The translations under genes were made by a program, and so were the position numbers. Shown here in pieces: positions 1 to 46,187 of a stretch of 46,187 bases of DNA (position 1 is the first letter of the stretch; every line of letters starts with the position of its first letter). Where the stretch lies: positions 1 through 46,187 of the forward strand of contig NZ_CAMVDO010000023.1 in the NCBI RefSeq assembly GCF_947166265.1. The letters are read 5' to 3'. The notes below the pieces were generated by a model. The model was not told the DNA's origin, made no database searches, and saw only the letters and a list, made by a program, of their open reading frames with translations. The stretch comes from an uncultured Fibrobacter sp. (lineage in GTDB: Bacteria > Fibrobacterota > Fibrobacteria > Fibrobacterales > Fibrobacteraceae).

Positions 1-63
1 CGCGCGGAGCGAAGATAGAAATTTTAATGATTTTTGGCTAGTATTTGTGACTTAGGGAATTGC

Positions 64-69
64 TATATT
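64..69 (+). promoter_or_regulatory. candidate -10 element, lipoprotein gene 1
   Basis: The hexamer TATATT preceded by TTGC lies 37 nt before the chosen start of the first lipoprotein gene. The identical 10-mer TTGCTATATT precedes the paralogous second gene at 1266-1275. No convincing -35 element was seen. The call rests on recurrence of TATATT upstream of several plus-strand genes in the window. Confidence 0.4.
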
Positions 70-105
70 ACCCCCGAAATTTCTTGGGAAAATAGGAGAA
101 CATCC

Positions 106-1251
106 ATGAAACAAGCCTTTATTGCAGCTGTCGCTGCATCTGTATTCTTATTTGCCGCCTGTAGCAATAGCGATTCGTTAAATGCAGAGCCGGAATCCCT
201 GTCAGAAGAACCGTTGATCGAACCGGAAGAGGAACCGGAAGATGAACCGGAACAGGGACCCACGCGTGTGCTTGATACCATGGGAACCGCAACGGTATTC
301 GAGTTCCCGGGCGCACTCACCGCGAACGAAAAAGAGCACAAAATTACGATTACCCCCAATACAAAGACGATGGAAGCCTGTGTTGCCGAAGGGAACAGCT
401 ACACCTGGAAAACGATTTCCGTTGCCGACGCACCTTACAGCTACTGGTATGAATTTCGGGGCGATTCCCTGTTGCTTTACTATATCGACCCCGATGAGGA
501 TGACGGCTCTTGGGAAAAACGCGCATACGGTGCAATACTTGTAGGCGGTAAAGATGGAAGTCTCGAAGGAACATGGGAGTTTACCGGCTGCGAGTATACT
601 ACGGAAAACCGGAAAATCAAATGCTATGACCCGCTGGACGAACAAACTGCGGTATCGTTCAAGTTTACAGGGAAAAAGGCCGTCAAAATAGAGAGACGCT
701 TCCACGAAAAATACCTTGAAGAACTCGAAGCCGTTAGTTATGTGGATATTCTTATAAGTGGATTGTACGAATCGTTGGCAAGTGTCTACGGTTATGGATA
801 TTCTTTAGGCTGGCCTTTTGGATTTTCTTCAGAAGGGGTTATTGAGTATAATAAGAATGCGGCTTCCCGATACAAAGTCGATATTACCGATTCGACCGAA
901 AATAGCCAGACATTCATCATCGGTAAGAAAACCTACACTTTCAAGGTCAACAAGGTCGAGCAGAAACTAGGCGAATATAACGATCTGCTGATGGACATAA
1001 GCGCAGAAGTGACAGATGGCACGACCACTTGTAGCGGCTACTATAAAATACAGAATATCGAAAAAGAGCAGTGCAATGCGGAAAATGCTGGCATATTCTA
1101 TGAAGAAACGGGATACGGGGACAATAACCGCGAGGTCCATTATTCCTATATGTACGTGGACCAGAATGAAGATGAATTCGACAAGTGCATCGATAAAATC
1201 GCCGCGAAGACTTTCGATCCCGAAAGTGAATACAGCGATTCCGAAAAATAA
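106..1251 (+). CDS. secreted lipoprotein, paralogue of the next gene
   Basis: The protein is a predicted outer-envelope lipoprotein of 381 residues with no recognised domain. The ATG at 106 is chosen over an upstream TTG because an AGGAG ribosome site lies 8 nt before it and the protein then opens with a lipoprotein signal (MKQAFIAAVAASVFLFAAC, lipobox FAAC, Cys 19). An acidic, Pro/Glu-rich spacer follows. The body is alike in layout to the protein at 1310-2449: both share a Cys-Val-x-Glu-Gly segment followed by Thr-Trp-Lys, a Tyr-Glu-Phe-[RH]-Gly-Asp stretch and a final Cys-Ile...Phe-Asp-Pro segment. The pair is a tandem duplication separated by 58 nt, each member with its own TATATT element. 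Function unknown. Coding and lipoprotein calls are firm. Confidence 0.88.
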   Translation: MKQAFIAAVAASVFLFAACSNSDSLNAEPESLSEEPLIEPEEEPEDEPEQGPTRVLDTMGTATVFEFPGALTANEKEHKITITPNTKTMEACVAEGNSYTWKTISVADAPYSYWYEFRGDSLLLYYIDPDEDDGSWEKRAYGAILVGGKDGSLEGTWEFTGCEYTTENRKIKCYDPLDEQTAVSFKFTGKKAVKIERRFHEKYLEELEAVSYVDILISGLYESLASVYGYGYSLGWPFGFSSEGVIEYNKNAASRYKVDITDSTENSQTFIIGKKTYTFKVNKVEQKLGEYNDLLMDISAEVTDGTTTCSGYYKIQNIEKEQCNAENAGIFYEETGYGDNNREVHYSYMYVDQNEDEFDKCIDKIAAKTFDPESEYSDSEK

Positions 1252-1269
1252 TTTTGTCAAAAAGATTGC

Positions 1270-1275
1270 TATATT
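1270..1275 (+). promoter_or_regulatory. candidate -10 element, lipoprotein gene 2
   Basis: TATATT in the context TTGCTATATT, 35 nt before the start at 1310. It matches the element before the upstream paralogue. This suggests the two tandem lipoprotein genes are transcribed from separate but similar promoters. Confidence 0.4.
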
Positions 1276-1309
1276 GGTTGTTGACAAACTAAAATACGGA
1301 GAACAAACA

Positions 1310-2449
1310 ATGAAGCATTCCCTGCTTAACGCCCTCGCCATATCGGCAATCGCCACGTCCATGCTGCTCGTCAGTGCATGCGGCGACGATTCATCTTCCA
1401 ATGCCAGCGGCGGAATTTCGAGAAAGGCCTCGCTCTATGTCGACGAATCGCAGCAACTCCTGGTGATGACTCTCGACAAGCTGACCGAAGATATGTGCGT
1501 TGTCGAAGGCGACAACCTTACATGGAAATCCATGGACATTTACGTGAAACCCGACTCCTTGCACTACGAGTTCCACGGTGACACCTTGCTCCTTTTCAGC
1601 ATTTACCAGGGCAAGCCGGAAAACTACGCCCAGATGCTGACCGGGGGCTCTGCCGGAAACATCTACGGCACATGGACCTATATCGCATGCAGTTTTGAAG
1701 CAGACGAAAACGTAACCCAATGTTCCGCCAACAACAAAAAGTACTATCACCGTACCATCACGTTCTCCCATGGATCAGTCGAAGCCGATTATGAATTCCA
1801 CTTCGACCTCTACCTTGCCGACCACGACGACTACATGAATTCATACTTCATGGCACAGCTTTTCCAGATTCTCGAAGGAAGGTCTTCCGACCTCTACCTG
1901 GACGAAGTGATGTACATGGATTCTGCGGAAGTACAGAAACATGCAGAAGATAACGGGATCGTATTCAAGGAAAAGACCAAGACGAACGCGACATTCGAGC
2001 TGGGAGGCAAGACGTATACTGTTAGCGCTAAGGTCGACCGCTCCCTGCAGGAATCCGGCTACTACACAGGGAACGACAACAACGAAATCCACGTGGAAGT
2101 AAGCGACGGCGCTACAGTCTGCAAAGCGGACTATGTCACACACTACGTCAACAGTTCCTACTGCAAGGCCGAATACTGGGACGACCTCTATTTTGACGAT
2201 GACTGGGAAGACATCAACCACAACAATTTCACCACCGCCGAAAGGTACAGATACAGCAACTCCGTAACATTCAAGGAATGTATCCAGGGAATCGGCATGA
2301 AATTCGACCCCATGGACGGATACAACTTCCCCTCACCCATCGATGGACTCGCCAAGAAGGCCGTACAGGCGGAAACGGACAGCGCCGAACCCCGCCATGA
2401 AACCCGCGAAGAAAAATTCTTCCGCAAGTTGATGAAGTACGCGAAATAG
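1310..2449 (+). CDS. secreted lipoprotein, paralogue of the previous gene
   Basis: Predicted 379-residue lipoprotein of unknown function. The start at 1310 has a GGAG site 8 nt upstream and gives a classical signal peptide ending in VSAC (Cys 24). The longer reading frame beginning at 1016 overlaps the previous gene and lacks a signal, so it is rejected. It keeps the landmarks of its neighbour: Cys-Val-Val-Glu-Gly, Thr-Trp-Lys-Ser, Tyr-Glu-Phe-His-Gly-Asp and a C-terminal Lys-Phe-Asp-Pro. Several paired cysteines suggest a disulfide-bonded extracytoplasmic fold. A strong terminator follows at 2479-2503, closing this two-gene block. No known family was recognised. Confidence 0.9.
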   Translation: MKHSLLNALAISAIATSMLLVSACGDDSSSNASGGISRKASLYVDESQQLLVMTLDKLTEDMCVVEGDNLTWKSMDIYVKPDSLHYEFHGDTLLLFSIYQGKPENYAQMLTGGSAGNIYGTWTYIACSFEADENVTQCSANNKKYYHRTITFSHGSVEADYEFHFDLYLADHDDYMNSYFMAQLFQILEGRSSDLYLDEVMYMDSAEVQKHAEDNGIVFKEKTKTNATFELGGKTYTVSAKVDRSLQESGYYTGNDNNEIHVEVSDGATVCKADYVTHYVNSSYCKAEYWDDLYFDDDWEDINHNNFTTAERYRYSNSVTFKECIQGIGMKFDPMDGYNFPSPIDGLAKKAVQAETDSAEPRHETREEKFFRKLMKYAK

Positions 2450-2478
2450 CAGGCGCCCCGACGGCACCGTTTCTGAGA

Positions 2479-2503
2479 GGAGGCCCGAAGGCCTCCTTTT
2501 TTT
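2479..2503 (+). terminator. Rho-independent terminator
   Basis: Perfect 7-bp stem GGAGGCC/GGCCTCC with loop CGAA, followed by seven T. It lies 29 nt after the stop of the second lipoprotein gene and ends that block before the sigma54-type activator. Confidence 0.93.
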
Positions 2504-2586
2504 GTAAAAAAATCGGCGCGAATGTAAAATTATCACCCAACCAGTCATAGACGCCGCGAAAAAAGCGTGTATAGAATAGAGGCTCT

Positions 2587-3600
2587 ATGAACAGACACGA
2601 ATCCATGTTACGCATCGCGGCAAGCTCCGACATCTCGGTTCTGCTCCTCGGCGAATCGGGAAGCGGCAAGGAAGTCGCCGCCCGCTTTGTACATGCCCAC
2701 AGCAAGCGGGCGGGCGGCCCCTTTGTCGCACTCAACTGCGGCGCGATTGCCAAGGGGCTTGCCGAAAGCATCCTGGAGGGGCACCGCAAGGGGGCGTTCA
2801 CCGGCGCCACCGAGGAACGCCTCGGAGTGGTACGCTCGGCGGATAGCGGCACGCTCTTTCTCGACGAAATCGGCGAAATGCCGCTCGAAACACAGTGCAA
2901 GCTGCTGCGTATTCTGCAGGAACACTCGGTGATGCCGCTCGGCGAAAGTACCTCCATTCCCGTCAACTTCCGCCTGATCTGCGCCACCAACCGCGACCTG
3001 CGCGGCGAGGTGCAGGCGGGGCGATTCCGCGAAGACCTCTTCTTTCGTCTGAACGTCTTTCCGATACGCATCCCGCCACTCCGCGAACGCGAAGATTTCG
3101 GCAACATCACCGATGAGCTGTGGCGAGAAATCCACGGAATGAAACATCCAGACGCGCCACGCCCAAGTGAATACCCCACCGGAGTTTCCAGGCTATCTGC
3201 ACGCGAAGTCTCGCTTCTTGCAAGCAGGGAATGGCCCGGCAACGTGCGACAACTCAAGAACATTCTGCAGCGCTATTCGCTGCTTCGTCCTTATGGAATT
3301 ACCTTGTCTAAAATCCTGGACGAGGAATTCTGCGAGGCGCCCCTGAACCATTCCGCAGCGAGGCCCGCCGCATCCCCAAAAACAGGGGCGCACGAGCATA
3401 CCGCAGCAAACGACGTCAAAGCCTACTGCGGCTATATCGACTCGCTCTACGAAAAACCGAGGCGCTATTCGGTCTCCCCCACGTGGGACTTAATTTGTAC
3501 AGAACTTTCACGTAACGACGGCAACAAAAGCATTACCGCGCAAAAGCTAGGAATCAGCCGCGGCTGCCTCAGTTACCAGATCAAGAAGCACAGCAGTTGA
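2587..3600 (+). CDS. sigma54-dependent transcriptional activator, AAA+ and Fis-type HTH, no sensor domain
   Basis: Bacterial enhancer-binding protein of 337 residues that would remodel sigma54-RNA polymerase by ATP hydrolysis. The AAA+ domain begins almost at the N-terminus. It has Walker A GESGSGKE (residues 22-29), the sigma54-contact loop GAFTGA (69-74), Walker B GTLFLDE (88-94) and an arginine-finger region [10 protein letters not shown] near 145-155. The C-terminal 40 residues form a Fis-like helix-turn-helix ([19 protein letters not shown]). There is no receiver, GAF or PAS domain, so it resembles PspF-type activators, which are controlled by partner proteins rather than by direct sensing. 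The start has only a weak AGAGG site at 2577-2581. It faces the PorV-like gene tail to tail. No -24/-12 promoter was identified nearby, so its targets are unknown. Confidence 0.93.
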
Positions 3601-3613
3601 AAAGTTAAGTTTC

Positions 3614-4558
3614 CTAGAAGCGCATGCCGAGTGTCAGGTAGTGGTAGCCGCCGTCAAAGGCTTTTTTCGGGCTGTAGGCGTAGTCGAAACTGACCATGCC
3701 GAATATGACGCCAATACCCGCGCTCACGCCATCTTCGGTGTCGGGGCGTGCCGCATAACCGATGCGAAGAGCAAGCGTCTCGTTGTAGTCGAGTTCACCG
3801 CCGAAACGCCATTCGGGGTCTTCCATGTCGGCACGGCGGTAGGCGTCGGCAGAAACGTGGAGATCCCAGCGGCTCTGGAACCCGAAAAGCCTTGCAACGG
3901 GAACGACACCCGTCACGCCCGCCTGGAGCGCCATCGGGGCGGTCTCGCTTTCACCGTCATAGTCACCCATGTAGCCGAAATTCGTGAGGGTGGCCGCAAA
4001 GGCAAAATACTCGTTCACGTGGTAGGCACCACCAATATCGCCGAGGAACGCGAGGGCGGTCTCGTCGTCAATGGTCTGCTGGCTGAAGCGGGCCGTCGCC
4101 GCCCAATTGAACACCTTGTTCCTGTTGCCAAGACCCGCCTGGAGCGTCCAGGCGTAGGCACCGTAATCCGATGTCTTGAAGCCTTCTTCGTCACGGCCCT
4201 CGATACCGTCGTACCCGAGGAACTCGAAACCCGCCGCGAAAGTGAGCGGAAAATCGAACAGGCTAAACGGGAGCGCCAAATACGCCGTGGTAAAGTCGTC
4301 GGCAGTGTATTCGGGGAAGATCACGTGGTTCACGCCCGCCTCGGATTCCTGCACGGCGCCCATGGCAAGCGGATTGCGCGAAATTTCGGAAGCGCTCGTC
4401 GCATCCGCGACACCCGCACCCGAAAGGCCAGCGTTACGCGCCGAGACCTGCATCGAAAGGTATTTCATCGAAACGGCGCCCGCATCGACTCCCCAATGCT
4501 CCCCGGCAAATACAAGGGAACATGCGGCGAAGGCGATGGCAGCGAAACGTTTCAACAT
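3614..4558 (-). CDS. PorV/PorQ-like outer-membrane beta-barrel protein
   Basis: 314-residue protein with a signal peptide (cleavage after residues about 1-18, ending LVFA) and alternating beta-strand pattern typical of the PorV/PorQ (UPF0164) outer-membrane family. The N-terminal region after the signal contains SARNAGLSGAGVADA and a nearby SRNPLAMG, the usual family hallmark in which the early strand is followed by Asn-Pro-Ala/Leu. The protein ends in Phe, as barrel proteins normally do. In type 9 secretion, PorV shuttles cargo to the attachment complex and PorQ has a related role; which of these applies here cannot be told. The C-terminal sorting tails on secreted proteins at 15870-19052 make a T9SS role plausible. 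Confidence 0.75.
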   Translation of the reverse strand: MLKRFAAIAFAACSLVFAGEHWGVDAGAVSMKYLSMQVSARNAGLSGAGVADATSASEISRNPLAMGAVQESEAGVNHVIFPEYTADDFTTAYLALPFSLFDFPLTFAAGFEFLGYDGIEGRDEEGFKTSDYGAYAWTLQAGLGNRNKVFNWAATARFSQQTIDDETALAFLGDIGGAYHVNEYFAFAATLTNFGYMGDYDGESETAPMALQAGVTGVVPVARLFGFQSRWDLHVSADAYRRADMEDPEWRFGGELDYNETLALRIGYAARPDTEDGVSAGIGVIFGMVSFDYAYSPKKAFDGGYHYLTLGMRF

Positions 4559-4649
4559 ATAGATATAAAATACAAAAAAAGAACTTAGAACTTCGGTTCG
4601 GCAAGCTCACCAACCTATAATAAGGTCCTTGAGCTCTACCAACTAACTT

Positions 4650-6209
4650 CTACGATCTCCAGCCTTCCATGATTTTCATGCAGCCGGCCAGGAGTTCAGC
4701 GGAACGCACCTTGTCGTCGGTTTCCACGTAGCAGCGGAATTCCGGGGCGTTTCCGCTCGGGCGCAGGTGCACGATATCGCCGGAATCGAATTCCATGCGG
4801 TAACCGTCGGTCTCGTCGATAGAGACGATTTCGCCGTGGAACGGAGCCGGAGTCGAACCGTCCTTGGGCTTGAAGCGGCTGGGCTTCGCGGTGAGGCCAC
4901 CGAAAAGTTTCTTGCCGAGTTTCTGTTCGCGGATTTCGGCAAGCTTCGCCTTCGACGTCTCGGTCGGGAATTCCTTTAAGCGGTCGCTGAGCGTAAAGCG
5001 CTTCGGGAGCTTCTTCAGGAGGTCCACGACGCACATGCGTTCTTCGCGGACACGCACCATCACGGCAATCATCGGGAGGAGCGCATCGCGGGTGGGGAGC
5101 GCCTTGAGCGTACGGCTCACGCGCTTTTCAACGCCACCGTCGCGTTCCACGAATTCGCGGGTGAGGTCGGTCTGCAACAGGAATCCGCCGTTCGCCTCGT
5201 AACCTGCGACGGAGACGCTCTTGTCCGCTGCATCCACCAGGCTTTCCATGCCGGCGATCACGTAGGGGCTTCCGATGCGGGTACGGCAAATACCCTCAAA
5301 GCTGTTCGACTTTTCGAGCGACGTGTTGCAACTCACCGGAGTTGCAATGCGCTTGATGCCAAGCGCCTGGGCAGCGAGGATGCCCAGCACGTCGCCACGC
5401 AGCCACATGCCTACATCGTCTGCCAGAAGCGGGCGGTCGCTATCGCCGTCGGTGCTGAAGATGGCATCCACGAAATCCTTGTGCGCAAAGTCGCGTGCCA
5501 AGTCCTCGTCTTCCTTGCGAATAGCCTCGGTATCGACCGGAATAAACGTCTCGCTCCTTGCAAAGGGCTTTACCGTTGCGCCCAGACTTTCAAGAACCTT
5601 CACCACGATGTCGCGGCCCACGGCGGAATGCTGGTACACGCCGATGGTGAGTCCCTGCAAGGCCTTCGTGCCGAAGAATTCCGGGTAACGCTTCACGTAG
5701 TTTTCTTCGGCTTCGGTTTCAACAGCGGGGAGCGCGGGGGCGTTCTTCAGCATGCCCTTCGCATCGAAAATCGCCTCGTCGAAATCCACCGACTGCGAAA
5801 CGATTCCCTGTTCGTCCTTCTTGGTAATTTCGCCCTGCGGGTGGTTAAACTTGATTCCGTTACGGTCGGCGGGAATGTGGCTTCCCGTCACCATGATAGT
5901 CGGGAGCGCCTTGTCGATACCGTACAGCGCAATGGCCGGGCTCGGAATGCGACCGCAGTAGACGACTTTCCACGCGGAATCCTCGCCCGCCTTCACCAAG
6001 GCCTTCAGAATACGTTCGGTACTCGGACGCAGATCCCCTGCAATCGCAATCGTATGTTCGCACTTGTAGCTAGATTCGCAGTACTTGATAAACGAACGCG
6101 CATACACGTAGCACACGCGATCCGTCATCGCCGTTACCAGGCCGCGCGCACCGCTAGTGCCGAATGCCACGCCGGACTGTTTCATCACTTCTTGCATCGA
6201 AACGCTCAT
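4650..6209 (-). CDS. phosphohexomutase (phosphoglucomutase/phosphomannomutase family)
   Basis: Alpha-D-phosphohexomutase of 519 residues, converting hexose 1- and 6-phosphates in the cytoplasm. All four family loops are visible: GTSGARG near residue 17, the phosphoserine loop VTGSHIPADRNGIKF with Ser at about 110, the metal loop STDGDSD (Asp 254, 256, 258), the sugar-specificity loop GYEANGGF near 335, and the phosphate-binding loop RPSGNAPEFRCYVE near the C-terminus. GSHIP, rather than the usual ASHNP of many phosphomannomutases, is a known variant. The sugar preference (glucose, mannose or glucosamine) is not decided by these motifs. Its ATG lies 8 nt after the stop of the FISUMP lipoprotein gene, so the two are probably cotranscribed although functionally unlike. 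Confidence 0.9.
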   Translation of the reverse strand: MSVSMQEVMKQSGVAFGTSGARGLVTAMTDRVCYVYARSFIKYCESSYKCEHTIAIAGDLRPSTERILKALVKAGEDSAWKVVYCGRIPSPAIALYGIDKALPTIMVTGSHIPADRNGIKFNHPQGEITKKDEQGIVSQSVDFDEAIFDAKGMLKNAPALPAVETEAEENYVKRYPEFFGTKALQGLTIGVYQHSAVGRDIVVKVLESLGATVKPFARSETFIPVDTEAIRKEDEDLARDFAHKDFVDAIFSTDGDSDRPLLADDVGMWLRGDVLGILAAQALGIKRIATPVSCNTSLEKSNSFEGICRTRIGSPYVIAGMESLVDAADKSVSVAGYEANGGFLLQTDLTREFVERDGGVEKRVSRTLKALPTRDALLPMIAVMVRVREERMCVVDLLKKLPKRFTLSDRLKEFPTETSKAKLAEIREQKLGKKLFGGLTAKPSRFKPKDGSTPAPFHGEIVSIDETDGYRMEFDSGDIVHLRPSGNAPEFRCYVETDDKVRSAELLAGCMKIMEGWRS

Positions 6210-6217
6210 AAGAACCT

Positions 6218-7969
6218 CTAGTTATCGTAAATGCAGCGAACGTATGCTGCGGTATATTTGTGTGCATTATCTGAAGCTACGGACAAGTCCTTACGGTACG
6301 CCCAAAGATACGCATATTCAAATTCGTGAGACGTTCCCGTCACGTCGTATTCCGTGGAGCTCCAGAAAAGGGCCTGTTCGCCTTCCTTGATATACTGGCC
6401 GTAATACTCGTACTCGCCACCAAGCTGGTTTATAAAATTCTCCTTCGCACTGGGATTGCTGAGAACATAGTCATAAAGGGCGACCCATTCTTCCTCACTT
6501 GGAATGTGCGTCCCTTCGGGGCAGATTCCACGGTACGGCAAGTCGATTTCGCCCAGCTGTTCGTGGTCGAACCTCGTATTCACCGCCATCGCCGTCGCCC
6601 AGGTGTACAGCCTGCCGTACTTTTCGCAATTGGCTTCATCATCTTCATAGCAGCGGCTGTCCTTCATGGGAACCTCCAGATTCTTGGTCGTCCAGACCTG
6701 ATCGCCAATCTCTACACGCCCCATGTCGGGATACTCGTAGGTAAGCCAGGTCTCGTCCGCAAAGTCCTCGCCCGAAGACGACTCCACACTAGAAGAGGAT
6801 TCATCCGCGCTGCTCGAAGATAAGAGATCCACGGAAGCCTCGCCCCTGACGCAGCGCACATAGGCACCCATGTACTTGTGCGGATTGCTTCTCGCTATGG
6901 AACCGTCCTTGCGGTAAGCCCAAATCCAGGCGTACTCATAATCGTAACCGGTTCCCGCCGCCTCGTATTCCGTCGTCGTCCAGAAAACCGTTTCCACGTC
7001 TTCGGACCTGTAGAAAGACTTCCAGTCGTAAGCTCCGCCAATCTGGTTCGTGAAATACGCCTTGTATTCAGGATCCTGGTTGATATACATTTCAAGGAGC
7101 GCCCATTCCTCGTCAGAAGGCAAGTGCGTTCCCTCGGGGCAGATTCCCTGGTACGGAAGTTCGATTTCGCCCAGTTTTTGCCTGTCGTACTTCGGGTCTA
7201 TACCCATCGCAGCCGACCAGGTATAGATCCTACCGTATTTTTCGCAATTCACCGGATCGTCATCGTAGCACATGCTCCCTTCGACATCGATGTCCAAATT
7301 CCTAGTCATCCATTCTAGCGAACCGATTTTCACGAAATCACCCGCCGTGAGCACGAAAGAGCTGCTAGAAACCTTCGCCTTCGAAGACGAACTTTCCGGC
7401 GTGTCAAAATTCCACCTGGAAGAACTCGAGAAACTGGCAGAAGAACTTGATTCGGCTTTCAGGGAACTGGAACTTTCCTCCGGTTTCCTGGGCGAAACAT
7501 TGCGGTAGTAGGTCACGCCGTTATCAACCTTGCAGAAACATTCGTCAAGGCCCCATTCGCTGACCGTCGAGGTCCAGTCCTTAAAATCGCCGTCGCTATC
7601 GAACTTGTACTTGCAACCCGAGACATCCGCCCAGATATACTTTTCGCCACGTTCGGTAATGATTTCTATATCGAAACGGTTCTTGGACTTGTTATATTCC
7701 GCCGACACGCACCGTGCGTAAAACGAGAACATGGTGTTCATGTACTCGGACAACCTGTCGCAAAGCCACGTTTCCATATAGGAATCGGCAGAAATTGCCT
7801 TGGACCAGGCGGAATCCTTTTCGAAGCCGTACTCTTCTGCACAACGGTCCACTACAGGAAATTCCCTTTCGTCCTCTCCGCTTCCGCTACCGGAATCATG
7901 GTTACATCCATACGAAAAAAACGACGCGGCACACGCCAACAACAAAATAGAACGGCTAAACTTATTCAT
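6218..7969 (-). CDS. FISUMP-domain lipoprotein with two tandem FISUMP domains
   Basis: 583-residue surface lipoprotein. The signal ends in SYGC (Cys 22) followed by a Gly/Ser-rich tether. Two Ser-rich linkers separate the domains, and two copies of the FISUMP domain follow at about residues 212-375 and 430-583. Each copy has the same landmarks: EWMTRNLDI or VWTTKNLEV, CYDDD/CYEDD, NCEKYGRIYTWSAAM or LYTWATAM, ICPEGTHLPS/HIPS, FWTTTEY/FWSSTEY and a closing AYVRC. FISUMP domains are expanded in Fibrobacter and are thought to be surface-exposed, but the biochemical role is unknown. An ATG with no strong ribosome site starts the gene. It leads into the phosphohexomutase gene. Confidence 0.92.
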   Translation of the reverse strand: MNKFSRSILLLACAASFFSYGCNHDSGSGSGEDEREFPVVDRCAEEYGFEKDSAWSKAISADSYMETWLCDRLSEYMNTMFSFYARCVSAEYNKSKNRFDIEIITERGEKYIWADVSGCKYKFDSDGDFKDWTSTVSEWGLDECFCKVDNGVTYYRNVSPRKPEESSSSLKAESSSSASFSSSSRWNFDTPESSSSKAKVSSSSFVLTAGDFVKIGSLEWMTRNLDIDVEGSMCYDDDPVNCEKYGRIYTWSAAMGIDPKYDRQKLGEIELPYQGICPEGTHLPSDEEWALLEMYINQDPEYKAYFTNQIGGAYDWKSFYRSEDVETVFWTTTEYEAAGTGYDYEYAWIWAYRKDGSIARSNPHKYMGAYVRCVRGEASVDLLSSSSADESSSSVESSSGEDFADETWLTYEYPDMGRVEIGDQVWTTKNLEVPMKDSRCYEDDEANCEKYGRLYTWATAMAVNTRFDHEQLGEIDLPYRGICPEGTHIPSEEEWVALYDYVLSNPSAKENFINQLGGEYEYYGQYIKEGEQALFWSSTEYDVTGTSHEFEYAYLWAYRKDLSVASDNAHKYTAAYVRCIYDN

Positions 7970-7981
7970 GCGCTAAAATAT

Positions 7982-8022
7982 AAAAAAAGAGAGACGCCCC
8001 TCGGCCAAAAGCCTAGGAGTCT
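7982..8022 (-). terminator. probable terminator of the PAS-GGDEF gene
   Basis: On the minus strand an imperfect stem (AGACTCCT against AGGGGCGTCT, with an inner GGC/GCC arm) is followed by a T-rich tract of seven T at 7982-7988. It lies about 40 nt after the diguanylate-cyclase stop codon. Confidence 0.6.
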
Positions 8023-8060
8023 ACAGTCCATACAAGGTATCTTTCCTTTCGCCGTAGCGC

Positions 8061-9596
8061 CTACTGTTCACCTCGACGGTTCCGCTTGCATTCATACATG
8101 CGGTTGTCGGCTTCACGTAACAGGCCGTCGATATTTCGGTTGCCGTTCGTCACCGAAATGCCGTAACTGATGGAAACACGCAAATCACCCGCACGGAATA
8201 TCGAACAAACGTTCTTGTCCAGCTGTTCGCAGCGCCTTTCCACTTCGTGTTCGGGAATCAGGCGTTCCATAATGACCGTGAACTCATCGCCTCCCAGGCG
8301 CGACACCACGCCGTCGGGGAAACATTCGAGCATATATTTCGCGATTTCCTTCAGAATATCGTCGCCACGCCTATGGCCGAACGTATCGTTGACTTCCTTG
8401 AACCGGTCAAGATCCATATAGATCAGCGTCATTGGCTTTCCGACATTATTACGGATAAAGTCTTCAAAGTAGCGCCTGTTGTAAAGCCCCGTGAGGGCAT
8501 CGGTGTTGGCTTCGTTCAAAATCATCTTTTCATAGTTCCACGCCACCGTCACATCGCGTAAAAAGACAAAGTAACCAGACGTATTATGGAAATAGTCGGC
8601 AATTTCCTGCTCGATTACTATAAAGTAACGCGACTGCCCGTCAACGTTCAGTACATACTCGCCTTCCCTGGAACGCCCCTTCTCATTCACCTTTTCTTCG
8701 CCGACAATCATCATGTTGCGGCCGAACCACTCCCTATAAGAGAAATCCTCGATAGGCTTGTCCCCCAGGCCCACCAGTTTCTTGAAGATGTCGTTCATCT
8801 TCAAGGTTTTCCAGTTCACGTCGCAGAGAATCAGCGGGAAGGGAATGTTTTCCACCAGGATCGAAAGTTCCAGACCCATGTTGCCGAAATCCGTCACGTC
8901 ATGCGCGACACCGACCGTTCCCTCGATATTCCCGAACATGTCGAAAAGCGGAGTCTTGTACGTCTTGAGCTGCTTCATTCCCTCGCTTGTCTTGAGCGGT
9001 TCGTCAAAGACGCAGGTATGCCCCGCGTTCATGGTATCCGTCTCGGATTCCATACAAACAAATTCACCCTTCTTGTATTCCTCTTCGGAAATATCCCAGA
9101 TGTAATAGTGGCCGCGTCCGCGAATGTCTTCCTTGGTCTTGTGGACCGTATCGCAGAATTCCTGGTTCACCATCATGTGGGCGCCCACCTTGTCCTTGAA
9201 CCATACCAAGTCCGGAACACTGTCAATCGCCGTCGTGAGCAGGTTCTTGTAATGCCAGGCATCAAAACGCGTCTGCAAATTCCCCAGAAGTTTTTCGAAA
9301 CGCTGCCTGCGGATATCCGACGACTCTTCCCTAGGCCACACGTCCAGAAGCGCTGCGTACACATCCTTGACCTCGGACATATCGCCCAGATAGACCACTT
9401 CGAAATGGGGTCGCCCGTTCTGCAGGGCGAGAGCGACATCCGCGGCACTATCCGAGAGCATTACCTCGAAGGCGTCATCGGAGGGAGCATCTACAGAAAT
9501 GCTCGTATCCCACATCAGGGGGCATACCGTGACAAAGCTCCTGAAAACACGCTTGTCGTCTTCGGATTTTACATCTAGCGAAAAATTCAGTTTCAT
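8061..9596 (-). CDS. PAS-domain diguanylate cyclase (GGDEF)
   Basis: 511-residue cytoplasmic signalling protein predicted to make c-di-GMP from two GTP. Order: an unassigned N-terminal region (1-110, perhaps a degenerate receiver), PAS-like domain 1 (about 118-235, LLTTAIDSVPDLVWFKDK), PAS-like domain 2 (about 245-355) and a GGDEF domain (360-511) with metal ligand region IYMDLDRFKEVND and active site RLGGDEF (GGDEF 435-439). The inhibitory RxxD I-site is absent at its expected place five residues before GGDEF, so product feedback there is unlikely. No membrane segment is seen, so the signal is probably cytoplasmic. The start is the ATG at 9596 with AGGGGG upstream; a TTG two codons earlier sits too close to that site. 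It diverges from rubrerythrin. Confidence 0.92.
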   Translation of the reverse strand: MKLNFSLDVKSEDDKRVFRSFVTVCPLMWDTSISVDAPSDDAFEVMLSDSAADVALALQNGRPHFEVVYLGDMSEVKDVYAALLDVWPREESSDIRRQRFEKLLGNLQTRFDAWHYKNLLTTAIDSVPDLVWFKDKVGAHMMVNQEFCDTVHKTKEDIRGRGHYYIWDISEEEYKKGEFVCMESETDTMNAGHTCVFDEPLKTSEGMKQLKTYKTPLFDMFGNIEGTVGVAHDVTDFGNMGLELSILVENIPFPLILCDVNWKTLKMNDIFKKLVGLGDKPIEDFSYREWFGRNMMIVGEEKVNEKGRSREGEYVLNVDGQSRYFIVIEQEIADYFHNTSGYFVFLRDVTVAWNYEKMILNEANTDALTGLYNRRYFEDFIRNNVGKPMTLIYMDLDRFKEVNDTFGHRRGDDILKEIAKYMLECFPDGVVSRLGGDEFTVIMERLIPEHEVERRCEQLDKNVCSIFRAGDLRVSISYGISVTNGNRNIDGLLREADNRMYECKRNRRGEQ

Positions 9597-9661
9597 AGGC
9601 AACGCCCCCTATATTTATGCATAAGATATATAATTTTAGACGTAAAAGAAAAAAAACATTG

Positions 9662-9674
9662 TTCCAAGTTGGAA
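9662..9674. promoter_or_regulatory. possible operator palindrome in the divergent promoter region
   Basis: Perfect palindrome TTCCAA-G-TTGGAA in the 219-nt gap between the diverging diguanylate-cyclase and rubrerythrin genes. It is a plausible repressor or activator site but matches no regulator consensus I can name, and it is not a canonical PerR box. Confidence 0.3.
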
Positions 9675-9750
9675 TAACCTTCAAAAGAGGCAAACAAGCG
9701 AAAAAAACACCTTTTTTCAAATTTTTATGTCCGCAACATCAAAAAAAGTG

Positions 9751-9756
9751 TATATT
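9751..9756 (+). promoter_or_regulatory. candidate -10 element of rubrerythrin gene
   Basis: TATATT, 60 nt before the rbr start. The same hexamer recurs ahead of several other plus-strand genes in the window. No clear -35 element was identified. Confidence 0.35.
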
Positions 9757-9815
9757 CCCCTAAGACACAAGGGAAGTTTTTAAAACAAACGCCCACAACC
9801 CAAGAAGAGGAAATT

Positions 9816-10355
9816 ATGGCAAACAAGTACGCCGGAACCCAGACCGAAAAGAACCTCCAGGCCGCCTTTGCAGGCGAATCCCAGGCCCGCAACAAGTACA
9901 CCTACTTTGCTAGCTGCGCCAAGAAGGAAGGCTACGAACAGATCGCCGAACTGTTCCTGAAGACCGCCGACAACGAAAAGGAACACGCCAAGCTGTGGTT
10001 CAAGGAACTCGACGGCATCGGTGACACCGCCGCCAACCTGAAGGCTGCCGCCGAAGGCGAAAACTACGAATGGACCGACATGTACGAAGACTTCGCGAAG
10101 ACCGCCGAAGCCGAAGGCTTTGCCGCACTCGCCAAGAAGTTCCGCATGGTCGCCGCCATCGAAAAGCGCCACGAGGAACGCTACCGCGCCCTCCTCAAGA
10201 ACGTGGAAACCGCAGCCGTGTTCGAGAAGAGCGAAGTCAAGGTGTGGGAATGTCGCAACTGCGGCCACATCGTCGTGGGCACCAAGGCCCCGGCCGCATG
10301 CCCGGTATGCGCCCATCCGCAGTCCTTCTTCGAAGTCACCGCAGAAAACTATTAA
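9816..10355 (+). CDS. rbr: rubrerythrin
   Basis: Non-haem di-iron peroxidase of 179 residues that reduces hydrogen peroxide in the cytoplasm of anaerobes. The N-terminal ferritin-like domain carries the two metal-binding helices ([12 protein letters not shown] at about 17-28 and [10 protein letters not shown] near 50) and the third and fourth helices (EAEGFA and EKRHEERY). The C-terminal rubredoxin-like domain (about 146-179) has the Cys pairs CRNCG and CPVCA that bind Fe(Cys)4. Length and order match classical rubrerythrin. The ATG follows AGAGGA at a good distance. The gene is monocistronic and is followed by several hairpins. An oxygen-stress role suits a strict anaerobe. Confidence 0.97.
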
Positions 10356-10359
10356 GACC

Positions 10360-10432
10360 GCGCGAGCTGAAATTAACTCAGTTCTTATTATTGGCTCGCG
10401 CTCTCGCAACCGCCCTCGGTTAATACCGAGGG
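10360..10432 (+). terminator. two hairpins after rubrerythrin, possible terminators
   Basis: Directly after the rbr stop, an 8-bp arm pair GCGCGAGC (10360-10367) and GCTCGCGC (10394-10401) encloses an AT-rich loop. It is followed by a perfect 8-bp hairpin CCCTCGGT/ACCGAGGG with loop TAAT (10413-10432). The T-run after the second is short, so these could be weak terminators or a structured 3' UTR. Confidence 0.45.
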
Positions 10433-10484
10433 TTTCGTTGCTCACAGAAGGAGCCAAGTGTCGCAGCAGACTGCGCAAGCTGCA

Positions 10485-10523
10485 TATATCAAAAACGCCT
10501 CGTTTACACGAGGCGTTCATTTC
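10485..10523 (-). terminator. bidirectional terminator
   Basis: Perfect 10-bp stem AACGCCTCGT/ACGAGGCGTT (10494-10503 and 10508-10517, loop TTAC). On the minus strand it is followed by five T and sits immediately after the stop codon of a decayed gene tail. On the plus strand it is followed by a looser T-rich tract and may back up rbr termination. Confidence 0.8.
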
Positions 10524-10618
10524 TTTTTCTGCGACAGTGTCTTGATATCATATTTCTTCTGGATTTCGCTTACGTACTCGTAATCGGAAAGGAATGCAAC
10601 AAAAAATATACTTCTGGT
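10517..10618 (-). pseudogene. remnant 3' end of a lost gene (33 codons plus stop)
   Basis: On the minus strand an open frame without a start codon runs 33 codons to a TGA and reads SIFFVAFLSDYEYVSEIQKK then YDIKTLSQKKK. It has the composition of a real protein C-terminus and abuts a proper terminator at 10485-10523, as a genuine gene end would. Upstream the frame is closed by a TGA at 10619-10621, and the FISUMP gene stops 20 nt further up. The most likely reading is the tail of a gene whose 5' part was deleted, perhaps when the FISUMP gene came to lie here. I do not recognise the family. A chance frame cannot be excluded. Confidence 0.4.
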
Positions 10619-10638
10619 TCAAATGGAGTCCGAAACCC

Positions 10639-11346
10639 CTAGTCCTTCACGCAGCGAATCGAAAGTCCGCTGTCCTTGAATACGGAACCGCCGCCAAAGC
10701 TGAAGTTTTCCCAGTAGCTCCAGCTGCGTGCATTGCGCGGACCGCCTAATTCCGAATGGTCTTCGTCGGCTGTCCAGAGATAAGCCTCTCTTCCTAAATC
10801 ATCGAAGCCCGCGAAGGAATTTCTGCCACCGTACTGGAAGTTGAATTCGTCCACATTGTCTCCAAGATAGGCGATAAGGATATCCGTTTCGGCGTCGCTG
10901 GGGATATGGTATCCGGCAGGGCAGAGTCCCCTAGTCACGGTACCGTCGGCCAGGTTCACGTAATTTTTCTGGTAAGATTTATCGAGCCCCATTGCGGCTG
11001 TCCAAGTATAGAGGCGACCGTACTGTTCGCAGTTTTCGGGTTTGTCCTCGTAGCACCAGTTTTCGCCGCTGATGTTGCAAGAGGTGTAATCCAAGTTTTC
11101 GATCATCCATGTCTGCGTACCGAAAGCTTTAATCTTGTAATGCTTGCAGTCGCGAATGTCGTAAACTTCGTTTTCGTATTCAACATCTGGACAATTTACA
11201 GGTTCGTCGGTGCAGGTGACATCTGCACCGCCGTTACCTCCATTGCCGCCATCGTTTCCACCGTTGTCGCTTGCGGAAGTGGAATCATCGCAGGCCATGA
11301 ATGCCATCGCCAAGGAGATGGCCGCAATTTTATAAAGACTCTTCAT
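10639..11346 (-). CDS. FISUMP-domain lipoprotein, single domain
   Basis: Surface lipoprotein of 235 residues. The ATG at 11346 is chosen because GAGGA lies just upstream and the protein then starts MKSLYKIAAISLAMAFMAC, a lipoprotein signal with lipobox FMAC. The longer frame from 11376 has no signal at its N-terminus. A Gly/Asn-rich spacer leads to one FISUMP domain (about residues 60-235) with TQTWMIENLDY, WCYEDKPENCEQYGRLYTW, LCPAGYHIPSDAE, AYLWTADED and the closing SIRCVKD. It is a relative of the two-domain lipoprotein at 6218-7969. The role of the domain is unknown. A likely decayed gene end lies directly downstream. Confidence 0.92.
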   Translation of the reverse strand: MKSLYKIAAISLAMAFMACDDSTSASDNGGNDGGNGGNGGADVTCTDEPVNCPDVEYENEVYDIRDCKHYKIKAFGTQTWMIENLDYTSCNISGENWCYEDKPENCEQYGRLYTWTAAMGLDKSYQKNYVNLADGTVTRGLCPAGYHIPSDAETDILIAYLGDNVDEFNFQYGGRNSFAGFDDLGREAYLWTADEDHSELGGPRNARSWSYWENFSFGGGSVFKDSGLSIRCVKD

Positions 11347-11379
11347 GTTTTCCTCACTAAATGAATTTGCACACAAAAT

Positions 11380-11410
11380 AAAAAAAAGACGCCCTCACAT
11401 GGGAGCATCT
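11380..11410 (-). terminator. terminator of the xylanase gene
   Basis: On the minus strand AGATGCTCCC pairs with GGGCGTCT (one G-U pair and one bulge), followed by seven T at 11380-11386. It lies about 90 nt after the xylanase stop and just before the FISUMP gene start. Confidence 0.75.
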
Positions 11411-11427
11411 TCTAAAAATCTGGTAGA

Positions 11428-11451
11428 GATCCTTCGACAAGCTCAGGGACC
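11428..11451. repeat. REP-like short palindrome
   Basis: Contains CTTCGACAAGCTCAG, a short imperfect palindrome of a kind common between genes in many bacteria. Related copies occur at 35799-35817 and 35845-35869. It lies in the gap downstream of the xylanase gene. Confidence 0.5.
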
Positions 11452-11498
11452 TTATTTCAGTTAGCGAGCTTGCGAAGCGTGAGCTTGGCGATTGGGAG

Positions 11499-13145
11499 CT
11501 ATTTCAACTCGACCGTTTCGCTCTTGCCATCGACAGTCACCTTGTACTTGCCGGGGTAGCCACGGAACTTCACGTTGCCATCGGCGTCCGCCGTAAACGT
11601 CCCGTTGGTGGTCCACACCTTATGCCACAGGTCGTAAATGAGCTTTGCCGCCGGCTTTTCGCGACCGTCCATGGCGACGATACCGCCGTTTTTCACCCAG
11701 TGGCGGCCATCCCAGAAGCCCCACAGCAGAATGCCTTCGACAGCCGGGTGGCTAAAGGCGATGCGCAGGAACATCTCGTAACGCTTGGCCTGTTCCTCTT
11801 CGCCAAAATACATACCCTTCTGCCAGTCGCCAAAGTCAAGTTCGGTCACCTTGATCGGGAGTCCGAGAGAGCCGAGCCTGTCGAAGCGGGCCTTGATGAA
11901 GGCCGGGTTCAGCTGACGGTCGCCGAAGTGGCACTGCACGCCGATTCCGTGTACGGGCACCTTGCGGTCGAGCATACCCTTCACAAGTTCGTAGAAGCGG
12001 TCGGTTTCGCCGGCGGCCACCACGTTGTATTCGTTAATGAAAAGCTTTGCATCGGGGTCTGCACGATGTGCCCAGACATGGGCGGAATCCAGCAAGTCCC
12101 AGCCGCACTTGTTAAAGAGGTAAGGTTCGTGGAATGCCTCGTTCCACACGTCGTATTCCTTGATGCGGCCCTTGTATTCCTTGACGTCACGTTCAATGCG
12201 GGCCTTGATCTTTTTCGAGATATCCTTACAGCTACCCTGGTTGCCGAAATGCTTGTCGTAGCCGTAACCCTGATGGCCCCACATAAGCGTATGGGCGCGG
12301 AAACCCCACTTGTAGTCGTTCACGTAATCCAGGTACTGCTTGAATTCGTCACGGCGGATCTTGCCCTTCTTGGGTTCGTATTCCGGCCACTTGAACTGGT
12401 TCTCGGGAACGCCGTACCAGAAATACTTATTGGCAGTCTTCCTATACCAGGTTTCAACACTGTCGTTGGTGGCATAAAGCGCAAGGGCCGTACCGAAGGG
12501 GAACGCGTGACGCATGAGTTCCACCTTCACCTGGGCACCCGGCGCAGCCTTGAGCGTCAAGTCCTTCTTGCGAAGGCTATCGATACGGGCGGCGGAATTG
12601 TTGTACCAGGTCATGTCATCCATGCCCTCGACCTTCTCGATAGTCACATCGTCCATCTGCAGCCAGCCCTTGGCAAGGCCTACGTGGAAGGTGACGTTGT
12701 TGAGACCGTAACCCTTCTGGTCGGCAAGGAAAACCATGGAATATTCCTTCCAGTCCTTCGTGAGCATGAACGAGGCACTTTCCTTCTGTCGCCAGTCAGG
12801 AGCGCCCCCCTGAATAATGGCGTTGATAGGCACGTTTCCCTTCGCCTTGAAACTGAGCTTATAATAAGCGGAATCGGCAAGCCACTTGGGCGGCTGCAAC
12901 TGGAGTCCCCAGGAGGGGTTCGGAAGTTCGGTCACCGTGAGCTTGACACCTTCGCTGCCGTTCACGCCAAGGCCCATTTCGCCGAGCTTGCTTTCGTACT
13001 TGGCGGGACCATCGGGGTTGTTCCAGATATACCAGCCGCCATCACCATAAGACAAGTCGCCGTTGGTGAGGAGCGGGGCCGCCATAAGGGCAGAGGCACC
13101 CACGGAGGCGCCGATAGCGAACGCCGTCAAGAATTTCTTAAGCAT
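11499..13145 (-). CDS. secreted endo-1,4-beta-xylanase, GH10, with N-terminal carbohydrate-binding-like domain
   Basis: 548-residue secreted enzyme that cleaves internal xylan bonds with retention of configuration. Signal peptide MLKKFLTAFAIGASVGASALMAA, then a beta-sandwich resembling CBM4/9-type modules (about 24-172, ending WLQMDDVTIEK), a GH10 barrel (about 205-505) and a short C-terminal beta tail (GKYKVTVDG). GH10 signatures are clear: substrate-binding RAHTLMWGHQ, acid/base Glu 336 in DVWNEA, HGIGVQCH, nucleophile Glu 435 in VTELD and LLWGFWD. The ATG at 13145 is preferred over one two codons earlier because AAAGGG then lies 6 nt upstream. The tail is much shorter than the sorting tails of the proteins at 15870 and 16995. 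This gene supports a plant-cell-wall-degrading lifestyle. Confidence 0.95.
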   Translation of the reverse strand: MLKKFLTAFAIGASVGASALMAAPLLTNGDLSYGDGGWYIWNNPDGPAKYESKLGEMGLGVNGSEGVKLTVTELPNPSWGLQLQPPKWLADSAYYKLSFKAKGNVPINAIIQGGAPDWRQKESASFMLTKDWKEYSMVFLADQKGYGLNNVTFHVGLAKGWLQMDDVTIEKVEGMDDMTWYNNSAARIDSLRKKDLTLKAAPGAQVKVELMRHAFPFGTALALYATNDSVETWYRKTANKYFWYGVPENQFKWPEYEPKKGKIRRDEFKQYLDYVNDYKWGFRAHTLMWGHQGYGYDKHFGNQGSCKDISKKIKARIERDVKEYKGRIKEYDVWNEAFHEPYLFNKCGWDLLDSAHVWAHRADPDAKLFINEYNVVAAGETDRFYELVKGMLDRKVPVHGIGVQCHFGDRQLNPAFIKARFDRLGSLGLPIKVTELDFGDWQKGMYFGEEEQAKRYEMFLRIAFSHPAVEGILLWGFWDGRHWVKNGGIVAMDGREKPAAKLIYDLWHKVWTTNGTFTADADGNVKFRGYPGKYKVTVDGKSETVELK

Positions 13146-13274
13146 AATCATCCCTTTATTATCAACTACGCAATGCCAAAATGTCAATAGAAGTTACCCA
13201 AAACATCGCTGCACTGCATAACCAGTTTAACCTTCAAGGTAGAAAATAAATTGATTTTTCGGGGGGTGGTACAG

Positions 13275-13315
13275 AAAAAGCACTCATTATACCTATCGGT
13301 GTATCAAGTGTTTTT
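13275..13315 (-). terminator. bidirectional terminator-like hairpin
   Basis: An imperfect hairpin, with arms CACTCATTATACC and GGTGTATCAAGTG, is bracketed by AAAAAG on one side and GTTTTT on the other. On the minus strand it is followed by CTTTTTC, about 115-155 nt after the thymidylate-kinase stop, and would separate that gene from the xylanase gene. Confidence 0.55.
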
Positions 13316-13429
13316 AGAATTAAAAATGAAAAATTAAAAAAGAAGGGAGAGGTCTCTCCCTGGTTCGCACTGCGTAGCTCTCCACCCTCTCTCCTAGGGG
13401 TTCCACCCCTAACACCCCGATTCCACTGC

Positions 13430-14065
13430 CTACAATCGCGACTTGATTAACTTGTACAAATCGGCAAATACTTTGTCTGGAGTGCGGTCCGCATCGATCG
13501 CAGAAACGCAGTCGCTGTAGTCACGGGCCGCGGCCAAGTACCCTTGGCGCACCCGCTCGAAAAAGTCCGCTTTTTCGCTCTCCAGTCGATCGGGTGCCTC
13601 GCCCCGCTTCGCGGTGCGAGCGCGGCTCGCCTCCACCGTCAAGTCCAGCACCACCGTCAGTTCGGGGAAACACCCGCCGCAGGTGATTTCCGTAAGGCGC
13701 TGCACCAAGTCGGCACCTAGACCTCGGGCGTATCCCTGGTACGCAAAGGTACTCCACGCGAATCTATCCGCAATCACGATCTTCCCTGCATCGAGCGCCG
13801 GCTGAATCACCTCGTGAATCACCTGAGCCCGCGCCGCATTGTACAAGAGCAGCTCCGTCTTGTCGCCCATGATTCCCTTGAACGCCGGGTCGAGCAAAAG
13901 TCCACGAATCCCTTCCGAAATCTTTGCCCCACCCGGCTCGCGCAATTTCACCACGGAGTAACCTTCCCTGGTAAGTGCATCGATAAGCATGTCGATCTGA
14001 GTGGATTTTCCGGAACCGTCGATTCCCTCGAGACTAAAAAAATGTTTCGCCGTCTGCATACGCAT
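13430..14065 (-). CDS. tmk: thymidylate kinase
   Basis: Cytoplasmic dTMP kinase of 211 residues (dTMP + ATP to dTDP), essential for DNA precursor supply. It has the P-loop FSLEGIDGSGKST, the REPGG segment of the family, a DRFAWSTFAYQG stretch matching the DR[YF]-containing dTMP site, and an Arg-rich LID region with RTAKRGEAPDRLE. The ATG at 14065 is the likely start because the P-loop then lies at the usual distance; upstream sequence in the longer frame is not conserved-looking. No clear ribosome site precedes it, only an AT-rich stretch. It follows a small lipoprotein gene after a terminator. Confidence 0.93.
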   Translation of the reverse strand: MRMQTAKHFFSLEGIDGSGKSTQIDMLIDALTREGYSVVKLREPGGAKISEGIRGLLLDPAFKGIMGDKTELLLYNAARAQVIHEVIQPALDAGKIVIADRFAWSTFAYQGYARGLGADLVQRLTEITCGGCFPELTVVLDLTVEASRARTAKRGEAPDRLESEKADFFERVRQGYLAAARDYSDCVSAIDADRTPDKVFADLYKLIKSRL

Positions 14066-14091
14066 AAAATAAAAAATAACTGACCCTAAGT

Positions 14092-14116
14092 AAAAAGGAC
14101 TGCCTCGCAGCAATCC
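14092..14116 (-). terminator. terminator of the small lipoprotein gene
   Basis: On the minus strand GGATTGCT pairs with GGCAGTCC (two G-U pairs, 4-nt loop), followed by five T at 14092-14096. It sits between the lipoprotein stop and the tmk start. Confidence 0.7.
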
Positions 14117-14163
14117 TTCACATTCACTTCTGATTCCCTCCGCCACAGGCGTCGGAAAAAAAA

Positions 14164-14610
14164 CTAGTTATTGGTCTTGAGGCCCGCGGCTTCAAAATGA
14201 GCCTTGTTCTTCGGGTCCGGCAGGGCGACCTTCGTAATCCAGTTGTATTCGGCAATGCCGGCAAGCCCCACGCGTGCGCAAAGCTGGTCGCGGGCCACGT
14301 TGTAGGCATTCAGAATCTGGATCTTTTCGGTTTCGTTCGCGTTGTCGATACGTTCGGACCAGCGCACGCCGAGTTCCACGAGGGCGGCACTCGCCTTCAC
14401 GTAGATACGGGCCTTGTCCGCAGTGATTTCCGAAGAGGTCGGAGCGGTAAAGGCGTCCACCTTTACAATAGGCACACTCTTCGGGGTAGAAGTCTGCACC
14501 TGGCTCATTTCGGGAACATTCTGTTCTTCACTGTCGCACGCGGTCACAGTCGCCGCTACGAAAAAAGAGGCGATCATCAACAACGCCACTTTTAGGATTC
14601 GTCTTGACAT
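14164..14610 (-). CDS. small lipoprotein of unknown function
   Basis: 148-residue predicted lipoprotein. The signal ends in the lipobox VTAC (Cys 25), followed by a Glu/Gln/Pro-rich spacer and a mainly helical domain from about residue 60 (EITADKARIYVKASAALVEL). An AGAGG ribosome site lies about 6 nt before the ATG. The C-terminal part contains two helices resembling a small all-alpha bundle, but no family was recognised. It lies between tmk and a tRNA gene on the same strand, with a terminator between it and tmk. A periplasmic or outer-membrane-anchored role is all that can be inferred. Confidence 0.85.
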   Translation of the reverse strand: MSRRILKVALLMIASFFVAATVTACDSEEQNVPEMSQVQTSTPKSVPIVKVDAFTAPTSSEITADKARIYVKASAALVELGVRWSERIDNANETEKIQILNAYNVARDQLCARVGLAGIAEYNWITKVALPDPKNKAHFEAAGLKTNN

Positions 14611-14632
14611 ATCAGCCTCTTTTTCAAAATAC

Positions 14633-14705
14633 TAGCGGCTTGTGGGCTCGAACCACAGACCTGCGGATTATGATTCCGACGCTCTACCAACTGAGCTAAG
14701 CCGCC
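14633..14705 (-). tRNA. tRNA with anticodon CAU, probably elongator tRNA-Met
   Basis: 73-nt cloverleaf on the minus strand: acceptor arm GGCGGCT pairing with AGCCGCT (closing G-U pair), D-arm GCTCAGTTGGTAGAGC, anticodon loop ATCATAA with CAU, T-arm TGTGG-TTCGAGC-CCACA. No CCA is encoded. The G1-U72 pair also occurs in some elongator tRNA-Met genes and argues against an initiator. Lysidine-modified tRNA-Ile2 also reads from a CAU gene and cannot be fully excluded. Confidence 0.9.
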
Positions 14706-14750
14706 AAATTTTTCCCAAATTTAGTCAAAAAGGTTTAAAATTTCAAGGGG

Positions 14751-15494
14751 TTATTCAAAATAAACTTCAGTTTCTACAAAATTTTCGCCCCATTTGATCA
14801 CTTGCCAGCCCGGAGCGGCACTCTGCAAGTTAAAATAGGGCATGTTGGGGTCAATCTGCATCTGGGTAGAAGGCGCCACATGGACAATCTGGCGTCCCAT
14901 GGACACCTCGAACTGCGCGTGGTAGTGTCCGGTATAAATGTGCGTCAAGTTCTCTATTCCTGCGAGCGTTTCCTGGACCTCCACCATATTTCTCAAGTGG
15001 TAGCGCAAGTCCATAAAGCGGTGTCCACAAAAACAGGGCGGATGGTGCATGAACAGGATTATTTCGCCCTTGACCTTCGCGGCTTCCGACTTCAGCCATT
15101 CAAGCTGCTCCATAGAGACATCGCCGCAGGCACTGTCCAAAAAGAAGATGCTCTTGCCGCATAAATCGTAGCGGTAGAAACACTTGCCGTTCTGAACCTT
15201 GCCCTTAAGATCGAGGTACTTTTCCATCACCTCGATACGGTCATGGTTTCCGGGAATAACGCATACAGGAACAGACGACTTCTTGATAAAGTCCGCAAAA
15301 TACCTGTAGGCACCGGGTTCTGCATCCTCGTTCGCCAAGTCTCCAGATAAAACCAGCAAATCCAGGTCCTGCATGGACTTGGAATCAACCGCCTTCATGA
15401 AATTGGCGCGAACGTCAATTCCCTGGACAAGGCTTTCGTCTTCTCCGATATGCATATCGGAAATCTGGCCTATCTTTAGAATTTTAGACGACAT
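14751..15494 (-). CDS. metallophosphoesterase, calcineurin-like (CpdA-type)
   Basis: Cytoplasmic protein of 247 residues with all blocks of the calcineurin-like phosphoesterase fold: ISDMHIGE (Asp and His metal ligands), VLSGDLANE, IPGNHDR, FMHHPP and TGHYHAQF. The arrangement with GDL, GNHD and GHxH motifs resembles class III cyclic-nucleotide phosphodiesterases such as CpdA, but substrates in this family vary widely and cannot be read from sequence. It has no signal peptide or membrane segment. It is followed on the minus strand by the tRNA, and preceded by a 375-nt non-coding gap. It is the only recognisable candidate cyclic-nucleotide hydrolase in the window. Confidence 0.88.
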   Translation of the reverse strand: MSSKILKIGQISDMHIGEDESLVQGIDVRANFMKAVDSKSMQDLDLLVLSGDLANEDAEPGAYRYFADFIKKSSVPVCVIPGNHDRIEVMEKYLDLKGKVQNGKCFYRYDLCGKSIFFLDSACGDVSMEQLEWLKSEAAKVKGEIILFMHHPPCFCGHRFMDLRYHLRNMVEVQETLAGIENLTHIYTGHYHAQFEVSMGRQIVHVAPSTQMQIDPNMPYFNLQSAAPGWQVIKWGENFVETEVYFE

Positions 15495-15869
15495 TTTGTC
15501 TGCATAATATAACTATTATATTACGAATGCGTGTAAAGATTTTCGACTTTATTGAATAATGTGACAAAAATCATGTCAAAAAGGCCAAATTTTCACCATT
15601 TTCAACACCATTCTGTCGATTCGCTGTTGACTTGCATTGAAAACTCACCTTCAACACTTATCCACATTGAAAAAAGTGAACACATTTGAAGTTTTCAACA
15701 TTTTTTTCCGATATTTTTAAGTCTATAACTTTTTGAGCATCATACACTTACAATTCCATTTTCACCATTTTATCCACTATTCACCGTATCAATTACTATT
15801 TACTATTTATATAAATATATAGTCTACAATGATATAGATGTGTACTTAGGCGCCCTCCCCTTTCTTGGC
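15495..15869. other. AT-rich non-coding gap with DnaA-box-like and repeated motifs
   Basis: No gene is seen in this 375-nt stretch. It is strongly AT-rich, holds one perfect E. coli-type DnaA box (15658-15666), a one-mismatch box TTATCCACT at 15770-15778, a repeated ATTTTCACCATTTT 14-mer and several TTCAAC motifs. It may be a complex promoter region or part of an origin. Confidence 0.5.
15658..15666 (+). promoter_or_regulatory. DnaA-box-like site
   Basis: TTATCCACA, an exact match to the E. coli DnaA-box consensus TTATNCACA, within an AT-rich gap. A single perfect box can occur by chance; the second, one-mismatch box at 15770-15778 adds some weight. Confidence 0.4.
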
Positions 15870-16946
15870 CTATTTCAACACAATCTGCTGAGTCAGTGGG
15901 ACATTTCCTTTGACTGTGAGAATGTAGTTTCCTGACTTGACCCCTGAAAGGTCGATAACACGATCCACATTTCCCTTGTCGATTATATTCCCCTGGATAT
16001 CCAGGAGTGTATAGTGATTATAATGATGGAATCTATCCAAGTAAACCTGATGACCTGCAATAGATATAGCTGCCCTTTTCATGGTATTTTGAAATCCACC
16101 CTTTTCCTTACCTATATAAATCGGAGGCTGACAACAAGGTTGAAAATGTCCTTCCCAATCAATATCTTGAGAATAAGAGGATGGTTCTTCCGTTACCTTT
16201 ATTTCAGCTTTTCCAGTACAGGTACCAATCGGCCCGATTTCAAAAATTCGAATTCTTCCATATAAGTGGTCTTTGTTAAGATCACTATTTTCGATATTGA
16301 AAAAGATAGACTGCGTTGCAGCAAATGCTTCGGCACAACTATCTAGCCTATTGGAATCGGGAGTCCAGACAGGTTGCTTGAAACTGGATATTTCGCTGGA
16401 GACGGTTATCGGGTCTTCTGACTTTGGCAATGTTACATAACAGTAGGCTACTCCCGATTTTTCTTCTTTTACTTGAAGACTTGCTTCATCGTCAGATGTA
16501 TAAGTGATGCACAGACCTCCTGTAGAAGTGATATCTAGAGGTTCACGTCGACCGCTTACCGTATTGAATCCAAAACTGACAAAGTTACTCAAAGAGTTTT
16601 CCCTTGGATCTGTCGTATCTGGTTTGTCTATGTAATATTCAATAGTTAAATATCCCAGTATGTCTATCATTGGAGCCGTTAGGGAGCCATAGTATCCACA
16701 TGTATCAAATGGATATTTAGGTTTTGGATATATTTTATTCTTTTTTCCGTCCTGGCTATATAGGTATTTTCGTCCATCTTGGGTATACCAGTAACCCATG
16801 GTGGTACCTTCACATACACCAAATTCATACATACATTCTGCGCCGGTATTGACCTGTTCATTCGTACCGTCATACCACAACTCCGAATTGACGGTTTGTG
16901 CGATAGCGGGAATGAATAAAAGTATCAATGCTACTATTCTTTTCAT
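15870..16946 (-). CDS. secreted protein with T9SS-type sorting tail, unknown domain
   Basis: 358-residue secreted protein. It has an N-terminal signal peptide (MKRIVALILLFIPAIAQ), one copy of a domain of about 230 residues shared with the next gene upstream, a connecting region, and a C-terminal tail with YTLLDIQGNIIDKG, then DLSGVKSGNYILTVKG and a final QQIVLK. This is the pattern of type A T9SS sorting domains. The shared domain carries ELWYDGTNEQVNTGAECMYE, TMGYWY, LGYLTIEYYI, GLCITYTSD, SCAEAF and IRIFEIGPIGTC, so it is probably disulfide-bonded. A terminator-like hairpin ends just before its ATG, so expression may need readthrough from the larger paralogue. I do not recognise the domain; ligand binding is possible but unproven. 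Confidence 0.85.
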   Translation of the reverse strand: MKRIVALILLFIPAIAQTVNSELWYDGTNEQVNTGAECMYEFGVCEGTTMGYWYTQDGRKYLYSQDGKKNKIYPKPKYPFDTCGYYGSLTAPMIDILGYLTIEYYIDKPDTTDPRENSLSNFVSFGFNTVSGRREPLDITSTGGLCITYTSDDEASLQVKEEKSGVAYCYVTLPKSEDPITVSSEISSFKQPVWTPDSNRLDSCAEAFAATQSIFFNIENSDLNKDHLYGRIRIFEIGPIGTCTGKAEIKVTEEPSSYSQDIDWEGHFQPCCQPPIYIGKEKGGFQNTMKRAAISIAGHQVYLDRFHHYNHYTLLDIQGNIIDKGNVDRVIDLSGVKSGNYILTVKGNVPLTQQIVLK

Positions 16947-16978
16947 CTTAAAAAGACCAGGATTTTGTTCCTGGTCTT
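16947..16978 (-). terminator. terminator-like hairpin immediately before a start codon
   Basis: Perfect 9-bp stem AAGACCAGG/CCTGGTCTT (16953-16961 and 16970-16978), followed on the minus strand by a short T-tract and then, within a few nt, by the ATG of the next gene. It could terminate the larger paralogue's transcript or act as an attenuator for the downstream gene. Confidence 0.7.
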
Positions 16979-16994
16979 GTGCTAAGAGTTAAGC

Positions 16995-19052
16995 CTAGTT
17001 CAAGGTGATTTTCTTTGTCATCTCGAAGCTTCCCTTGACCTTGAGCAAGTAGCTACCGGACTTCACGTCGCTCAGGTCGATGTTTCCGCTGGTGTAGCCG
17101 CTATCGACCGTGTTCCCCTGCATGTCGAAGAGTCTGTAGTAGGTGTTGTCGCCAAATCCATCCAGGGTTACCTTGCGACCCTTTACGTAGATGGAGAGCG
17201 TGGACGGTGCCGACTTCTTGGAAACATTGTCTTCGGATTCATCCTCGATGGTGCAGGTGAATGTCGATTCGGTTTCGGTGCAGGTAAGAGTGCTTGCCTT
17301 GCTGTTGTTCTTGATGGTGCCGACATTTGCTCCGTTGCACATGACGTTGTAGCCGCTCTTTGTCTTCTTCAGGGAACACTCTGCAGATTCGTTCCTTTCG
17401 GACGGATTGTAGACAGCGAATACCTTGATGTTGTCGCAGTAGAAGTAGGTGGAATCGTTCTTCGTGAAGGTCTGGCATTTTGTCTTGTAATCAATGATGG
17501 GATCGACCGGAATGCCTGTACCTTCGGATTTATGGGCGAATGTTTTGGGTTCGCTCTTAGAAATATCCTTGCCTCCCTTACAGGTTCCGCTGGGGCCGAC
17601 TTCAAAGATGCGGAGCTGACCGTCTGCTGCGCTTGCGCCTCCGTCAAGCTTGAATCTGATAGTCTGGGCTTTGGCAAATGCCTGGGCGCAGCTATTGAGT
17701 TTATTTGCAGTTGGAGTCCAAGTCGGTTGCAAGAAGTCAGAAATACTCTTGCTTACCGTCTTTACCTTGCTGCTCTTGGGCAAGGTGATATAGCAGGCGT
17801 TCTTTTCCGTACTATAGGGGTCGACAACTTCGAGGTTTACGTTTATACTAGATGTATAGGTGGCGCAAAGTCCCTGTGTATCGGTGATATCGAACGGTGT
17901 CTTTTCCGTATTCACGATGTTGAATGCAAGTCCAACGAAGTTGTACGGGTATTCTTCTTCTTGTCCTGTCAGTGTGGGATCCTCAAGGTGATACTTGATA
18001 GTCACGTAGCCCAGGTTATCGATTTCCGGATAGATATAGGAAGCAGGATCGCCTTCGGCACCATACGGGTAGAGTGCATACGAGCCACCATGGTCGTTTG
18101 CGCGATCGTCGAAGTCGTACCAGATGCCCATCGTGCTATTATCATGTACGCCGTATTCGTACATATCGTCAGCACCGGTATTGACTTGATAATCGGAACC
18201 GTTGAACCAGATGCCGGTATTTACGGACCTGGCAACGCTAGAGGAACTTAAGTTCAGGGCCGATGAACTGGAGGAATGATTTTTGTTCAAATCGAAACGG
18301 AATTTATCGGGTTCGTTCTCTGACATTTTCTTGTCCCCTTGGCATGTTCCATAGGGGCCGACTTCGAAGATACGGAGTTTTCCGTCGCGTTCGGTAGCCC
18401 CGCCTTCAATCTTGAACTTGACCGCCGTGGCTTTGCTAAAGGCTTCGGCACAAGAGGATAGCTTATATTTTTTATCTACCCATGCAGGTTGCTTAAAGTC
18501 GGAAATTAAGGTGTTGACTGTTTTCGGAGTCGGAGATGAAGTCGCTTTTAATGTTACGTTGCAAAGTGCATCGCTGTAAGTGGATGTGGAATCTTCGACT
18601 TCCAGTGTAACGTTATCGTCGGACATATAGGTCACGCAAAGGCCACCCGTCTCGGTGATGTCTACAGATTCATTGTAAAAACCTATGTTGAATCTCATTC
18701 CGGCGAAATTGTACGGATATTCGGCTGTCTGTCCGGTAGTAGTCGGATCGACCAAGTGGTATTCGACGGCCAGGTAGCCAAGGTTATCGATGGTTGCGAT
18801 AAGGGCGGAATTGTTATCTTCATCGAAATACGGGTAAAGAATGTACGAGCCACCATGGTCGTTTGCGCGATCGTCAAAGTCGAACCAGTAGCCGTAACAT
18901 TCCGGGCCATCGGTATAGTCGCAGTTCAGTCCAGTCTCTACACTGTATTGGGTACCGTTGAACCAAAGACCGGTATTAAGAGCGGTATTGTCTGAAGCTG
19001 CGAAAGCCATTGCCGAAGTGATTGCCATAGTCGCAATTACTTGTCTCTTCAT
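16995..19052 (-). CDS. secreted two-domain paralogue with T9SS-type sorting tail
   Basis: 685-residue secreted protein. The ATG at 19052 has a strong GGAGG site 5 nt upstream and opens a signal peptide (MKRQVIATMAITSAMAFAA). Two tandem copies of the unknown domain seen in the next gene follow (about 20-255 and 280-500), joined by a Ser-rich linker. Each has NTG[LI]WFNG, WYDFDDRANDHGGSY or close equivalent, LGY...YHL, GLC.TY and LRIFEVGP.GTC. A Cys-containing region (about 515-620) precedes a C-terminal tail with YRLFDMQGNTVDSG, DLSDVKSGSYLLKVKG and KKITLN. The three domain copies in two adjacent genes point to local duplication. A role at the cell surface, perhaps in binding plant polymers, is a guess. 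Confidence 0.9.
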   Translation of the reverse strand: MKRQVIATMAITSAMAFAASDNTALNTGLWFNGTQYSVETGLNCDYTDGPECYGYWFDFDDRANDHGGSYILYPYFDEDNNSALIATIDNLGYLAVEYHLVDPTTTGQTAEYPYNFAGMRFNIGFYNESVDITETGGLCVTYMSDDNVTLEVEDSTSTYSDALCNVTLKATSSPTPKTVNTLISDFKQPAWVDKKYKLSSCAEAFSKATAVKFKIEGGATERDGKLRIFEVGPYGTCQGDKKMSENEPDKFRFDLNKNHSSSSSALNLSSSSVARSVNTGIWFNGSDYQVNTGADDMYEYGVHDNSTMGIWYDFDDRANDHGGSYALYPYGAEGDPASYIYPEIDNLGYVTIKYHLEDPTLTGQEEEYPYNFVGLAFNIVNTEKTPFDITDTQGLCATYTSSINVNLEVVDPYSTEKNACYITLPKSSKVKTVSKSISDFLQPTWTPTANKLNSCAQAFAKAQTIRFKLDGGASAADGQLRIFEVGPSGTCKGGKDISKSEPKTFAHKSEGTGIPVDPIIDYKTKCQTFTKNDSTYFYCDNIKVFAVYNPSERNESAECSLKKTKSGYNVMCNGANVGTIKNNSKASTLTCTETESTFTCTIEDESEDNVSKKSAPSTLSIYVKGRKVTLDGFGDNTYYRLFDMQGNTVDSGYTSGNIDLSDVKSGSYLLKVKGSFEMTKKITLN

Positions 19053-19221
19053 AATTCCTCCATGATATAAACACCTAAAAGGTGACATCCAACTTTGAAT
19101 ATAACCTAAATTACAAAAAAGTGTCTATCTAATTTAAAAAAATAAAAAAAATGTGATTTCGCTACAAGGAAAGAAATTCAATGTAAAATAACGCACTCTT
19201 AATTTGCACGGAGAATAACAC

Positions 19222-19244
19222 AAAAGTCCCCCTTTTAAAGGGGG
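19222..19244 (-). terminator. terminator of the rsmG-parAB-bactofilin operon
   Basis: On the minus strand CCCCC pairs with GGGGG, with a TTTAAAA centre that can extend the stem, followed by ACTTTTG. It lies about 25 nt after the bactofilin stop. Confidence 0.8.
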
Positions 19245-19270
19245 AAAAGCAACAAACAGTTTATGTGCAA

Positions 19271-19654
19271 TTAAAGGAGGTTGGCTTCTTTCTTGGGTGC
19301 CGGTGCGGACTTTTCACCTGCGCTCTTGAGACCCATCTGGCAGTTGCCCTGGAATACGGCGCCTTCCTGGATAATGAGGCGCTTGGTCTTGATGTTGCCT
19401 TCGAACTGCGAGGAGCTTTCGAGAATCAGTTTGTCGGAGCAGTCGATGTTGCCCTTCACGGAACCTGCGATCACGGCGGTAGTGGTCTTGATTTCGGCCT
19501 GGACACTCCCCTGGCGTTCCACGATAAGTTCGCCTTCGATAGAGATGCTTCCGCTGATGGTACCTGCGACGCGGACGTCGCTATTGCCGCTGATGTCGCC
19601 CTTGATCGTTACGCTATGACCGATCTGGGTAATTTCCTGTTCTTTTGTTGCCAT
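19271..19654 (-). CDS. bactofilin
   Basis: 127-residue polymer-forming cytoskeletal protein. The central region (about 12-105) is the bactofilin right-handed beta-helix, seen as repeated short strands with Gly turns: SVTIKGDISGNSDVRVAGTI, GSISIEGELIV, GSVQAEI, GSVKGNI, LILESSSQFEGNI and LIIQEGAVFQGN. Short unstructured ends flank it, as in other bactofilins. It is the last gene of the parAB operon, 21 nt after an M23 peptidase gene. Bactofilins elsewhere anchor cell-wall enzymes and, in some myxobacteria, help organise ParABS, so both neighbours make sense as partners. Confidence 0.93.
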   Translation of the reverse strand: MATKEQEITQIGHSVTIKGDISGNSDVRVAGTISGSISIEGELIVERQGSVQAEIKTTTAVIAGSVKGNIDCSDKLILESSSQFEGNIKTKRLIIQEGAVFQGNCQMGLKSAGEKSAPAPKKEANLL

Positions 19655-19675
19655 GGTTTACCTCTTGGTTCTTAC

Positions 19676-20476
19676 TTAATAATTTATAAACAGTTCCGGG
19701 TCCATTTCCTTGCCGTTCTTGGTAATGGTGTAATGCAGGTGCGGTGCACTGCTGTTTCCCGTGTTACCGACGGTTCCGATAATGTCGCCCTTGCCTACGT
19801 TTTTCCCCTTGCGGGTGCGGATATCCTTCAGGTGTGAATAACTCGTCACGTATCCGTTCTGGTGGTCGATGATGACCGTGTTTCCCAGTTCGTCCTTTGA
19901 ACCGGCGAATTCCACGATACCGCTACCCGAGGCAAAGACGGGGTTGCCGGTCTGGGCCGAAAAGTCCGTACCCAGGTGGTCGTTTTCTTCGCTGAACTTC
20001 TTGCTTACGATTCCGACAACGGGAATCACGTTCGGGATATGTTCCAGGCGAATCTTTTCTTCCATTGGTTTCCAGCCGTTGATCCCTTCGTAGTCCACGT
20101 CGATTTTTTGCGAGGGCGTGTGGGCGAAACGATTCTTGTCGATCAGGCTGTTGATCTTGTTGGAGTCGTTCTCGATGAAAGTGCCGAGGATATTCTGGAT
20201 GCGTTCTTCCAGTACCCAGAGCGAGTCGATTCGCGAAAAGAGTTCTTCGTAGTTTGCGTTCTGCTTTGCAAGCTGGGCGTTCGCGGTGCGGATTTTTTCG
20301 TAATTCACGAGCGTGCGCCCGATGCGCCCGGCATTGTAGATGACAAAGCCGGCTGCAATCACCAGCACCACCAGGAAAATCTTCAGGAAAAAGAACCACT
20401 TCGTGTTGACGCGGTACTTCTTGATCTCTTTGGAATTTTCCGGGATGATCTGTATGGTATAGTAATTGCCTTTCAT
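19676..20476 (-). CDS. membrane-anchored M23 peptidase (LytM-type)
   Basis: Cell-wall endopeptidase of 266 residues. A single membrane segment near residues 27-47 (FFLKIFLVVLVIAAGFVIY) is followed by a coiled-coil-like stretch and a periplasmic M23 domain (about 165-266). The zinc-binding motifs HxxxD (DHLGTDFSA) and HxH (SSAPHLHY) are both intact, so it should be active rather than a degenerate activator like EnvC. Its ATG directly abuts the parB stop codon, and the bactofilin gene follows after 21 nt. M23-bactofilin pairs are a recurring arrangement in which the bactofilin localises the hydrolase to shape the cell. Confidence 0.92.
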   Translation of the reverse strand: MKGNYYTIQIIPENSKEIKKYRVNTKWFFFLKIFLVVLVIAAGFVIYNAGRIGRTLVNYEKIRTANAQLAKQNANYEELFSRIDSLWVLEERIQNILGTFIENDSNKINSLIDKNRFAHTPSQKIDVDYEGINGWKPMEEKIRLEHIPNVIPVVGIVSKKFSEENDHLGTDFSAQTGNPVFASGSGIVEFAGSKDELGNTVIIDHQNGYVTSYSHLKDIRTRKGKNVGKGDIIGTVGNTGNSSAPHLHYTITKNGKEMDPELFINY

Positions 20477-21493
20477 TTAGCGTTCCATGAGTTCCTGGAT
20501 TCGGGTGAGGTCGTCCATGGAATAATAGTTAATGACGATGGTACCCTTGGTCTCAGTCGAGGCGCTCGGGTTCAGTTGCACCTTGGTACCGAAGTATGTT
20601 TCGAGACGGGACTCGAACTGCTTCATGTCGGCGCTGAGTTCCGGCTTCGGCTTGGCTTCGACTTCGGGCTTGTGGACTTCCGGCTGTTCCTCTGAAGACT
20701 GCTCCGGTTCACCCTCTCTCGTCTCTCGTTTCTCGTCTTTCGTCTGGCTAATATCTTCTCCCCTAGCAATCGCCTCGATCTGGCGGACGTTCAGTCCTTC
20801 CTCAATGACGCGCTTCGCGACTTCTTCAGGATTTTCGATCTTGTCGCTACAGAGGGCACGTGCCGCACCGCCCGAAATCTTTCCTTCCTCTATCCACAAA
20901 AGTACGACTTCCGGGAGCTTGAGAAGACGGAGACTGTTGGTAATCGCGGAACGGGACTTGCTCACAATTTTGGAGAGGTCGTCGTGCGTATAATTATGAT
21001 TGTTGATAAGTTGTTGATAAGAACGGGCGACTTCGACCGGGTTCAGGTCTACGCGCTGGATGTTTTCGATAAGCGCCCATTCGGCCATTGCCTTGTCGCC
21101 CACATTTTCGTAAACCTGGGCCTTGATGGTCGGGAGGCCTGCGAGCTTGGTGGCGCGGGTACGGCGTTCACCGCTGATCAGCTGGTAACGGTCGCCGACC
21201 TTGCGGACGACGATTGCCTGGATAAGACCGTGCTGCTCGATGGATTCGGCGAGTTCCACCAGTTCGTCGTCGCTGAAAACCTTGCGCGGCTGGAACGGGT
21301 TCGGGTCGATGAGTTCGACGTTGATTTCAACGATTTTTTCGGAGTTGTCAACAGCGGCATTACCGGTCGATTCATCGGCACCATTCTGTGAATTGTTTTC
21401 ACTGGACTGTTGAATGTCGGACGCTGCCGGAGCGGAGTGATCCTTGAGAATGTCGGCGAGGCTGCGACCCAGTGCGAAAGATTTTTTACCCAT
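20477..21493 (-). CDS. parB: chromosome-partitioning protein ParB
   Basis: 338-residue CTP-dependent clamp that loads at parS and spreads along DNA. Visible parts: variable N-terminus, ParB/Srx domain from about 52 (VELIDPNPFQPRKVF) with the CTPase motif GERRTRA and the conserved box AEWALIENIQRVDLNPVEVA, a helix-turn-helix (THDDLSKIVSKSRSAITNSL) that reads parS, and a C-terminal dimerisation domain. The N-terminal end would carry the ParA-stimulating peptide. A low-complexity Lys/Glu-rich linker (about 240-275), encoded by CGTCT-repeat DNA at 20711-20748, joins the last two domains. It lies 3 nt after parA. Six candidate parS sites lie just beyond rsmG. Confidence 0.97.
   Translation of the reverse strand: MGKKSFALGRSLADILKDHSAPAASDIQQSSENNSQNGADESTGNAAVDNSEKIVEINVELIDPNPFQPRKVFSDDELVELAESIEQHGLIQAIVVRKVGDRYQLISGERRTRATKLAGLPTIKAQVYENVGDKAMAEWALIENIQRVDLNPVEVARSYQQLINNHNYTHDDLSKIVSKSRSAITNSLRLLKLPEVVLLWIEEGKISGGAARALCSDKIENPEEVAKRVIEEGLNVRQIEAIARGEDISQTKDEKRETREGEPEQSSEEQPEVHKPEVEAKPKPELSADMKQFESRLETYFGTKVQLNPSASTETKGTIVINYYSMDDLTRIQELMER
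20711..20748. repeat. CTCGTCT low-complexity repeat inside parB
   Basis: Degenerate repeats of CTCTCGTCT-type units occupy 38 nt of the parB linker. The same motif family builds the larger palindromic insertion in rsmG at 22684-22776. It reads through in frame. Confidence 0.6.
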
Positions 21494-21496
21494 TGA

Positions 21497-22282
21497 CTAC
21501 TTTCCCTTGTTCAAGATTTCTTCGGCGAGTTTCATGTAGGCCTGTGCGCCGCTGCTCTGCACATCGTAAAGAATGGCGGGCTTGCCGTGGCTCGGTGCTT
21601 CGGAGAGTTTCACGTTTCTCGGAATCATCGCCTGGAACACGGTGTCGCTCAGGTTCTCGCGGACTTCCTCGGCAACCTGCTTGCAGAGGCTCAGGCGGGA
21701 ATCGTACATAGTGAGCAGCGCCCCTTCGATTTTCAAGTTAGCGTTCAGGTTCTTCTGGACTTCGCGGATGGTCTTGAAAAGTTCGGTCATACCCTGCAGG
21801 GCGTAGTATTCGCACTGCACCGGGATCAGCACGCTGGTGGCGGCGGTCAGCACGTTCAGCGTCAAAAGGTTCAGGCTCGGAGGAGCGTCGATGATGATAA
21901 ATTCGAACGCCTGCTTCAACACGTTCATCACGCGCTCGAGTCGACGTTCGCGGCTCATGGCGTTCACCAGTTCGATTTCCATGACGGCGAGGTCCGGTCC
22001 GGAAGTGATGACCTTGAGGTAGTCGAGGCTCGTGTCGAGAATAGCTTCCTTGATGTTGTCGTAGGTGACATTGTCCGGATTGTCGGCCATGTTCAGGATT
22101 TCGTGGATATCCACATCCTGAAGTTCATTGTAGCCGAGACCCTGCGACGCGTTCCCCTGCGGGTCCATGTCGATCAGGAGCGTCTTCTTTTCCAATGCGG
22201 CAAAACTGGCGGCCAGGTTGACGGCAGTCGTGGTCTTGCCCACGCCACCTTTCTGGTTGCAGACTGCTATCACTTTACTCAT
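21497..22282 (-). CDS. parA: chromosome-partitioning ATPase ParA
   Basis: 261-residue Walker-type ATPase of the chromosomal ParA/Soj family that drives parS-ParB segregation through ATP-dependent nonspecific DNA binding. It has the deviant Walker A KGGVGKTTT (residues 11-19, with the signature Lys), LIDMDPQGNASQGLG, and IIDAPPSLNLLT for Walker B. The lack of an N-terminal HTH places it with chromosomal rather than plasmid P1-type ParA. Its ATG overlaps the rsmG stop (ATGA), and parB follows after 3 nt. The order rsmG-parA-parB is typical of origin-proximal regions in many bacteria. Confidence 0.97.
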   Translation of the reverse strand: MSKVIAVCNQKGGVGKTTTAVNLAASFAALEKKTLLIDMDPQGNASQGLGYNELQDVDIHEILNMADNPDNVTYDNIKEAILDTSLDYLKVITSGPDLAVMEIELVNAMSRERRLERVMNVLKQAFEFIIIDAPPSLNLLTLNVLTAATSVLIPVQCEYYALQGMTELFKTIREVQKNLNANLKIEGALLTMYDSRLSLCKQVAEEVRENLSDTVFQAMIPRNVKLSEAPSHGKPAILYDVQSSGAQAYMKLAEEILNKGK

Positions 22283-22992
22283 TCATTACCTCGAGTGACT
22301 AAGGCGTAAACTTGTTCTTCCTGCGGGAGTGCATATTTATATATGTGTACTTCCGGATTGCTTTCCAGGTGAACAATATTGTTGAAACTTTTCAGCGTGA
22401 GGAACTTTCCACCGCGCTTGAGTCCCGGCTGGGCACGTTCCCAGTCGTTTTCGAAAGTCGACAGGGCGCGGCAGCTCACAAAATCCAGATAGGCAAGTCC
22501 CGAAGTTTCGAAGCGCTTGCCTACGACGGTCAGGTTATCCAGGTGCAGTTTTTCCTTGGCGTACTTCATGAACTCCACGCGCATGTGACGGGGTTCGACT
22601 GCAAAGAATTCCACCTGGGGCATTACGATGGCGAGCGGGAAAATCGGACAACCTGCACCGGCTCCCATATCAGCCCATTTGATAGACGAGAGAGAAGAGA
22701 CGAGAGACGAGAGAGATTCTTTGTTATCAATTCTCTCGTCTTTAGTCTGTAGCCCCGCAGGGGCGTTCTCTCGTCTAATATATATATAGGGAACCAATGA
22801 ATCGGCGATGTGCCTGCTCAAAAACTTTTCGGAATCCTTCGCCGAAATCAGGTTGCCAAACTGCTTGGTCTCTACGACCAAGTCCGCAAAATCATAAAGC
22901 TTGCCGAGAGTATCGTCGGACAGCTGCACACCATGTTCTGTCAAGAACTGGTTCAAAAGATTCTGCTGATTTTTGTTTTCTCTATAACTCAA
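22279..22992 (-). CDS. rsmG: 16S rRNA (guanine527-N7)-methyltransferase RsmG with in-frame insertion
   Basis: SAM-dependent enzyme that methylates G527 of 16S rRNA; 237 residues. The likely start is a TTG at 22992 with a short AGG site upstream; the open frame continues to 23175 but that part is built from intergenic repeat sequence. Family blocks are present: KFLSRHIADSLVPYI, the SAM site WADMGAGAGCPIFPLAI (usual DxGSGaGxPGxxLAI) and VSCRALSTFE. Between DSLVPYI and the SAM site lies an extra stretch of roughly 30 residues, encoded by palindromic CTCGTCT-type DNA at 22684-22776; E. coli RsmG has only a short loop there. It starts the parAB operon. Confidence 0.9.
   Translation of the reverse strand: MSYRENKNQQNLLNQFLTEHGVQLSDDTLGKLYDFADLVVETKQFGNLISAKDSEKFLSRHIADSLVPYIYIRRENAPAGLQTKDERIDNKESLSSLVSSLSSIKWADMGAGAGCPIFPLAIVMPQVEFFAVEPRHMRVEFMKYAKEKLHLDNLTVVGKRFETSGLAYLDFVSCRALSTFENDWERAQPGLKRGGKFLTLKSFNNIVHLESNPEVHIYKYALPQEEQVYALVTRGNE
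22684..22776. repeat. palindromic CTCGTCT element inserted in rsmG
   Basis: Built from AGACGAGAGA units (22684-22716) and their inverse TTCTCTCGTCT (22731-22741 and 22766-22776), so that long stems can form. The small hairpin GCCCC-GCA-GGGGC lies at 22752-22764. It is read in frame within rsmG. Layout resembles the protein-coding palindromic elements known from Rickettsia, although the sequence is different. Confidence 0.65.
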
Positions 22993-23101
22993 TGAAAACC
23001 TAAAAATTGTTTGGACTTTGGCAAAGCCAAAGGCCGACACCCTGCGGTTTCCAAATAAAAATATGCGAACATATTTTTGCTTGGAAACCTTGGTTGTGTT
23101 T

Positions 23102-23193
23102 GGACACTTCGTGTCCGACCTTAATCGGCTCGGAAATAAAAACAAATAAATTTGTTTTTGCTTCACTCGCCTCATAAGGTTTCACGTGGAACG
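23102..23193. repeat. hairpin-parS block, copy A
   Basis: GGACAC-TTC-GTGTCC, then CCTTAATCGGCTCGGAAATA, a variable hairpin (AAAAACAAAT/ATTTGTTTTT), GCTTCACTCGCCTCATAAG and a parS. The same frame recurs at 24525-24667 with a different hairpin and extra DNA in the middle. Confidence 0.75.
23178..23193. promoter_or_regulatory. parS site 1
   Basis: GGTTTCACGTGGAACG: the 14-nt core GTTTCACGTGGAAC differs from the consensus GTTTCACGTGAAAC by one base. It lies 186 nt upstream of the rsmG start. Confidence 0.88.
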
Positions 23194-23249
23194 TTAGCGA
23201 GGTGAGTGCAGCGAAAAATACATTAGGTATTTTTCATTGCCGAACCGAA

Positions 23250-23274
23250 GCAAGTTGGCTCCGAAGGAGCAAAC
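23250..23274. repeat. 25-nt hairpin repeat, copy 1
   Basis: A 25-nt sequence containing the hairpin GCTCC-GAA-GGAGC. An exact copy lies at 26354-26378. Both are in parS-bearing intergenic DNA. Confidence 0.8.
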
Positions 23275-23334
23275 ATTGATTGCGTAGCAATCTAACGTGC
23301 CTAACATAATTTAGTATTATGATTTGTGAATACA

Positions 23335-23357
23335 AGAAAAAAGGGCGGGCGCCCTTT
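23335..23357 (-). terminator. terminator of the secreted-protein gene at 23424
   Basis: Stem AAAGGGC/GCCCTTT (23340-23346 and 23351-23357), followed on the minus strand by six T and then C. It lies about 65 nt after the stop codon of the gene at 23424-24194. Confidence 0.8.
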
Positions 23358-23423
23358 CACTTTTTAAAAATATCCGTGGATAAGTTTTTGATAAATGTGG
23401 ATTTTGTGTGAATAGGAAATAGT

Positions 23424-24194
23424 TTAGAATGTTCCACGTGGAACACTTATGATATATTTTCTGTTAGCAGGGCGACCGAGGAGGTCAAAATGTTTGGACT
23501 TTTCGGGGATAAATGCCGGCTTGTTTTTGCGGAGGATCGAGGTGGTGGAATTGGGGTTGACCAAAATATAGAACATCTTTTCCTCGCTATTTTTGTTCGA
23601 CACAACGAATCCGTTTTCGGTATTTGTTATAATTTGCTGGGTTGTGCTGGAGAGGGAATCGTAGGAGGTTATGATGCAGGTGTTTTCGTCATTGGGGTCT
23701 GGGGTGATGAAGGAGCTTTGTTCCTTTTGGAGTGTGTTTTCGGGTAGGTCCCATACTTCCCTATAAAGGGTGTCGTTTCGCAAGTATGAAATTCTCATGT
23801 AACTGATCTTCGGTTCATCGGAGATCGCGGGACTATAGACATAAGCTAGGGAGGAATCCTTTCCTATGATGTAGGTTTCTTCTTGGATGATTTGGTCGTT
23901 GTAATAGGTAGTTGTCTTGATGTTTTTTTCAGATTTTTCCTGAACCATCTTTTGATGAATTGTTGAACAATTGTCCTCTACGCATCGGACGATGCTGTCC
24001 AGGTTGTTTCCTGTATAGTGGTATTTCATGGAGGCGTAGTAAGTAAAATCGTGAGCGTAGTTTTCGATGTAGGCACTGTCTACCAAATATGTATTTGCGA
24101 TGCTGGATGTAAAAGATGTCTGGAACATGTCGCGGCAGTTGAAGGCGAAGGCATTCAATGCAATAAAGAAGAGAATTAGGATGAGCTTTTTCAT
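23424..24194 (-). CDS. secreted protein of unknown function, with a parS site in its last codons
   Basis: 256-residue protein with a signal peptide (MKKLILILFFIALNAFA) and no membrane anchor, so it is probably periplasmic or secreted. No family was recognised. It shares features with the next gene upstream (24677-25342): a leading Asn/Asp-Cys segment, YHYTGNNLDSI (YHWTGNHLDSM in the neighbour), paired Cys and a DPN(D/N)E.(T/S)(C/K) stretch, so the two are divergent paralogues. The last codons, encoding Ser-Val-Pro-Arg-Gly-Thr, are parS site 2 (23430-23445). Its C-terminal part HFDLLGRPANRKYIISVPRG resembles the final motif of a shortened sorting tail. AT-rich compared with neighbours. Confidence 0.8.
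   Translation of the reverse strand: MKKLILILFFIALNAFAFNCRDMFQTSFTSSIANTYLVDSAYIENYAHDFTYYASMKYHYTGNNLDSIVRCVEDNCSTIHQKMVQEKSEKNIKTTTYYNDQIIQEETYIIGKDSSLAYVYSPAISDEPKISYMRISYLRNDTLYREVWDLPENTLQKEQSSFITPDPNDENTCIITSYDSLSSTTQQIITNTENGFVVSNKNSEEKMFYILVNPNSTTSILRKNKPAFIPEKSKHFDLLGRPANRKYIISVPRGTF
23430..23445. promoter_or_regulatory. parS site 2, inside a coding sequence
   Basis: TGTTCCACGTGGAACA, a perfect 16-nt palindrome with one change per half from TGTTTCACGTGAAACA. It overlaps the last six sense codons (two partial) of the secreted-protein gene at 23424-24194. Confidence 0.88.
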
Positions 24195-24232
24195 GTTAAT
24201 AAATATAGTTTATTTTAAATGAAAAAAAGAAT

Positions 24233-24365
24233 GCAGGGAGGGAACCCAGCTCGGAGTTGACGCCTATGGCGTCCGTGGCTTCATTCGGTCATATTGACAA
24301 ATAAATTTGTCAATGCGACACTCATTTTGCGCACTTTTGCGAAGGCCGCACGGTTCCCTCCCTGC
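24233..24365. repeat. 14-bp inverted repeat with 105-nt hairpin-bearing centre
   Basis: GCAGGGAGGGAACC at 24233-24246 is the exact reverse complement of GGTTCCCTCCCTGC at 24352-24365. The enclosed DNA carries two further perfect hairpins. On the minus strand the right-hand arm is followed by ATTCTTTTTTTC, so the whole could act as a long-stem terminator for the gene at 24677. Confidence 0.75.
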
Positions 24366-24524
24366 ACCCTCCCTTTCCTGGCGCAAGCGCCAACCTTACG
24401 GCTCAGCCATGACCATACAAGTATGGCCGCGGCACTCGCCTTGATCGGTTGTGGCCGACGCAGCCAGGCTCGTCCAGACGATGAACATTTTTTTTGATAT
24501 TGATTGTATTTCACGCAAATGTTG

Positions 24525-24667
24525 GGACACTTCGTGTCCTACCTTAATCGGCTCGGAAATATATACGAAACTCGAAACTTTAGTTTCGTAGTTGAGTTAT
24601 CCTCTGCGGGGAGAAACAAGCTTGCTTGTTTCTGCTTCACTCGCCTCATAAGGTTTCACGTGGAACA
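24525..24667. repeat. hairpin-parS block, copy B
   Basis: Starts GGACAC-TTC-GTGTCC and CCTTAATCGGCTCGGAAATA as in copy A, then different hairpins (CGAAACT/AGTTTCG at 24573-24588; GAAACAAGC/GCTTGTTTC at 24613-24632), then the same TGCTTCACTCGCCTCATAAG and parS. Confidence 0.75.
24652..24667. promoter_or_regulatory. parS site 3
   Basis: GGTTTCACGTGGAACA; core identical to parS 1, preceded by the same 20-nt frame sequence. It lies 9 nt beyond the stop codon of the gene at 24677-25342. Confidence 0.88.
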
Positions 24668-24676
24668 ATTAGAAAG

Positions 24677-25342
24677 TTATTTCTTATAATATATAGTGGT
24701 ATATTCATTGCCGCCTGTGCAGGGGCCGGGGGCTTTGATGTATCTATTATAGTCGAACTTGATTGATTTCTGGATGAGGTTACTCCCCTTCATTTCGTAT
24801 TCATAGGTGTCGATGATGAGGTTCTTTTCGCTTTTCCGGGTACATTTGCTTTCGTTATTCGGGTCGCGATAGATGATCCAGTTCCTGGGAATCCAGCTGT
24901 TGACTTCGTGGATGGTATCGTTTTTGATATAGAATATCTGGTGCAGTTCCTTATCCTTATTGATATAGACGGAATCCTTTGTGCGGTAGACCGTAAAGTG
25001 CCATCTGTCCTTCGTGGATTTCCAGTCGTATTTCTTGACCTTGCCTACTTTGGTAGAGTCAATTTCCCAGTCGGGAATGTAGGTGGATCTTTCTTCGATA
25101 TTGTGTGCAGGGCAAGATTGGTATAGGTTCATGCTGTCGAGATGATTGCCTGTCCAATGGTATTTGATAGTATAGACTAGCCCGTTTTGTTCCTGATAGA
25201 GACTATCCGGCGACATTTCGCCGGGCATGACGAGTGCATTATTCTCGAAGTTCGTTGCGAAATAATCGAACAGGGGTCGGATACAATCAACCGAATGGGC
25301 ATTCAAAAATGCCGCTACCAATATTATAAATGTTCTCCTCAT
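24677..25342 (-). CDS. secreted protein of unknown function, paralogue of 23424-24194
   Basis: 221-residue protein with a short signal peptide (MRRTFIILVAAFLNAHS). It is recognisably related to the gene at 23424-24194 through YHWTGNHLDSM, an FYIKNDT segment (YLRNDT in the neighbour) and a similar spacing of aromatic residues. No known family recognised. The product is likely periplasmic or secreted and of beta-rich fold. The gene is flanked by hairpin-rich, parS-bearing DNA on both sides. AT-rich composition and lack of a strong ribosome site set it apart from the housekeeping genes around it. Confidence 0.78.
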   Translation of the reverse strand: MRRTFIILVAAFLNAHSVDCIRPLFDYFATNFENNALVMPGEMSPDSLYQEQNGLVYTIKYHWTGNHLDSMNLYQSCPAHNIEERSTYIPDWEIDSTKVGKVKKYDWKSTKDRWHFTVYRTKDSVYINKDKELHQIFYIKNDTIHEVNSWIPRNWIIYRDPNNESKCTRKSEKNLIIDTYEYEMKGSNLIQKSIKFDYNRYIKAPGPCTGGNEYTTIYYKK

Positions 25343-25379
25343 GTTATTTAATATAGATTATTTATAGTAGAGAAGGAGA

Positions 25380-25400
25380 TGCCCGCTCAAGGCGGGCATG
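25380..25400. repeat. REP-like palindrome
   Basis: ATGCCCGC (25380-25387) and GCGGGCAT (25393-25400) form a perfect 8-bp hairpin flanked by GGAG and GACAATC. Similar GTCATGCCCGCC-type palindromes are scattered between genes in many unrelated bacteria. Confidence 0.65.
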
Positions 25401-25469
25401 ACAATCTGGAAAAGTTGTATGTTTGGCCTTTGGCTTTGCCAAAGGCCGACATGCTCATACTCGGTCATA

Positions 25470-25600
25470 AAATATGCAAGCATATTTTGCGACGCTCGTA
25501 ATCGCATGTTGGGCCTCTGGTTTCACCATAGGCCTACACCCTGCGGTTCCCAAATAAAAATGTGCAAGCACATTTTGTGACGCTCGTAATCGCATGTTTG
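25470..25600. repeat. tandem hairpin-frame repeat with compensatory change
   Basis: Two units 88 nt apart. Each has a 9-bp hairpin followed by TG[CT]GACGCTCGTAATCGCATG. The hairpin arms differ at one base pair (A-T in the first, G-C in the second), changed on both arms so that pairing is kept. Confidence 0.8.
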
Positions 25601-25672
25601 GACACTTCGTGTCCGACACCCTGGGGCTCAGCAATGTCCATACAAGTATGGACGCTGCATTCGCCCTGCGGA

Positions 25673-25688
25673 TGTTTCACGTGGAACA
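25673..25688. promoter_or_regulatory. parS site 4
   Basis: TGTTTCACGTGGAACA, one base from the 16-nt consensus TGTTTCACGTGAAACA. Confidence 0.93.
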
Positions 25689-25819
25689 TTGAACTTCATT
25701 TTGACAATCTTTGTCAGGGCAATGAAGCTATATTAAAAGTGAACGTCTTTTATGGGAACTTCTATGTGTTGCTCTCTTGTTGCTGCAGTCTTTTTGGTAA
25801 TGCTATTTATAATGTGGTA

Positions 25820-26200
25820 CTAGATAGTAATCTCTACCCTATTGCCTTCGGGGTCGAGAACGACACTTTCATAATACCCGTCGCCGGTGGTTTGTGGCTC
25901 TCCCACTACCTGGATACCGTCATTGGACATTTGTTGGGTGAGGAGGTCCACCTCTTCTTTGGAACCCACAGAAAAAGATAGGTGTGCATACCCGAGATGT
26001 TCTGAAGAGGATAATGGTTCTATGTCAGGGCGGTGCATTATTTCTAGCCGGGCGCCACTTTCGAAGGTAACAAACCTGCTGGTGAATTGTTTTGCCGGAT
26101 TATGGTAAACTGGGTGGACTACCCCATCGAAATACTTTCGGTAGAATTCGCAGACCTTGTCTATGTCTTTTACCCAGATGGCGATATGTTCTATTTTCAT
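25820..26200 (-). CDS. VOC-superfamily protein (glyoxalase/dioxygenase fold)
   Basis: 126-residue single-domain protein with two beta-alpha-beta-beta-beta modules. The N-terminal KIEHIAIWVKDIDKVCEFY has the usual His metal ligand. Glu in ARLEIMHR, His in HLGYAHLSFSV and Glu in GNRVEITI complete a four-ligand set as in glyoxalase I and related metal-dependent VOC enzymes. The closing VLDPEGNRVE is a strong family mark. Substrate is not predictable; lactoylglutathione lyase-like or dioxygenase-like activity are both possible. It has no operon partner, lies between two parS-bearing gaps, and lacks a clear ribosome site. Confidence 0.87.
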   Translation of the reverse strand: MKIEHIAIWVKDIDKVCEFYRKYFDGVVHPVYHNPAKQFTSRFVTFESGARLEIMHRPDIEPLSSSEHLGYAHLSFSVGSKEEVDLLTQQMSNDGIQVVGEPQTTGDGYYESVVLDPEGNRVEITI

Positions 26201-26283
26201 AAGGAACCCACTATAATATATATAAAAAGTGTTTATTGAAACCGAGTTTTCAACATCTATTCACATAGTAGTTGATAATTATA

Positions 26284-26299
26284 TGTTTCACGTGGAACG
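26284..26299. promoter_or_regulatory. parS site 5
   Basis: TGTTTCACGTGGAACG; core GTTTCACGTGGAAC as in sites 1, 3 and 4. Confidence 0.88.
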
Positions 26300-26353
26300 T
26301 TTGCAAACCGAGGAAGCGGCGATAAACTTGTTTATCGACATTTCCGAGGTGTA

Positions 26354-26378
26354 GCAAGTTGGCTCCGAAGGAGCAAAC
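26354..26378. repeat. 25-nt hairpin repeat, copy 2
   Basis: Exact copy of 23250-23274, containing GCTCC-GAA-GGAGC. The two copies are 3.1 kb apart in the same orientation. Confidence 0.8.
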
Positions 26379-26526
26379 CTGCGATTGTGAGTGTCGCGAC
26401 GAAATGCTAGCATTTCGGCATGACCGAGCATGAGCATGTCGGACTATGACATATTCATAGTCCCAACAATACATTATTCAATTTCACATTTCGGATTATT
26501 TATCTATATTCTTCCTGGAGGTTCTT

Positions 26527-27033
26527 ATGATCGAGATTGAAATTATCCAGGGTGATATTACCAAGCTGAAGGTCGACGCGATTGTGAATGCGGCGAATTG
26601 TTCGCTTCTGGGGGGTGGCGGTGTCGATGGGGCGATTCACCGGGCCGCCGGTCCTGAACTTTTGCGGGCTTGCATTCCATTGAACGGTTGCGAAACCGGC
26701 AAGGCAAAAATCACTCCGGGGTTTAGGCTTCCGGCGAAGTTTGTTATCCATACTCCGGGGCCTGTCTATGAGGATGGCCTGCATGGTGAACCCGAACTTC
26801 TGAAGTCCTGCTATAAAAACTGTCTTGACCTGGCCGAAGAAAATGGATGCGAGTCGGTCGCCTTCCCCGCTATTTCGACGGGCGTTTACGGATACCCCTG
26901 GGAGGCTGCCACCGAGATTGCCGTGAAAACGGTTTGTGAATATCCAAATAAGACTGTGAAAAAGGTCATCTTCTGTTGTTTCTCTGCCCAAATGGAAGGA
27001 ATATATAGGCAGTTCGTTACAGCCTCCCGTTAG
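26527..27033 (+). CDS. macro-domain ADP-ribose-processing protein (YmdB/MacroD-like)
   Basis: 168-residue single macro domain predicted to hydrolyse O-acetyl-ADP-ribose or remove ADP-ribose from proteins. The ADP-ribose pocket is clear: GDITKLKVDAIVNAANCSLLGGGGVDGAIHRAAG at the N-terminal end (catalytic-loop Asn and GGGGVDGAIH), and AFPAISTGVYGYP for the phosphate-binding loop. These are the marks of the MacroD-type hydrolase class, which has the GGGGVDGAIH loop. A GGAGG site lies 5 nt before the ATG. A TATATT element 17 nt upstream would give a very short leader. A second, larger macro-domain protein is encoded at 34666-35721. Confidence 0.93.
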   Translation: MIEIEIIQGDITKLKVDAIVNAANCSLLGGGGVDGAIHRAAGPELLRACIPLNGCETGKAKITPGFRLPAKFVIHTPGPVYEDGLHGEPELLKSCYKNCLDLAEENGCESVAFPAISTGVYGYPWEAATEIAVKTVCEYPNKTVKKVIFCCFSAQMEGIYRQFVTASR

Positions 27034-27116
27034 TCCTTTTTACTATATTATGAATAGGAAAAAGCCGGTCTGATGGATGGCCGGAAAGACAGTGTTGAAA
27101 TAAATAGGAGATAATC

Positions 27117-27515
27117 ATGGAAGAAGTCGTAAAATTTCTCAAGGAATGTGGCGCCTACTTTTTGGCAACGGTAGACGGTGACCAGCCGCGTGTCCGCCCG
27201 TTCGGTACCGCCAATATTTTCGAGGGCAAGCTCTATATCCAGACTGGCAAGTCCAAGGACTGCTCCAAGCAGATCCAGAAGAACGGCAAGGTCGAAATCT
27301 GCGCGATGAACGCCGCGGGTAACGAGTGGGTCCGCGTTGCCGGCACCCTGGTCCGCGACGACCGCCGCGAACCGAAGGTTGACATGCTGGAGCACTACCC
27401 CGAGCTCAAGTCGATGTACTCCCCCGACGACGACAACACCGAGACGCTCTACTTTAAGGATGCGACCGCCACGTTCTACTGTTTCACGGCCGCTCCCCGC
27501 ACCATCAAATTCTAG
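27117..27515 (+). CDS. pyridoxamine 5'-phosphate oxidase-family flavoprotein
   Basis: 132-residue split-barrel protein of the PNPOx-like family. It has the N-terminal VVKFLKECGAYFLATVDGDQPRVRPFG and GKLYIQTGKSKDCSKQI typical of small FMN-binding members. It is shorter than true PdxH and lacks its substrate residues, so it is more likely a general FMN- or F420-type reductase or haem-related protein than a vitamin B6 enzyme. An AGGAG site lies just upstream. Candidate -10 element TATATT at 27044-27049. A strong terminator follows at 27543-27571, so the gene is probably monocistronic. Confidence 0.85.
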   Translation: MEEVVKFLKECGAYFLATVDGDQPRVRPFGTANIFEGKLYIQTGKSKDCSKQIQKNGKVEICAMNAAGNEWVRVAGTLVRDDRREPKVDMLEHYPELKSMYSPDDDNTETLYFKDATATFYCFTAAPRTIKF

Positions 27516-27542
27516 TATCGAATCTAGAAATAATTCTTCAAA

Positions 27543-27571
27543 ATTCCCGGACTGCTGCTCCGGGATTTTTT
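27543..27571 (+). terminator. Rho-independent terminator
   Basis: Perfect 7-bp stem TCCCGGA/TCCGGGA (27545-27551 and 27559-27565) followed by six T, about 30 nt after the stop of the PNPOx-family gene. Confidence 0.92.
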
Positions 27572-27790
27572 GTTCTCCCCCTTCTCGCCATCCTGACGCC
27601 CCTAGGGCGGAAGGGTCTAGAATCTACATTTTTACTTGAACAATAACACTGATTGTTGATAAATTTTGTAAACATTCTATTAACACCACGTTTCATGTAA
27701 AACCCGAATCATATTTGTATGGTGGATAAATTTGGGATTAATTTCCGCCACTTACCAACAGTAACGAATTTTTATCCGTATTTTTGAAAA

Positions 27791-27806
27791 TGTTCCACGT
27801 GAAACA
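27791..27806. promoter_or_regulatory. parS site 6
   Basis: TGTTCCACGTGAAACA, one base from the consensus TGTTTCACGTGAAACA. It is the outermost site, 4.8 kb from the rsmG start. Confidence 0.93.
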
Positions 27807-28001
27807 TTTGGCAAATGTGAATATGTTGTGTTATTGTGTCAAAACCTGTGGAAACTGATTTTTAATGTATCAACAAGATATTAACATATATTTGGAGGTG
27901 TACGACGTCCAAAATAACGATGATTTTTACTAGAACAGTACTTGTTGATAGATGCTAAATTACTAATTTTAGGTAAGTCACCGGTTATTGAGGTAGATTC
28001 T

Positions 28002-28325
28002 ATGCAGCCCTATATTCATCATTTTGCCAGCTTTTTAAGATTACACCTTGATTCCATTTCGGTAGGCCTGGTTGCAACGCTCCTGATGATTTACGGTGCC
28101 TTCATCAATAACTACTTCAAGAAGATTACAAGGAGCATTCCATTTGTGGGTCGGTTTGCCCTGTTCGTGGTTCTGTGCAGTGCGGGTTATGCGTTCCTGT
28201 CGTCGCAGATGGTGCGTTTCCTGAAAATGTTCCTGCGCGGACAGACGGACCTTGCGCTTATCGGAATTATCGCGGGCGCCTTCATCGTGCTAGCCTTTCT
28301 TGCCCGTAGCGGAAAGGACGTCTGA
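28002..28325 (+). CDS. small inner-membrane protein, DUF3392-like
   Basis: 107-residue protein with three predicted membrane segments (about 17-35, 48-66 and 82-100), resembling the DUF3392 family of small inner-membrane proteins of unknown function. Landmarks are the conserved first helix with VGLVATLLMIYGAFINNYFKK and the following FVGRFALFVVLCSAGYAFL. The ATG at 28002 is chosen over an upstream TTG frame because GAGG lies 8 nt before it and the family begins here. It is followed at 133 nt by the oxidoreductase-propeller gene on the same strand. No functional role can be assigned. Confidence 0.75.
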   Translation: MQPYIHHFASFLRLHLDSISVGLVATLLMIYGAFINNYFKKITRSIPFVGRFALFVVLCSAGYAFLSSQMVRFLKMFLRGQTDLALIGIIAGAFIVLAFLARSGKDV

Positions 28326-28398
28326 TTTTTTTCCGCCCTGTTTACGGATGAATCCATTTGTGTGAATCCGGTGGCGACCTCGATGATAAAAATGAGTG

Positions 28399-28404
28399 TA
28401 TATT
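28399..28404 (+). promoter_or_regulatory. candidate -10 element of the oxidoreductase-propeller gene
   Basis: TATATT, 55 nt before the start at 28459; matches the hexamer before other genes in the window. No clear -35 element. Confidence 0.35.
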
Positions 28405-28458
28405 GATGGCGCTGCGGGTGTCCGTAGCGGTTGTGCGGGGAATCCGCTTGAGGTTTTT

Positions 28459-30342
28459 ATGAGTTCGGTTCTCAGGTTCGGAATTTTAGGAAGCGGATTT
28501 ATCGCGACGAAAATGGTAGAGGCTGTCAAGGCGCTCGAAAGTCGCGGAATGGGAGTTGAGGCCTATGCGGTTGCCTCGCGTACGCTTTCGCGGGCGCAGA
28601 AGTTTGCCGCCGATTATGGAGTCAGGCATGCCTATGGCAGTTACGAGGAACTTGCGAACGATCCGCAGGTAGACCTGATTTATGTGGCGACGCCGCACTC
28701 CGAGCATTATAATAATATTCTGCTTTGCCTGGAACACAATAAGAACCTGTTGGTGGAAAAGGCGTTTACCGCAAATGCGCTAATGGCATCCGAAGTGATT
28801 GCCCTTGCCGAAGAAAAGGGCGTGTTCCTGTGCGAGGCGATGTGGACGCGTTTCTTGCCCGCGGTGCAGATGGTGAAGGACTGGATTTCCGCCGGGAAGA
28901 TCGGCAAGGTCGAAAGTGTGGAGGCCGATTTCTCGATGCCGCTCACGCATATCGATCGCCTGCGCAAGCCTGAACTGGCCGGTGGCGCCCTCCTGGATTT
29001 GGGCATTTATAGCCTCACGTTTGCGGACATGTTCCTGAATGGCGACGCTGCGAACCCTATTGTCAAAACCGAGTCTAAGTGTGTCAAGTTCTCTACGGGT
29101 GTCGATGCCACGGACTGGATGGACCTGGTTTATGCGAGTGGACAGGTGGCGCATCTCAAGACCTCGATGGTGGCGCCGCTCAAGAACGAAGGTGTCATTT
29201 ACGGCACTGAAGGTTTTATCCGGGTGCAGAACCTGAACGACATGGTGGAAATCCAGCTATTCGATGTTGCCGGAACTTTGGTGGAATCCGTCATTCCTCC
29301 TCGCATCGAAAATTGCTACGAGTACGAGGTGCTGGGCTGCAAGGCCGCCCTGGAGAAAGGCCTCAAGGAATGTCCCGAGATGCCACATTCGAAAACCATG
29401 CAGATGATGACGCAAATGGATAGCCTCCGTGCCGCGTGGGGTGTAAGTTACCCGTTCGAGCTCAGCCCCGGCGAAGTCTGGGACCGCAGCGGCGACAGGT
29501 CAATTCTCGAAGTTTATGATATTGAAACGGGCAAGTCGGAAGTGCTCGACGAATTCGACCGCGTGATAGAGGCGCCCAACTGGAGCGCCGACGGAAAGTT
29601 CCTTACTTTCAATAGCGAAGGCCGCATCTATAAATACGAGATTGCGTCGGGCGACGTGAGCGAAGTGCCGAGCTATTTCGTGGACAACTGCAACAATGAC
29701 CATGTGCTTTCGCCGGATGGCGAAGGTCTCTACGTGAGTCACCACACCAAGGAAGACGGACTTTCGCGCATTTACAAGATTTTCTTTGACGGACGCATGC
29801 CGGAGCTCGTGACTCCGCTTGCCCCGAGCTACCTCCACGGTATCACTCCCGATGGCAAGGCACTCGCCTACTGTGCCGAACGGAATGGCGAATATGACAT
29901 ATACACCATTCCTGCGGTGGGTGGCAACGAAACGCAACTCACTACAGCTCTCGGCTTGAATGACGGTCCCGAATATGACTGCGACGGGGAATATATCTGG
30001 TTCAACTCGGTCCGCACCGGCCGTATGCAGGCGTGGCGCATGAAAGCCGACGGCTCCGAACAGACGCAGATGACGTTTGACGCACACTCAAACACCTGGT
30101 TCCCGCATATTTCGCCCGACCGCACGAAGGTCGTGATGCTAGCCTACCATGAACGTGACGTGCGCCCCGGCGAACATGTCCCGAACAAGAATGTGGAAAT
30201 CCGCCTGATGACCGGCAGCGATAAGATCGGCTGGAGTGAGCCGCGTACGATTCTCAAGCTGTTCGGCGGCCAGGGAACGATCAACGTGAACTCGTGGGCC
30301 CCCGACAGCAAGCGCTTTGCGTACGTGAGATATTCCAGGTAG
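28459..30342 (+). CDS. Gfo/Idh/MocA oxidoreductase fused to a TolB-like beta-propeller
   Basis: 627-residue protein in one uninterrupted frame. Residues 1-335 are a Gfo/Idh/MocA-type dehydrogenase: Rossmann motif FGILGSGFIA, VDLIYVATPHSEHY, and the catalytic Lys in LLVEKAFTANA (EKA instead of EKP, as in dihydrodiol dehydrogenase-like members). This domain ends with the normal family ending GVSYPFE. Residues 340-627 carry PD40/TolB-type propeller repeats: NWSADGKFLTFNSEGRIY, LSPDGEGLYVSHH, ITPDGKALAYCAERNGEYDIYTI, YDCDGEYIWFNSVRTGRMQ and ISPDRTKVVMLAY. There is no signal peptide, so the propeller is probably cytoplasmic. GAGG precedes the ATG. Substrate unknown; a sugar or polyol is likely. 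It ends 6 nt from recQ, tail to tail. Confidence 0.88.
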   Translation: MSSVLRFGILGSGFIATKMVEAVKALESRGMGVEAYAVASRTLSRAQKFAADYGVRHAYGSYEELANDPQVDLIYVATPHSEHYNNILLCLEHNKNLLVEKAFTANALMASEVIALAEEKGVFLCEAMWTRFLPAVQMVKDWISAGKIGKVESVEADFSMPLTHIDRLRKPELAGGALLDLGIYSLTFADMFLNGDAANPIVKTESKCVKFSTGVDATDWMDLVYASGQVAHLKTSMVAPLKNEGVIYGTEGFIRVQNLNDMVEIQLFDVAGTLVESVIPPRIENCYEYEVLGCKAALEKGLKECPEMPHSKTMQMMTQMDSLRAAWGVSYPFELSPGEVWDRSGDRSILEVYDIETGKSEVLDEFDRVIEAPNWSADGKFLTFNSEGRIYKYEIASGDVSEVPSYFVDNCNNDHVLSPDGEGLYVSHHTKEDGLSRIYKIFFDGRMPELVTPLAPSYLHGITPDGKALAYCAERNGEYDIYTIPAVGGNETQLTTALGLNDGPEYDCDGEYIWFNSVRTGRMQAWRMKADGSEQTQMTFDAHSNTWFPHISPDRTKVVMLAYHERDVRPGEHVPNKNVEIRLMTGSDKIGWSEPRTILKLFGGQGTINVNSWAPDSKRFAYVRYSR

Positions 30343-30348
30343 GGAATT

Positions 30349-32214
30349 TTACCTCCCCAGATATTCCTTGACGGCGTCTACAAAACGCTGGCCGAATTTT
30401 TCGATCTTCTTTTCGCCGAAACCGAATACGTTATGCAGGTCGCTTAACGACTGTGGCATTTGGGCGGCGAGATCTTTCAGAGTCTTGTCGGAGAGTACGA
30501 CGTAGGCTGGCCAAGAATTTTCGTCGGCGATTTGCTTGCGGACTTTCCGCAGAATTTCGAATAGGGCACTTGTCTCGTCGCCGCCATCGGCCTGCCCGCT
30601 CCATGTTGCCGTTGTTCCGCGGCCTTTTGCGAATTTGCTGCGTCCGCTTCTTGCCCTGCTTTTCGGTTCGCTGTCCTGCCTTGCCTCGACACTTGCGGCG
30701 AGCGCGAGTTCCGCAGTTTTCTTGCCGAAAAGCACCTCGTTTCCGCTTTCGGTAATTTTGAGATGGTTGTTTTCGTTGTAGGCGATTTCGATGTAGCCCA
30801 GTTGCAGCATCTGGAGCAGGTAATCGTGCCAATGCTTGAGAGTCGTCTTTTCGCCCGCGCCAAAAGTCTTCAGTTTGTCGTATCCGTTCTTCACGATTTC
30901 TTCGCTGCGGGTCCCCTTGAGAATGTCCGCGGTCATCGTGAAACCGATGCGTTCGCCGGTGCGTTTGATGGCCGAAAGTGCCTTTTGCACGAGGATGGTT
31001 CCGTCGAAGCGCCGGGGCGGATGCTTGCAGATGTCGCAGTTTCCGCAGTTGCTGTTGCCGCTTTCGCTGTTTTCGCCGAAGTAGTTGAGCAGAATTCTGC
31101 GGCGGCAGATTTGCGATTCGGCGTATTCCTGCATACGGTCGAGTTTTTCGGAGTTGATATCTTTTTGGCCGCTTTCGTTCACGAAGCTGCGGAGGGTCAC
31201 GATGTCCTGGAAGTTGTAGAACAGCACCGTTTCGGAAGGGAGCCCGTCGCGGCCCGCGCGCCCGATTTCCTGGTAGAAGTTCTCGATGCTTTTGGGCAGG
31301 TTGTAGTGAATCACGTAGCGGACGTTGCTTTTGTCGATTCCCATGCCGAATGCGACGGTCGCACACACGACATCGACGCGGTCATTGATAAAGTCCTCTT
31401 GCACGGCGTTGCGTTCATCGGCGCTCATTCCCGCGTGGTACGCCTTGGCCGAAATTCCAGCGTCCACAAGCTGTTCCGCGACTTTTTCGGTGTTCTTTCG
31501 CGAAAGGCAGTAGATGATCCCCGATTCGTTTTCGTGCTTCGAGATAATGGAGAGAATCGCCCTCAGCTTGTCCTGCCCCGTGTAGCCACGTCGTACGTCT
31601 AGACTTAAATTCGGGCGATCGAACGAACTGACGAAAAGCTTGAATTCGCGCAGGTTCAGTTGACGAACGATGTCTTCTTTCGTTAACTTGTCTGCGGTAG
31701 CCGTCAGCGCCATGAGGGTGGCGCCAGGGAACATCTGGTGGAGTCCGCCGAGCTGCGTATATTCGGGCCGAAAATCGTGCCCCCACTGCGAAATGCAATG
31801 TGCCTCGTCGATAGCGAACAGCGAAACGTTCAGGCTGTGCTGCATCCACGGAATTTCGCGTTGCAGGCGTTCCGGAGAAATGTAGAGGATCTTTGTTAAA
31901 CCCGACTCACACCGCTTACGGATTGTCTCGTTTGCGGATTCGTCATTGTTACTGTTGAGCGCGTCCGCTCCGATTCCGTTTGCGTTGAGTGCATCCACCT
32001 GGTCTTTCATCAACGAAATCAGCGGCGAAATCACCACCGTGATTCCCTCGAAAATCAGCGCCGGAATCTGGTAGCAAATCGACTTGCCACCCCCTGTGGG
32101 CATCAGCACCAATGCATCGTGATGCGCCACGACATGCTCGATGATATCTTCCTGCATCGGGCGGAAAGAATCGTAGCCAAAGACGGCTTTCAGGATTTCG
32201 CGGGCAGCGGACAT
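30349..32214 (-). CDS. recQ: ATP-dependent DNA helicase RecQ
   Basis: 621-residue 3'-5' helicase of recombination and fork repair. Superfamily 2 motifs: motif 0 FGYDSFRPMQ, Walker A MPTGGGKS (38-45), DEAH box at 136-139 with the RecQ aromatic loop HCISQWGHDFRPEY, and the motif VI region YQEIGRAGRDG. The RecQ C-terminal zinc site CRRRILLNYFGE...CGNCDIC and winged helix follow, then a C-terminal HRDC domain (about 540-621). Order and length match full RecQ. A low-complexity basic stretch (about 515-545) links the last two domains. No strong ribosome site is seen before the ATG. Convergent with the oxidoreductase gene. Confidence 0.96.
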   Translation of the reverse strand: MSAAREILKAVFGYDSFRPMQEDIIEHVVAHHDALVLMPTGGGKSICYQIPALIFEGITVVISPLISLMKDQVDALNANGIGADALNSNNDESANETIRKRCESGLTKILYISPERLQREIPWMQHSLNVSLFAIDEAHCISQWGHDFRPEYTQLGGLHQMFPGATLMALTATADKLTKEDIVRQLNLREFKLFVSSFDRPNLSLDVRRGYTGQDKLRAILSIISKHENESGIIYCLSRKNTEKVAEQLVDAGISAKAYHAGMSADERNAVQEDFINDRVDVVCATVAFGMGIDKSNVRYVIHYNLPKSIENFYQEIGRAGRDGLPSETVLFYNFQDIVTLRSFVNESGQKDINSEKLDRMQEYAESQICRRRILLNYFGENSESGNSNCGNCDICKHPPRRFDGTILVQKALSAIKRTGERIGFTMTADILKGTRSEEIVKNGYDKLKTFGAGEKTTLKHWHDYLLQMLQLGYIEIAYNENNHLKITESGNEVLFGKKTAELALAASVEARQDSEPKSRARSGRSKFAKGRGTTATWSGQADGGDETSALFEILRKVRKQIADENSWPAYVVLSDKTLKDLAAQMPQSLSDLHNVFGFGEKKIEKFGQRFVDAVKEYLGR

Positions 32215-32259
32215 AAGGACGTTTGCGGTATTGGTTCGTAGCTTTTGCTGGATGCTAGT

Positions 32260-33087
32260 TTATTCGCAACTAAAGCCTTGCAGTTCAAGGCCCGCGCGCA
32301 TCTCGCCGTAAGTCGAGGTGCGTTTCATATCCATCGCCTTCATGAATCGGCAGTCATTGTCGATATGCATGCGGAATCCGGTCATGGTGGGTTCCACCTC
32401 CCCCTTGCCGCTTGCACGTACGTGCTCAATCATCTGTTCGCGCCTGTCGCCCATTTCCGGCGGTACGAATACGTCTGTCACGATGTCGACATTTTCAATT
32501 TCGGTGGCGCCGAATACAAATGAGATGGTCACCAGGTTCTTTAGCCCGTGGAACTGGCCGGGTGTTTTGCAAACAAGGTTCTTCGGAGAATTTTTTGCTT
32601 TCTTGGCTTTGACGGGCTTGGCGGCGTTCTTATTGGGCGTGTAATGCAAAGCTGCGAGCAGTTCCTCTTCTTTGACTGCGCCGACCAATTTATTCACAAT
32701 TCTGCCGTCCTTGATGAGGAAAAACGTGGGGAAAGCCTGAATCGGGAGCGATGCCTTGATATTGTCGATACCCGGTTCGTCAATGCCGACCGATGCAATC
32801 TTGATGTCGCTGTAGTTTTTCGCGATGCTGATGAGTGTCGGAATCATGATGAGGCAAGGCGGGCAACTGGTCGAAGAAATTTCCAGGATGACCGGTTTCT
32901 TGGATTGCAGAATTTCACTTTCGAAATTGCTATCGTTCACCTTGACGATTTTAATGTCTTCCAGCGCCGTTTTTGCGGCTCCGTTTGCAATCTGTGCCGC
33001 GCCTGCGTTGGATAAGGTTCCTGCAACTAAGGCCACCACGCAGGCAACTGCCGCGATATTCGTCATAAAAAATTTTTTCGGTTTCAT
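32260..33087 (-). CDS. secreted thioredoxin-like protein with unknown C-terminal domain
   Basis: 275-residue exported protein. Signal peptide MKPKKFFMTNIAAVACVVAL with cleavage near AGAAQ. A thioredoxin domain (about 45-155) has the redox site SCPPC (Cys 75 and Cys 78) instead of the usual CGPC, plus cis-Pro in FPTFFLI. After a Lys/Ala-rich linker, about 110 residues (170-275) with three Cys form a domain I do not recognise; Cys-Lys-Thr-Pro-Gly, a Lys/Thr-rich beta pattern and a closing FSCE are visible. The ATG at 33087 replaces a TTG three codons earlier. A periplasmic disulfide-handling role is reasonable. It lies just after recQ on the same strand and head to head with the CatB-like gene. 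Confidence 0.85.
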   Translation of the reverse strand: MKPKKFFMTNIAAVACVVALVAGTLSNAGAAQIANGAAKTALEDIKIVKVNDSNFESEILQSKKPVILEISSTSCPPCLIMIPTLISIAKNYSDIKIASVGIDEPGIDNIKASLPIQAFPTFFLIKDGRIVNKLVGAVKEEELLAALHYTPNKNAAKPVKAKKAKNSPKNLVCKTPGQFHGLKNLVTISFVFGATEIENVDIVTDVFVPPEMGDRREQMIEHVRASGKGEVEPTMTGFRMHIDNDCRFMKAMDMKRTSTYGEMRAGLELQGFSCE

Positions 33088-33140
33088 GGGGAACAATGTA
33101 GAATTTTATTACTTTTCCATATATTCCCGAGAGGTTCCCT

Positions 33141-33788
33141 ATGCCGAATACACTTCCCGATCCGATGACGGTTCACCCGATTGCGGGCTACGACAAAGAG
33201 ATTTACGTGAAACCGACACTCAAGAATCCGCAGATTGTCGTGGGCGATTTCACCTACATTGCCGATAGCGATTTCGAGAGCCACGTGACTCACTTGTATC
33301 CGTGGAATGAAGACAAGTTAATTATCGGAAAGTTCTGCCAGATTGCCGCCGGCGTGGAATTCGTGATGAACGGTGCGAACCACCAGATGAATGCGGTTTC
33401 GACATTCCCGTTTTACACGCTTGCGGGCTGGAACATGGCGCCCCCTGCGAAAAAGGATTTGCCGCTCAAGGGCGATACGGTGATTGGGAACGATGTGTGG
33501 ATCGGGCAGAATGCAGTCATTTTGCCGGGTGTGCATATTGGTGACGGCGCGATTGTCGGTGCGAATGCGGTCGTGGGGAGCGACGTGGAACCCTACACAA
33601 TCGTGGCGGGGAATCCGGCGCAGTTTATCCGCAACCGTTTCGACGACGAACTCGTGCAAATTCTGCTCCAGTGGAAATGGTGGGACAAGCCCGTCGAAGA
33701 AATCAACGAGCTTATCCCGATTCTCACGAACAGCGATCTGGAATTTGTCAAGTCACGGGTGAAGGAACTTAGTGTGAGCAAGCCATAA
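33141..33788 (+). CDS. CatB-like xenobiotic acetyltransferase (hexapeptide-repeat fold)
   Basis: 215-residue acetyl-CoA-dependent O-acetyltransferase of the CatB/Vat family. It shows the left-handed beta-helix hexapeptide repeats IGKFCQIAAGVEF, IGNDVWIGQNAVILPGVHIGDGAIVGANAVVGSDV and IVAGNPAQ, and the catalytic-His loop NGANHQMNAVSTFPF. The C-terminal helical LLQWKWWDKP is the usual family ending. Members acetylate chloramphenicol or streptogramin A, but many are uncharacterised and the drug specificity cannot be read here. GAGAGG lies just before the ATG; a TATATT element at 33120-33125 would be only 16 nt upstream. It has no operon partner. Confidence 0.92.
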   Translation: MPNTLPDPMTVHPIAGYDKEIYVKPTLKNPQIVVGDFTYIADSDFESHVTHLYPWNEDKLIIGKFCQIAAGVEFVMNGANHQMNAVSTFPFYTLAGWNMAPPAKKDLPLKGDTVIGNDVWIGQNAVILPGVHIGDGAIVGANAVVGSDVEPYTIVAGNPAQFIRNRFDDELVQILLQWKWWDKPVEEINELIPILTNSDLEFVKSRVKELSVSKP

Positions 33789-33837
33789 TCAGTAGGATTG
33801 CGAACACTATTGTGCCGAGGCAGCCGCTACACATGGC

Positions 33838-34494
33838 TTACCTGTTGCGGTTTCCGCGGCGGATGTAGTCGGCGTCCACGTTCTTTTTCCAAGCGCCTTC
33901 GTTGATGCGATTGTTTCGAATGTCGCTCACCAGGCAGCATTCCGCCATGTACATGGTTTTAATGCCTTCGCCGTCGTTTACGAAGTTTGCCGCGCGGTCT
34001 TCGAGAATGCCGAAGCTTTTCGCGGTTTCGATGGCATCGATGTTTGCACCGAGGAAAATGAATTCCCAGCCGTATTTCTGCTTCTGGCGTTCAATCATCT
34101 GCTTCACGCGTTCGGCGGAATACTTGCTGCTTGCGTTTTCGTAGCCGTCGGTGGTGATGACGAAGATGGTCTTTTCGGGGCGGTCTTCATCGCGGGCGTA
34201 CTTGTGCACGTTTCCTATATGGTGAATGGCGCCGCCGATGGCGTCGAGGAGTGCGGTGCAGCCGCGGGCGTAGTATTCCTTGTCGGTGAGCGGGGCGATG
34301 CTTGCGAGCGGTACGCGGTCGTGGAGTACCTCACTGCAGTTGTCGAAGAGGATGGTGGAGACGTATGCCTCGCCCGTTTCCTGCTTCTGCTTTTCGATGG
34401 TGCTGTTGAATCCCCCGATGGTGTCCTTTTCGAGCCCGCTCATGGATCCGCTGCGGTCGAGGATGAATACGATTTCGGTGAGTCCCTGTTTCAT
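33838..34494 (-). CDS. von Willebrand factor A-domain protein
   Basis: 218-residue cytoplasmic protein that is almost entirely one VWA domain. The metal-ion-dependent adhesion site is intact: DRSGSM (Asp 13, Ser 15, Ser 17 region), a Thr in GCTALLDAIG, and ITTDGYENASS. There is no signal peptide. The C-terminal tail is basic and holds the sequence Arg-Arg-Gly-Asn-Arg. The nearest gene is a macro/HTH protein on the same strand 171 nt upstream; VWA and such macro-HTH proteins are found together elsewhere, so a shared pathway is plausible. Function otherwise unknown. Confidence 0.87.
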   Translation of the reverse strand: MKQGLTEIVFILDRSGSMSGLEKDTIGGFNSTIEKQKQETGEAYVSTILFDNCSEVLHDRVPLASIAPLTDKEYYARGCTALLDAIGGAIHHIGNVHKYARDEDRPEKTIFVITTDGYENASSKYSAERVKQMIERQKQKYGWEFIFLGANIDAIETAKSFGILEDRAANFVNDGEGIKTMYMAECCLVSDIRNNRINEGAWKKNVDADYIRRGNRNR

Positions 34495-34665
34495 GATTGC
34501 CTCCGTGCCGCTATTTGTGCGGCTTAGATGATGGTCGCTGGCTTGGTGCGTTCGCGCCTTTGCGTTCGCGATCGGTGAACGGAAACAATTATAGATGCCG
34601 AAAAGGCAAAAATGGTCGCTTGACAGGCGACATTTTAAAAGGGACTATTTTGGCGTTTTTAGCGG

Positions 34666-35721
34666 TTATGCGCCTAGGGATGGTTGCCCAAACTTGAAAA
34701 GCATGCTGTTGATTTCCCAAATGTCGTACTTTTCGCGTTCAATGAAAAATTTGACAATCAGATCACCTGTGTTGGAGGGTGAAAGCGCGAGTCCCGCGCG
34801 TGCGAGCAGGTCGGCCGTTTCGTCGAGATTCAGGTGCAGGGCGATGGCGAGTGCGAGCGCTGTCTTCTTGGTGGGCTTGTAATCCACGTTGCTACGGATC
34901 TTGGAAAAATGCTTGCGGTCAAGATTCGCCTTCTTGTAGACGTCGACATCGTCCAGGTTCTTTTCGTGAATCAAGTGGAAAAGCTTGTCGCAGAAAGTCT
35001 CGCCCGGTTTCGCAAGAATGTCGTCGAGGGATTCGGCGCATAGACATTTTGCATTGTCGTGCAGTTTGTCGATGCAATCTTCAATGTTGAGTTTAATGCA
35101 ATCCCTTTCGCAGTTTGCATTGTTCCAATTGGTGTTCCTGAGAATATCTCGGCGCTGCCTCAAGTAATCGTGTACATCGTTGTATTTGTCTTGTACATAA
35201 TTGTCGTCGATATAGGCGTGAATATCGCTGTACAGGTCTTCGGAAACTTCGAATGACTTGCGGTCAAAAACGACCAGCTGCACGTCCATCTCGTTTGTCT
35301 GCAAAAAGGCGCTGATAGCCTTTAACGCAATCTTCAGCGCGCTGTCCTTGGGGAACTTAAACACGCCGCTTGAAATCAGCGGGAATGCGATCGATTCGCA
35401 GTCGAGTTCCTTCGCCTTTTCGAGTGCGCCCGTGTAGCAGTTTTCAAGCGCAAGCATTTCGCCGGAAGCGCCACTGTTCCACTTGGGCCCGACGGTGTGG
35501 ATGATGTATTTTGCCTTCAAAGCGAATGCGGGGGTCACCGCGACTTCGGCGACCTTCAATGCCCCGACTTTTTCACGTGCCGCAAGCAGTTCCGCGTGGC
35601 CAGCCGCCTGGTAAATATGGTACTCCGCGCCACCACCGCAAATGGGGTTCTTGTTTGCGGAATTCACGATGGCGTCGGCCTTGACTTTGGTGATGTCGTT
35701 GCGAACAATTTTTAAAGGCAT
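34666..35721 (-). CDS. macro-domain protein with C-terminal HTH-like domain
   Basis: 351-residue cytoplasmic protein. Residues 1-170 form a macro domain: NDITKVKADAIVNSANKNPICGGGAEYHI, VAEVAVTPAF, and AFPLISSGVFKFP. The GGGxEYHIY loop is a variant of the more common GGGGVDGAIH form, so catalysis may differ. Residues about 240-351 form an all-alpha, XRE-like domain (VYKKANLDRKHFSKIRSN, KPTKKTALALAIALHLNLDE), ending NSMLFKFGQPSLGA. The start is the ATG at 35721; the longer frame adds intergenic-looking residues. It may sense or process ADP-ribose and regulate DNA or bind RNA. It precedes the VWA gene. Confidence 0.85.
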   Translation of the reverse strand: MPLKIVRNDITKVKADAIVNSANKNPICGGGAEYHIYQAAGHAELLAAREKVGALKVAEVAVTPAFALKAKYIIHTVGPKWNSGASGEMLALENCYTGALEKAKELDCESIAFPLISSGVFKFPKDSALKIALKAISAFLQTNEMDVQLVVFDRKSFEVSEDLYSDIHAYIDDNYVQDKYNDVHDYLRQRRDILRNTNWNNANCERDCIKLNIEDCIDKLHDNAKCLCAESLDDILAKPGETFCDKLFHLIHEKNLDDVDVYKKANLDRKHFSKIRSNVDYKPTKKTALALAIALHLNLDETADLLARAGLALSPSNTGDLIVKFFIEREKYDIWEINSMLFKFGQPSLGA

Positions 35722-35782
35722 AGTAACAGTCCGGTTTGACCTTAATATAGTTAAAAACCCAAATTTAGGTGCTAAAATAAAA

Positions 35783-35869
35783 AGGTCACTGAGTGGTACA
35801 CTGAGCTTGTCGAAGTGACTGAGAAATAGATGTGGGTAACGAAAGGTCACTGAGCCTGCCGAAGTGACC
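35783..35869. repeat. two REP-like palindromes
   Basis: CACTGAGCTTGTCGAAGTG at 35799-35817, and GGTCACT pairing with AGTGACC at 35845-35869 around GAGCCTGCCGA. These are related to the copy at 11428-11451. Confidence 0.65.
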
Positions 35870-35901
35870 GAAAAAAATTGGCCAGAATTGTGGAATTTAT
35901 A

Positions 35902-35907
35902 TATATT
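35902..35907 (+). promoter_or_regulatory. candidate -10 element, leader-GNAT transcript
   Basis: TATATT in an AT-rich stretch, 32 nt before the putative leader peptide start. Same hexamer as ahead of several other genes in the window. Confidence 0.3.
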
Positions 35908-35933
35908 TGAATTGTACTTTTAACGGAGACTGG

Positions 35934-35966
35934 ATGTTATCTAGTAAATCTTGGTTCATTGTTTAA
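35934..35966 (+). CDS. putative 10-residue leader peptide upstream of GNAT gene
   Basis: Short frame MLSSKSWFIV followed by TAA, with a GGAG site 5 nt upstream of the ATG. It ends 2 nt before a terminator-like hairpin with a T-run that separates it from the GNAT acetyltransferase start. This layout is that of translation-coupled attenuation, in which ribosome stalling on the leader would prevent terminator formation. A single Trp codon is present, but no run of one amino acid points to a particular starvation signal; drug-induced stalling is an alternative. No proof of translation. Confidence 0.35.
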   Translation: MLSSKSWFIV

Positions 35967-35968
35967 GG

Positions 35969-36010
35969 CCTTGGGAGACTTTCCTTAGGCTGTCTTCCAA
36001 GGTAATTTTT
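35969..36010 (+). terminator. terminator-like attenuator candidate
   Basis: CCTTGGGAGAC (35969-35979) pairs with GTCTTCCAAGG (35992-36002) over 11 bp with one G-U, loop of 12 nt, followed by TAATTTTT. It lies between a short leader frame and the GNAT gene. Confidence 0.6.
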
Positions 36011-36059
36011 GCCGAAACAGTAAAAATTAATAGGCAACTAGATTGCCGGGAGATAAACA

Positions 36060-36683
36060 ATGAAAAATTACACTATCCGCACGGAACAACCGCGCGACTT
36101 TAAGACCGTCGAAAACCTTACCCGCGAAGCCTTCTGGAACGTGTACCGTCCCGGATGCACCGAGCATTACGTGCTGCACTGCTACAGGAGCGAGCCCGAC
36201 TTTGTGCCGGAACTCTCGCTCGTGCTGGAAGTGGACGGCGAAATCATCGGGCACGTGATGTACGCGTGGTCGCATATTGACGCCGACGACGGACGCAAAA
36301 TCCGCATGATGACCTTCGGGCCCATCAGCATTCGTCCCGATTACAAGCGCAAAGGCTACGGAAAAATCCTGCTTGACCATTCCATGCGAATTGCCGCCGA
36401 GATGGGCGCGGGCTGCCTCCTGATTTGCGGGAACATCGCGTTCTACGGCAAGAGCGGCTTTGTAGTCGCGAGCACCAGGGGAATCCGCTACGCTGACGAC
36501 CCCGAAAGCGACGCGCCTTACTTCCTCTGCAAGGAACTGCAAGAAGGGTTCCTCGACGGAATCACCGGCAGCTACCACGATCCTGAACCGTACTTTGTCG
36601 CCATGCGCAATCCCGAAGCATTCGAGAAGTACGATAAGGAGTTTCCGCAGAAGGAAAAGCTCGTGTTGCCTGGGCAGCTCTAA
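36060..36683 (+). CDS. GNAT-family N-acetyltransferase
   Basis: 207-residue acetyl-CoA-dependent acetyltransferase. The GNAT fold shows RTEQPRDFKTVENLTREAF, motif A with SIRPDYKRKGYGKILLDHSMRIA (acetyl-CoA loop R-x-x-G-x-G/A) and FYGKSGFVVAS. The C-terminal third is longer than in small GNATs and contains a Tyr-rich stretch. The acceptor is unknown. A GGGAG site sits 8 nt before the ATG, itself directly downstream of the small hairpin GGCAA/TTGCC. The 5' leader contains a short peptide frame and a terminator-like hairpin, suggesting regulated expression. Confidence 0.9.
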   Translation: MKNYTIRTEQPRDFKTVENLTREAFWNVYRPGCTEHYVLHCYRSEPDFVPELSLVLEVDGEIIGHVMYAWSHIDADDGRKIRMMTFGPISIRPDYKRKGYGKILLDHSMRIAAEMGAGCLLICGNIAFYGKSGFVVASTRGIRYADDPESDAPYFLCKELQEGFLDGITGSYHDPEPYFVAMRNPEAFEKYDKEFPQKEKLVLPGQL

Positions 36684-36780
36684 CCCTGTCACCCTCGCGA
36701 AAGCGGAGAGCTCTTAAATGAAGGGCGTCGGAGTAATCTGGCGCCTGTTTTCTAAAGTAGTCAAATTCAACCACTTTAAG

Positions 36781-38235
36781 TCACTTTTTCAAAGAATATG
36801 TCCTATTTCTATTCGCTCCATTGGAAACAATTTTGCCTTCTTCTACAAGATCAGCGAGATAAATCTTTGTGCGAGAAATCTTCAAGCCGATGTAAGCAGA
36901 GATTTCTTGAGAGCGGGCTTCTTCGTGTTCAGCAAGGAATTCAACAATCATTTTCTTGAACTTTGTCGATTTTTTATCGCCACTTTTATCGCCGTTTTCG
37001 GCGTTTATCGCCACTTTTTCGCCATATTTATCGCCATTTTCGGGATTTATCGCCGTTTTATCGCCACTTTTTAAGTTTATCGCCACTTTTTCGTCGTTAT
37101 TGTGGCGATAAAAGTTCACCCGGAACATATCCCCGATTTCGGTGAATTCGGGGAGTGCCACGCCGTATTCCTGGCACATCGTATTAATCCGCTGAAAACC
37201 GGAGCCCCACCCTTCGAGAACATGAACCTTTTCCAGCGTGCGAGCAAGAGTCTTGTTACGGATAGACGAGCGGCCACTTAGTGCCTCTTCCAAAGTCAGC
37301 GTTCCGTAAAGAGTTCCCGGCGAAGAAATCTCCACGCGGTCATCATATACAGCCACTTGCACGCTGGAATTCATTTGATAATTCCTATGAATTGCGGCAT
37401 TGATAATCAGTTCTCGGATAGCCTTTGGCGGAAGTTCATACTTTTCATCATGAACGACTCCGTTTATTTCGATAGCCATATTCAGGTGGTTGAGAACGAA
37501 TTTATAAGCGTCGTCAATCTGCTTGCAGAGCGGACCTTCGTAGTCCTTCTTATCCAAAAAGTCGGCCCGCATTGTTCCGCGGAACCGTGCACACTGAATT
37601 CGCGAAGTATATTCATGCTTGCCCAAGAGAATAGCCAACGCATTCGTCGCCTTGTCATGCGAACGACCTGCAAGCAAGTGCAAGTTTTCCAAATCAGCCT
37701 TTGTGATTTTTCGTTTGGAACGTTTTGAAAAATCCTTGCAAAGAAATTCTATATCATCATCGGTCACCTTGAGCGATCGGTACGGAAGTTCATCGTAAGA
37801 GATGTTTTTTCCGCGATTTTCAAGTTCACTAAGGGCAGCCAAATCGGCGTTGCGAGTGGTTGCTCCAAGGCGGATATACGTTCCGTTTTCTTTCCCCTGC
37901 GACTTTATATAATACGGGGTCGCCATTCCTGGGAACACCTGAATAATCAAAAGCTGCGCACCCTCAACAATTTCTGCCGTTATGTCGAACATTATTTGCG
38001 GTTCGCACATCTGCGAAATCTTGTCGGCAATACCGTCCTTGAGTTCGAACAGGTCGGCTTTTTTAGGGATGCCGATAAACTCCCGTCGATTATTCACGCC
38101 GATGACGAATTTACCGCCGGCACCGTTTGCAAAGGCGACGATAGACTTAATCCACTTTACGGAATCTTCGGGCAATTCCACCTTGTATTCCAAGGTGCGA
38201 CTTTCGCCATTCAGAATTTCTTGCTGTAAAGACAT
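36781..38235 (-). CDS. AlbA_2-domain/ATPase-type transcriptional regulator (Schlafen-like family)
   Basis: 484-residue protein of the AlbA_2 (COG2865) family, common in defence islands. The AlbA_2 domain is at about 1-130 (LEYKVELPEDSVKWIKSIVAFANGAGG, GVNNRREFIG), followed by a region with HATPase_c_4-like features: RELIINAAIHRNYQ, VYDDRVEISSPGTLYGTL and IRNKTLARTLEKVHVLEGWGSGFQRI. A low-complexity linker (about 380-420) is made of repeated AINxENGDK units. A C-terminal winged helix (AYIGLKISRTKIYLADLVEEGKI) probably binds DNA. An AGAGGA site lies 9 nt before the ATG. It lies 157 nt after the SIR2 gene on the same strand and may regulate or accompany the restriction operon. Confidence 0.85.
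   Translation of the reverse strand: MSLQQEILNGESRTLEYKVELPEDSVKWIKSIVAFANGAGGKFVIGVNNRREFIGIPKKADLFELKDGIADKISQMCEPQIMFDITAEIVEGAQLLIIQVFPGMATPYYIKSQGKENGTYIRLGATTRNADLAALSELENRGKNISYDELPYRSLKVTDDDIEFLCKDFSKRSKRKITKADLENLHLLAGRSHDKATNALAILLGKHEYTSRIQCARFRGTMRADFLDKKDYEGPLCKQIDDAYKFVLNHLNMAIEINGVVHDEKYELPPKAIRELIINAAIHRNYQMNSSVQVAVYDDRVEISSPGTLYGTLTLEEALSGRSSIRNKTLARTLEKVHVLEGWGSGFQRINTMCQEYGVALPEFTEIGDMFRVNFYRHNNDEKVAINLKSGDKTAINPENGDKYGEKVAINAENGDKSGDKKSTKFKKMIVEFLAEHEEARSQEISAYIGLKISRTKIYLADLVEEGKIVSNGANRNRTYSLKK
36973..37105. repeat. degenerate tandem repeat inside the AlbA_2 gene
   Basis: Seven TTATCGCC-type octamers in 130 nt on the plus strand, coding (minus strand) for AINLKSGDK-, AINPENGDK- and AINAENGDK-like units. 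The number of units could vary between strains by slippage or recombination while keeping the frame. Confidence 0.7.
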
Positions 38236-38392
38236 CCGCTTTTCCTCTTGTCCTTAAAGTTAATCCGTCATCCCATTAAATATACATTCTTGCCAAGACA
38301 TAATTTGACATTTTAGAATTTTTATCCGTCAAGTTTTTTTCACTATTTTTTCTAACATTCAGTCCCGCAACAGACTCGGCCATCATCGATTT

Positions 38393-41300
38393 CTACATCC
38401 ATTTATTTCGAATATCAGAGAACTCATTATTATCATTAGACTCGTTCTCCCATCTTAAAACTTCCTTTTCAGCAGAACAGTCAGCATCCTTTTTCATAAT
38501 ATATGCTAAACGCATAGATCTTTGACGAATGATTAATTTTTCGTCAAAAGATAGTGCAGAATTTTCATTTCCATAATCAGTAATTATTGCTAAATGTTCC
38601 AAAATTTTCATTAATAATATTTTAAATTCTTTTGCCATTGCGTTATTTTGTTCAATAAACTTAATTAGAAAATCGATGTTATGATAAATCAAGACGTCAT
38701 CATCATAAAGAATTGAAAATAACAAAGCCTTAAAAAGAAATTTTACTTCATCTCCACTTTGAAGGGTACAAAATATTTCATCAAGACAATATAAAGCGTC
38801 TATTCGTTTGTTTGAGTCCTTGTTGGCAATATTTATTTCCAATTCTGTTCGCATTTTATTTCTATTTTGAGAATCACTTATTATTAGTCGTACATAGAAA
38901 CAAGATAAACCAGACTGTTCTATAATTTTTAATAAATCGTTCAATTTTGTAGATGCATAGTAGTTTTTATTCACTTTTTTTAGTAATAGTCCTATAGTTC
39001 TTTGCATCAGACAATAACAAGGAATAAACTCTTCTCGCATTTCCTTATTATTCAAAACATCATTGTTACTATTCCCAAAAGTTACAATTTTATCAACAAG
39101 GGGTTCCTGATCCACCTCATCTAAATAATTGTTGTCAATCAAATAGTTGATAATCATGAAAAAATTATTCATTTCAGAAACATATTGTGTCGAAATTCCC
39201 TCTTGAGTTATAAACAACTTGCACTGAAAAGATTTTACATAATCCCTTAAAACATTTAAAGGATTATAATTAGGAGGGTATGGAAGGTTTACAAAGCATG
39301 TTTTTGAGTAATAAGGCATAAATGGCAAACCATCATCACCTATTTTATCCCAAAGAAGGTTCGCAAACCTCTGTTGTTCACCGTTATCTAGGAAATTCAA
39401 TTCATAAAGCCTTGCTAGTGTTATAAAGCCCCATTTTCTTATGGTTATACAAGATGAGGACATTGCCTTATAATAAGGGGTCAGAAGTTTTTTGTCAAAG
39501 TTAAATGATTCACTAAACACATTTCTAGAAGCTCTTAAATATTCAAAAGGAGACAACAATATTCCCTCTTCTAAAGGCGATATATTCTTGGGAATAGGAA
39601 GTTTTAGCATATCCGAAAAAAATAATTCTATTTCGGTAACCAATAATGACTTGGCAAATCGCTTTATCAGGGTCTCAATACCCAAATACCTATCTCGTGA
39701 TTGAGATAAAAGAATTGAATTGAGCAATTTGAGAATTTTGAATTTTATTTCCGTATTACATTTTGGCACCAGCCGCGAAATAATTTCTGGAATTATTTTG
39801 GCCAAAACCTGTGCGAAATTATTTTCATCGGTTTCTTCAAGTGAAATTTCTTTTTCATTCTCACTCAAAGTAGAAATCAAACTTTCGCAAAATTGATTTA
39901 CAGAATCTGTTGAAAGATTGTTTATTGCTTTTCTTGTAAACAACGTATCTGCAGCTTTTTGATCGGCAATCCGACAACATACCGATATAGCCCACATTAA
40001 ATTGTAATCAGAAATTCTAGCAATTGAAGATTTGGCTTCGGTTTCAGAGAAGTTATATATTACACGTTTATTATGAATACAAAATGGAATTCCTACATTT
40101 TCGCAATATAATAAAAAAGCAAAAGCATTTTCTTGTTCGCGAAAAGAACGTCCTAAATGACGAGTAATTGTTGTTTCACCAACATCATATTTATTGTGAA
40201 TATAAATTTCTTTTTCATGTTTATACTCCGGTGACAACAAGACCTTAAAATGATTGTATTCATGAATGGGATCGCATAAGTATTTTTTTAATGTGGAAAG
40301 GCGGTCTAAATAATCTTTTTTCTGAGTTCTAGAATCATTGACATTACAACAGGCAAACAAGAGGCTTTGATATAAGTCCAAAATATATGATTCCTGAGAT
40401 AATAGGGAACAATTTGTAGATGATTCTGTCGATTTTTCTTGTTCCCTTATAGAAAGCAAAGATTCTTTAACTATTTCTATTGCTTTTTGCAAATTCCCTA
40501 TTTCCGCTAGAATACCAGCTTTTTTTGCATTTTCAAATGGAGTGCTACTCGGGAAAAGCCATTGTTGCACTATTTGTTTTAATTTGGGATAATCTAAATA
40601 GAATAAAGCGAATAAAGCATTTTCGTAATCCAAATCGCCTTTTAACTTTGATGGAATATTGCTTAGTGAGGATAACTTTAAATACAAATTATTCCATTCA
40701 CTAGTTTTTCCATTTTGTCTGTAACATTTAAGCAAACAAACGCCTATTACTATTTTATCTTCGCAATCATAGCTATTTCCTAGAATTTTTTCGGCAAAAG
40801 ATGCCGTTTGCATATCCATTGGGTGTAAACATCTGTCCAACCGCCAACACAATTCAAAAATAAATTTAAATTGGACATTCTTGTCGATGAAATCATCTTT
40901 AGCACTTAACGCAAAAATCCAATTTTGAGTCTTTAACCAAAAAGAATCCCTTTTTTCCTCAGGAAGAATAACCCAACCAGGATATGTTTTTCTTTCATTT
41001 TCCCATATCGAAATAGTATCAATAATGCTTTTTTCTATAGCATTTGTTTCGGGGTAAAAAGCATTTGCTTTATTATATGGCCATAAAAGAATGTTGTTTT
41101 TTCGGGATTTTTCCGAGAGGTATGATATAAAAATATTTAATGCGTCATAATGATTATCAGCCAAATTCACTAGAACAATATTTCTTTTGTTAAGTAGTTT
41201 TTTTTGTGAACTAGATAAATTGAATGACCCAATCAAATATATTTTAGAAGAGCCTTTTTCGAGGTTGTCTCTTAACCATCCAAGCCATTGCAAAAAATTC

Positions 41301-41929
41301 GGATCATCGCCCGAAAAACCGATTAAACACAATGTATTTTCTAGCAGTGATTGTTGCACTGTGTTGACAAGAGGAGCGTTTTTTTGGGGGTAAATTCTGT
41401 AATCTTCTTCTGTGATGGTAAATGGTCGAAAAGAAACAAAACTTCCATGTAATTTTATTATTCTTGGTTTTGTGGCGTAAACTAAATCATCTTTTGAATA
41501 AACAGTAGTATATTTACGATCAAAGACATTCTTGGCAGCACGTTCTAACAAAGTATCATAATTGGTTGTAAAAACATCAACCCAAGGTAATCCCAATAAT
41601 TTTTTATGCAAATCTGAGGGCTCATATTCCACATCAGGAATATTCTTTTGCAACATATCATCTAATGTTGGTCGTCCAAAAGCAGCATCAACTTCTTCTG
41701 CTAATTTTAAAACATTTAAATAATTTTTTTGGGGTGTTTGGGCGTTTTTCCCATAAAGTTTTTCGTAAAATAAATCCCCTAATTCATTCCAATCAGGAAA
41801 TTTTTTACAATGATTTCCACTAGAAATTGCATTTTTGCTAAACCCGGCTCCTACCATTATCGCCGCGTGATTTGTAAAAAGACGATTGGCAATTTCATCT
41901 AAAAATATTTTGTTATCTGCGGAAATCAT
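38393..41929 (-). CDS. SIR2-domain protein with long helical C-terminus, defence-associated sirtuin-like
   Basis: 1178-residue protein. The N-terminal SIR2_2-type domain (about 1-270) carries the NAD-binding and catalytic marks: IMVGAGFSKNA (27-34), FTTNYD with Asn 123, KLHGSF with His 161, and LIGFSGDDPNF (203-212). These are the residues whose equivalents are needed for NAD depletion in DSR1/DSR2 and Thoeris ThsA. The remaining 900 residues are mainly helical and lack any recognised domain, as in DSR proteins, where that part senses phage tail proteins. The start is the ATG at 41929, with GAGGAGG upstream and 2 nt after the hsdS stop; a TTG two codons earlier sits too near that site. AT-rich, unlike hsdM. 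An abortive-infection effector is likely. Confidence 0.85.
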   Translation of the reverse strand: MISADNKIFLDEIANRLFTNHAAIMVGAGFSKNAISSGNHCKKFPDWNELGDLFYEKLYGKNAQTPQKNYLNVLKLAEEVDAAFGRPTLDDMLQKNIPDVEYEPSDLHKKLLGLPWVDVFTTNYDTLLERAAKNVFDRKYTTVYSKDDLVYATKPRIIKLHGSFVSFRPFTITEEDYRIYPQKNAPLVNTVQQSLLENTLCLIGFSGDDPNFLQWLGWLRDNLEKGSSKIYLIGSFNLSSSQKKLLNKRNIVLVNLADNHYDALNIFISYLSEKSRKNNILLWPYNKANAFYPETNAIEKSIIDTISIWENERKTYPGWVILPEEKRDSFWLKTQNWIFALSAKDDFIDKNVQFKFIFELCWRLDRCLHPMDMQTASFAEKILGNSYDCEDKIVIGVCLLKCYRQNGKTSEWNNLYLKLSSLSNIPSKLKGDLDYENALFALFYLDYPKLKQIVQQWLFPSSTPFENAKKAGILAEIGNLQKAIEIVKESLLSIREQEKSTESSTNCSLLSQESYILDLYQSLLFACCNVNDSRTQKKDYLDRLSTLKKYLCDPIHEYNHFKVLLSPEYKHEKEIYIHNKYDVGETTITRHLGRSFREQENAFAFLLYCENVGIPFCIHNKRVIYNFSETEAKSSIARISDYNLMWAISVCCRIADQKAADTLFTRKAINNLSTDSVNQFCESLISTLSENEKEISLEETDENNFAQVLAKIIPEIISRLVPKCNTEIKFKILKLLNSILLSQSRDRYLGIETLIKRFAKSLLVTEIELFFSDMLKLPIPKNISPLEEGILLSPFEYLRASRNVFSESFNFDKKLLTPYYKAMSSSCITIRKWGFITLARLYELNFLDNGEQQRFANLLWDKIGDDGLPFMPYYSKTCFVNLPYPPNYNPLNVLRDYVKSFQCKLFITQEGISTQYVSEMNNFFMIINYLIDNNYLDEVDQEPLVDKIVTFGNSNNDVLNNKEMREEFIPCYCLMQRTIGLLLKKVNKNYYASTKLNDLLKIIEQSGLSCFYVRLIISDSQNRNKMRTELEINIANKDSNKRIDALYCLDEIFCTLQSGDEVKFLFKALLFSILYDDDVLIYHNIDFLIKFIEQNNAMAKEFKILLMKILEHLAIITDYGNENSALSFDEKLIIRQRSMRLAYIMKKDADCSAEKEVLRWENESNDNNEFSDIRNKWM

Positions 41930-41931
41930 CT

Positions 41932-43293
41932 TCAATCCTCCTCAAAGGCGTCTTTTAGGATGCTTTGCATGAGTTGTTTGGTGGTGGTTTCGCGGGTGGC
42001 GATTTGGGTTTCAAGTTGGGTGATGGTTTGTATGTGTTGCTCTACTCGGGCGACGATTTCTTTTTGTTCTGCTAGTGGAGGGAGTGGTATTTTTAGAGTT
42101 TCGAGGATTCCCAAATTAATGTTCTTTTGAGCTGTTGCCGGAGCGTATTTTTCCAGAATAACTTTAATAGAATCGATATAATATCTTACGAAATTTGAGA
42201 AATCTCCATCAATATAAGGCGTAAAGCCAACAACGCTATCAGGGAAGCATGCGTCGTATGTTAAAAATCCCGTTTCAGCAATATTTGCAGCAATGGTTAT
42301 GCACAAGGTTCCTGCTTTCCACATTTTACTTTGAGCCAAGCCAAAATCATTATAAAATTTAGATGCCGGTTGTATTTCGTAACCATAATATTTTGATTGC
42401 GACACATCCCCTGTTTGAACAAATGGGTATTTACCATTGGAAAATAGACGAATATCATTTCTTGGACGATGTTTCGATTTACCTCTTTCTAAATCGCCTA
42501 ACTCAGACAAATTGACAAAAAGCCAACTTTGAGGAATGTCTAATACAAAATCACCATCTATTTTTTCCTGAATATTATTTGACGATCTAATATTTGATTT
42601 AGATAATTTCTTTTCGGACTGAATTTTATCAAATAACGCTTGAGCATCGTAGTCGGGGTTGCCTTTTTGGACGGGGTGTTGTTTACGCCAGTCTGCGGTG
42701 AGTTTTCCTTCTATGGCTTCTTGGAGGATGTTCTGGCGGAGTTGTTTTGCGTAGGATTTTTGTTTTTCAATTTCAGATGACAGCAGTTCCGTCATTTCTA
42801 ACTGAGATGAAATTTCTTTGACAATCTTTTTCTGAGTCTCTAAATTAGGGATTGATATTTCAAGAGGTAGTAAATCTCTTTCATGAATAGATTTTTGCGC
42901 CGATCCTGTCGGAGTTAGTGTAGAAACTAGATTGGCAAAAATGGGAGACCGAAGAAGATTTTTCAAATATTGCGTGTCAATCACGGTATCATCAACAGAA
43001 AACATTGGCATATTTTCTGTCGCGATACAACTATCAACTTCTTCAGGGGCAAGCCCTATTGAACCTTCATGCAAACCTTGACGAGTGAAAATAACTGTAT
43101 TTGGATATTTTTTCAAATCAATCAAGAATTGCCGTTTTCGACCGATTTCTTTCCCAATTTTTGTACAGCGATATTTAACACCATCTTTTGATGAAATGGT
43201 TACTTGACGGTATTGTTGCGCATCATCTACATAAATAGTAATTCGATACTGTTTAAGAAACTCGCCAATTTTTACTTTCTTCCATTCGCTCAT
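41932..43293 (-). CDS. hsdS: type I restriction-modification specificity subunit HsdS
   Basis: 453-residue DNA-recognition subunit. It has the duplicated plan of HsdS: TRD1 (about 1-150), a central conserved helical spacer (about 160-245, LRQNILQEAIEGKLTADWR), TRD2 (about 246-400) and a distal conserved helix pair (PPLAEQKEIVARVEQHI). Each TRD contacts one half of a split target. The TRD-coding DNA is AT-rich while the DNA for the spacer and the C-terminal repeat resembles hsdM, a sign of TRD exchange. The ATG comes 1 nt after the cyclase-like gene stop; SIR2 follows 2 nt after its own stop. Confidence 0.95.
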   Translation of the reverse strand: MSEWKKVKIGEFLKQYRITIYVDDAQQYRQVTISSKDGVKYRCTKIGKEIGRKRQFLIDLKKYPNTVIFTRQGLHEGSIGLAPEEVDSCIATENMPMFSVDDTVIDTQYLKNLLRSPIFANLVSTLTPTGSAQKSIHERDLLPLEISIPNLETQKKIVKEISSQLEMTELLSSEIEKQKSYAKQLRQNILQEAIEGKLTADWRKQHPVQKGNPDYDAQALFDKIQSEKKLSKSNIRSSNNIQEKIDGDFVLDIPQSWLFVNLSELGDLERGKSKHRPRNDIRLFSNGKYPFVQTGDVSQSKYYGYEIQPASKFYNDFGLAQSKMWKAGTLCITIAANIAETGFLTYDACFPDSVVGFTPYIDGDFSNFVRYYIDSIKVILEKYAPATAQKNINLGILETLKIPLPPLAEQKEIVARVEQHIQTITQLETQIATRETTTKQLMQSILKDAFEED

Positions 43294-43294
43294 A

Positions 43295-44239
43295 TTAACC
43301 TACACTCACATCAAATGCCAAAGTTTGTTCATTAAATTCCGATTTTAAATTAATCTTTAAATCGGGCATCTTATATAATTCTTCGCATATTTTATTATGG
43401 AATGAAACTAGCCATAGATACTTTTTCAGAATTTTTAATCTTATTGCTTCTTCAGCTTCATTATTTAATGACTGACTAAATTCACTCACCTTCTCCTCTA
43501 CAAAATTTTTGTGTTTTTTCAAAACCACGAAAATTTCTTTAAGACATTCGGGATTGTATATCGGTTTGCGTTGGCGACCATCTCTAACATTTTTTTCGAA
43601 TTCTTCAAAACTTTCTATGCTTTCAGGTTGCAAAGTGTTTTTGGGAAACCATATCCACGGGTTTAACGCGACGATATAATTCAAAAAACTCTTGTTATCG
43701 GCATTTTTTATGAGTAAATCTCGGCAAGATGCATCAATAATATATTTCTGAAGATCATTTTGTATCTCTGAATTCAAGTCATTTAAAATACAATCCGCAA
43801 CAATTATCCTTGGATAAACAGTGGTGCTTTCAAGTTCCACAGCATCAATCAATGCTTTCCCGCCCACAAAATCATTTGTCAAGTATAAAGGCCCTTTGGT
43901 TATTCCTCCACGAACAATCAAATGATAGCCCTCAAAAAAAATACGTTGTATGGTTGCAATCAAGCGCAAAAAAGAAACTAAAAAAATTGCAGAAATTGAA
44001 CTTGTTGTTTTTTTATAACAAATAAGAATATTGTCTGAAAAAATCTTGTATTCAATATCAGTTTTTTTATCAATTGATTCGTTGGACGGAGCATTAATAA
44101 TTGATACAATCTGTTTCATCAAATCAACGGAAGATTCAATTGATTCAATCAATTTTGCAGAAATATCCTCCGATTTCTTGAAGGCTTCCTTATACCCCAA
44201 AACATCAAAGTAGGCTACATAATATTCAGAGAATTCCAT
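43295..44239 (-). CDS. nucleotidyl-cyclase-like protein (tentative) embedded in the type I RM operon
   Basis: 314-residue cytoplasmic protein. The N-terminal 150 residues have the order and spacing of a class III nucleotidyl cyclase core: YVAYFDVLGYKEAF with Asp 12 in the first strand, YKIFSDNILICY with Asp 69 at the position of the second metal ligand, LIVRGGITKGPLYL (110-120) and FVGGKALIDAVELE (125-137), then YPRIIVADC. The C-terminal half is mainly helical and unrecognised. Similar short proteins occur as hypothetical proteins elsewhere; whether they make a cyclic nucleotide is not established. It sits 15 nt after hsdM and 1 nt before hsdS, so it is certainly cotranscribed. AGAGGG precedes the ATG. 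The gene is certain, the family call is not. Confidence 0.6.
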   Translation of the reverse strand: MEFSEYYVAYFDVLGYKEAFKKSEDISAKLIESIESSVDLMKQIVSIINAPSNESIDKKTDIEYKIFSDNILICYKKTTSSISAIFLVSFLRLIATIQRIFFEGYHLIVRGGITKGPLYLTNDFVGGKALIDAVELESTTVYPRIIVADCILNDLNSEIQNDLQKYIIDASCRDLLIKNADNKSFLNYIVALNPWIWFPKNTLQPESIESFEEFEKNVRDGRQRKPIYNPECLKEIFVVLKKHKNFVEEKVSEFSQSLNNEAEEAIRLKILKKYLWLVSFHNKICEELYKMPDLKINLKSEFNEQTLAFDVSVG

Positions 44240-44254
44240 CCAACCCTCTATTCC

Positions 44255-45685
44255 TTACTTCAAGCTCTTTTTCAAATCGGCAATAAGTTCTTCACTTGCC
44301 TTGAAGGATTCGTGGAGTCTCTGTATGAGTTCGGCGGTGGAATATCCAATTTCTTCTTCAGGAATAGTTGGGTTCTTGATGTCAAGATTGAAGCCCCTCT
44401 CTTCAATTTCCTTTATCGAGACTTTCCAGGCAACATCGGATTTCTTGCGCTTATTCCACCACTTTTTGAAGGACTCAAATTCCGCTTTCCGGATAGGCTT
44501 GGTCTTGGAATACGCCTTCATTCCTGCAGGTACCTTGTGCTCGTAATACCAAACATCCTTGGTCTTTTCACCCTTAGTAAAGAAGAGTATGTTTGTCGCT
44601 ATACTAGGCACATAAGGTGTAAATACAGAAGTTGGAAGTCTCACAATAGTGTGCACATTGCATTGCGTCAAGAGTTCCTTGCGGATTCGCTCCTTCAAGC
44701 CGCCACCTGTAAGCGAGCCATCAGGCAACACAACTGCTGCGCGACCACCGTCCTTAAGATAACGCATAATCAAGAGCAAGAATAGGTCTGCACTTTCCTT
44801 GGTACGGAAAGCGACGGGATAGTTCGTCTCTACGCCATCGCTCACAGAAGCACCGAAAGGGGGATTCGCCAAGATGACATCCACTTGGTCTTTGCGACCG
44901 ATGCTCGTATATTCGCGGTTCAAGCTGTCGGTGTAAAGGATATTCGGCACTTCGATGTCGTGCAAAATCAGGTTCGTTACGCAGAGCATGAACGGGAGTG
45001 GCTTGAATTCTTGCCCGCGAATGGTCGCGTTGAGTGTTTTCAAGTCTTCTACGGAATGAACATCTTGCTTGCGGATGTTCTCGATAGCACAGGTCAGGAA
45101 TCCGCCTGTACCGCAAGCGGGGTCAAGCACGCGTTCGCCAAGTCGCGGGTTCACGATTTCCGTCATGATTTCGGTGATGGCACGCGGGGTGTAGAATTCA
45201 CCATAGTTGCCCGCACTCTGCAGGTCTCGCAACAAAGTTTCGTAGATGTCGCCAAACAGATGGCGGTCTTCGGATACGTTGAAGTCAATCTCGTTCAGCT
45301 TGTTCACCACCTGACGGATGATGGTGCCGTTTTTCATGTAGTTGTTGATGCCGTCGAAAATGTCGCGAATAAGAATAGCGCGCTTGTTGCCGGTAGAAAC
45401 GTCTATCTTTTTCAGGCCAGGAATCAACTTGTTGTCAACGAATTCCTGCAAGGCGTCGCCCGTCATGCCTTCGCTATCGGCAGCCCAGTTGCGCCACTGC
45501 AGTTTTTCAGGGATTACCGACTTGTAGTCATCATCCAGAAGTTCCATTTCGGAATCCTTGTCGTCGATAATCTTGAGCGTAATCATCCAGCCCAGCTGTT
45601 CAATGCGCTGTGCATCGCCAGAAACACCCTGGTCTTTTCTCATGATGTTTTGCAGGGTCTTGATAATTCCACCGATGTCGGCCAT
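44255..45685 (-). CDS. hsdM: type I restriction-modification methyltransferase HsdM
   Basis: 476-residue N6-adenine DNA methyltransferase. It has the HsdM N-terminal helical domain (about 1-130), YGEFYTPR (161-168), the SAM-binding motif DPACGTGG (188-195) and the catalytic motif NPPF (274-277; N6-adenine type). The C-terminal region includes the family helical bundle. It pairs with HsdS to modify and, with HsdR, to cut unmodified DNA. Its ATG overlaps the hsdR stop by one base (TAATG), so the unusual order hsdR-hsdM-(cyclase-like)-hsdS holds in one operon. Codon and base composition are like housekeeping genes here, unlike the two accessory genes. Confidence 0.97.
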   Translation of the reverse strand: MADIGGIIKTLQNIMRKDQGVSGDAQRIEQLGWMITLKIIDDKDSEMELLDDDYKSVIPEKLQWRNWAADSEGMTGDALQEFVDNKLIPGLKKIDVSTGNKRAILIRDIFDGINNYMKNGTIIRQVVNKLNEIDFNVSEDRHLFGDIYETLLRDLQSAGNYGEFYTPRAITEIMTEIVNPRLGERVLDPACGTGGFLTCAIENIRKQDVHSVEDLKTLNATIRGQEFKPLPFMLCVTNLILHDIEVPNILYTDSLNREYTSIGRKDQVDVILANPPFGASVSDGVETNYPVAFRTKESADLFLLLIMRYLKDGGRAAVVLPDGSLTGGGLKERIRKELLTQCNVHTIVRLPTSVFTPYVPSIATNILFFTKGEKTKDVWYYEHKVPAGMKAYSKTKPIRKAEFESFKKWWNKRKKSDVAWKVSIKEIEERGFNLDIKNPTIPEEEIGYSTAELIQRLHESFKASEELIADLKKSLK

Positions 45686-46187
45686 TAGGCTACTCCTCTA
45701 TAAATTTCATCTTCCAGTTCGCGCACCGCCTTCAAGTAATCTTGCTTGGTACCGAACAATTCAACAATTTCTTTCGGGGTTCCAAATTTAGTAATGGGAT
45801 TCACTTTTAAGACCGAGGCATCCTCAATATTTCCGATTCCTTCTTCGGCATACTTGTCCAGAAGGGCTTCCAGAACAGCTCGTGCCTTGTCGCCATACTT
45901 GGCAAAGTAATTGCGCTTGCGAACGTTTTCGACGCGTTCCTTGCGGGTGAGCGCCGGAGCATCGTAAGCGATATGGCAAATCAGGTCGAAAATATCCAAG
46001 TCACGTTTGATTTCTTCTTGCAGGTTTTCGGCAATGATTCCCTGTTTTTCAAGTTCCTCGATAATCGCCTTTTTCTTTTCAGCACTATTCCATTCTTGCA
46101 AAAATGTTTGCAGGTCGCGATAACGGCCTAATATGCCTTGACGGGTAAATTCGCGGAGCGTAGTCGTAATGAGTTTGCCCGAGGGGT
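45685..46187 (-). CDS. hsdR: type I restriction endonuclease subunit HsdR, C-terminal part (cut by window edge)
   Basis: Partial gene; 167 codons up to the stop are inside the window and the frame stays open to the edge. The visible part is the helical C-terminal domain of EcoEI/EcoR124-type HsdR, which docks onto HsdM: RQGILGRYRDLQTF, then DLDIFDLICHIAYDAPALTRKERVE, NYFAKYGDKARAVLEALLDKYAEEG and the end segment FGTPKEIVELFG. The motor and nuclease domains lie beyond the window. Its stop overlaps the hsdM start. Confidence 0.9.
   Translation of the reverse strand, partial: PSGKLITTTLREFTRQGILGRYRDLQTFLQEWNSAEKKKAIIEELEKQGIIAENLQEEIKRDLDIFDLICHIAYDAPALTRKERVENVRKRNYFAKYGDKARAVLEALLDKYAEEGIGNIEDASVLKVNPITKFGTPKEIVELFGTKQDYLKAVRELEDEIYRGVA

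Follow-up and report, generated by a model that had tools for sequence, protein, structure and literature searches.

The question raised by this locus is how two neighbouring hairpins come to differ by a base pair that is exchanged on both arms, with the pairing kept. The hairpins are located in the window, i.e. the whole stretch of 46,187 nucleotides that was analysed, from a contig of an uncultured Fibrobacter sp.; the first occupies positions 25469-25488 (AAAATATGC-AA-GCATATTTT) and the second positions 25557-25576 (AAAATGTGC-AA-GCACATTTT), each of them with a perfect 9-bp stem and each shifted left by one base relative to the coordinates given in the initial annotation. As had been claimed there, the two stems are the same except for a single pair, A-T in one and G-C in the other, with both arms altered. 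The hairpins had also been described as followed by an almost identical frame; the 3' frame (GNGACGCTCGTAATCGCATGTT) is indeed nearly identical, but the 5' frames differ (CTCGGTCAT versus CCCAAATA). The second example that had been offered, a pair of companion hairpins on the minus strand (class A, repeat family D7), is only half sound: between the hairpin at 25420-25451 (GGCCTTTGGC-TTT-GCCAAAGGCC) and the hairpin at 25507-25538 (GGCCTCTGGT-TTC-ACCATAGGCC), the exchange of C-G for T-A is real, but the neighbouring T-A has become a C.T mismatch, so that one pair is kept and one is broken.

Comparison with related sequences indicates that the two hairpins are the distal stems, named P3, of a short structured repeat of the Fibrobacteraceae, whose architecture is read on the strand opposite to the frame that was first described. 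The core of the repeat consists, in this order, of helix P1, a GA/GA loop, one pair, a bulge, helix P2, a GC/AT loop and P3; core and companion hairpin together form a full unit of about 90 bp, and tandem units are often spaced by about 90-95 bp. P1 occurs as GGC/GCC, GCC/GGC, GGT/ACC and other types; inside it, GA is located opposite GA (tandem G.A), followed by a single covarying pair, either G-C or A-T, that is accompanied by a bulge of one base. P2 has 3 bp and occurs in 10 types, and it is separated from P3 by GC opposite AT. P3 is variable in sequence, usually with 7 or 9 paired positions and a four-base loop such as CTTG; the letters that are conserved in the internal loops read GAG(N)..GC..AT..CGA. 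The flanks beyond P1 often pair too (P0), with helices of at least 6 bp in 45 of 135 elements versus about 9 of 134 permuted pairs, and the companion hairpin, which is placed after the core, often has a GNA triloop.

The first hairpin belongs to a core at 25457-25501 (minus strand), which is matched at 54.1 bits (E 1.5e-14) by R1, the covariance model built from covarying copies, and whose stem and frame are the same in another member of the genus (L026). Of the second hairpin, also on the minus strand, R1 recognises the terminal stem only (model positions 15-34), at 18.1 bits versus the 54.1 of the first element. This second hairpin consists of the left half of a subtype from several other Fibrobacter species (GGTTCCCAAATAAAAATGTGCAAGCACATTTTTGCTTGG), joined to a copy of the right half of the first element; in intact relatives, the left part GGTTCCCAAATAAAAATGTGC is followed by its proper right half, GCTTGG, a combination that several other species keep next to parS, while here GCTTGG has been swapped for a copy of the right frame of the first element. 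P2 of the second hairpin is broken, because one flank carries the P2 strand TTG, the partner of which is CAA, and the other flank carries GTC. The chimeric frame of the second hairpin rules out that the two hairpins are one sequence altered in place; what the cited pair compares is two different subtypes, of which one is contained in a chimera. The pair is therefore not evidence for an in-place double change, and the second example contains a broken pair; the initial suggestion of selection, or of a copying mechanism that regenerates palindromes, draws its strength from the covariation across the genus, which is strong.

In the window, the elements match R1 with E-values of about 1e-10 to 1e-18 and are located in arrays at 23.0-26.5 kb, which adjoin rsmG, parA and parB (parB and parA at 20477-22282, minus strand; Pfam ParB_N, HTH_ParB, AAA_31) and are interspersed with parS sites. 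The site at 25673-25688 (TGTTTCACGTGGAACA) is accompanied by further sites at 23178, 23430, 24652, 26284 and 27791; the search of the window gave 9 strand matches versus 0.02 expected. Minus-strand cores are located at 23126-23172 (P2 GAA/TTC, abutting parS 23178; 65.2 bits), 24281-24327 (57.8 bits), 24399-24441 (P2 GCC/GGC; 42.3 bits) and 25624-25666 (stem GTCCATAC/GTATGGAC, adjoining parS 25673; 39.9 bits), the last of which has a counterpart with stem GCCCATAC/GTATGGGC in other species (L025, L027, L030, L031). Plus-strand cores are located at 23200-23247 (P2 GCA/TGC, on the opposite side of parS 23178; 45 bits), 26306-26351 (abutting parS 26284; 46.9 bits) and 26385-26431 (61.7 bits). To these are added, on the minus strand, a partial element of the CAA/TTG subtype (23053-23082; 29 bits over model positions 10-39), a degenerate element beside parS 24652 (24604-24646; 20.4 bits) and a companion hairpin, GGACAC-GAA-GTGTCC, at 25600-25614, which recurs at 23102-23116 and 24525-24539.

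All eight of the well-scoring copies in the window lie within 3.5 kb, among parS sites, and elements abut parS in other members of the genus too. A role of the parS-side hairpins in the machinery of the centromere or origin could therefore be supposed, e.g. in limiting ParB sliding, with the dispersed copies as by-products. We consider this very improbable, given that the majority of the genome's copies, about 72 altogether versus 8 in the window, are dispersed and that the parS-side elements resemble the units found at gene ends, with the direct repeat AAACATGCGAT. Elsewhere in the window, the A+T-rich segment 27620-27960, with parS and DnaA-box-like words near parAB, is a possible replication origin; another A+T-rich stretch, 38393-45685 (about 33% G+C in its first part), carries a Dsr2-type SIR2 defence protein (PADLOC Dsr2, 1031 bits), the gene of which adjoins type I restriction specificity and methyltransferase genes.

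The repeat was found in 61 of the 61 genus genomes searched, with 4 to more than 100 copies in each and tens in most, the counts near 100 being lower bounds, i.e. at least that many; named Fibrobacter records carry the same element. In the other genera of the family, 7 of 9 genomes have it; in the other families of the phylum, 0 of 46 do. On a contig labelled Clostridiales bacterium Firm_16 (L096), an element pairs perfectly and a second Fibrobacter-type repeat is present too; the contig is probably misassigned (misbinning). Literature searches returned no description of these repeats in Fibrobacter, and the family is apparently undescribed.

The frame of the repeat is not a chance product, as is shown by the reversed control of the frame pattern, which had 0 matches in 61 genomes, by the chance frame matches in unrelated bacteria, where 30% of the stem positions pair versus 92% in Fibrobacter, and by the pairing of shuffled stems. 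In 37 aligned cores, whose members were picked partly for pairing, 92.9% of the cells are paired, versus 67.6% when shuffled and 36-43% when the partner is slid, and two-sided changes occur at 15 of 16 pairs (153 two-sided cells). Because of this partial choice, two blind checks have been run. A frame-only search gave 102 distinct cores, of which the 66 of the commonest length are 91% paired versus 46% shuffled; a scan that is blind to the stem, using the loops, P1 and P2 only, gave 85 distinct cores, in which 678 of 724 P3 pairs (94%) are Watson-Crick and no stem is less than 50% paired. The two-sided changes are above those of the shuffled controls, the behaviour that marks a structured element, and comparison of the copies, those studied closely being mostly high-scoring, shows the fold of the core hairpin (B) to be under selection, with conserved GA/GA and GC/AT internal loops and covarying helices.

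The initial annotation had named one result that would tell against it, namely that changes which break the pairing prove as common as those which keep it; the opposite has been found. Among near-identical stems, at most two arm positions apart, there are 97 kept two-sided differences versus 43 one-sided ones, together with 19 at two different pairs and 5 of other kinds, and in the stem-blind set, arranged as a minimum spanning tree, 26 steps are two-sided with the pairing kept and 13 are one-sided; these are counts of variants, not of independent events, and the variant pairs are phylogenetically non-independent.

It could still be argued that the pairing is merely inherited from a limited set of perfect palindromic subtypes, which spread and recombine without any active upkeep, and that all compensation is a comparison between subtypes. 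The chimeric second hairpin speaks for this explanation, as do the permuted cassette orders and subtype b (AAAAATGAGC), which is identical across many species. It is nevertheless quite improbable: at the 3' end of a ferredoxin gene, elements at equivalent sites differ in P3 (AGAAAAATGC, AGAGAAATGC, AGCAAAATGC, AGCCAAATGC) and also in P2 (GTC/GAC versus GAT/ATC) with the pairing kept, and about 85 distinct stems, with less than 7% of their cells unpaired, each need an origin.

The position of the repeat relative to genes is equally distinctive. Of 135 elements, 28 start between -2 and +6 nt from a stop codon, in the sense direction, while the other three gene-end configurations have 0 elements within 15 nt; the gene calls for this count were made with a home-made codon-scored model, several of the 28 copies are mutually orthologous, and the sample is biased towards high scores. 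At the ends of two genes that were followed from species to species, some orthologues have the element behind them and some do not, and the order of subtypes is permuted. An occupied site (G080) and an empty one (G036), with flanks that match on both sides, differ by 80 bp and a second TGGGARTAA, which includes the stop codon; direct repeats of at least 7 nt flank 34% of the elements versus 8% of permuted pairs. Occupied and empty sites and flanking direct repeats are thus both found, as in a target-duplicating mobile element, and the repeat is apparently non-autonomous. It inserts preferentially directly after the stop codon, in the sense direction, and the insertion duplicates a target of about 9 bp with the stop codon inside it, as is seen at the one occupied/empty pair and supported by the direct repeats elsewhere. 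The unit also expands to tandem arrays, both at the ends of genes and, close to the partition genes, around parS. At the end of the 'IEWE' gene, loci L290-L363 carry the subtypes in the orders a-b-c, c-b, b-c, d-b, b-d and a-b-d, in a cassette-like manner.

The same position suggests that the element may work as an RNA of the 3' untranslated region, e.g. as an exonuclease barrier or as an attenuator between the stop codon and the terminator, with its pairing kept by ordinary RNA selection and no copying. The sense orientation at stop codons (28 versus 0), the location of some arrays between a stop codon and an apparent T-tract terminator, the conserved GA/GA loops and the better folding of the sense strand (100 of 131 elements) all agree with such an RNA. 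We regard this explanation as unlikely; in some species the orthologous genes lack the element, and the arrays near parS also occur between divergent genes and in both orientations.

The composition of the stems bears on the same alternative. Stems that are maintained as RNA tolerate G.U pairs. In the stem-blind set, G.U accounts for 5 of 724 P3 pairs and A.C for 6 of 724, so that G.U is not in excess; in the tRNA stems predicted in the fetched loci, which are mostly from Fibrobacter, G.U accounts for 34 of 507 pairs, and the repeat therefore has ten times less of it. In the frame-only set, G.U is mildly in excess on the folding strand, with 18 pairs versus 7 of A.C, as selection on an RNA would give, which counts for the untranslated-region RNA and against copying. 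Double transversions, which have no wobble intermediate, make up 12 of the 26 two-sided steps on the minimum spanning tree of the stem-blind set, and three stems have been found with identical arms and both a loop and its reverse complement, the same being seen at orthologous sites; the RNA explanation is weakened by both. Template switching is reported to yield compensatory changes in a single event, with inversion of the loop (PMC8794818), as well as homogenisation of the arms and inversion of the spacer (PMC8604942). Scarce G.U pairs, frequent double transversions and inverted loops together favour a copying component, in which the arms would stay Watson-Crick palindromes largely because one arm is copied from the other in replication, by template switches that may alter both arms in a single event and sometimes invert the loop.

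Selection is needed too, since the internal loops are conserved, although template switching alone should wipe them out; we infer that both are at work, with selection acting on the fold and copying supplying most of the matched changes. The copying component has points against it: no event has been dated on a tree, the species-level genomes being too distant for the dating of single mutations, and the excess of two-sided changes can also be explained by selection with unseen intermediates. Moreover, at two orthologous sites, a small sample, one-sided changes (G.U, A.C and T.T, one each) are about as many as the clear two-sided ones.

Taken as a whole, the explanation that we favour, with slightly more than even confidence, is that of a mobile structured repeat that inserts at stop codons, with a fold that is selected and arms that are kept matched largely by template switching. 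On its best-folding strand, the unit would consist of T, which is the local target, followed by the core hairpin (B), by T', which in many cases is the complement of T, by the companion hairpin (A) and by a second T; T' and T fail to match at some loci, such as that of the 'IEWE' gene. Self-consistent subtypes would spread and recombine, which is why neighbouring copies resemble compensatory variants of each other. A bolder version, which we regard as rather unlikely, is that the hairpin homes to stop codons without a known transposase and that the target is copied both ways (T, B, T', A, T) by repeated switching of strands, in which case insertion, growth of the arrays and upkeep of the palindromes would be one DNA-copying process.

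With palindromes that probably number thousands, all in one conserved frame and spread over about 80 species, the repeat is a natural system in which stepwise selection and one-step template switching can be directly counted as sources of paired arm changes. It is also an apparently undescribed, family-wide repeat, the insertion of which at the stop codon would be harmless to the gene and reshape the 3' untranslated region, and which, in an important rumen bacterium that degrades fibre, is found all around the sites of chromosome partition.

Lastly, we compare the repeat with known systems. At the gathering threshold, Rfam finds only a tRNA in the window, and a permissive scan of 22900-26600 gave sub-threshold noise and no family; integron attC sites and CRISPR, weighed because of the cassette-like arrays, were provisionally set aside. 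Miniature inverted-repeat transposable elements (MITEs) are non-autonomous, duplicate their target and are bounded by the terminal inverted repeats of a parent transposon; the Fibrobacter repeat shares the first two properties, but no parent transposon has been found for it. Mitochondrial mobile hairpin elements (double-hairpin elements; RHE, PMC2800124) are also short interspersed hairpin repeats, for which mobility is suspected but no enzyme is known; they are, however, organellar and structurally divergent, and the likeness noted here is one of form. Template-switch (quasi-palindrome) mutation (PMC8794818, PMC8604942) resembles what is seen here in its single-event compensatory changes, homogenised arms and inverted loops about four bases long; it is, however, a mutational process and not a family of elements, and it does not explain the conserved unpaired loops or the insertion at stop codons.

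The closest likeness is to the REP elements, GTAG- and CGTC-tagged (PMC3733652, PMC2817692), which are short, high-copy, extragenic palindromes. A REP is a simple stem, mostly of 6-9 bp, with a terminal tetranucleotide tag, whereas the Fibrobacter repeat has a longer fold of several helices, conserved GA/GA and GC/AT loops, a companion hairpin and little G.T pairing, carries no GTAG or CGTC tag, and inserts in the sense direction at stop codons with duplication of the target. REP elements that are mobilised by RAYT have a terminal GTAG/GGAG tag beside a single palindrome; GTAG was not seen in the flanks examined, and the Y1 tyrosine transposase (PF01797) occurs in only 27 of 80 genus genomes, being absent from G061, G068, G110, G074 and G019, each with at least 75 copies. 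The missing tag, and the missing transposase in many high-copy genomes, rule out membership of the GTAG type. CGTC families are known without a dedicated transposase (PMC3733652, PMC2817692), but the repeat does not fit their description, in which a CGTC/TGTC tag accompanies a stem of 8-9 bp that begins with AT and a loop of 4-5. A separate repeat beside it, the GTC-tagged palindrome ATGCCCGC..GCGGGCAT at 25379-25399, does have these features and resembles a CGTC/TGTC-type REP (PMC3733652); its family, GGAG[AT..AT]GACA (TGTC-tagged on the other strand), is also present on contig C3 of G014 and has many alternative paired stems. A third type of palindrome, GAGCAACAAA[stem with GTATTAAC centre]GGTTGCGAGAG, with constant flanks and a variable paired stem, occurs at L006 1360-1400, in L096 and at 10413-10432 of the window. 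Compensatory stem variants in bacterial repeats are not new in themselves, since alternative complementary stem residues are known for REP sub-families (PMC3733652); what is new here is the repeat family, its conserved internal loops, its insertion at stop codons and the scale of its covariation.

Follow-up and report, generated by a model that had tools for sequence, protein, structure and literature searches.

The window (the whole 46,187-nt stretch of DNA from an uncultured Fibrobacter sp. analyzed here) carries on its forward strand a gene in which a Gfo/Idh/MocA dehydrogenase and a six-bladed TolB-like propeller are encoded as one chain. The frame can be read from GTG 28396 (648 aa) or from ATG 28459 (627 aa) to the stop at 30342, with no internal stops. 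As a GAGG motif is located directly 5′ of ATG 28459, this codon was considered the likely start and the 627-residue form was used. The features of the gene are as follows.

28459..30342, + strand: whole fusion gene, a single ORF of 627 aa plus stop; GTG 28396 is also possible
28459..29460, + strand: Gfo/Idh/MocA dehydrogenase domain, residues 1–334 (Pfam PF01408 and PF22725; 2o48)
28759..28761, + strand: Lys101, aligned with Lys97 of 2o48 (alignment; residue counted by hand)
29008..29010, + strand: Tyr184, aligned with Tyr180 of 2o48 (alignment; residue counted by hand)
29461..29499, + strand: 13-residue junction, residues 335–347, gap-free in a 23-sequence alignment
29500..30339, + strand: six-bladed TolB-like propeller of the 2OJH/Atu1656 type, residues 348–627 (sequence and structure matches)
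29701..29703, + strand: His415, NNDH motif, blade 2 (79/79 non-Fibrobacter rows)
29836..29838, + strand: His460, YLHG motif, blade 3 (79/79 non-Fibrobacter rows)
29962..29964, + strand: Asp502, NDGPE motif, blade 4 (79/79 non-Fibrobacter rows)
30106..30108, + strand: His550, WFPH motif, blade 5 (79/79 non-Fibrobacter rows)
30175..30177, + strand: His573, EHVPNK stretch (79/79 non-Fibrobacter rows)

A first-pass annotation had described the locus as a single-frame fusion of two complete domains, with the propeller starting right after the dehydrogenase, and this description holds. The 627-residue ORF (28459–30342) is uninterrupted, residues 1–334 and 348–627 are separated by the 13-residue junction, and the stop near 29470 that would have pointed to two wrongly joined genes is not present in frame. 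That the in-frame fusion is genuine is near certain. It is unlikely that the propeller is translated on its own from an internal start, since no in-frame ATG, GTG, or TTG codon was found in window positions 29419–29541 (residues 320 to 362). The corresponding junction region of 22 other fused sequences contains a GTG or TTG codon in 13 cases and an ATG in none; an AAGGA motif precedes ATG 29380, a site inside the dehydrogenase. The fusion protein is probably cytosolic, with no signal peptide seen by eye.

The genes surrounding the fusion in Fibrobacter are mostly not conserved from locus to locus, and none of them names a substrate. Clustering of the neighbors at 37 of the 38 Fibrobacter loci (L051 was left out) revealed no strongly conserved operon partner; one unnamed ORF family recurred in 14/37 loci and a thioredoxin-like gene in 10/37. 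Near the fusion gene in the window are encoded a small DUF3392 protein (27942–28325) and a macro-domain protein (34666–35850), both rare as neighbors in other Fibrobacter. At 36972–37085 the window contains an imperfect tandem repeat with a TTTATCGCC-like unit and several overlapping periods.

The first half of the protein belongs to the Gfo/Idh/MocA family. It matched PF01408 (GFO_IDH_MocA, N-terminal Rossmann domain) with 79.2 bits vs. a cut-off of 24 and PF22725 (GFO_IDH_MocA_C3, C-terminal alpha/beta domain) with 62.7 bits vs. a cut-off of 27, and the EK-motif Lys of the family is present as Lys101. Its best PDB relative is 2o48, a dimeric dihydrodiol dehydrogenase of mammalian origin (E 8e-51, residues 25–354 of the 648-aa form), to which residues 4–335 of the AlphaFold2 model are matched with Z 38.6 over 318 residues. 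Lys101 and Tyr184 align with Lys97 and Tyr180 of 2o48, which are the catalytic residues of that enzyme. In contrast to the fusion, 2o48 has no propeller, and its identity to the Fibrobacter dehydrogenase half is 34%; the substrate is therefore not transferable. The levoglucosan dehydrogenase model NF052479 gave a partial and weak match (E 8e-13, 47.9 bits vs. a cut-off of 650), which does not place the Fibrobacter protein in that family. In the window's genome the Gfo/Idh/MocA Rossmann family is matched only twice, once by the fusion gene itself, and the xylose-isomerase-like TIM-barrel family likewise twice.

In the second half, Pfam PD40 repeats were detected and the best PDB relative was 2ojh (E 1.4e-67, residues 367–646 of the 648-aa form), matched with Z 39.8 by residues 344–627 of the AlphaFold2 fusion model. 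When modeled alone, the propeller reached pLDDT 96.4 and pTM 0.92 and was superposed on 2ojh with Z 41.6 (273 aligned residues, rmsd 1.5), while TolB scored lower (Z ≤27.5). We assigned it to the 2OJH/Atu1656 type on the basis of a full-length match together with NNDH, HG, DGP(E/D), W-F-x-H, and GGQG, a motif set defined from the alignments of the present analysis. Atu1656 of Agrobacterium tumefaciens (2OJH) shares the NNDH, HG, NDGP, WFPH, and GGQGT motifs, but it is a stand-alone 297-residue chain without an attached dehydrogenase; it is labeled as putative TolB, and its PDB entry describes it as uncharacterized.

The designation TolB-like from the first-pass annotation is thus right for the fold and not for the Tol-Pal family. 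Tol-Pal TolB shares the six-bladed PD40 propeller fold (Z ~25–27.5), yet the TIGR02800 equivalog model gave 96.2 bits vs. a cut-off of 343.15. The two TolB chains compared do not have the conserved His/Asp residues of the Fibrobacter propeller where aligned (H573 was not covered), and the place of the TolB-type N-terminal domain is taken by the Gfo/Idh/MocA dehydrogenase. Unlike Tol-Pal TolB, the propeller family also occurs in Firmicutes, which are not known to have a Tol-Pal system.

A weak sequence and fold similarity links the propeller to oligogalacturonate lyase (PL22; 3c5m, 3pe7), a beta-propeller lyase acting on sugar acids that has seven blades and a manganese site. For 3c5m the profile E was 1.7e-4 and the Foldseek E 4.9e-8 (rank 44). 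As dipeptidyl-peptidase and S9 peptidase propellers score equal to or above the lyase, this kinship is a mere hint and is possibly generic. PF14583 matched 18/67 propeller members (best E 2e-6) and missed 49/67 at E 0.01; the window's propeller is among the latter, which does not support its membership in PL22.

The whole fusion was modeled with a mean pLDDT of 89.1 and pTM of 0.77. In the 23-sequence alignment gaps were found in 0/13 junction columns, compared with 85/405 dehydrogenase and 24/303 propeller columns. Clostridial stand-alone propellers start with stretches such as NPWYRDDDESILE, similar to the Fibrobacter junction, which indicates that hardly any linker was added.

To determine the distribution of the fusion, we used 37 genus genomes (36 besides that of the window) and a public genome scan from which 80 loci were kept; the two sets probably overlap, as L003 and L032 apparently come from one genome. 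The fusion was found in one frame in 31/37 genus genomes, three (G004, G026, G035) contain the dehydrogenase alone, and in three (G011, G021, G031; completeness 81–82%) neither half was seen. A propeller search of these six fusion-less genomes returned short TolB-like hits only. In the public scan 37/38 Fibrobacter loci were fused in one frame, the sole exception being L044, a MAG with a broken frame. The assembly behind the window is a draft in 89 contigs, so that two genes joined by a frameshift or an assembly error, named in the first-pass annotation as what would overturn the fusion, had to be considered; the recurrence of the fusion with a fixed 13-residue junction in the other assemblies refutes this and leaves an artefact with a negligible probability. 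In one Fibrobacter fusion (L064, 1841–4042), repeated GRDDM-type low-complexity inserts are present in both the dehydrogenase and the propeller.

Purifying selection acts on both halves, with dN/dS far below 1. The ratio was 0.063–0.143 for the dehydrogenase (defined in 12/14 pairs) and 0.033–0.162 for the propeller (13/14 pairs), the values being rough because several synonymous distances were saturated. The propeller had the lower dN in 13 of the 14 pairs.

Trees of both domains (quick searches with SH-aLRT support only) were used to infer the origin of the fusion. In the propeller tree (99 rows), the 20 Fibrobacter propellers formed one clade (support 100) within stand-alone Firmicutes propellers, with enclosing forks supported at 81–95, which suggests that the gene was transferred laterally from a clostridial donor. 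Among the matches listed for 23 other Fibrobacterota genomes (G037–G059; E down to 2e-8), no full-length propeller was found, only partial TolB-like ones. The dehydrogenase-only genes L112, L113, and L114, in which the propeller is lost at the domain boundary and the dehydrogenase kept, are distributed over three separate sets composed mainly of fused genes, each set starred at 100. Accordingly, the fusion dates from early in the genus, which has lost the propeller on three occasions. Repeated gain of the fusion in place of losses was rejected, given the single propeller clade and the position of the dehydrogenase-only genes inside fused sets. These losses also show that the propeller is dispensable for the dehydrogenase half. 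After the loss, the L112 dehydrogenase evolved faster (p 0.002 to 3e-8 over four comparisons), and no significant rate change was detected in L113 (three comparisons) or L114 (four comparisons); acceleration in one of three lineages was not accepted as a general pattern.

The public scan also revealed free-standing propeller genes in Clostridia, Paenibacillus, and Bacteroidota. The statement that separate genes for such domains occur side by side elsewhere was confirmed at two kinds of loci. At L147 two separate same-strand genes encode the dehydrogenase and, 91 bp further downstream, the propeller, with an SDR gene and a gene resembling a sugar-transport binding protein as neighbors. The second kind comprises nine loci in eight genomes (L151, L157–L163, L169) of Anaerocolumna's clostridial order, presumably Lachnospirales, in which the propeller is fused behind a TIM barrel. 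At 5/9 of these a Gfo/Idh/MocA gene in the same orientation directly precedes the fusion gene; it abuts the latter or is separated from it by no more than ~30 bp in L158–L161 and lies ~190 bp away, with a partial frame, in L162. As the nine loci share descent, these are not five independent events. The barrel is xylose-isomerase-like, with Pfam E values of 2.6e-7 and 1.2e-6, just below the cut-off, in 2/3 scanned and no match in L163. The L151 barrel matched PDB 8bvk (E 8.9e-8), and the divergent L163 barrel matched a barrel profile built in the present analysis (E 1.4e-7). The five upstream dehydrogenases belong to a different subfamily from that of the Fibrobacter dehydrogenase. Their best NCBIfam match was levoglucosan dehydrogenase in 5/5, nearly full-length in 4/5 (E 6e-44 to 5e-42), at ~144–150 bits vs. 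the cut-off of 650. In the near relatives L082 and L090, dehydrogenase, propeller, and TIM-barrel genes lie side by side in this order.

A further type of fusion was found in Bacteroidota (L145, L146, L164–L168, and Spirosoma L126), where the propeller follows a ~220-residue N-terminal domain. No Pfam match was confined to this domain in the 4/8 proteins scanned, and the one tested against the PDB gave nothing better than E 0.32. Several of these fusions have a signal-like start.

The surroundings of other propeller genes were variable. On a Qingshengfaniella plasmid the propeller gene closes a series of same-strand genes that includes sugar ABC and isomerase genes, and on an Agrobacterium plasmid sugar ABC, isomerase, and Gfo/Idh/MocA genes are 2–8 kb from the propeller on the opposite strand. 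No sugar transporter or Gfo/Idh/MocA gene was seen in the Sinorhizobium, Parabacteroides, and Spirosoma propeller neighborhoods. A dehydrogenase-like ORF was present in the flanks of 5/42 stand-alone loci, a count that leaves out L147, which was chosen for its adjacency, vs. roughly 2.2–2.5 expected from counts in two genomes. At about twice a rough expectation, this enrichment is not convincing; the accompanying neighbor clustering was partial, with 17/42 loci left out.

Outside Fibrobacter the dehydrogenase-propeller fusion itself was not found in the genomes of the four orders searched. A whole-protein search of 246, 149, and 198 genomes of three orders (E limits 1e-40, 1e-45, and 1e-40; no more than 5, 8, and 6 candidates scored per genome) returned none, a negative result that does not extend to the composition of the long frames in which some dehydrogenase matches lie, e.g., 657 aa in G727. 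None was detected either by a propeller search among 295 genomes of a fourth order, where the only long propeller ORF (L122) lacks a dehydrogenase match in the part preceding the propeller.

To identify residues under the strongest constraint, we aligned 130 propellers, removed rows with a stop, with <250 residues, or identical to another, and counted the 79 rows from outside Fibrobacter, most of which are stand-alone copies without an attached dehydrogenase. N413, H415, H460, D502, H550, and H573, four of the six being His, were identical in 79/79 rows, Q605 in 78/79, and E371 and E505 in 76/79. In the models E371, H415, H460, D502/E505, and H550 lie in or at the start of the strand preceding a repeated PDG-type turn in successive blades, and the strand order suggests that they would be placed where propeller channels are lined. 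The window's propeller departs from the otherwise strict consensus of the non-Fibrobacter rows in blade 3 (29764–29847, residues 436–463) at P442F, G446R, W462I, and S463T, near His460.

Taken together, these data are best explained by a bifunctional cytosolic sugar enzyme on one chain. The N-terminal half would act as an NAD(P)-dependent Gfo/Idh/MocA dehydrogenase converting between the hydroxyl and keto forms of a sugar, a glycoside, or a polyol, with Lys101 and Tyr184 serving in the oxidation or reduction of this sugar-like substrate. The C-terminal propeller would be an enzyme of the uncharacterized 2OJH/Atu1656-type family, with the strictly conserved His/Asp/Glu/Gln set in its channel probably forming a metal or acid-base site. 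It may act on the substrate of the dehydrogenase or on its unstable keto product by elimination, hydration, epimerization, or hydrolysis. A single acquisition of a clostridial-type propeller gene would have preceded the divergence of the sampled Fibrobacter, and this gene would have been appended to a dehydrogenase gene, so that two consecutive steps could be kept on one chain. The fusion and its conservation, the two predicted folds, the position of the propeller within clostridial copies, the conserved residues, and the recurrent partners are observed; propeller catalysis, the metal, the channel position of the residues, the shared substrate, the direction of the reaction, and the cytosolic location are inferred. 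No activity, ligand, or metal was found for any member of the propeller family, which counts against this reading. We consider the chances about even that the propeller is itself catalytic and shares a keto-sugar pathway with the dehydrogenase.

Among known systems, the levoglucosan/3-keto-glycoside route (LgdA, LgdB1, LgdB2, LgdC) is a close parallel. In this pathway a dehydrogenase forms a 3-keto sugar, and proteins annotated as sugar phosphate isomerase/epimerase carry out beta-elimination and hydration (PMC7676230). Both systems pair a Gfo/Idh/MocA dehydrogenase with a partner, in the route a sugar-isomerase-like one, and the TIM-barrel fusion of the propeller lies just behind an LgdA-like gene at 5/9 loci. 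On the other hand, no propeller is mentioned in the passages considered (PMC7676230), and the match of the Fibrobacter dehydrogenase to the LgdA model is partial and weak.

The first-pass annotation had read the propeller as a scaffold or a substrate gate, and a non-catalytic domain that binds, holds, or delivers a sugar for the dehydrogenase would fit a fold common to non-enzymatic TolB and YWTD receptor propellers, many of which are binding platforms. However, free-standing propeller genes in Clostridia, Paenibacillus, and Bacteroidota encode the same His/Asp set, and the propeller is fused elsewhere to two other, unrelated partners, which argues that it has a job of its own. With six positions kept in 79/79 mostly stand-alone relatives, gating is not the best reading of the data and we regard it as unlikely; a catalytic propeller fits better. 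Yet another explanation is that the halves are merely co-translated, working independently on different substrates, and that their fusion is an inherited, neutral accident of gene order. The three separate propeller losses with the dehydrogenase kept agree with this, as do the unchanged dehydrogenase rates in two of them (L113, L114) and the lower propeller dN, a sign of its own constraint. Against this, the fusion is kept in 31/37 genus genomes with a fixed junction length, Gfo/Idh/MocA genes adjoin the propeller in some other bacteria, and the L112 dehydrogenase sped up after the loss, making independent halves quite unlikely in our view.

Extending the reading of a catalytic propeller further, the family may represent an unrecognized beta-propeller class of carbohydrate enzymes (keto-glycoside lyase, hydratase, or hydrolase) that has been joined at least three times to different partners, the Fibrobacter form being a single-chain oxidize-then-cleave enzyme for plant-derived sugars; this proposal is possible, though doubtful. 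Fibrobacter is a key fiber degrader of herbivore guts and uses few sugars. No description of the dehydrogenase-propeller fusion was found in the titles and abstract openings of the open-license papers searched. Both domain families are already known, and the function of the propeller family is the real question. For the widespread, structurally solved 2OJH propeller family, sugar chemistry is indicated by the fusion and its relatives, which also open the function of this family to direct testing. Should the propeller be an enzyme, the annotations "TolB family protein" and "biopolymer transporter Tol" would be misnomers.
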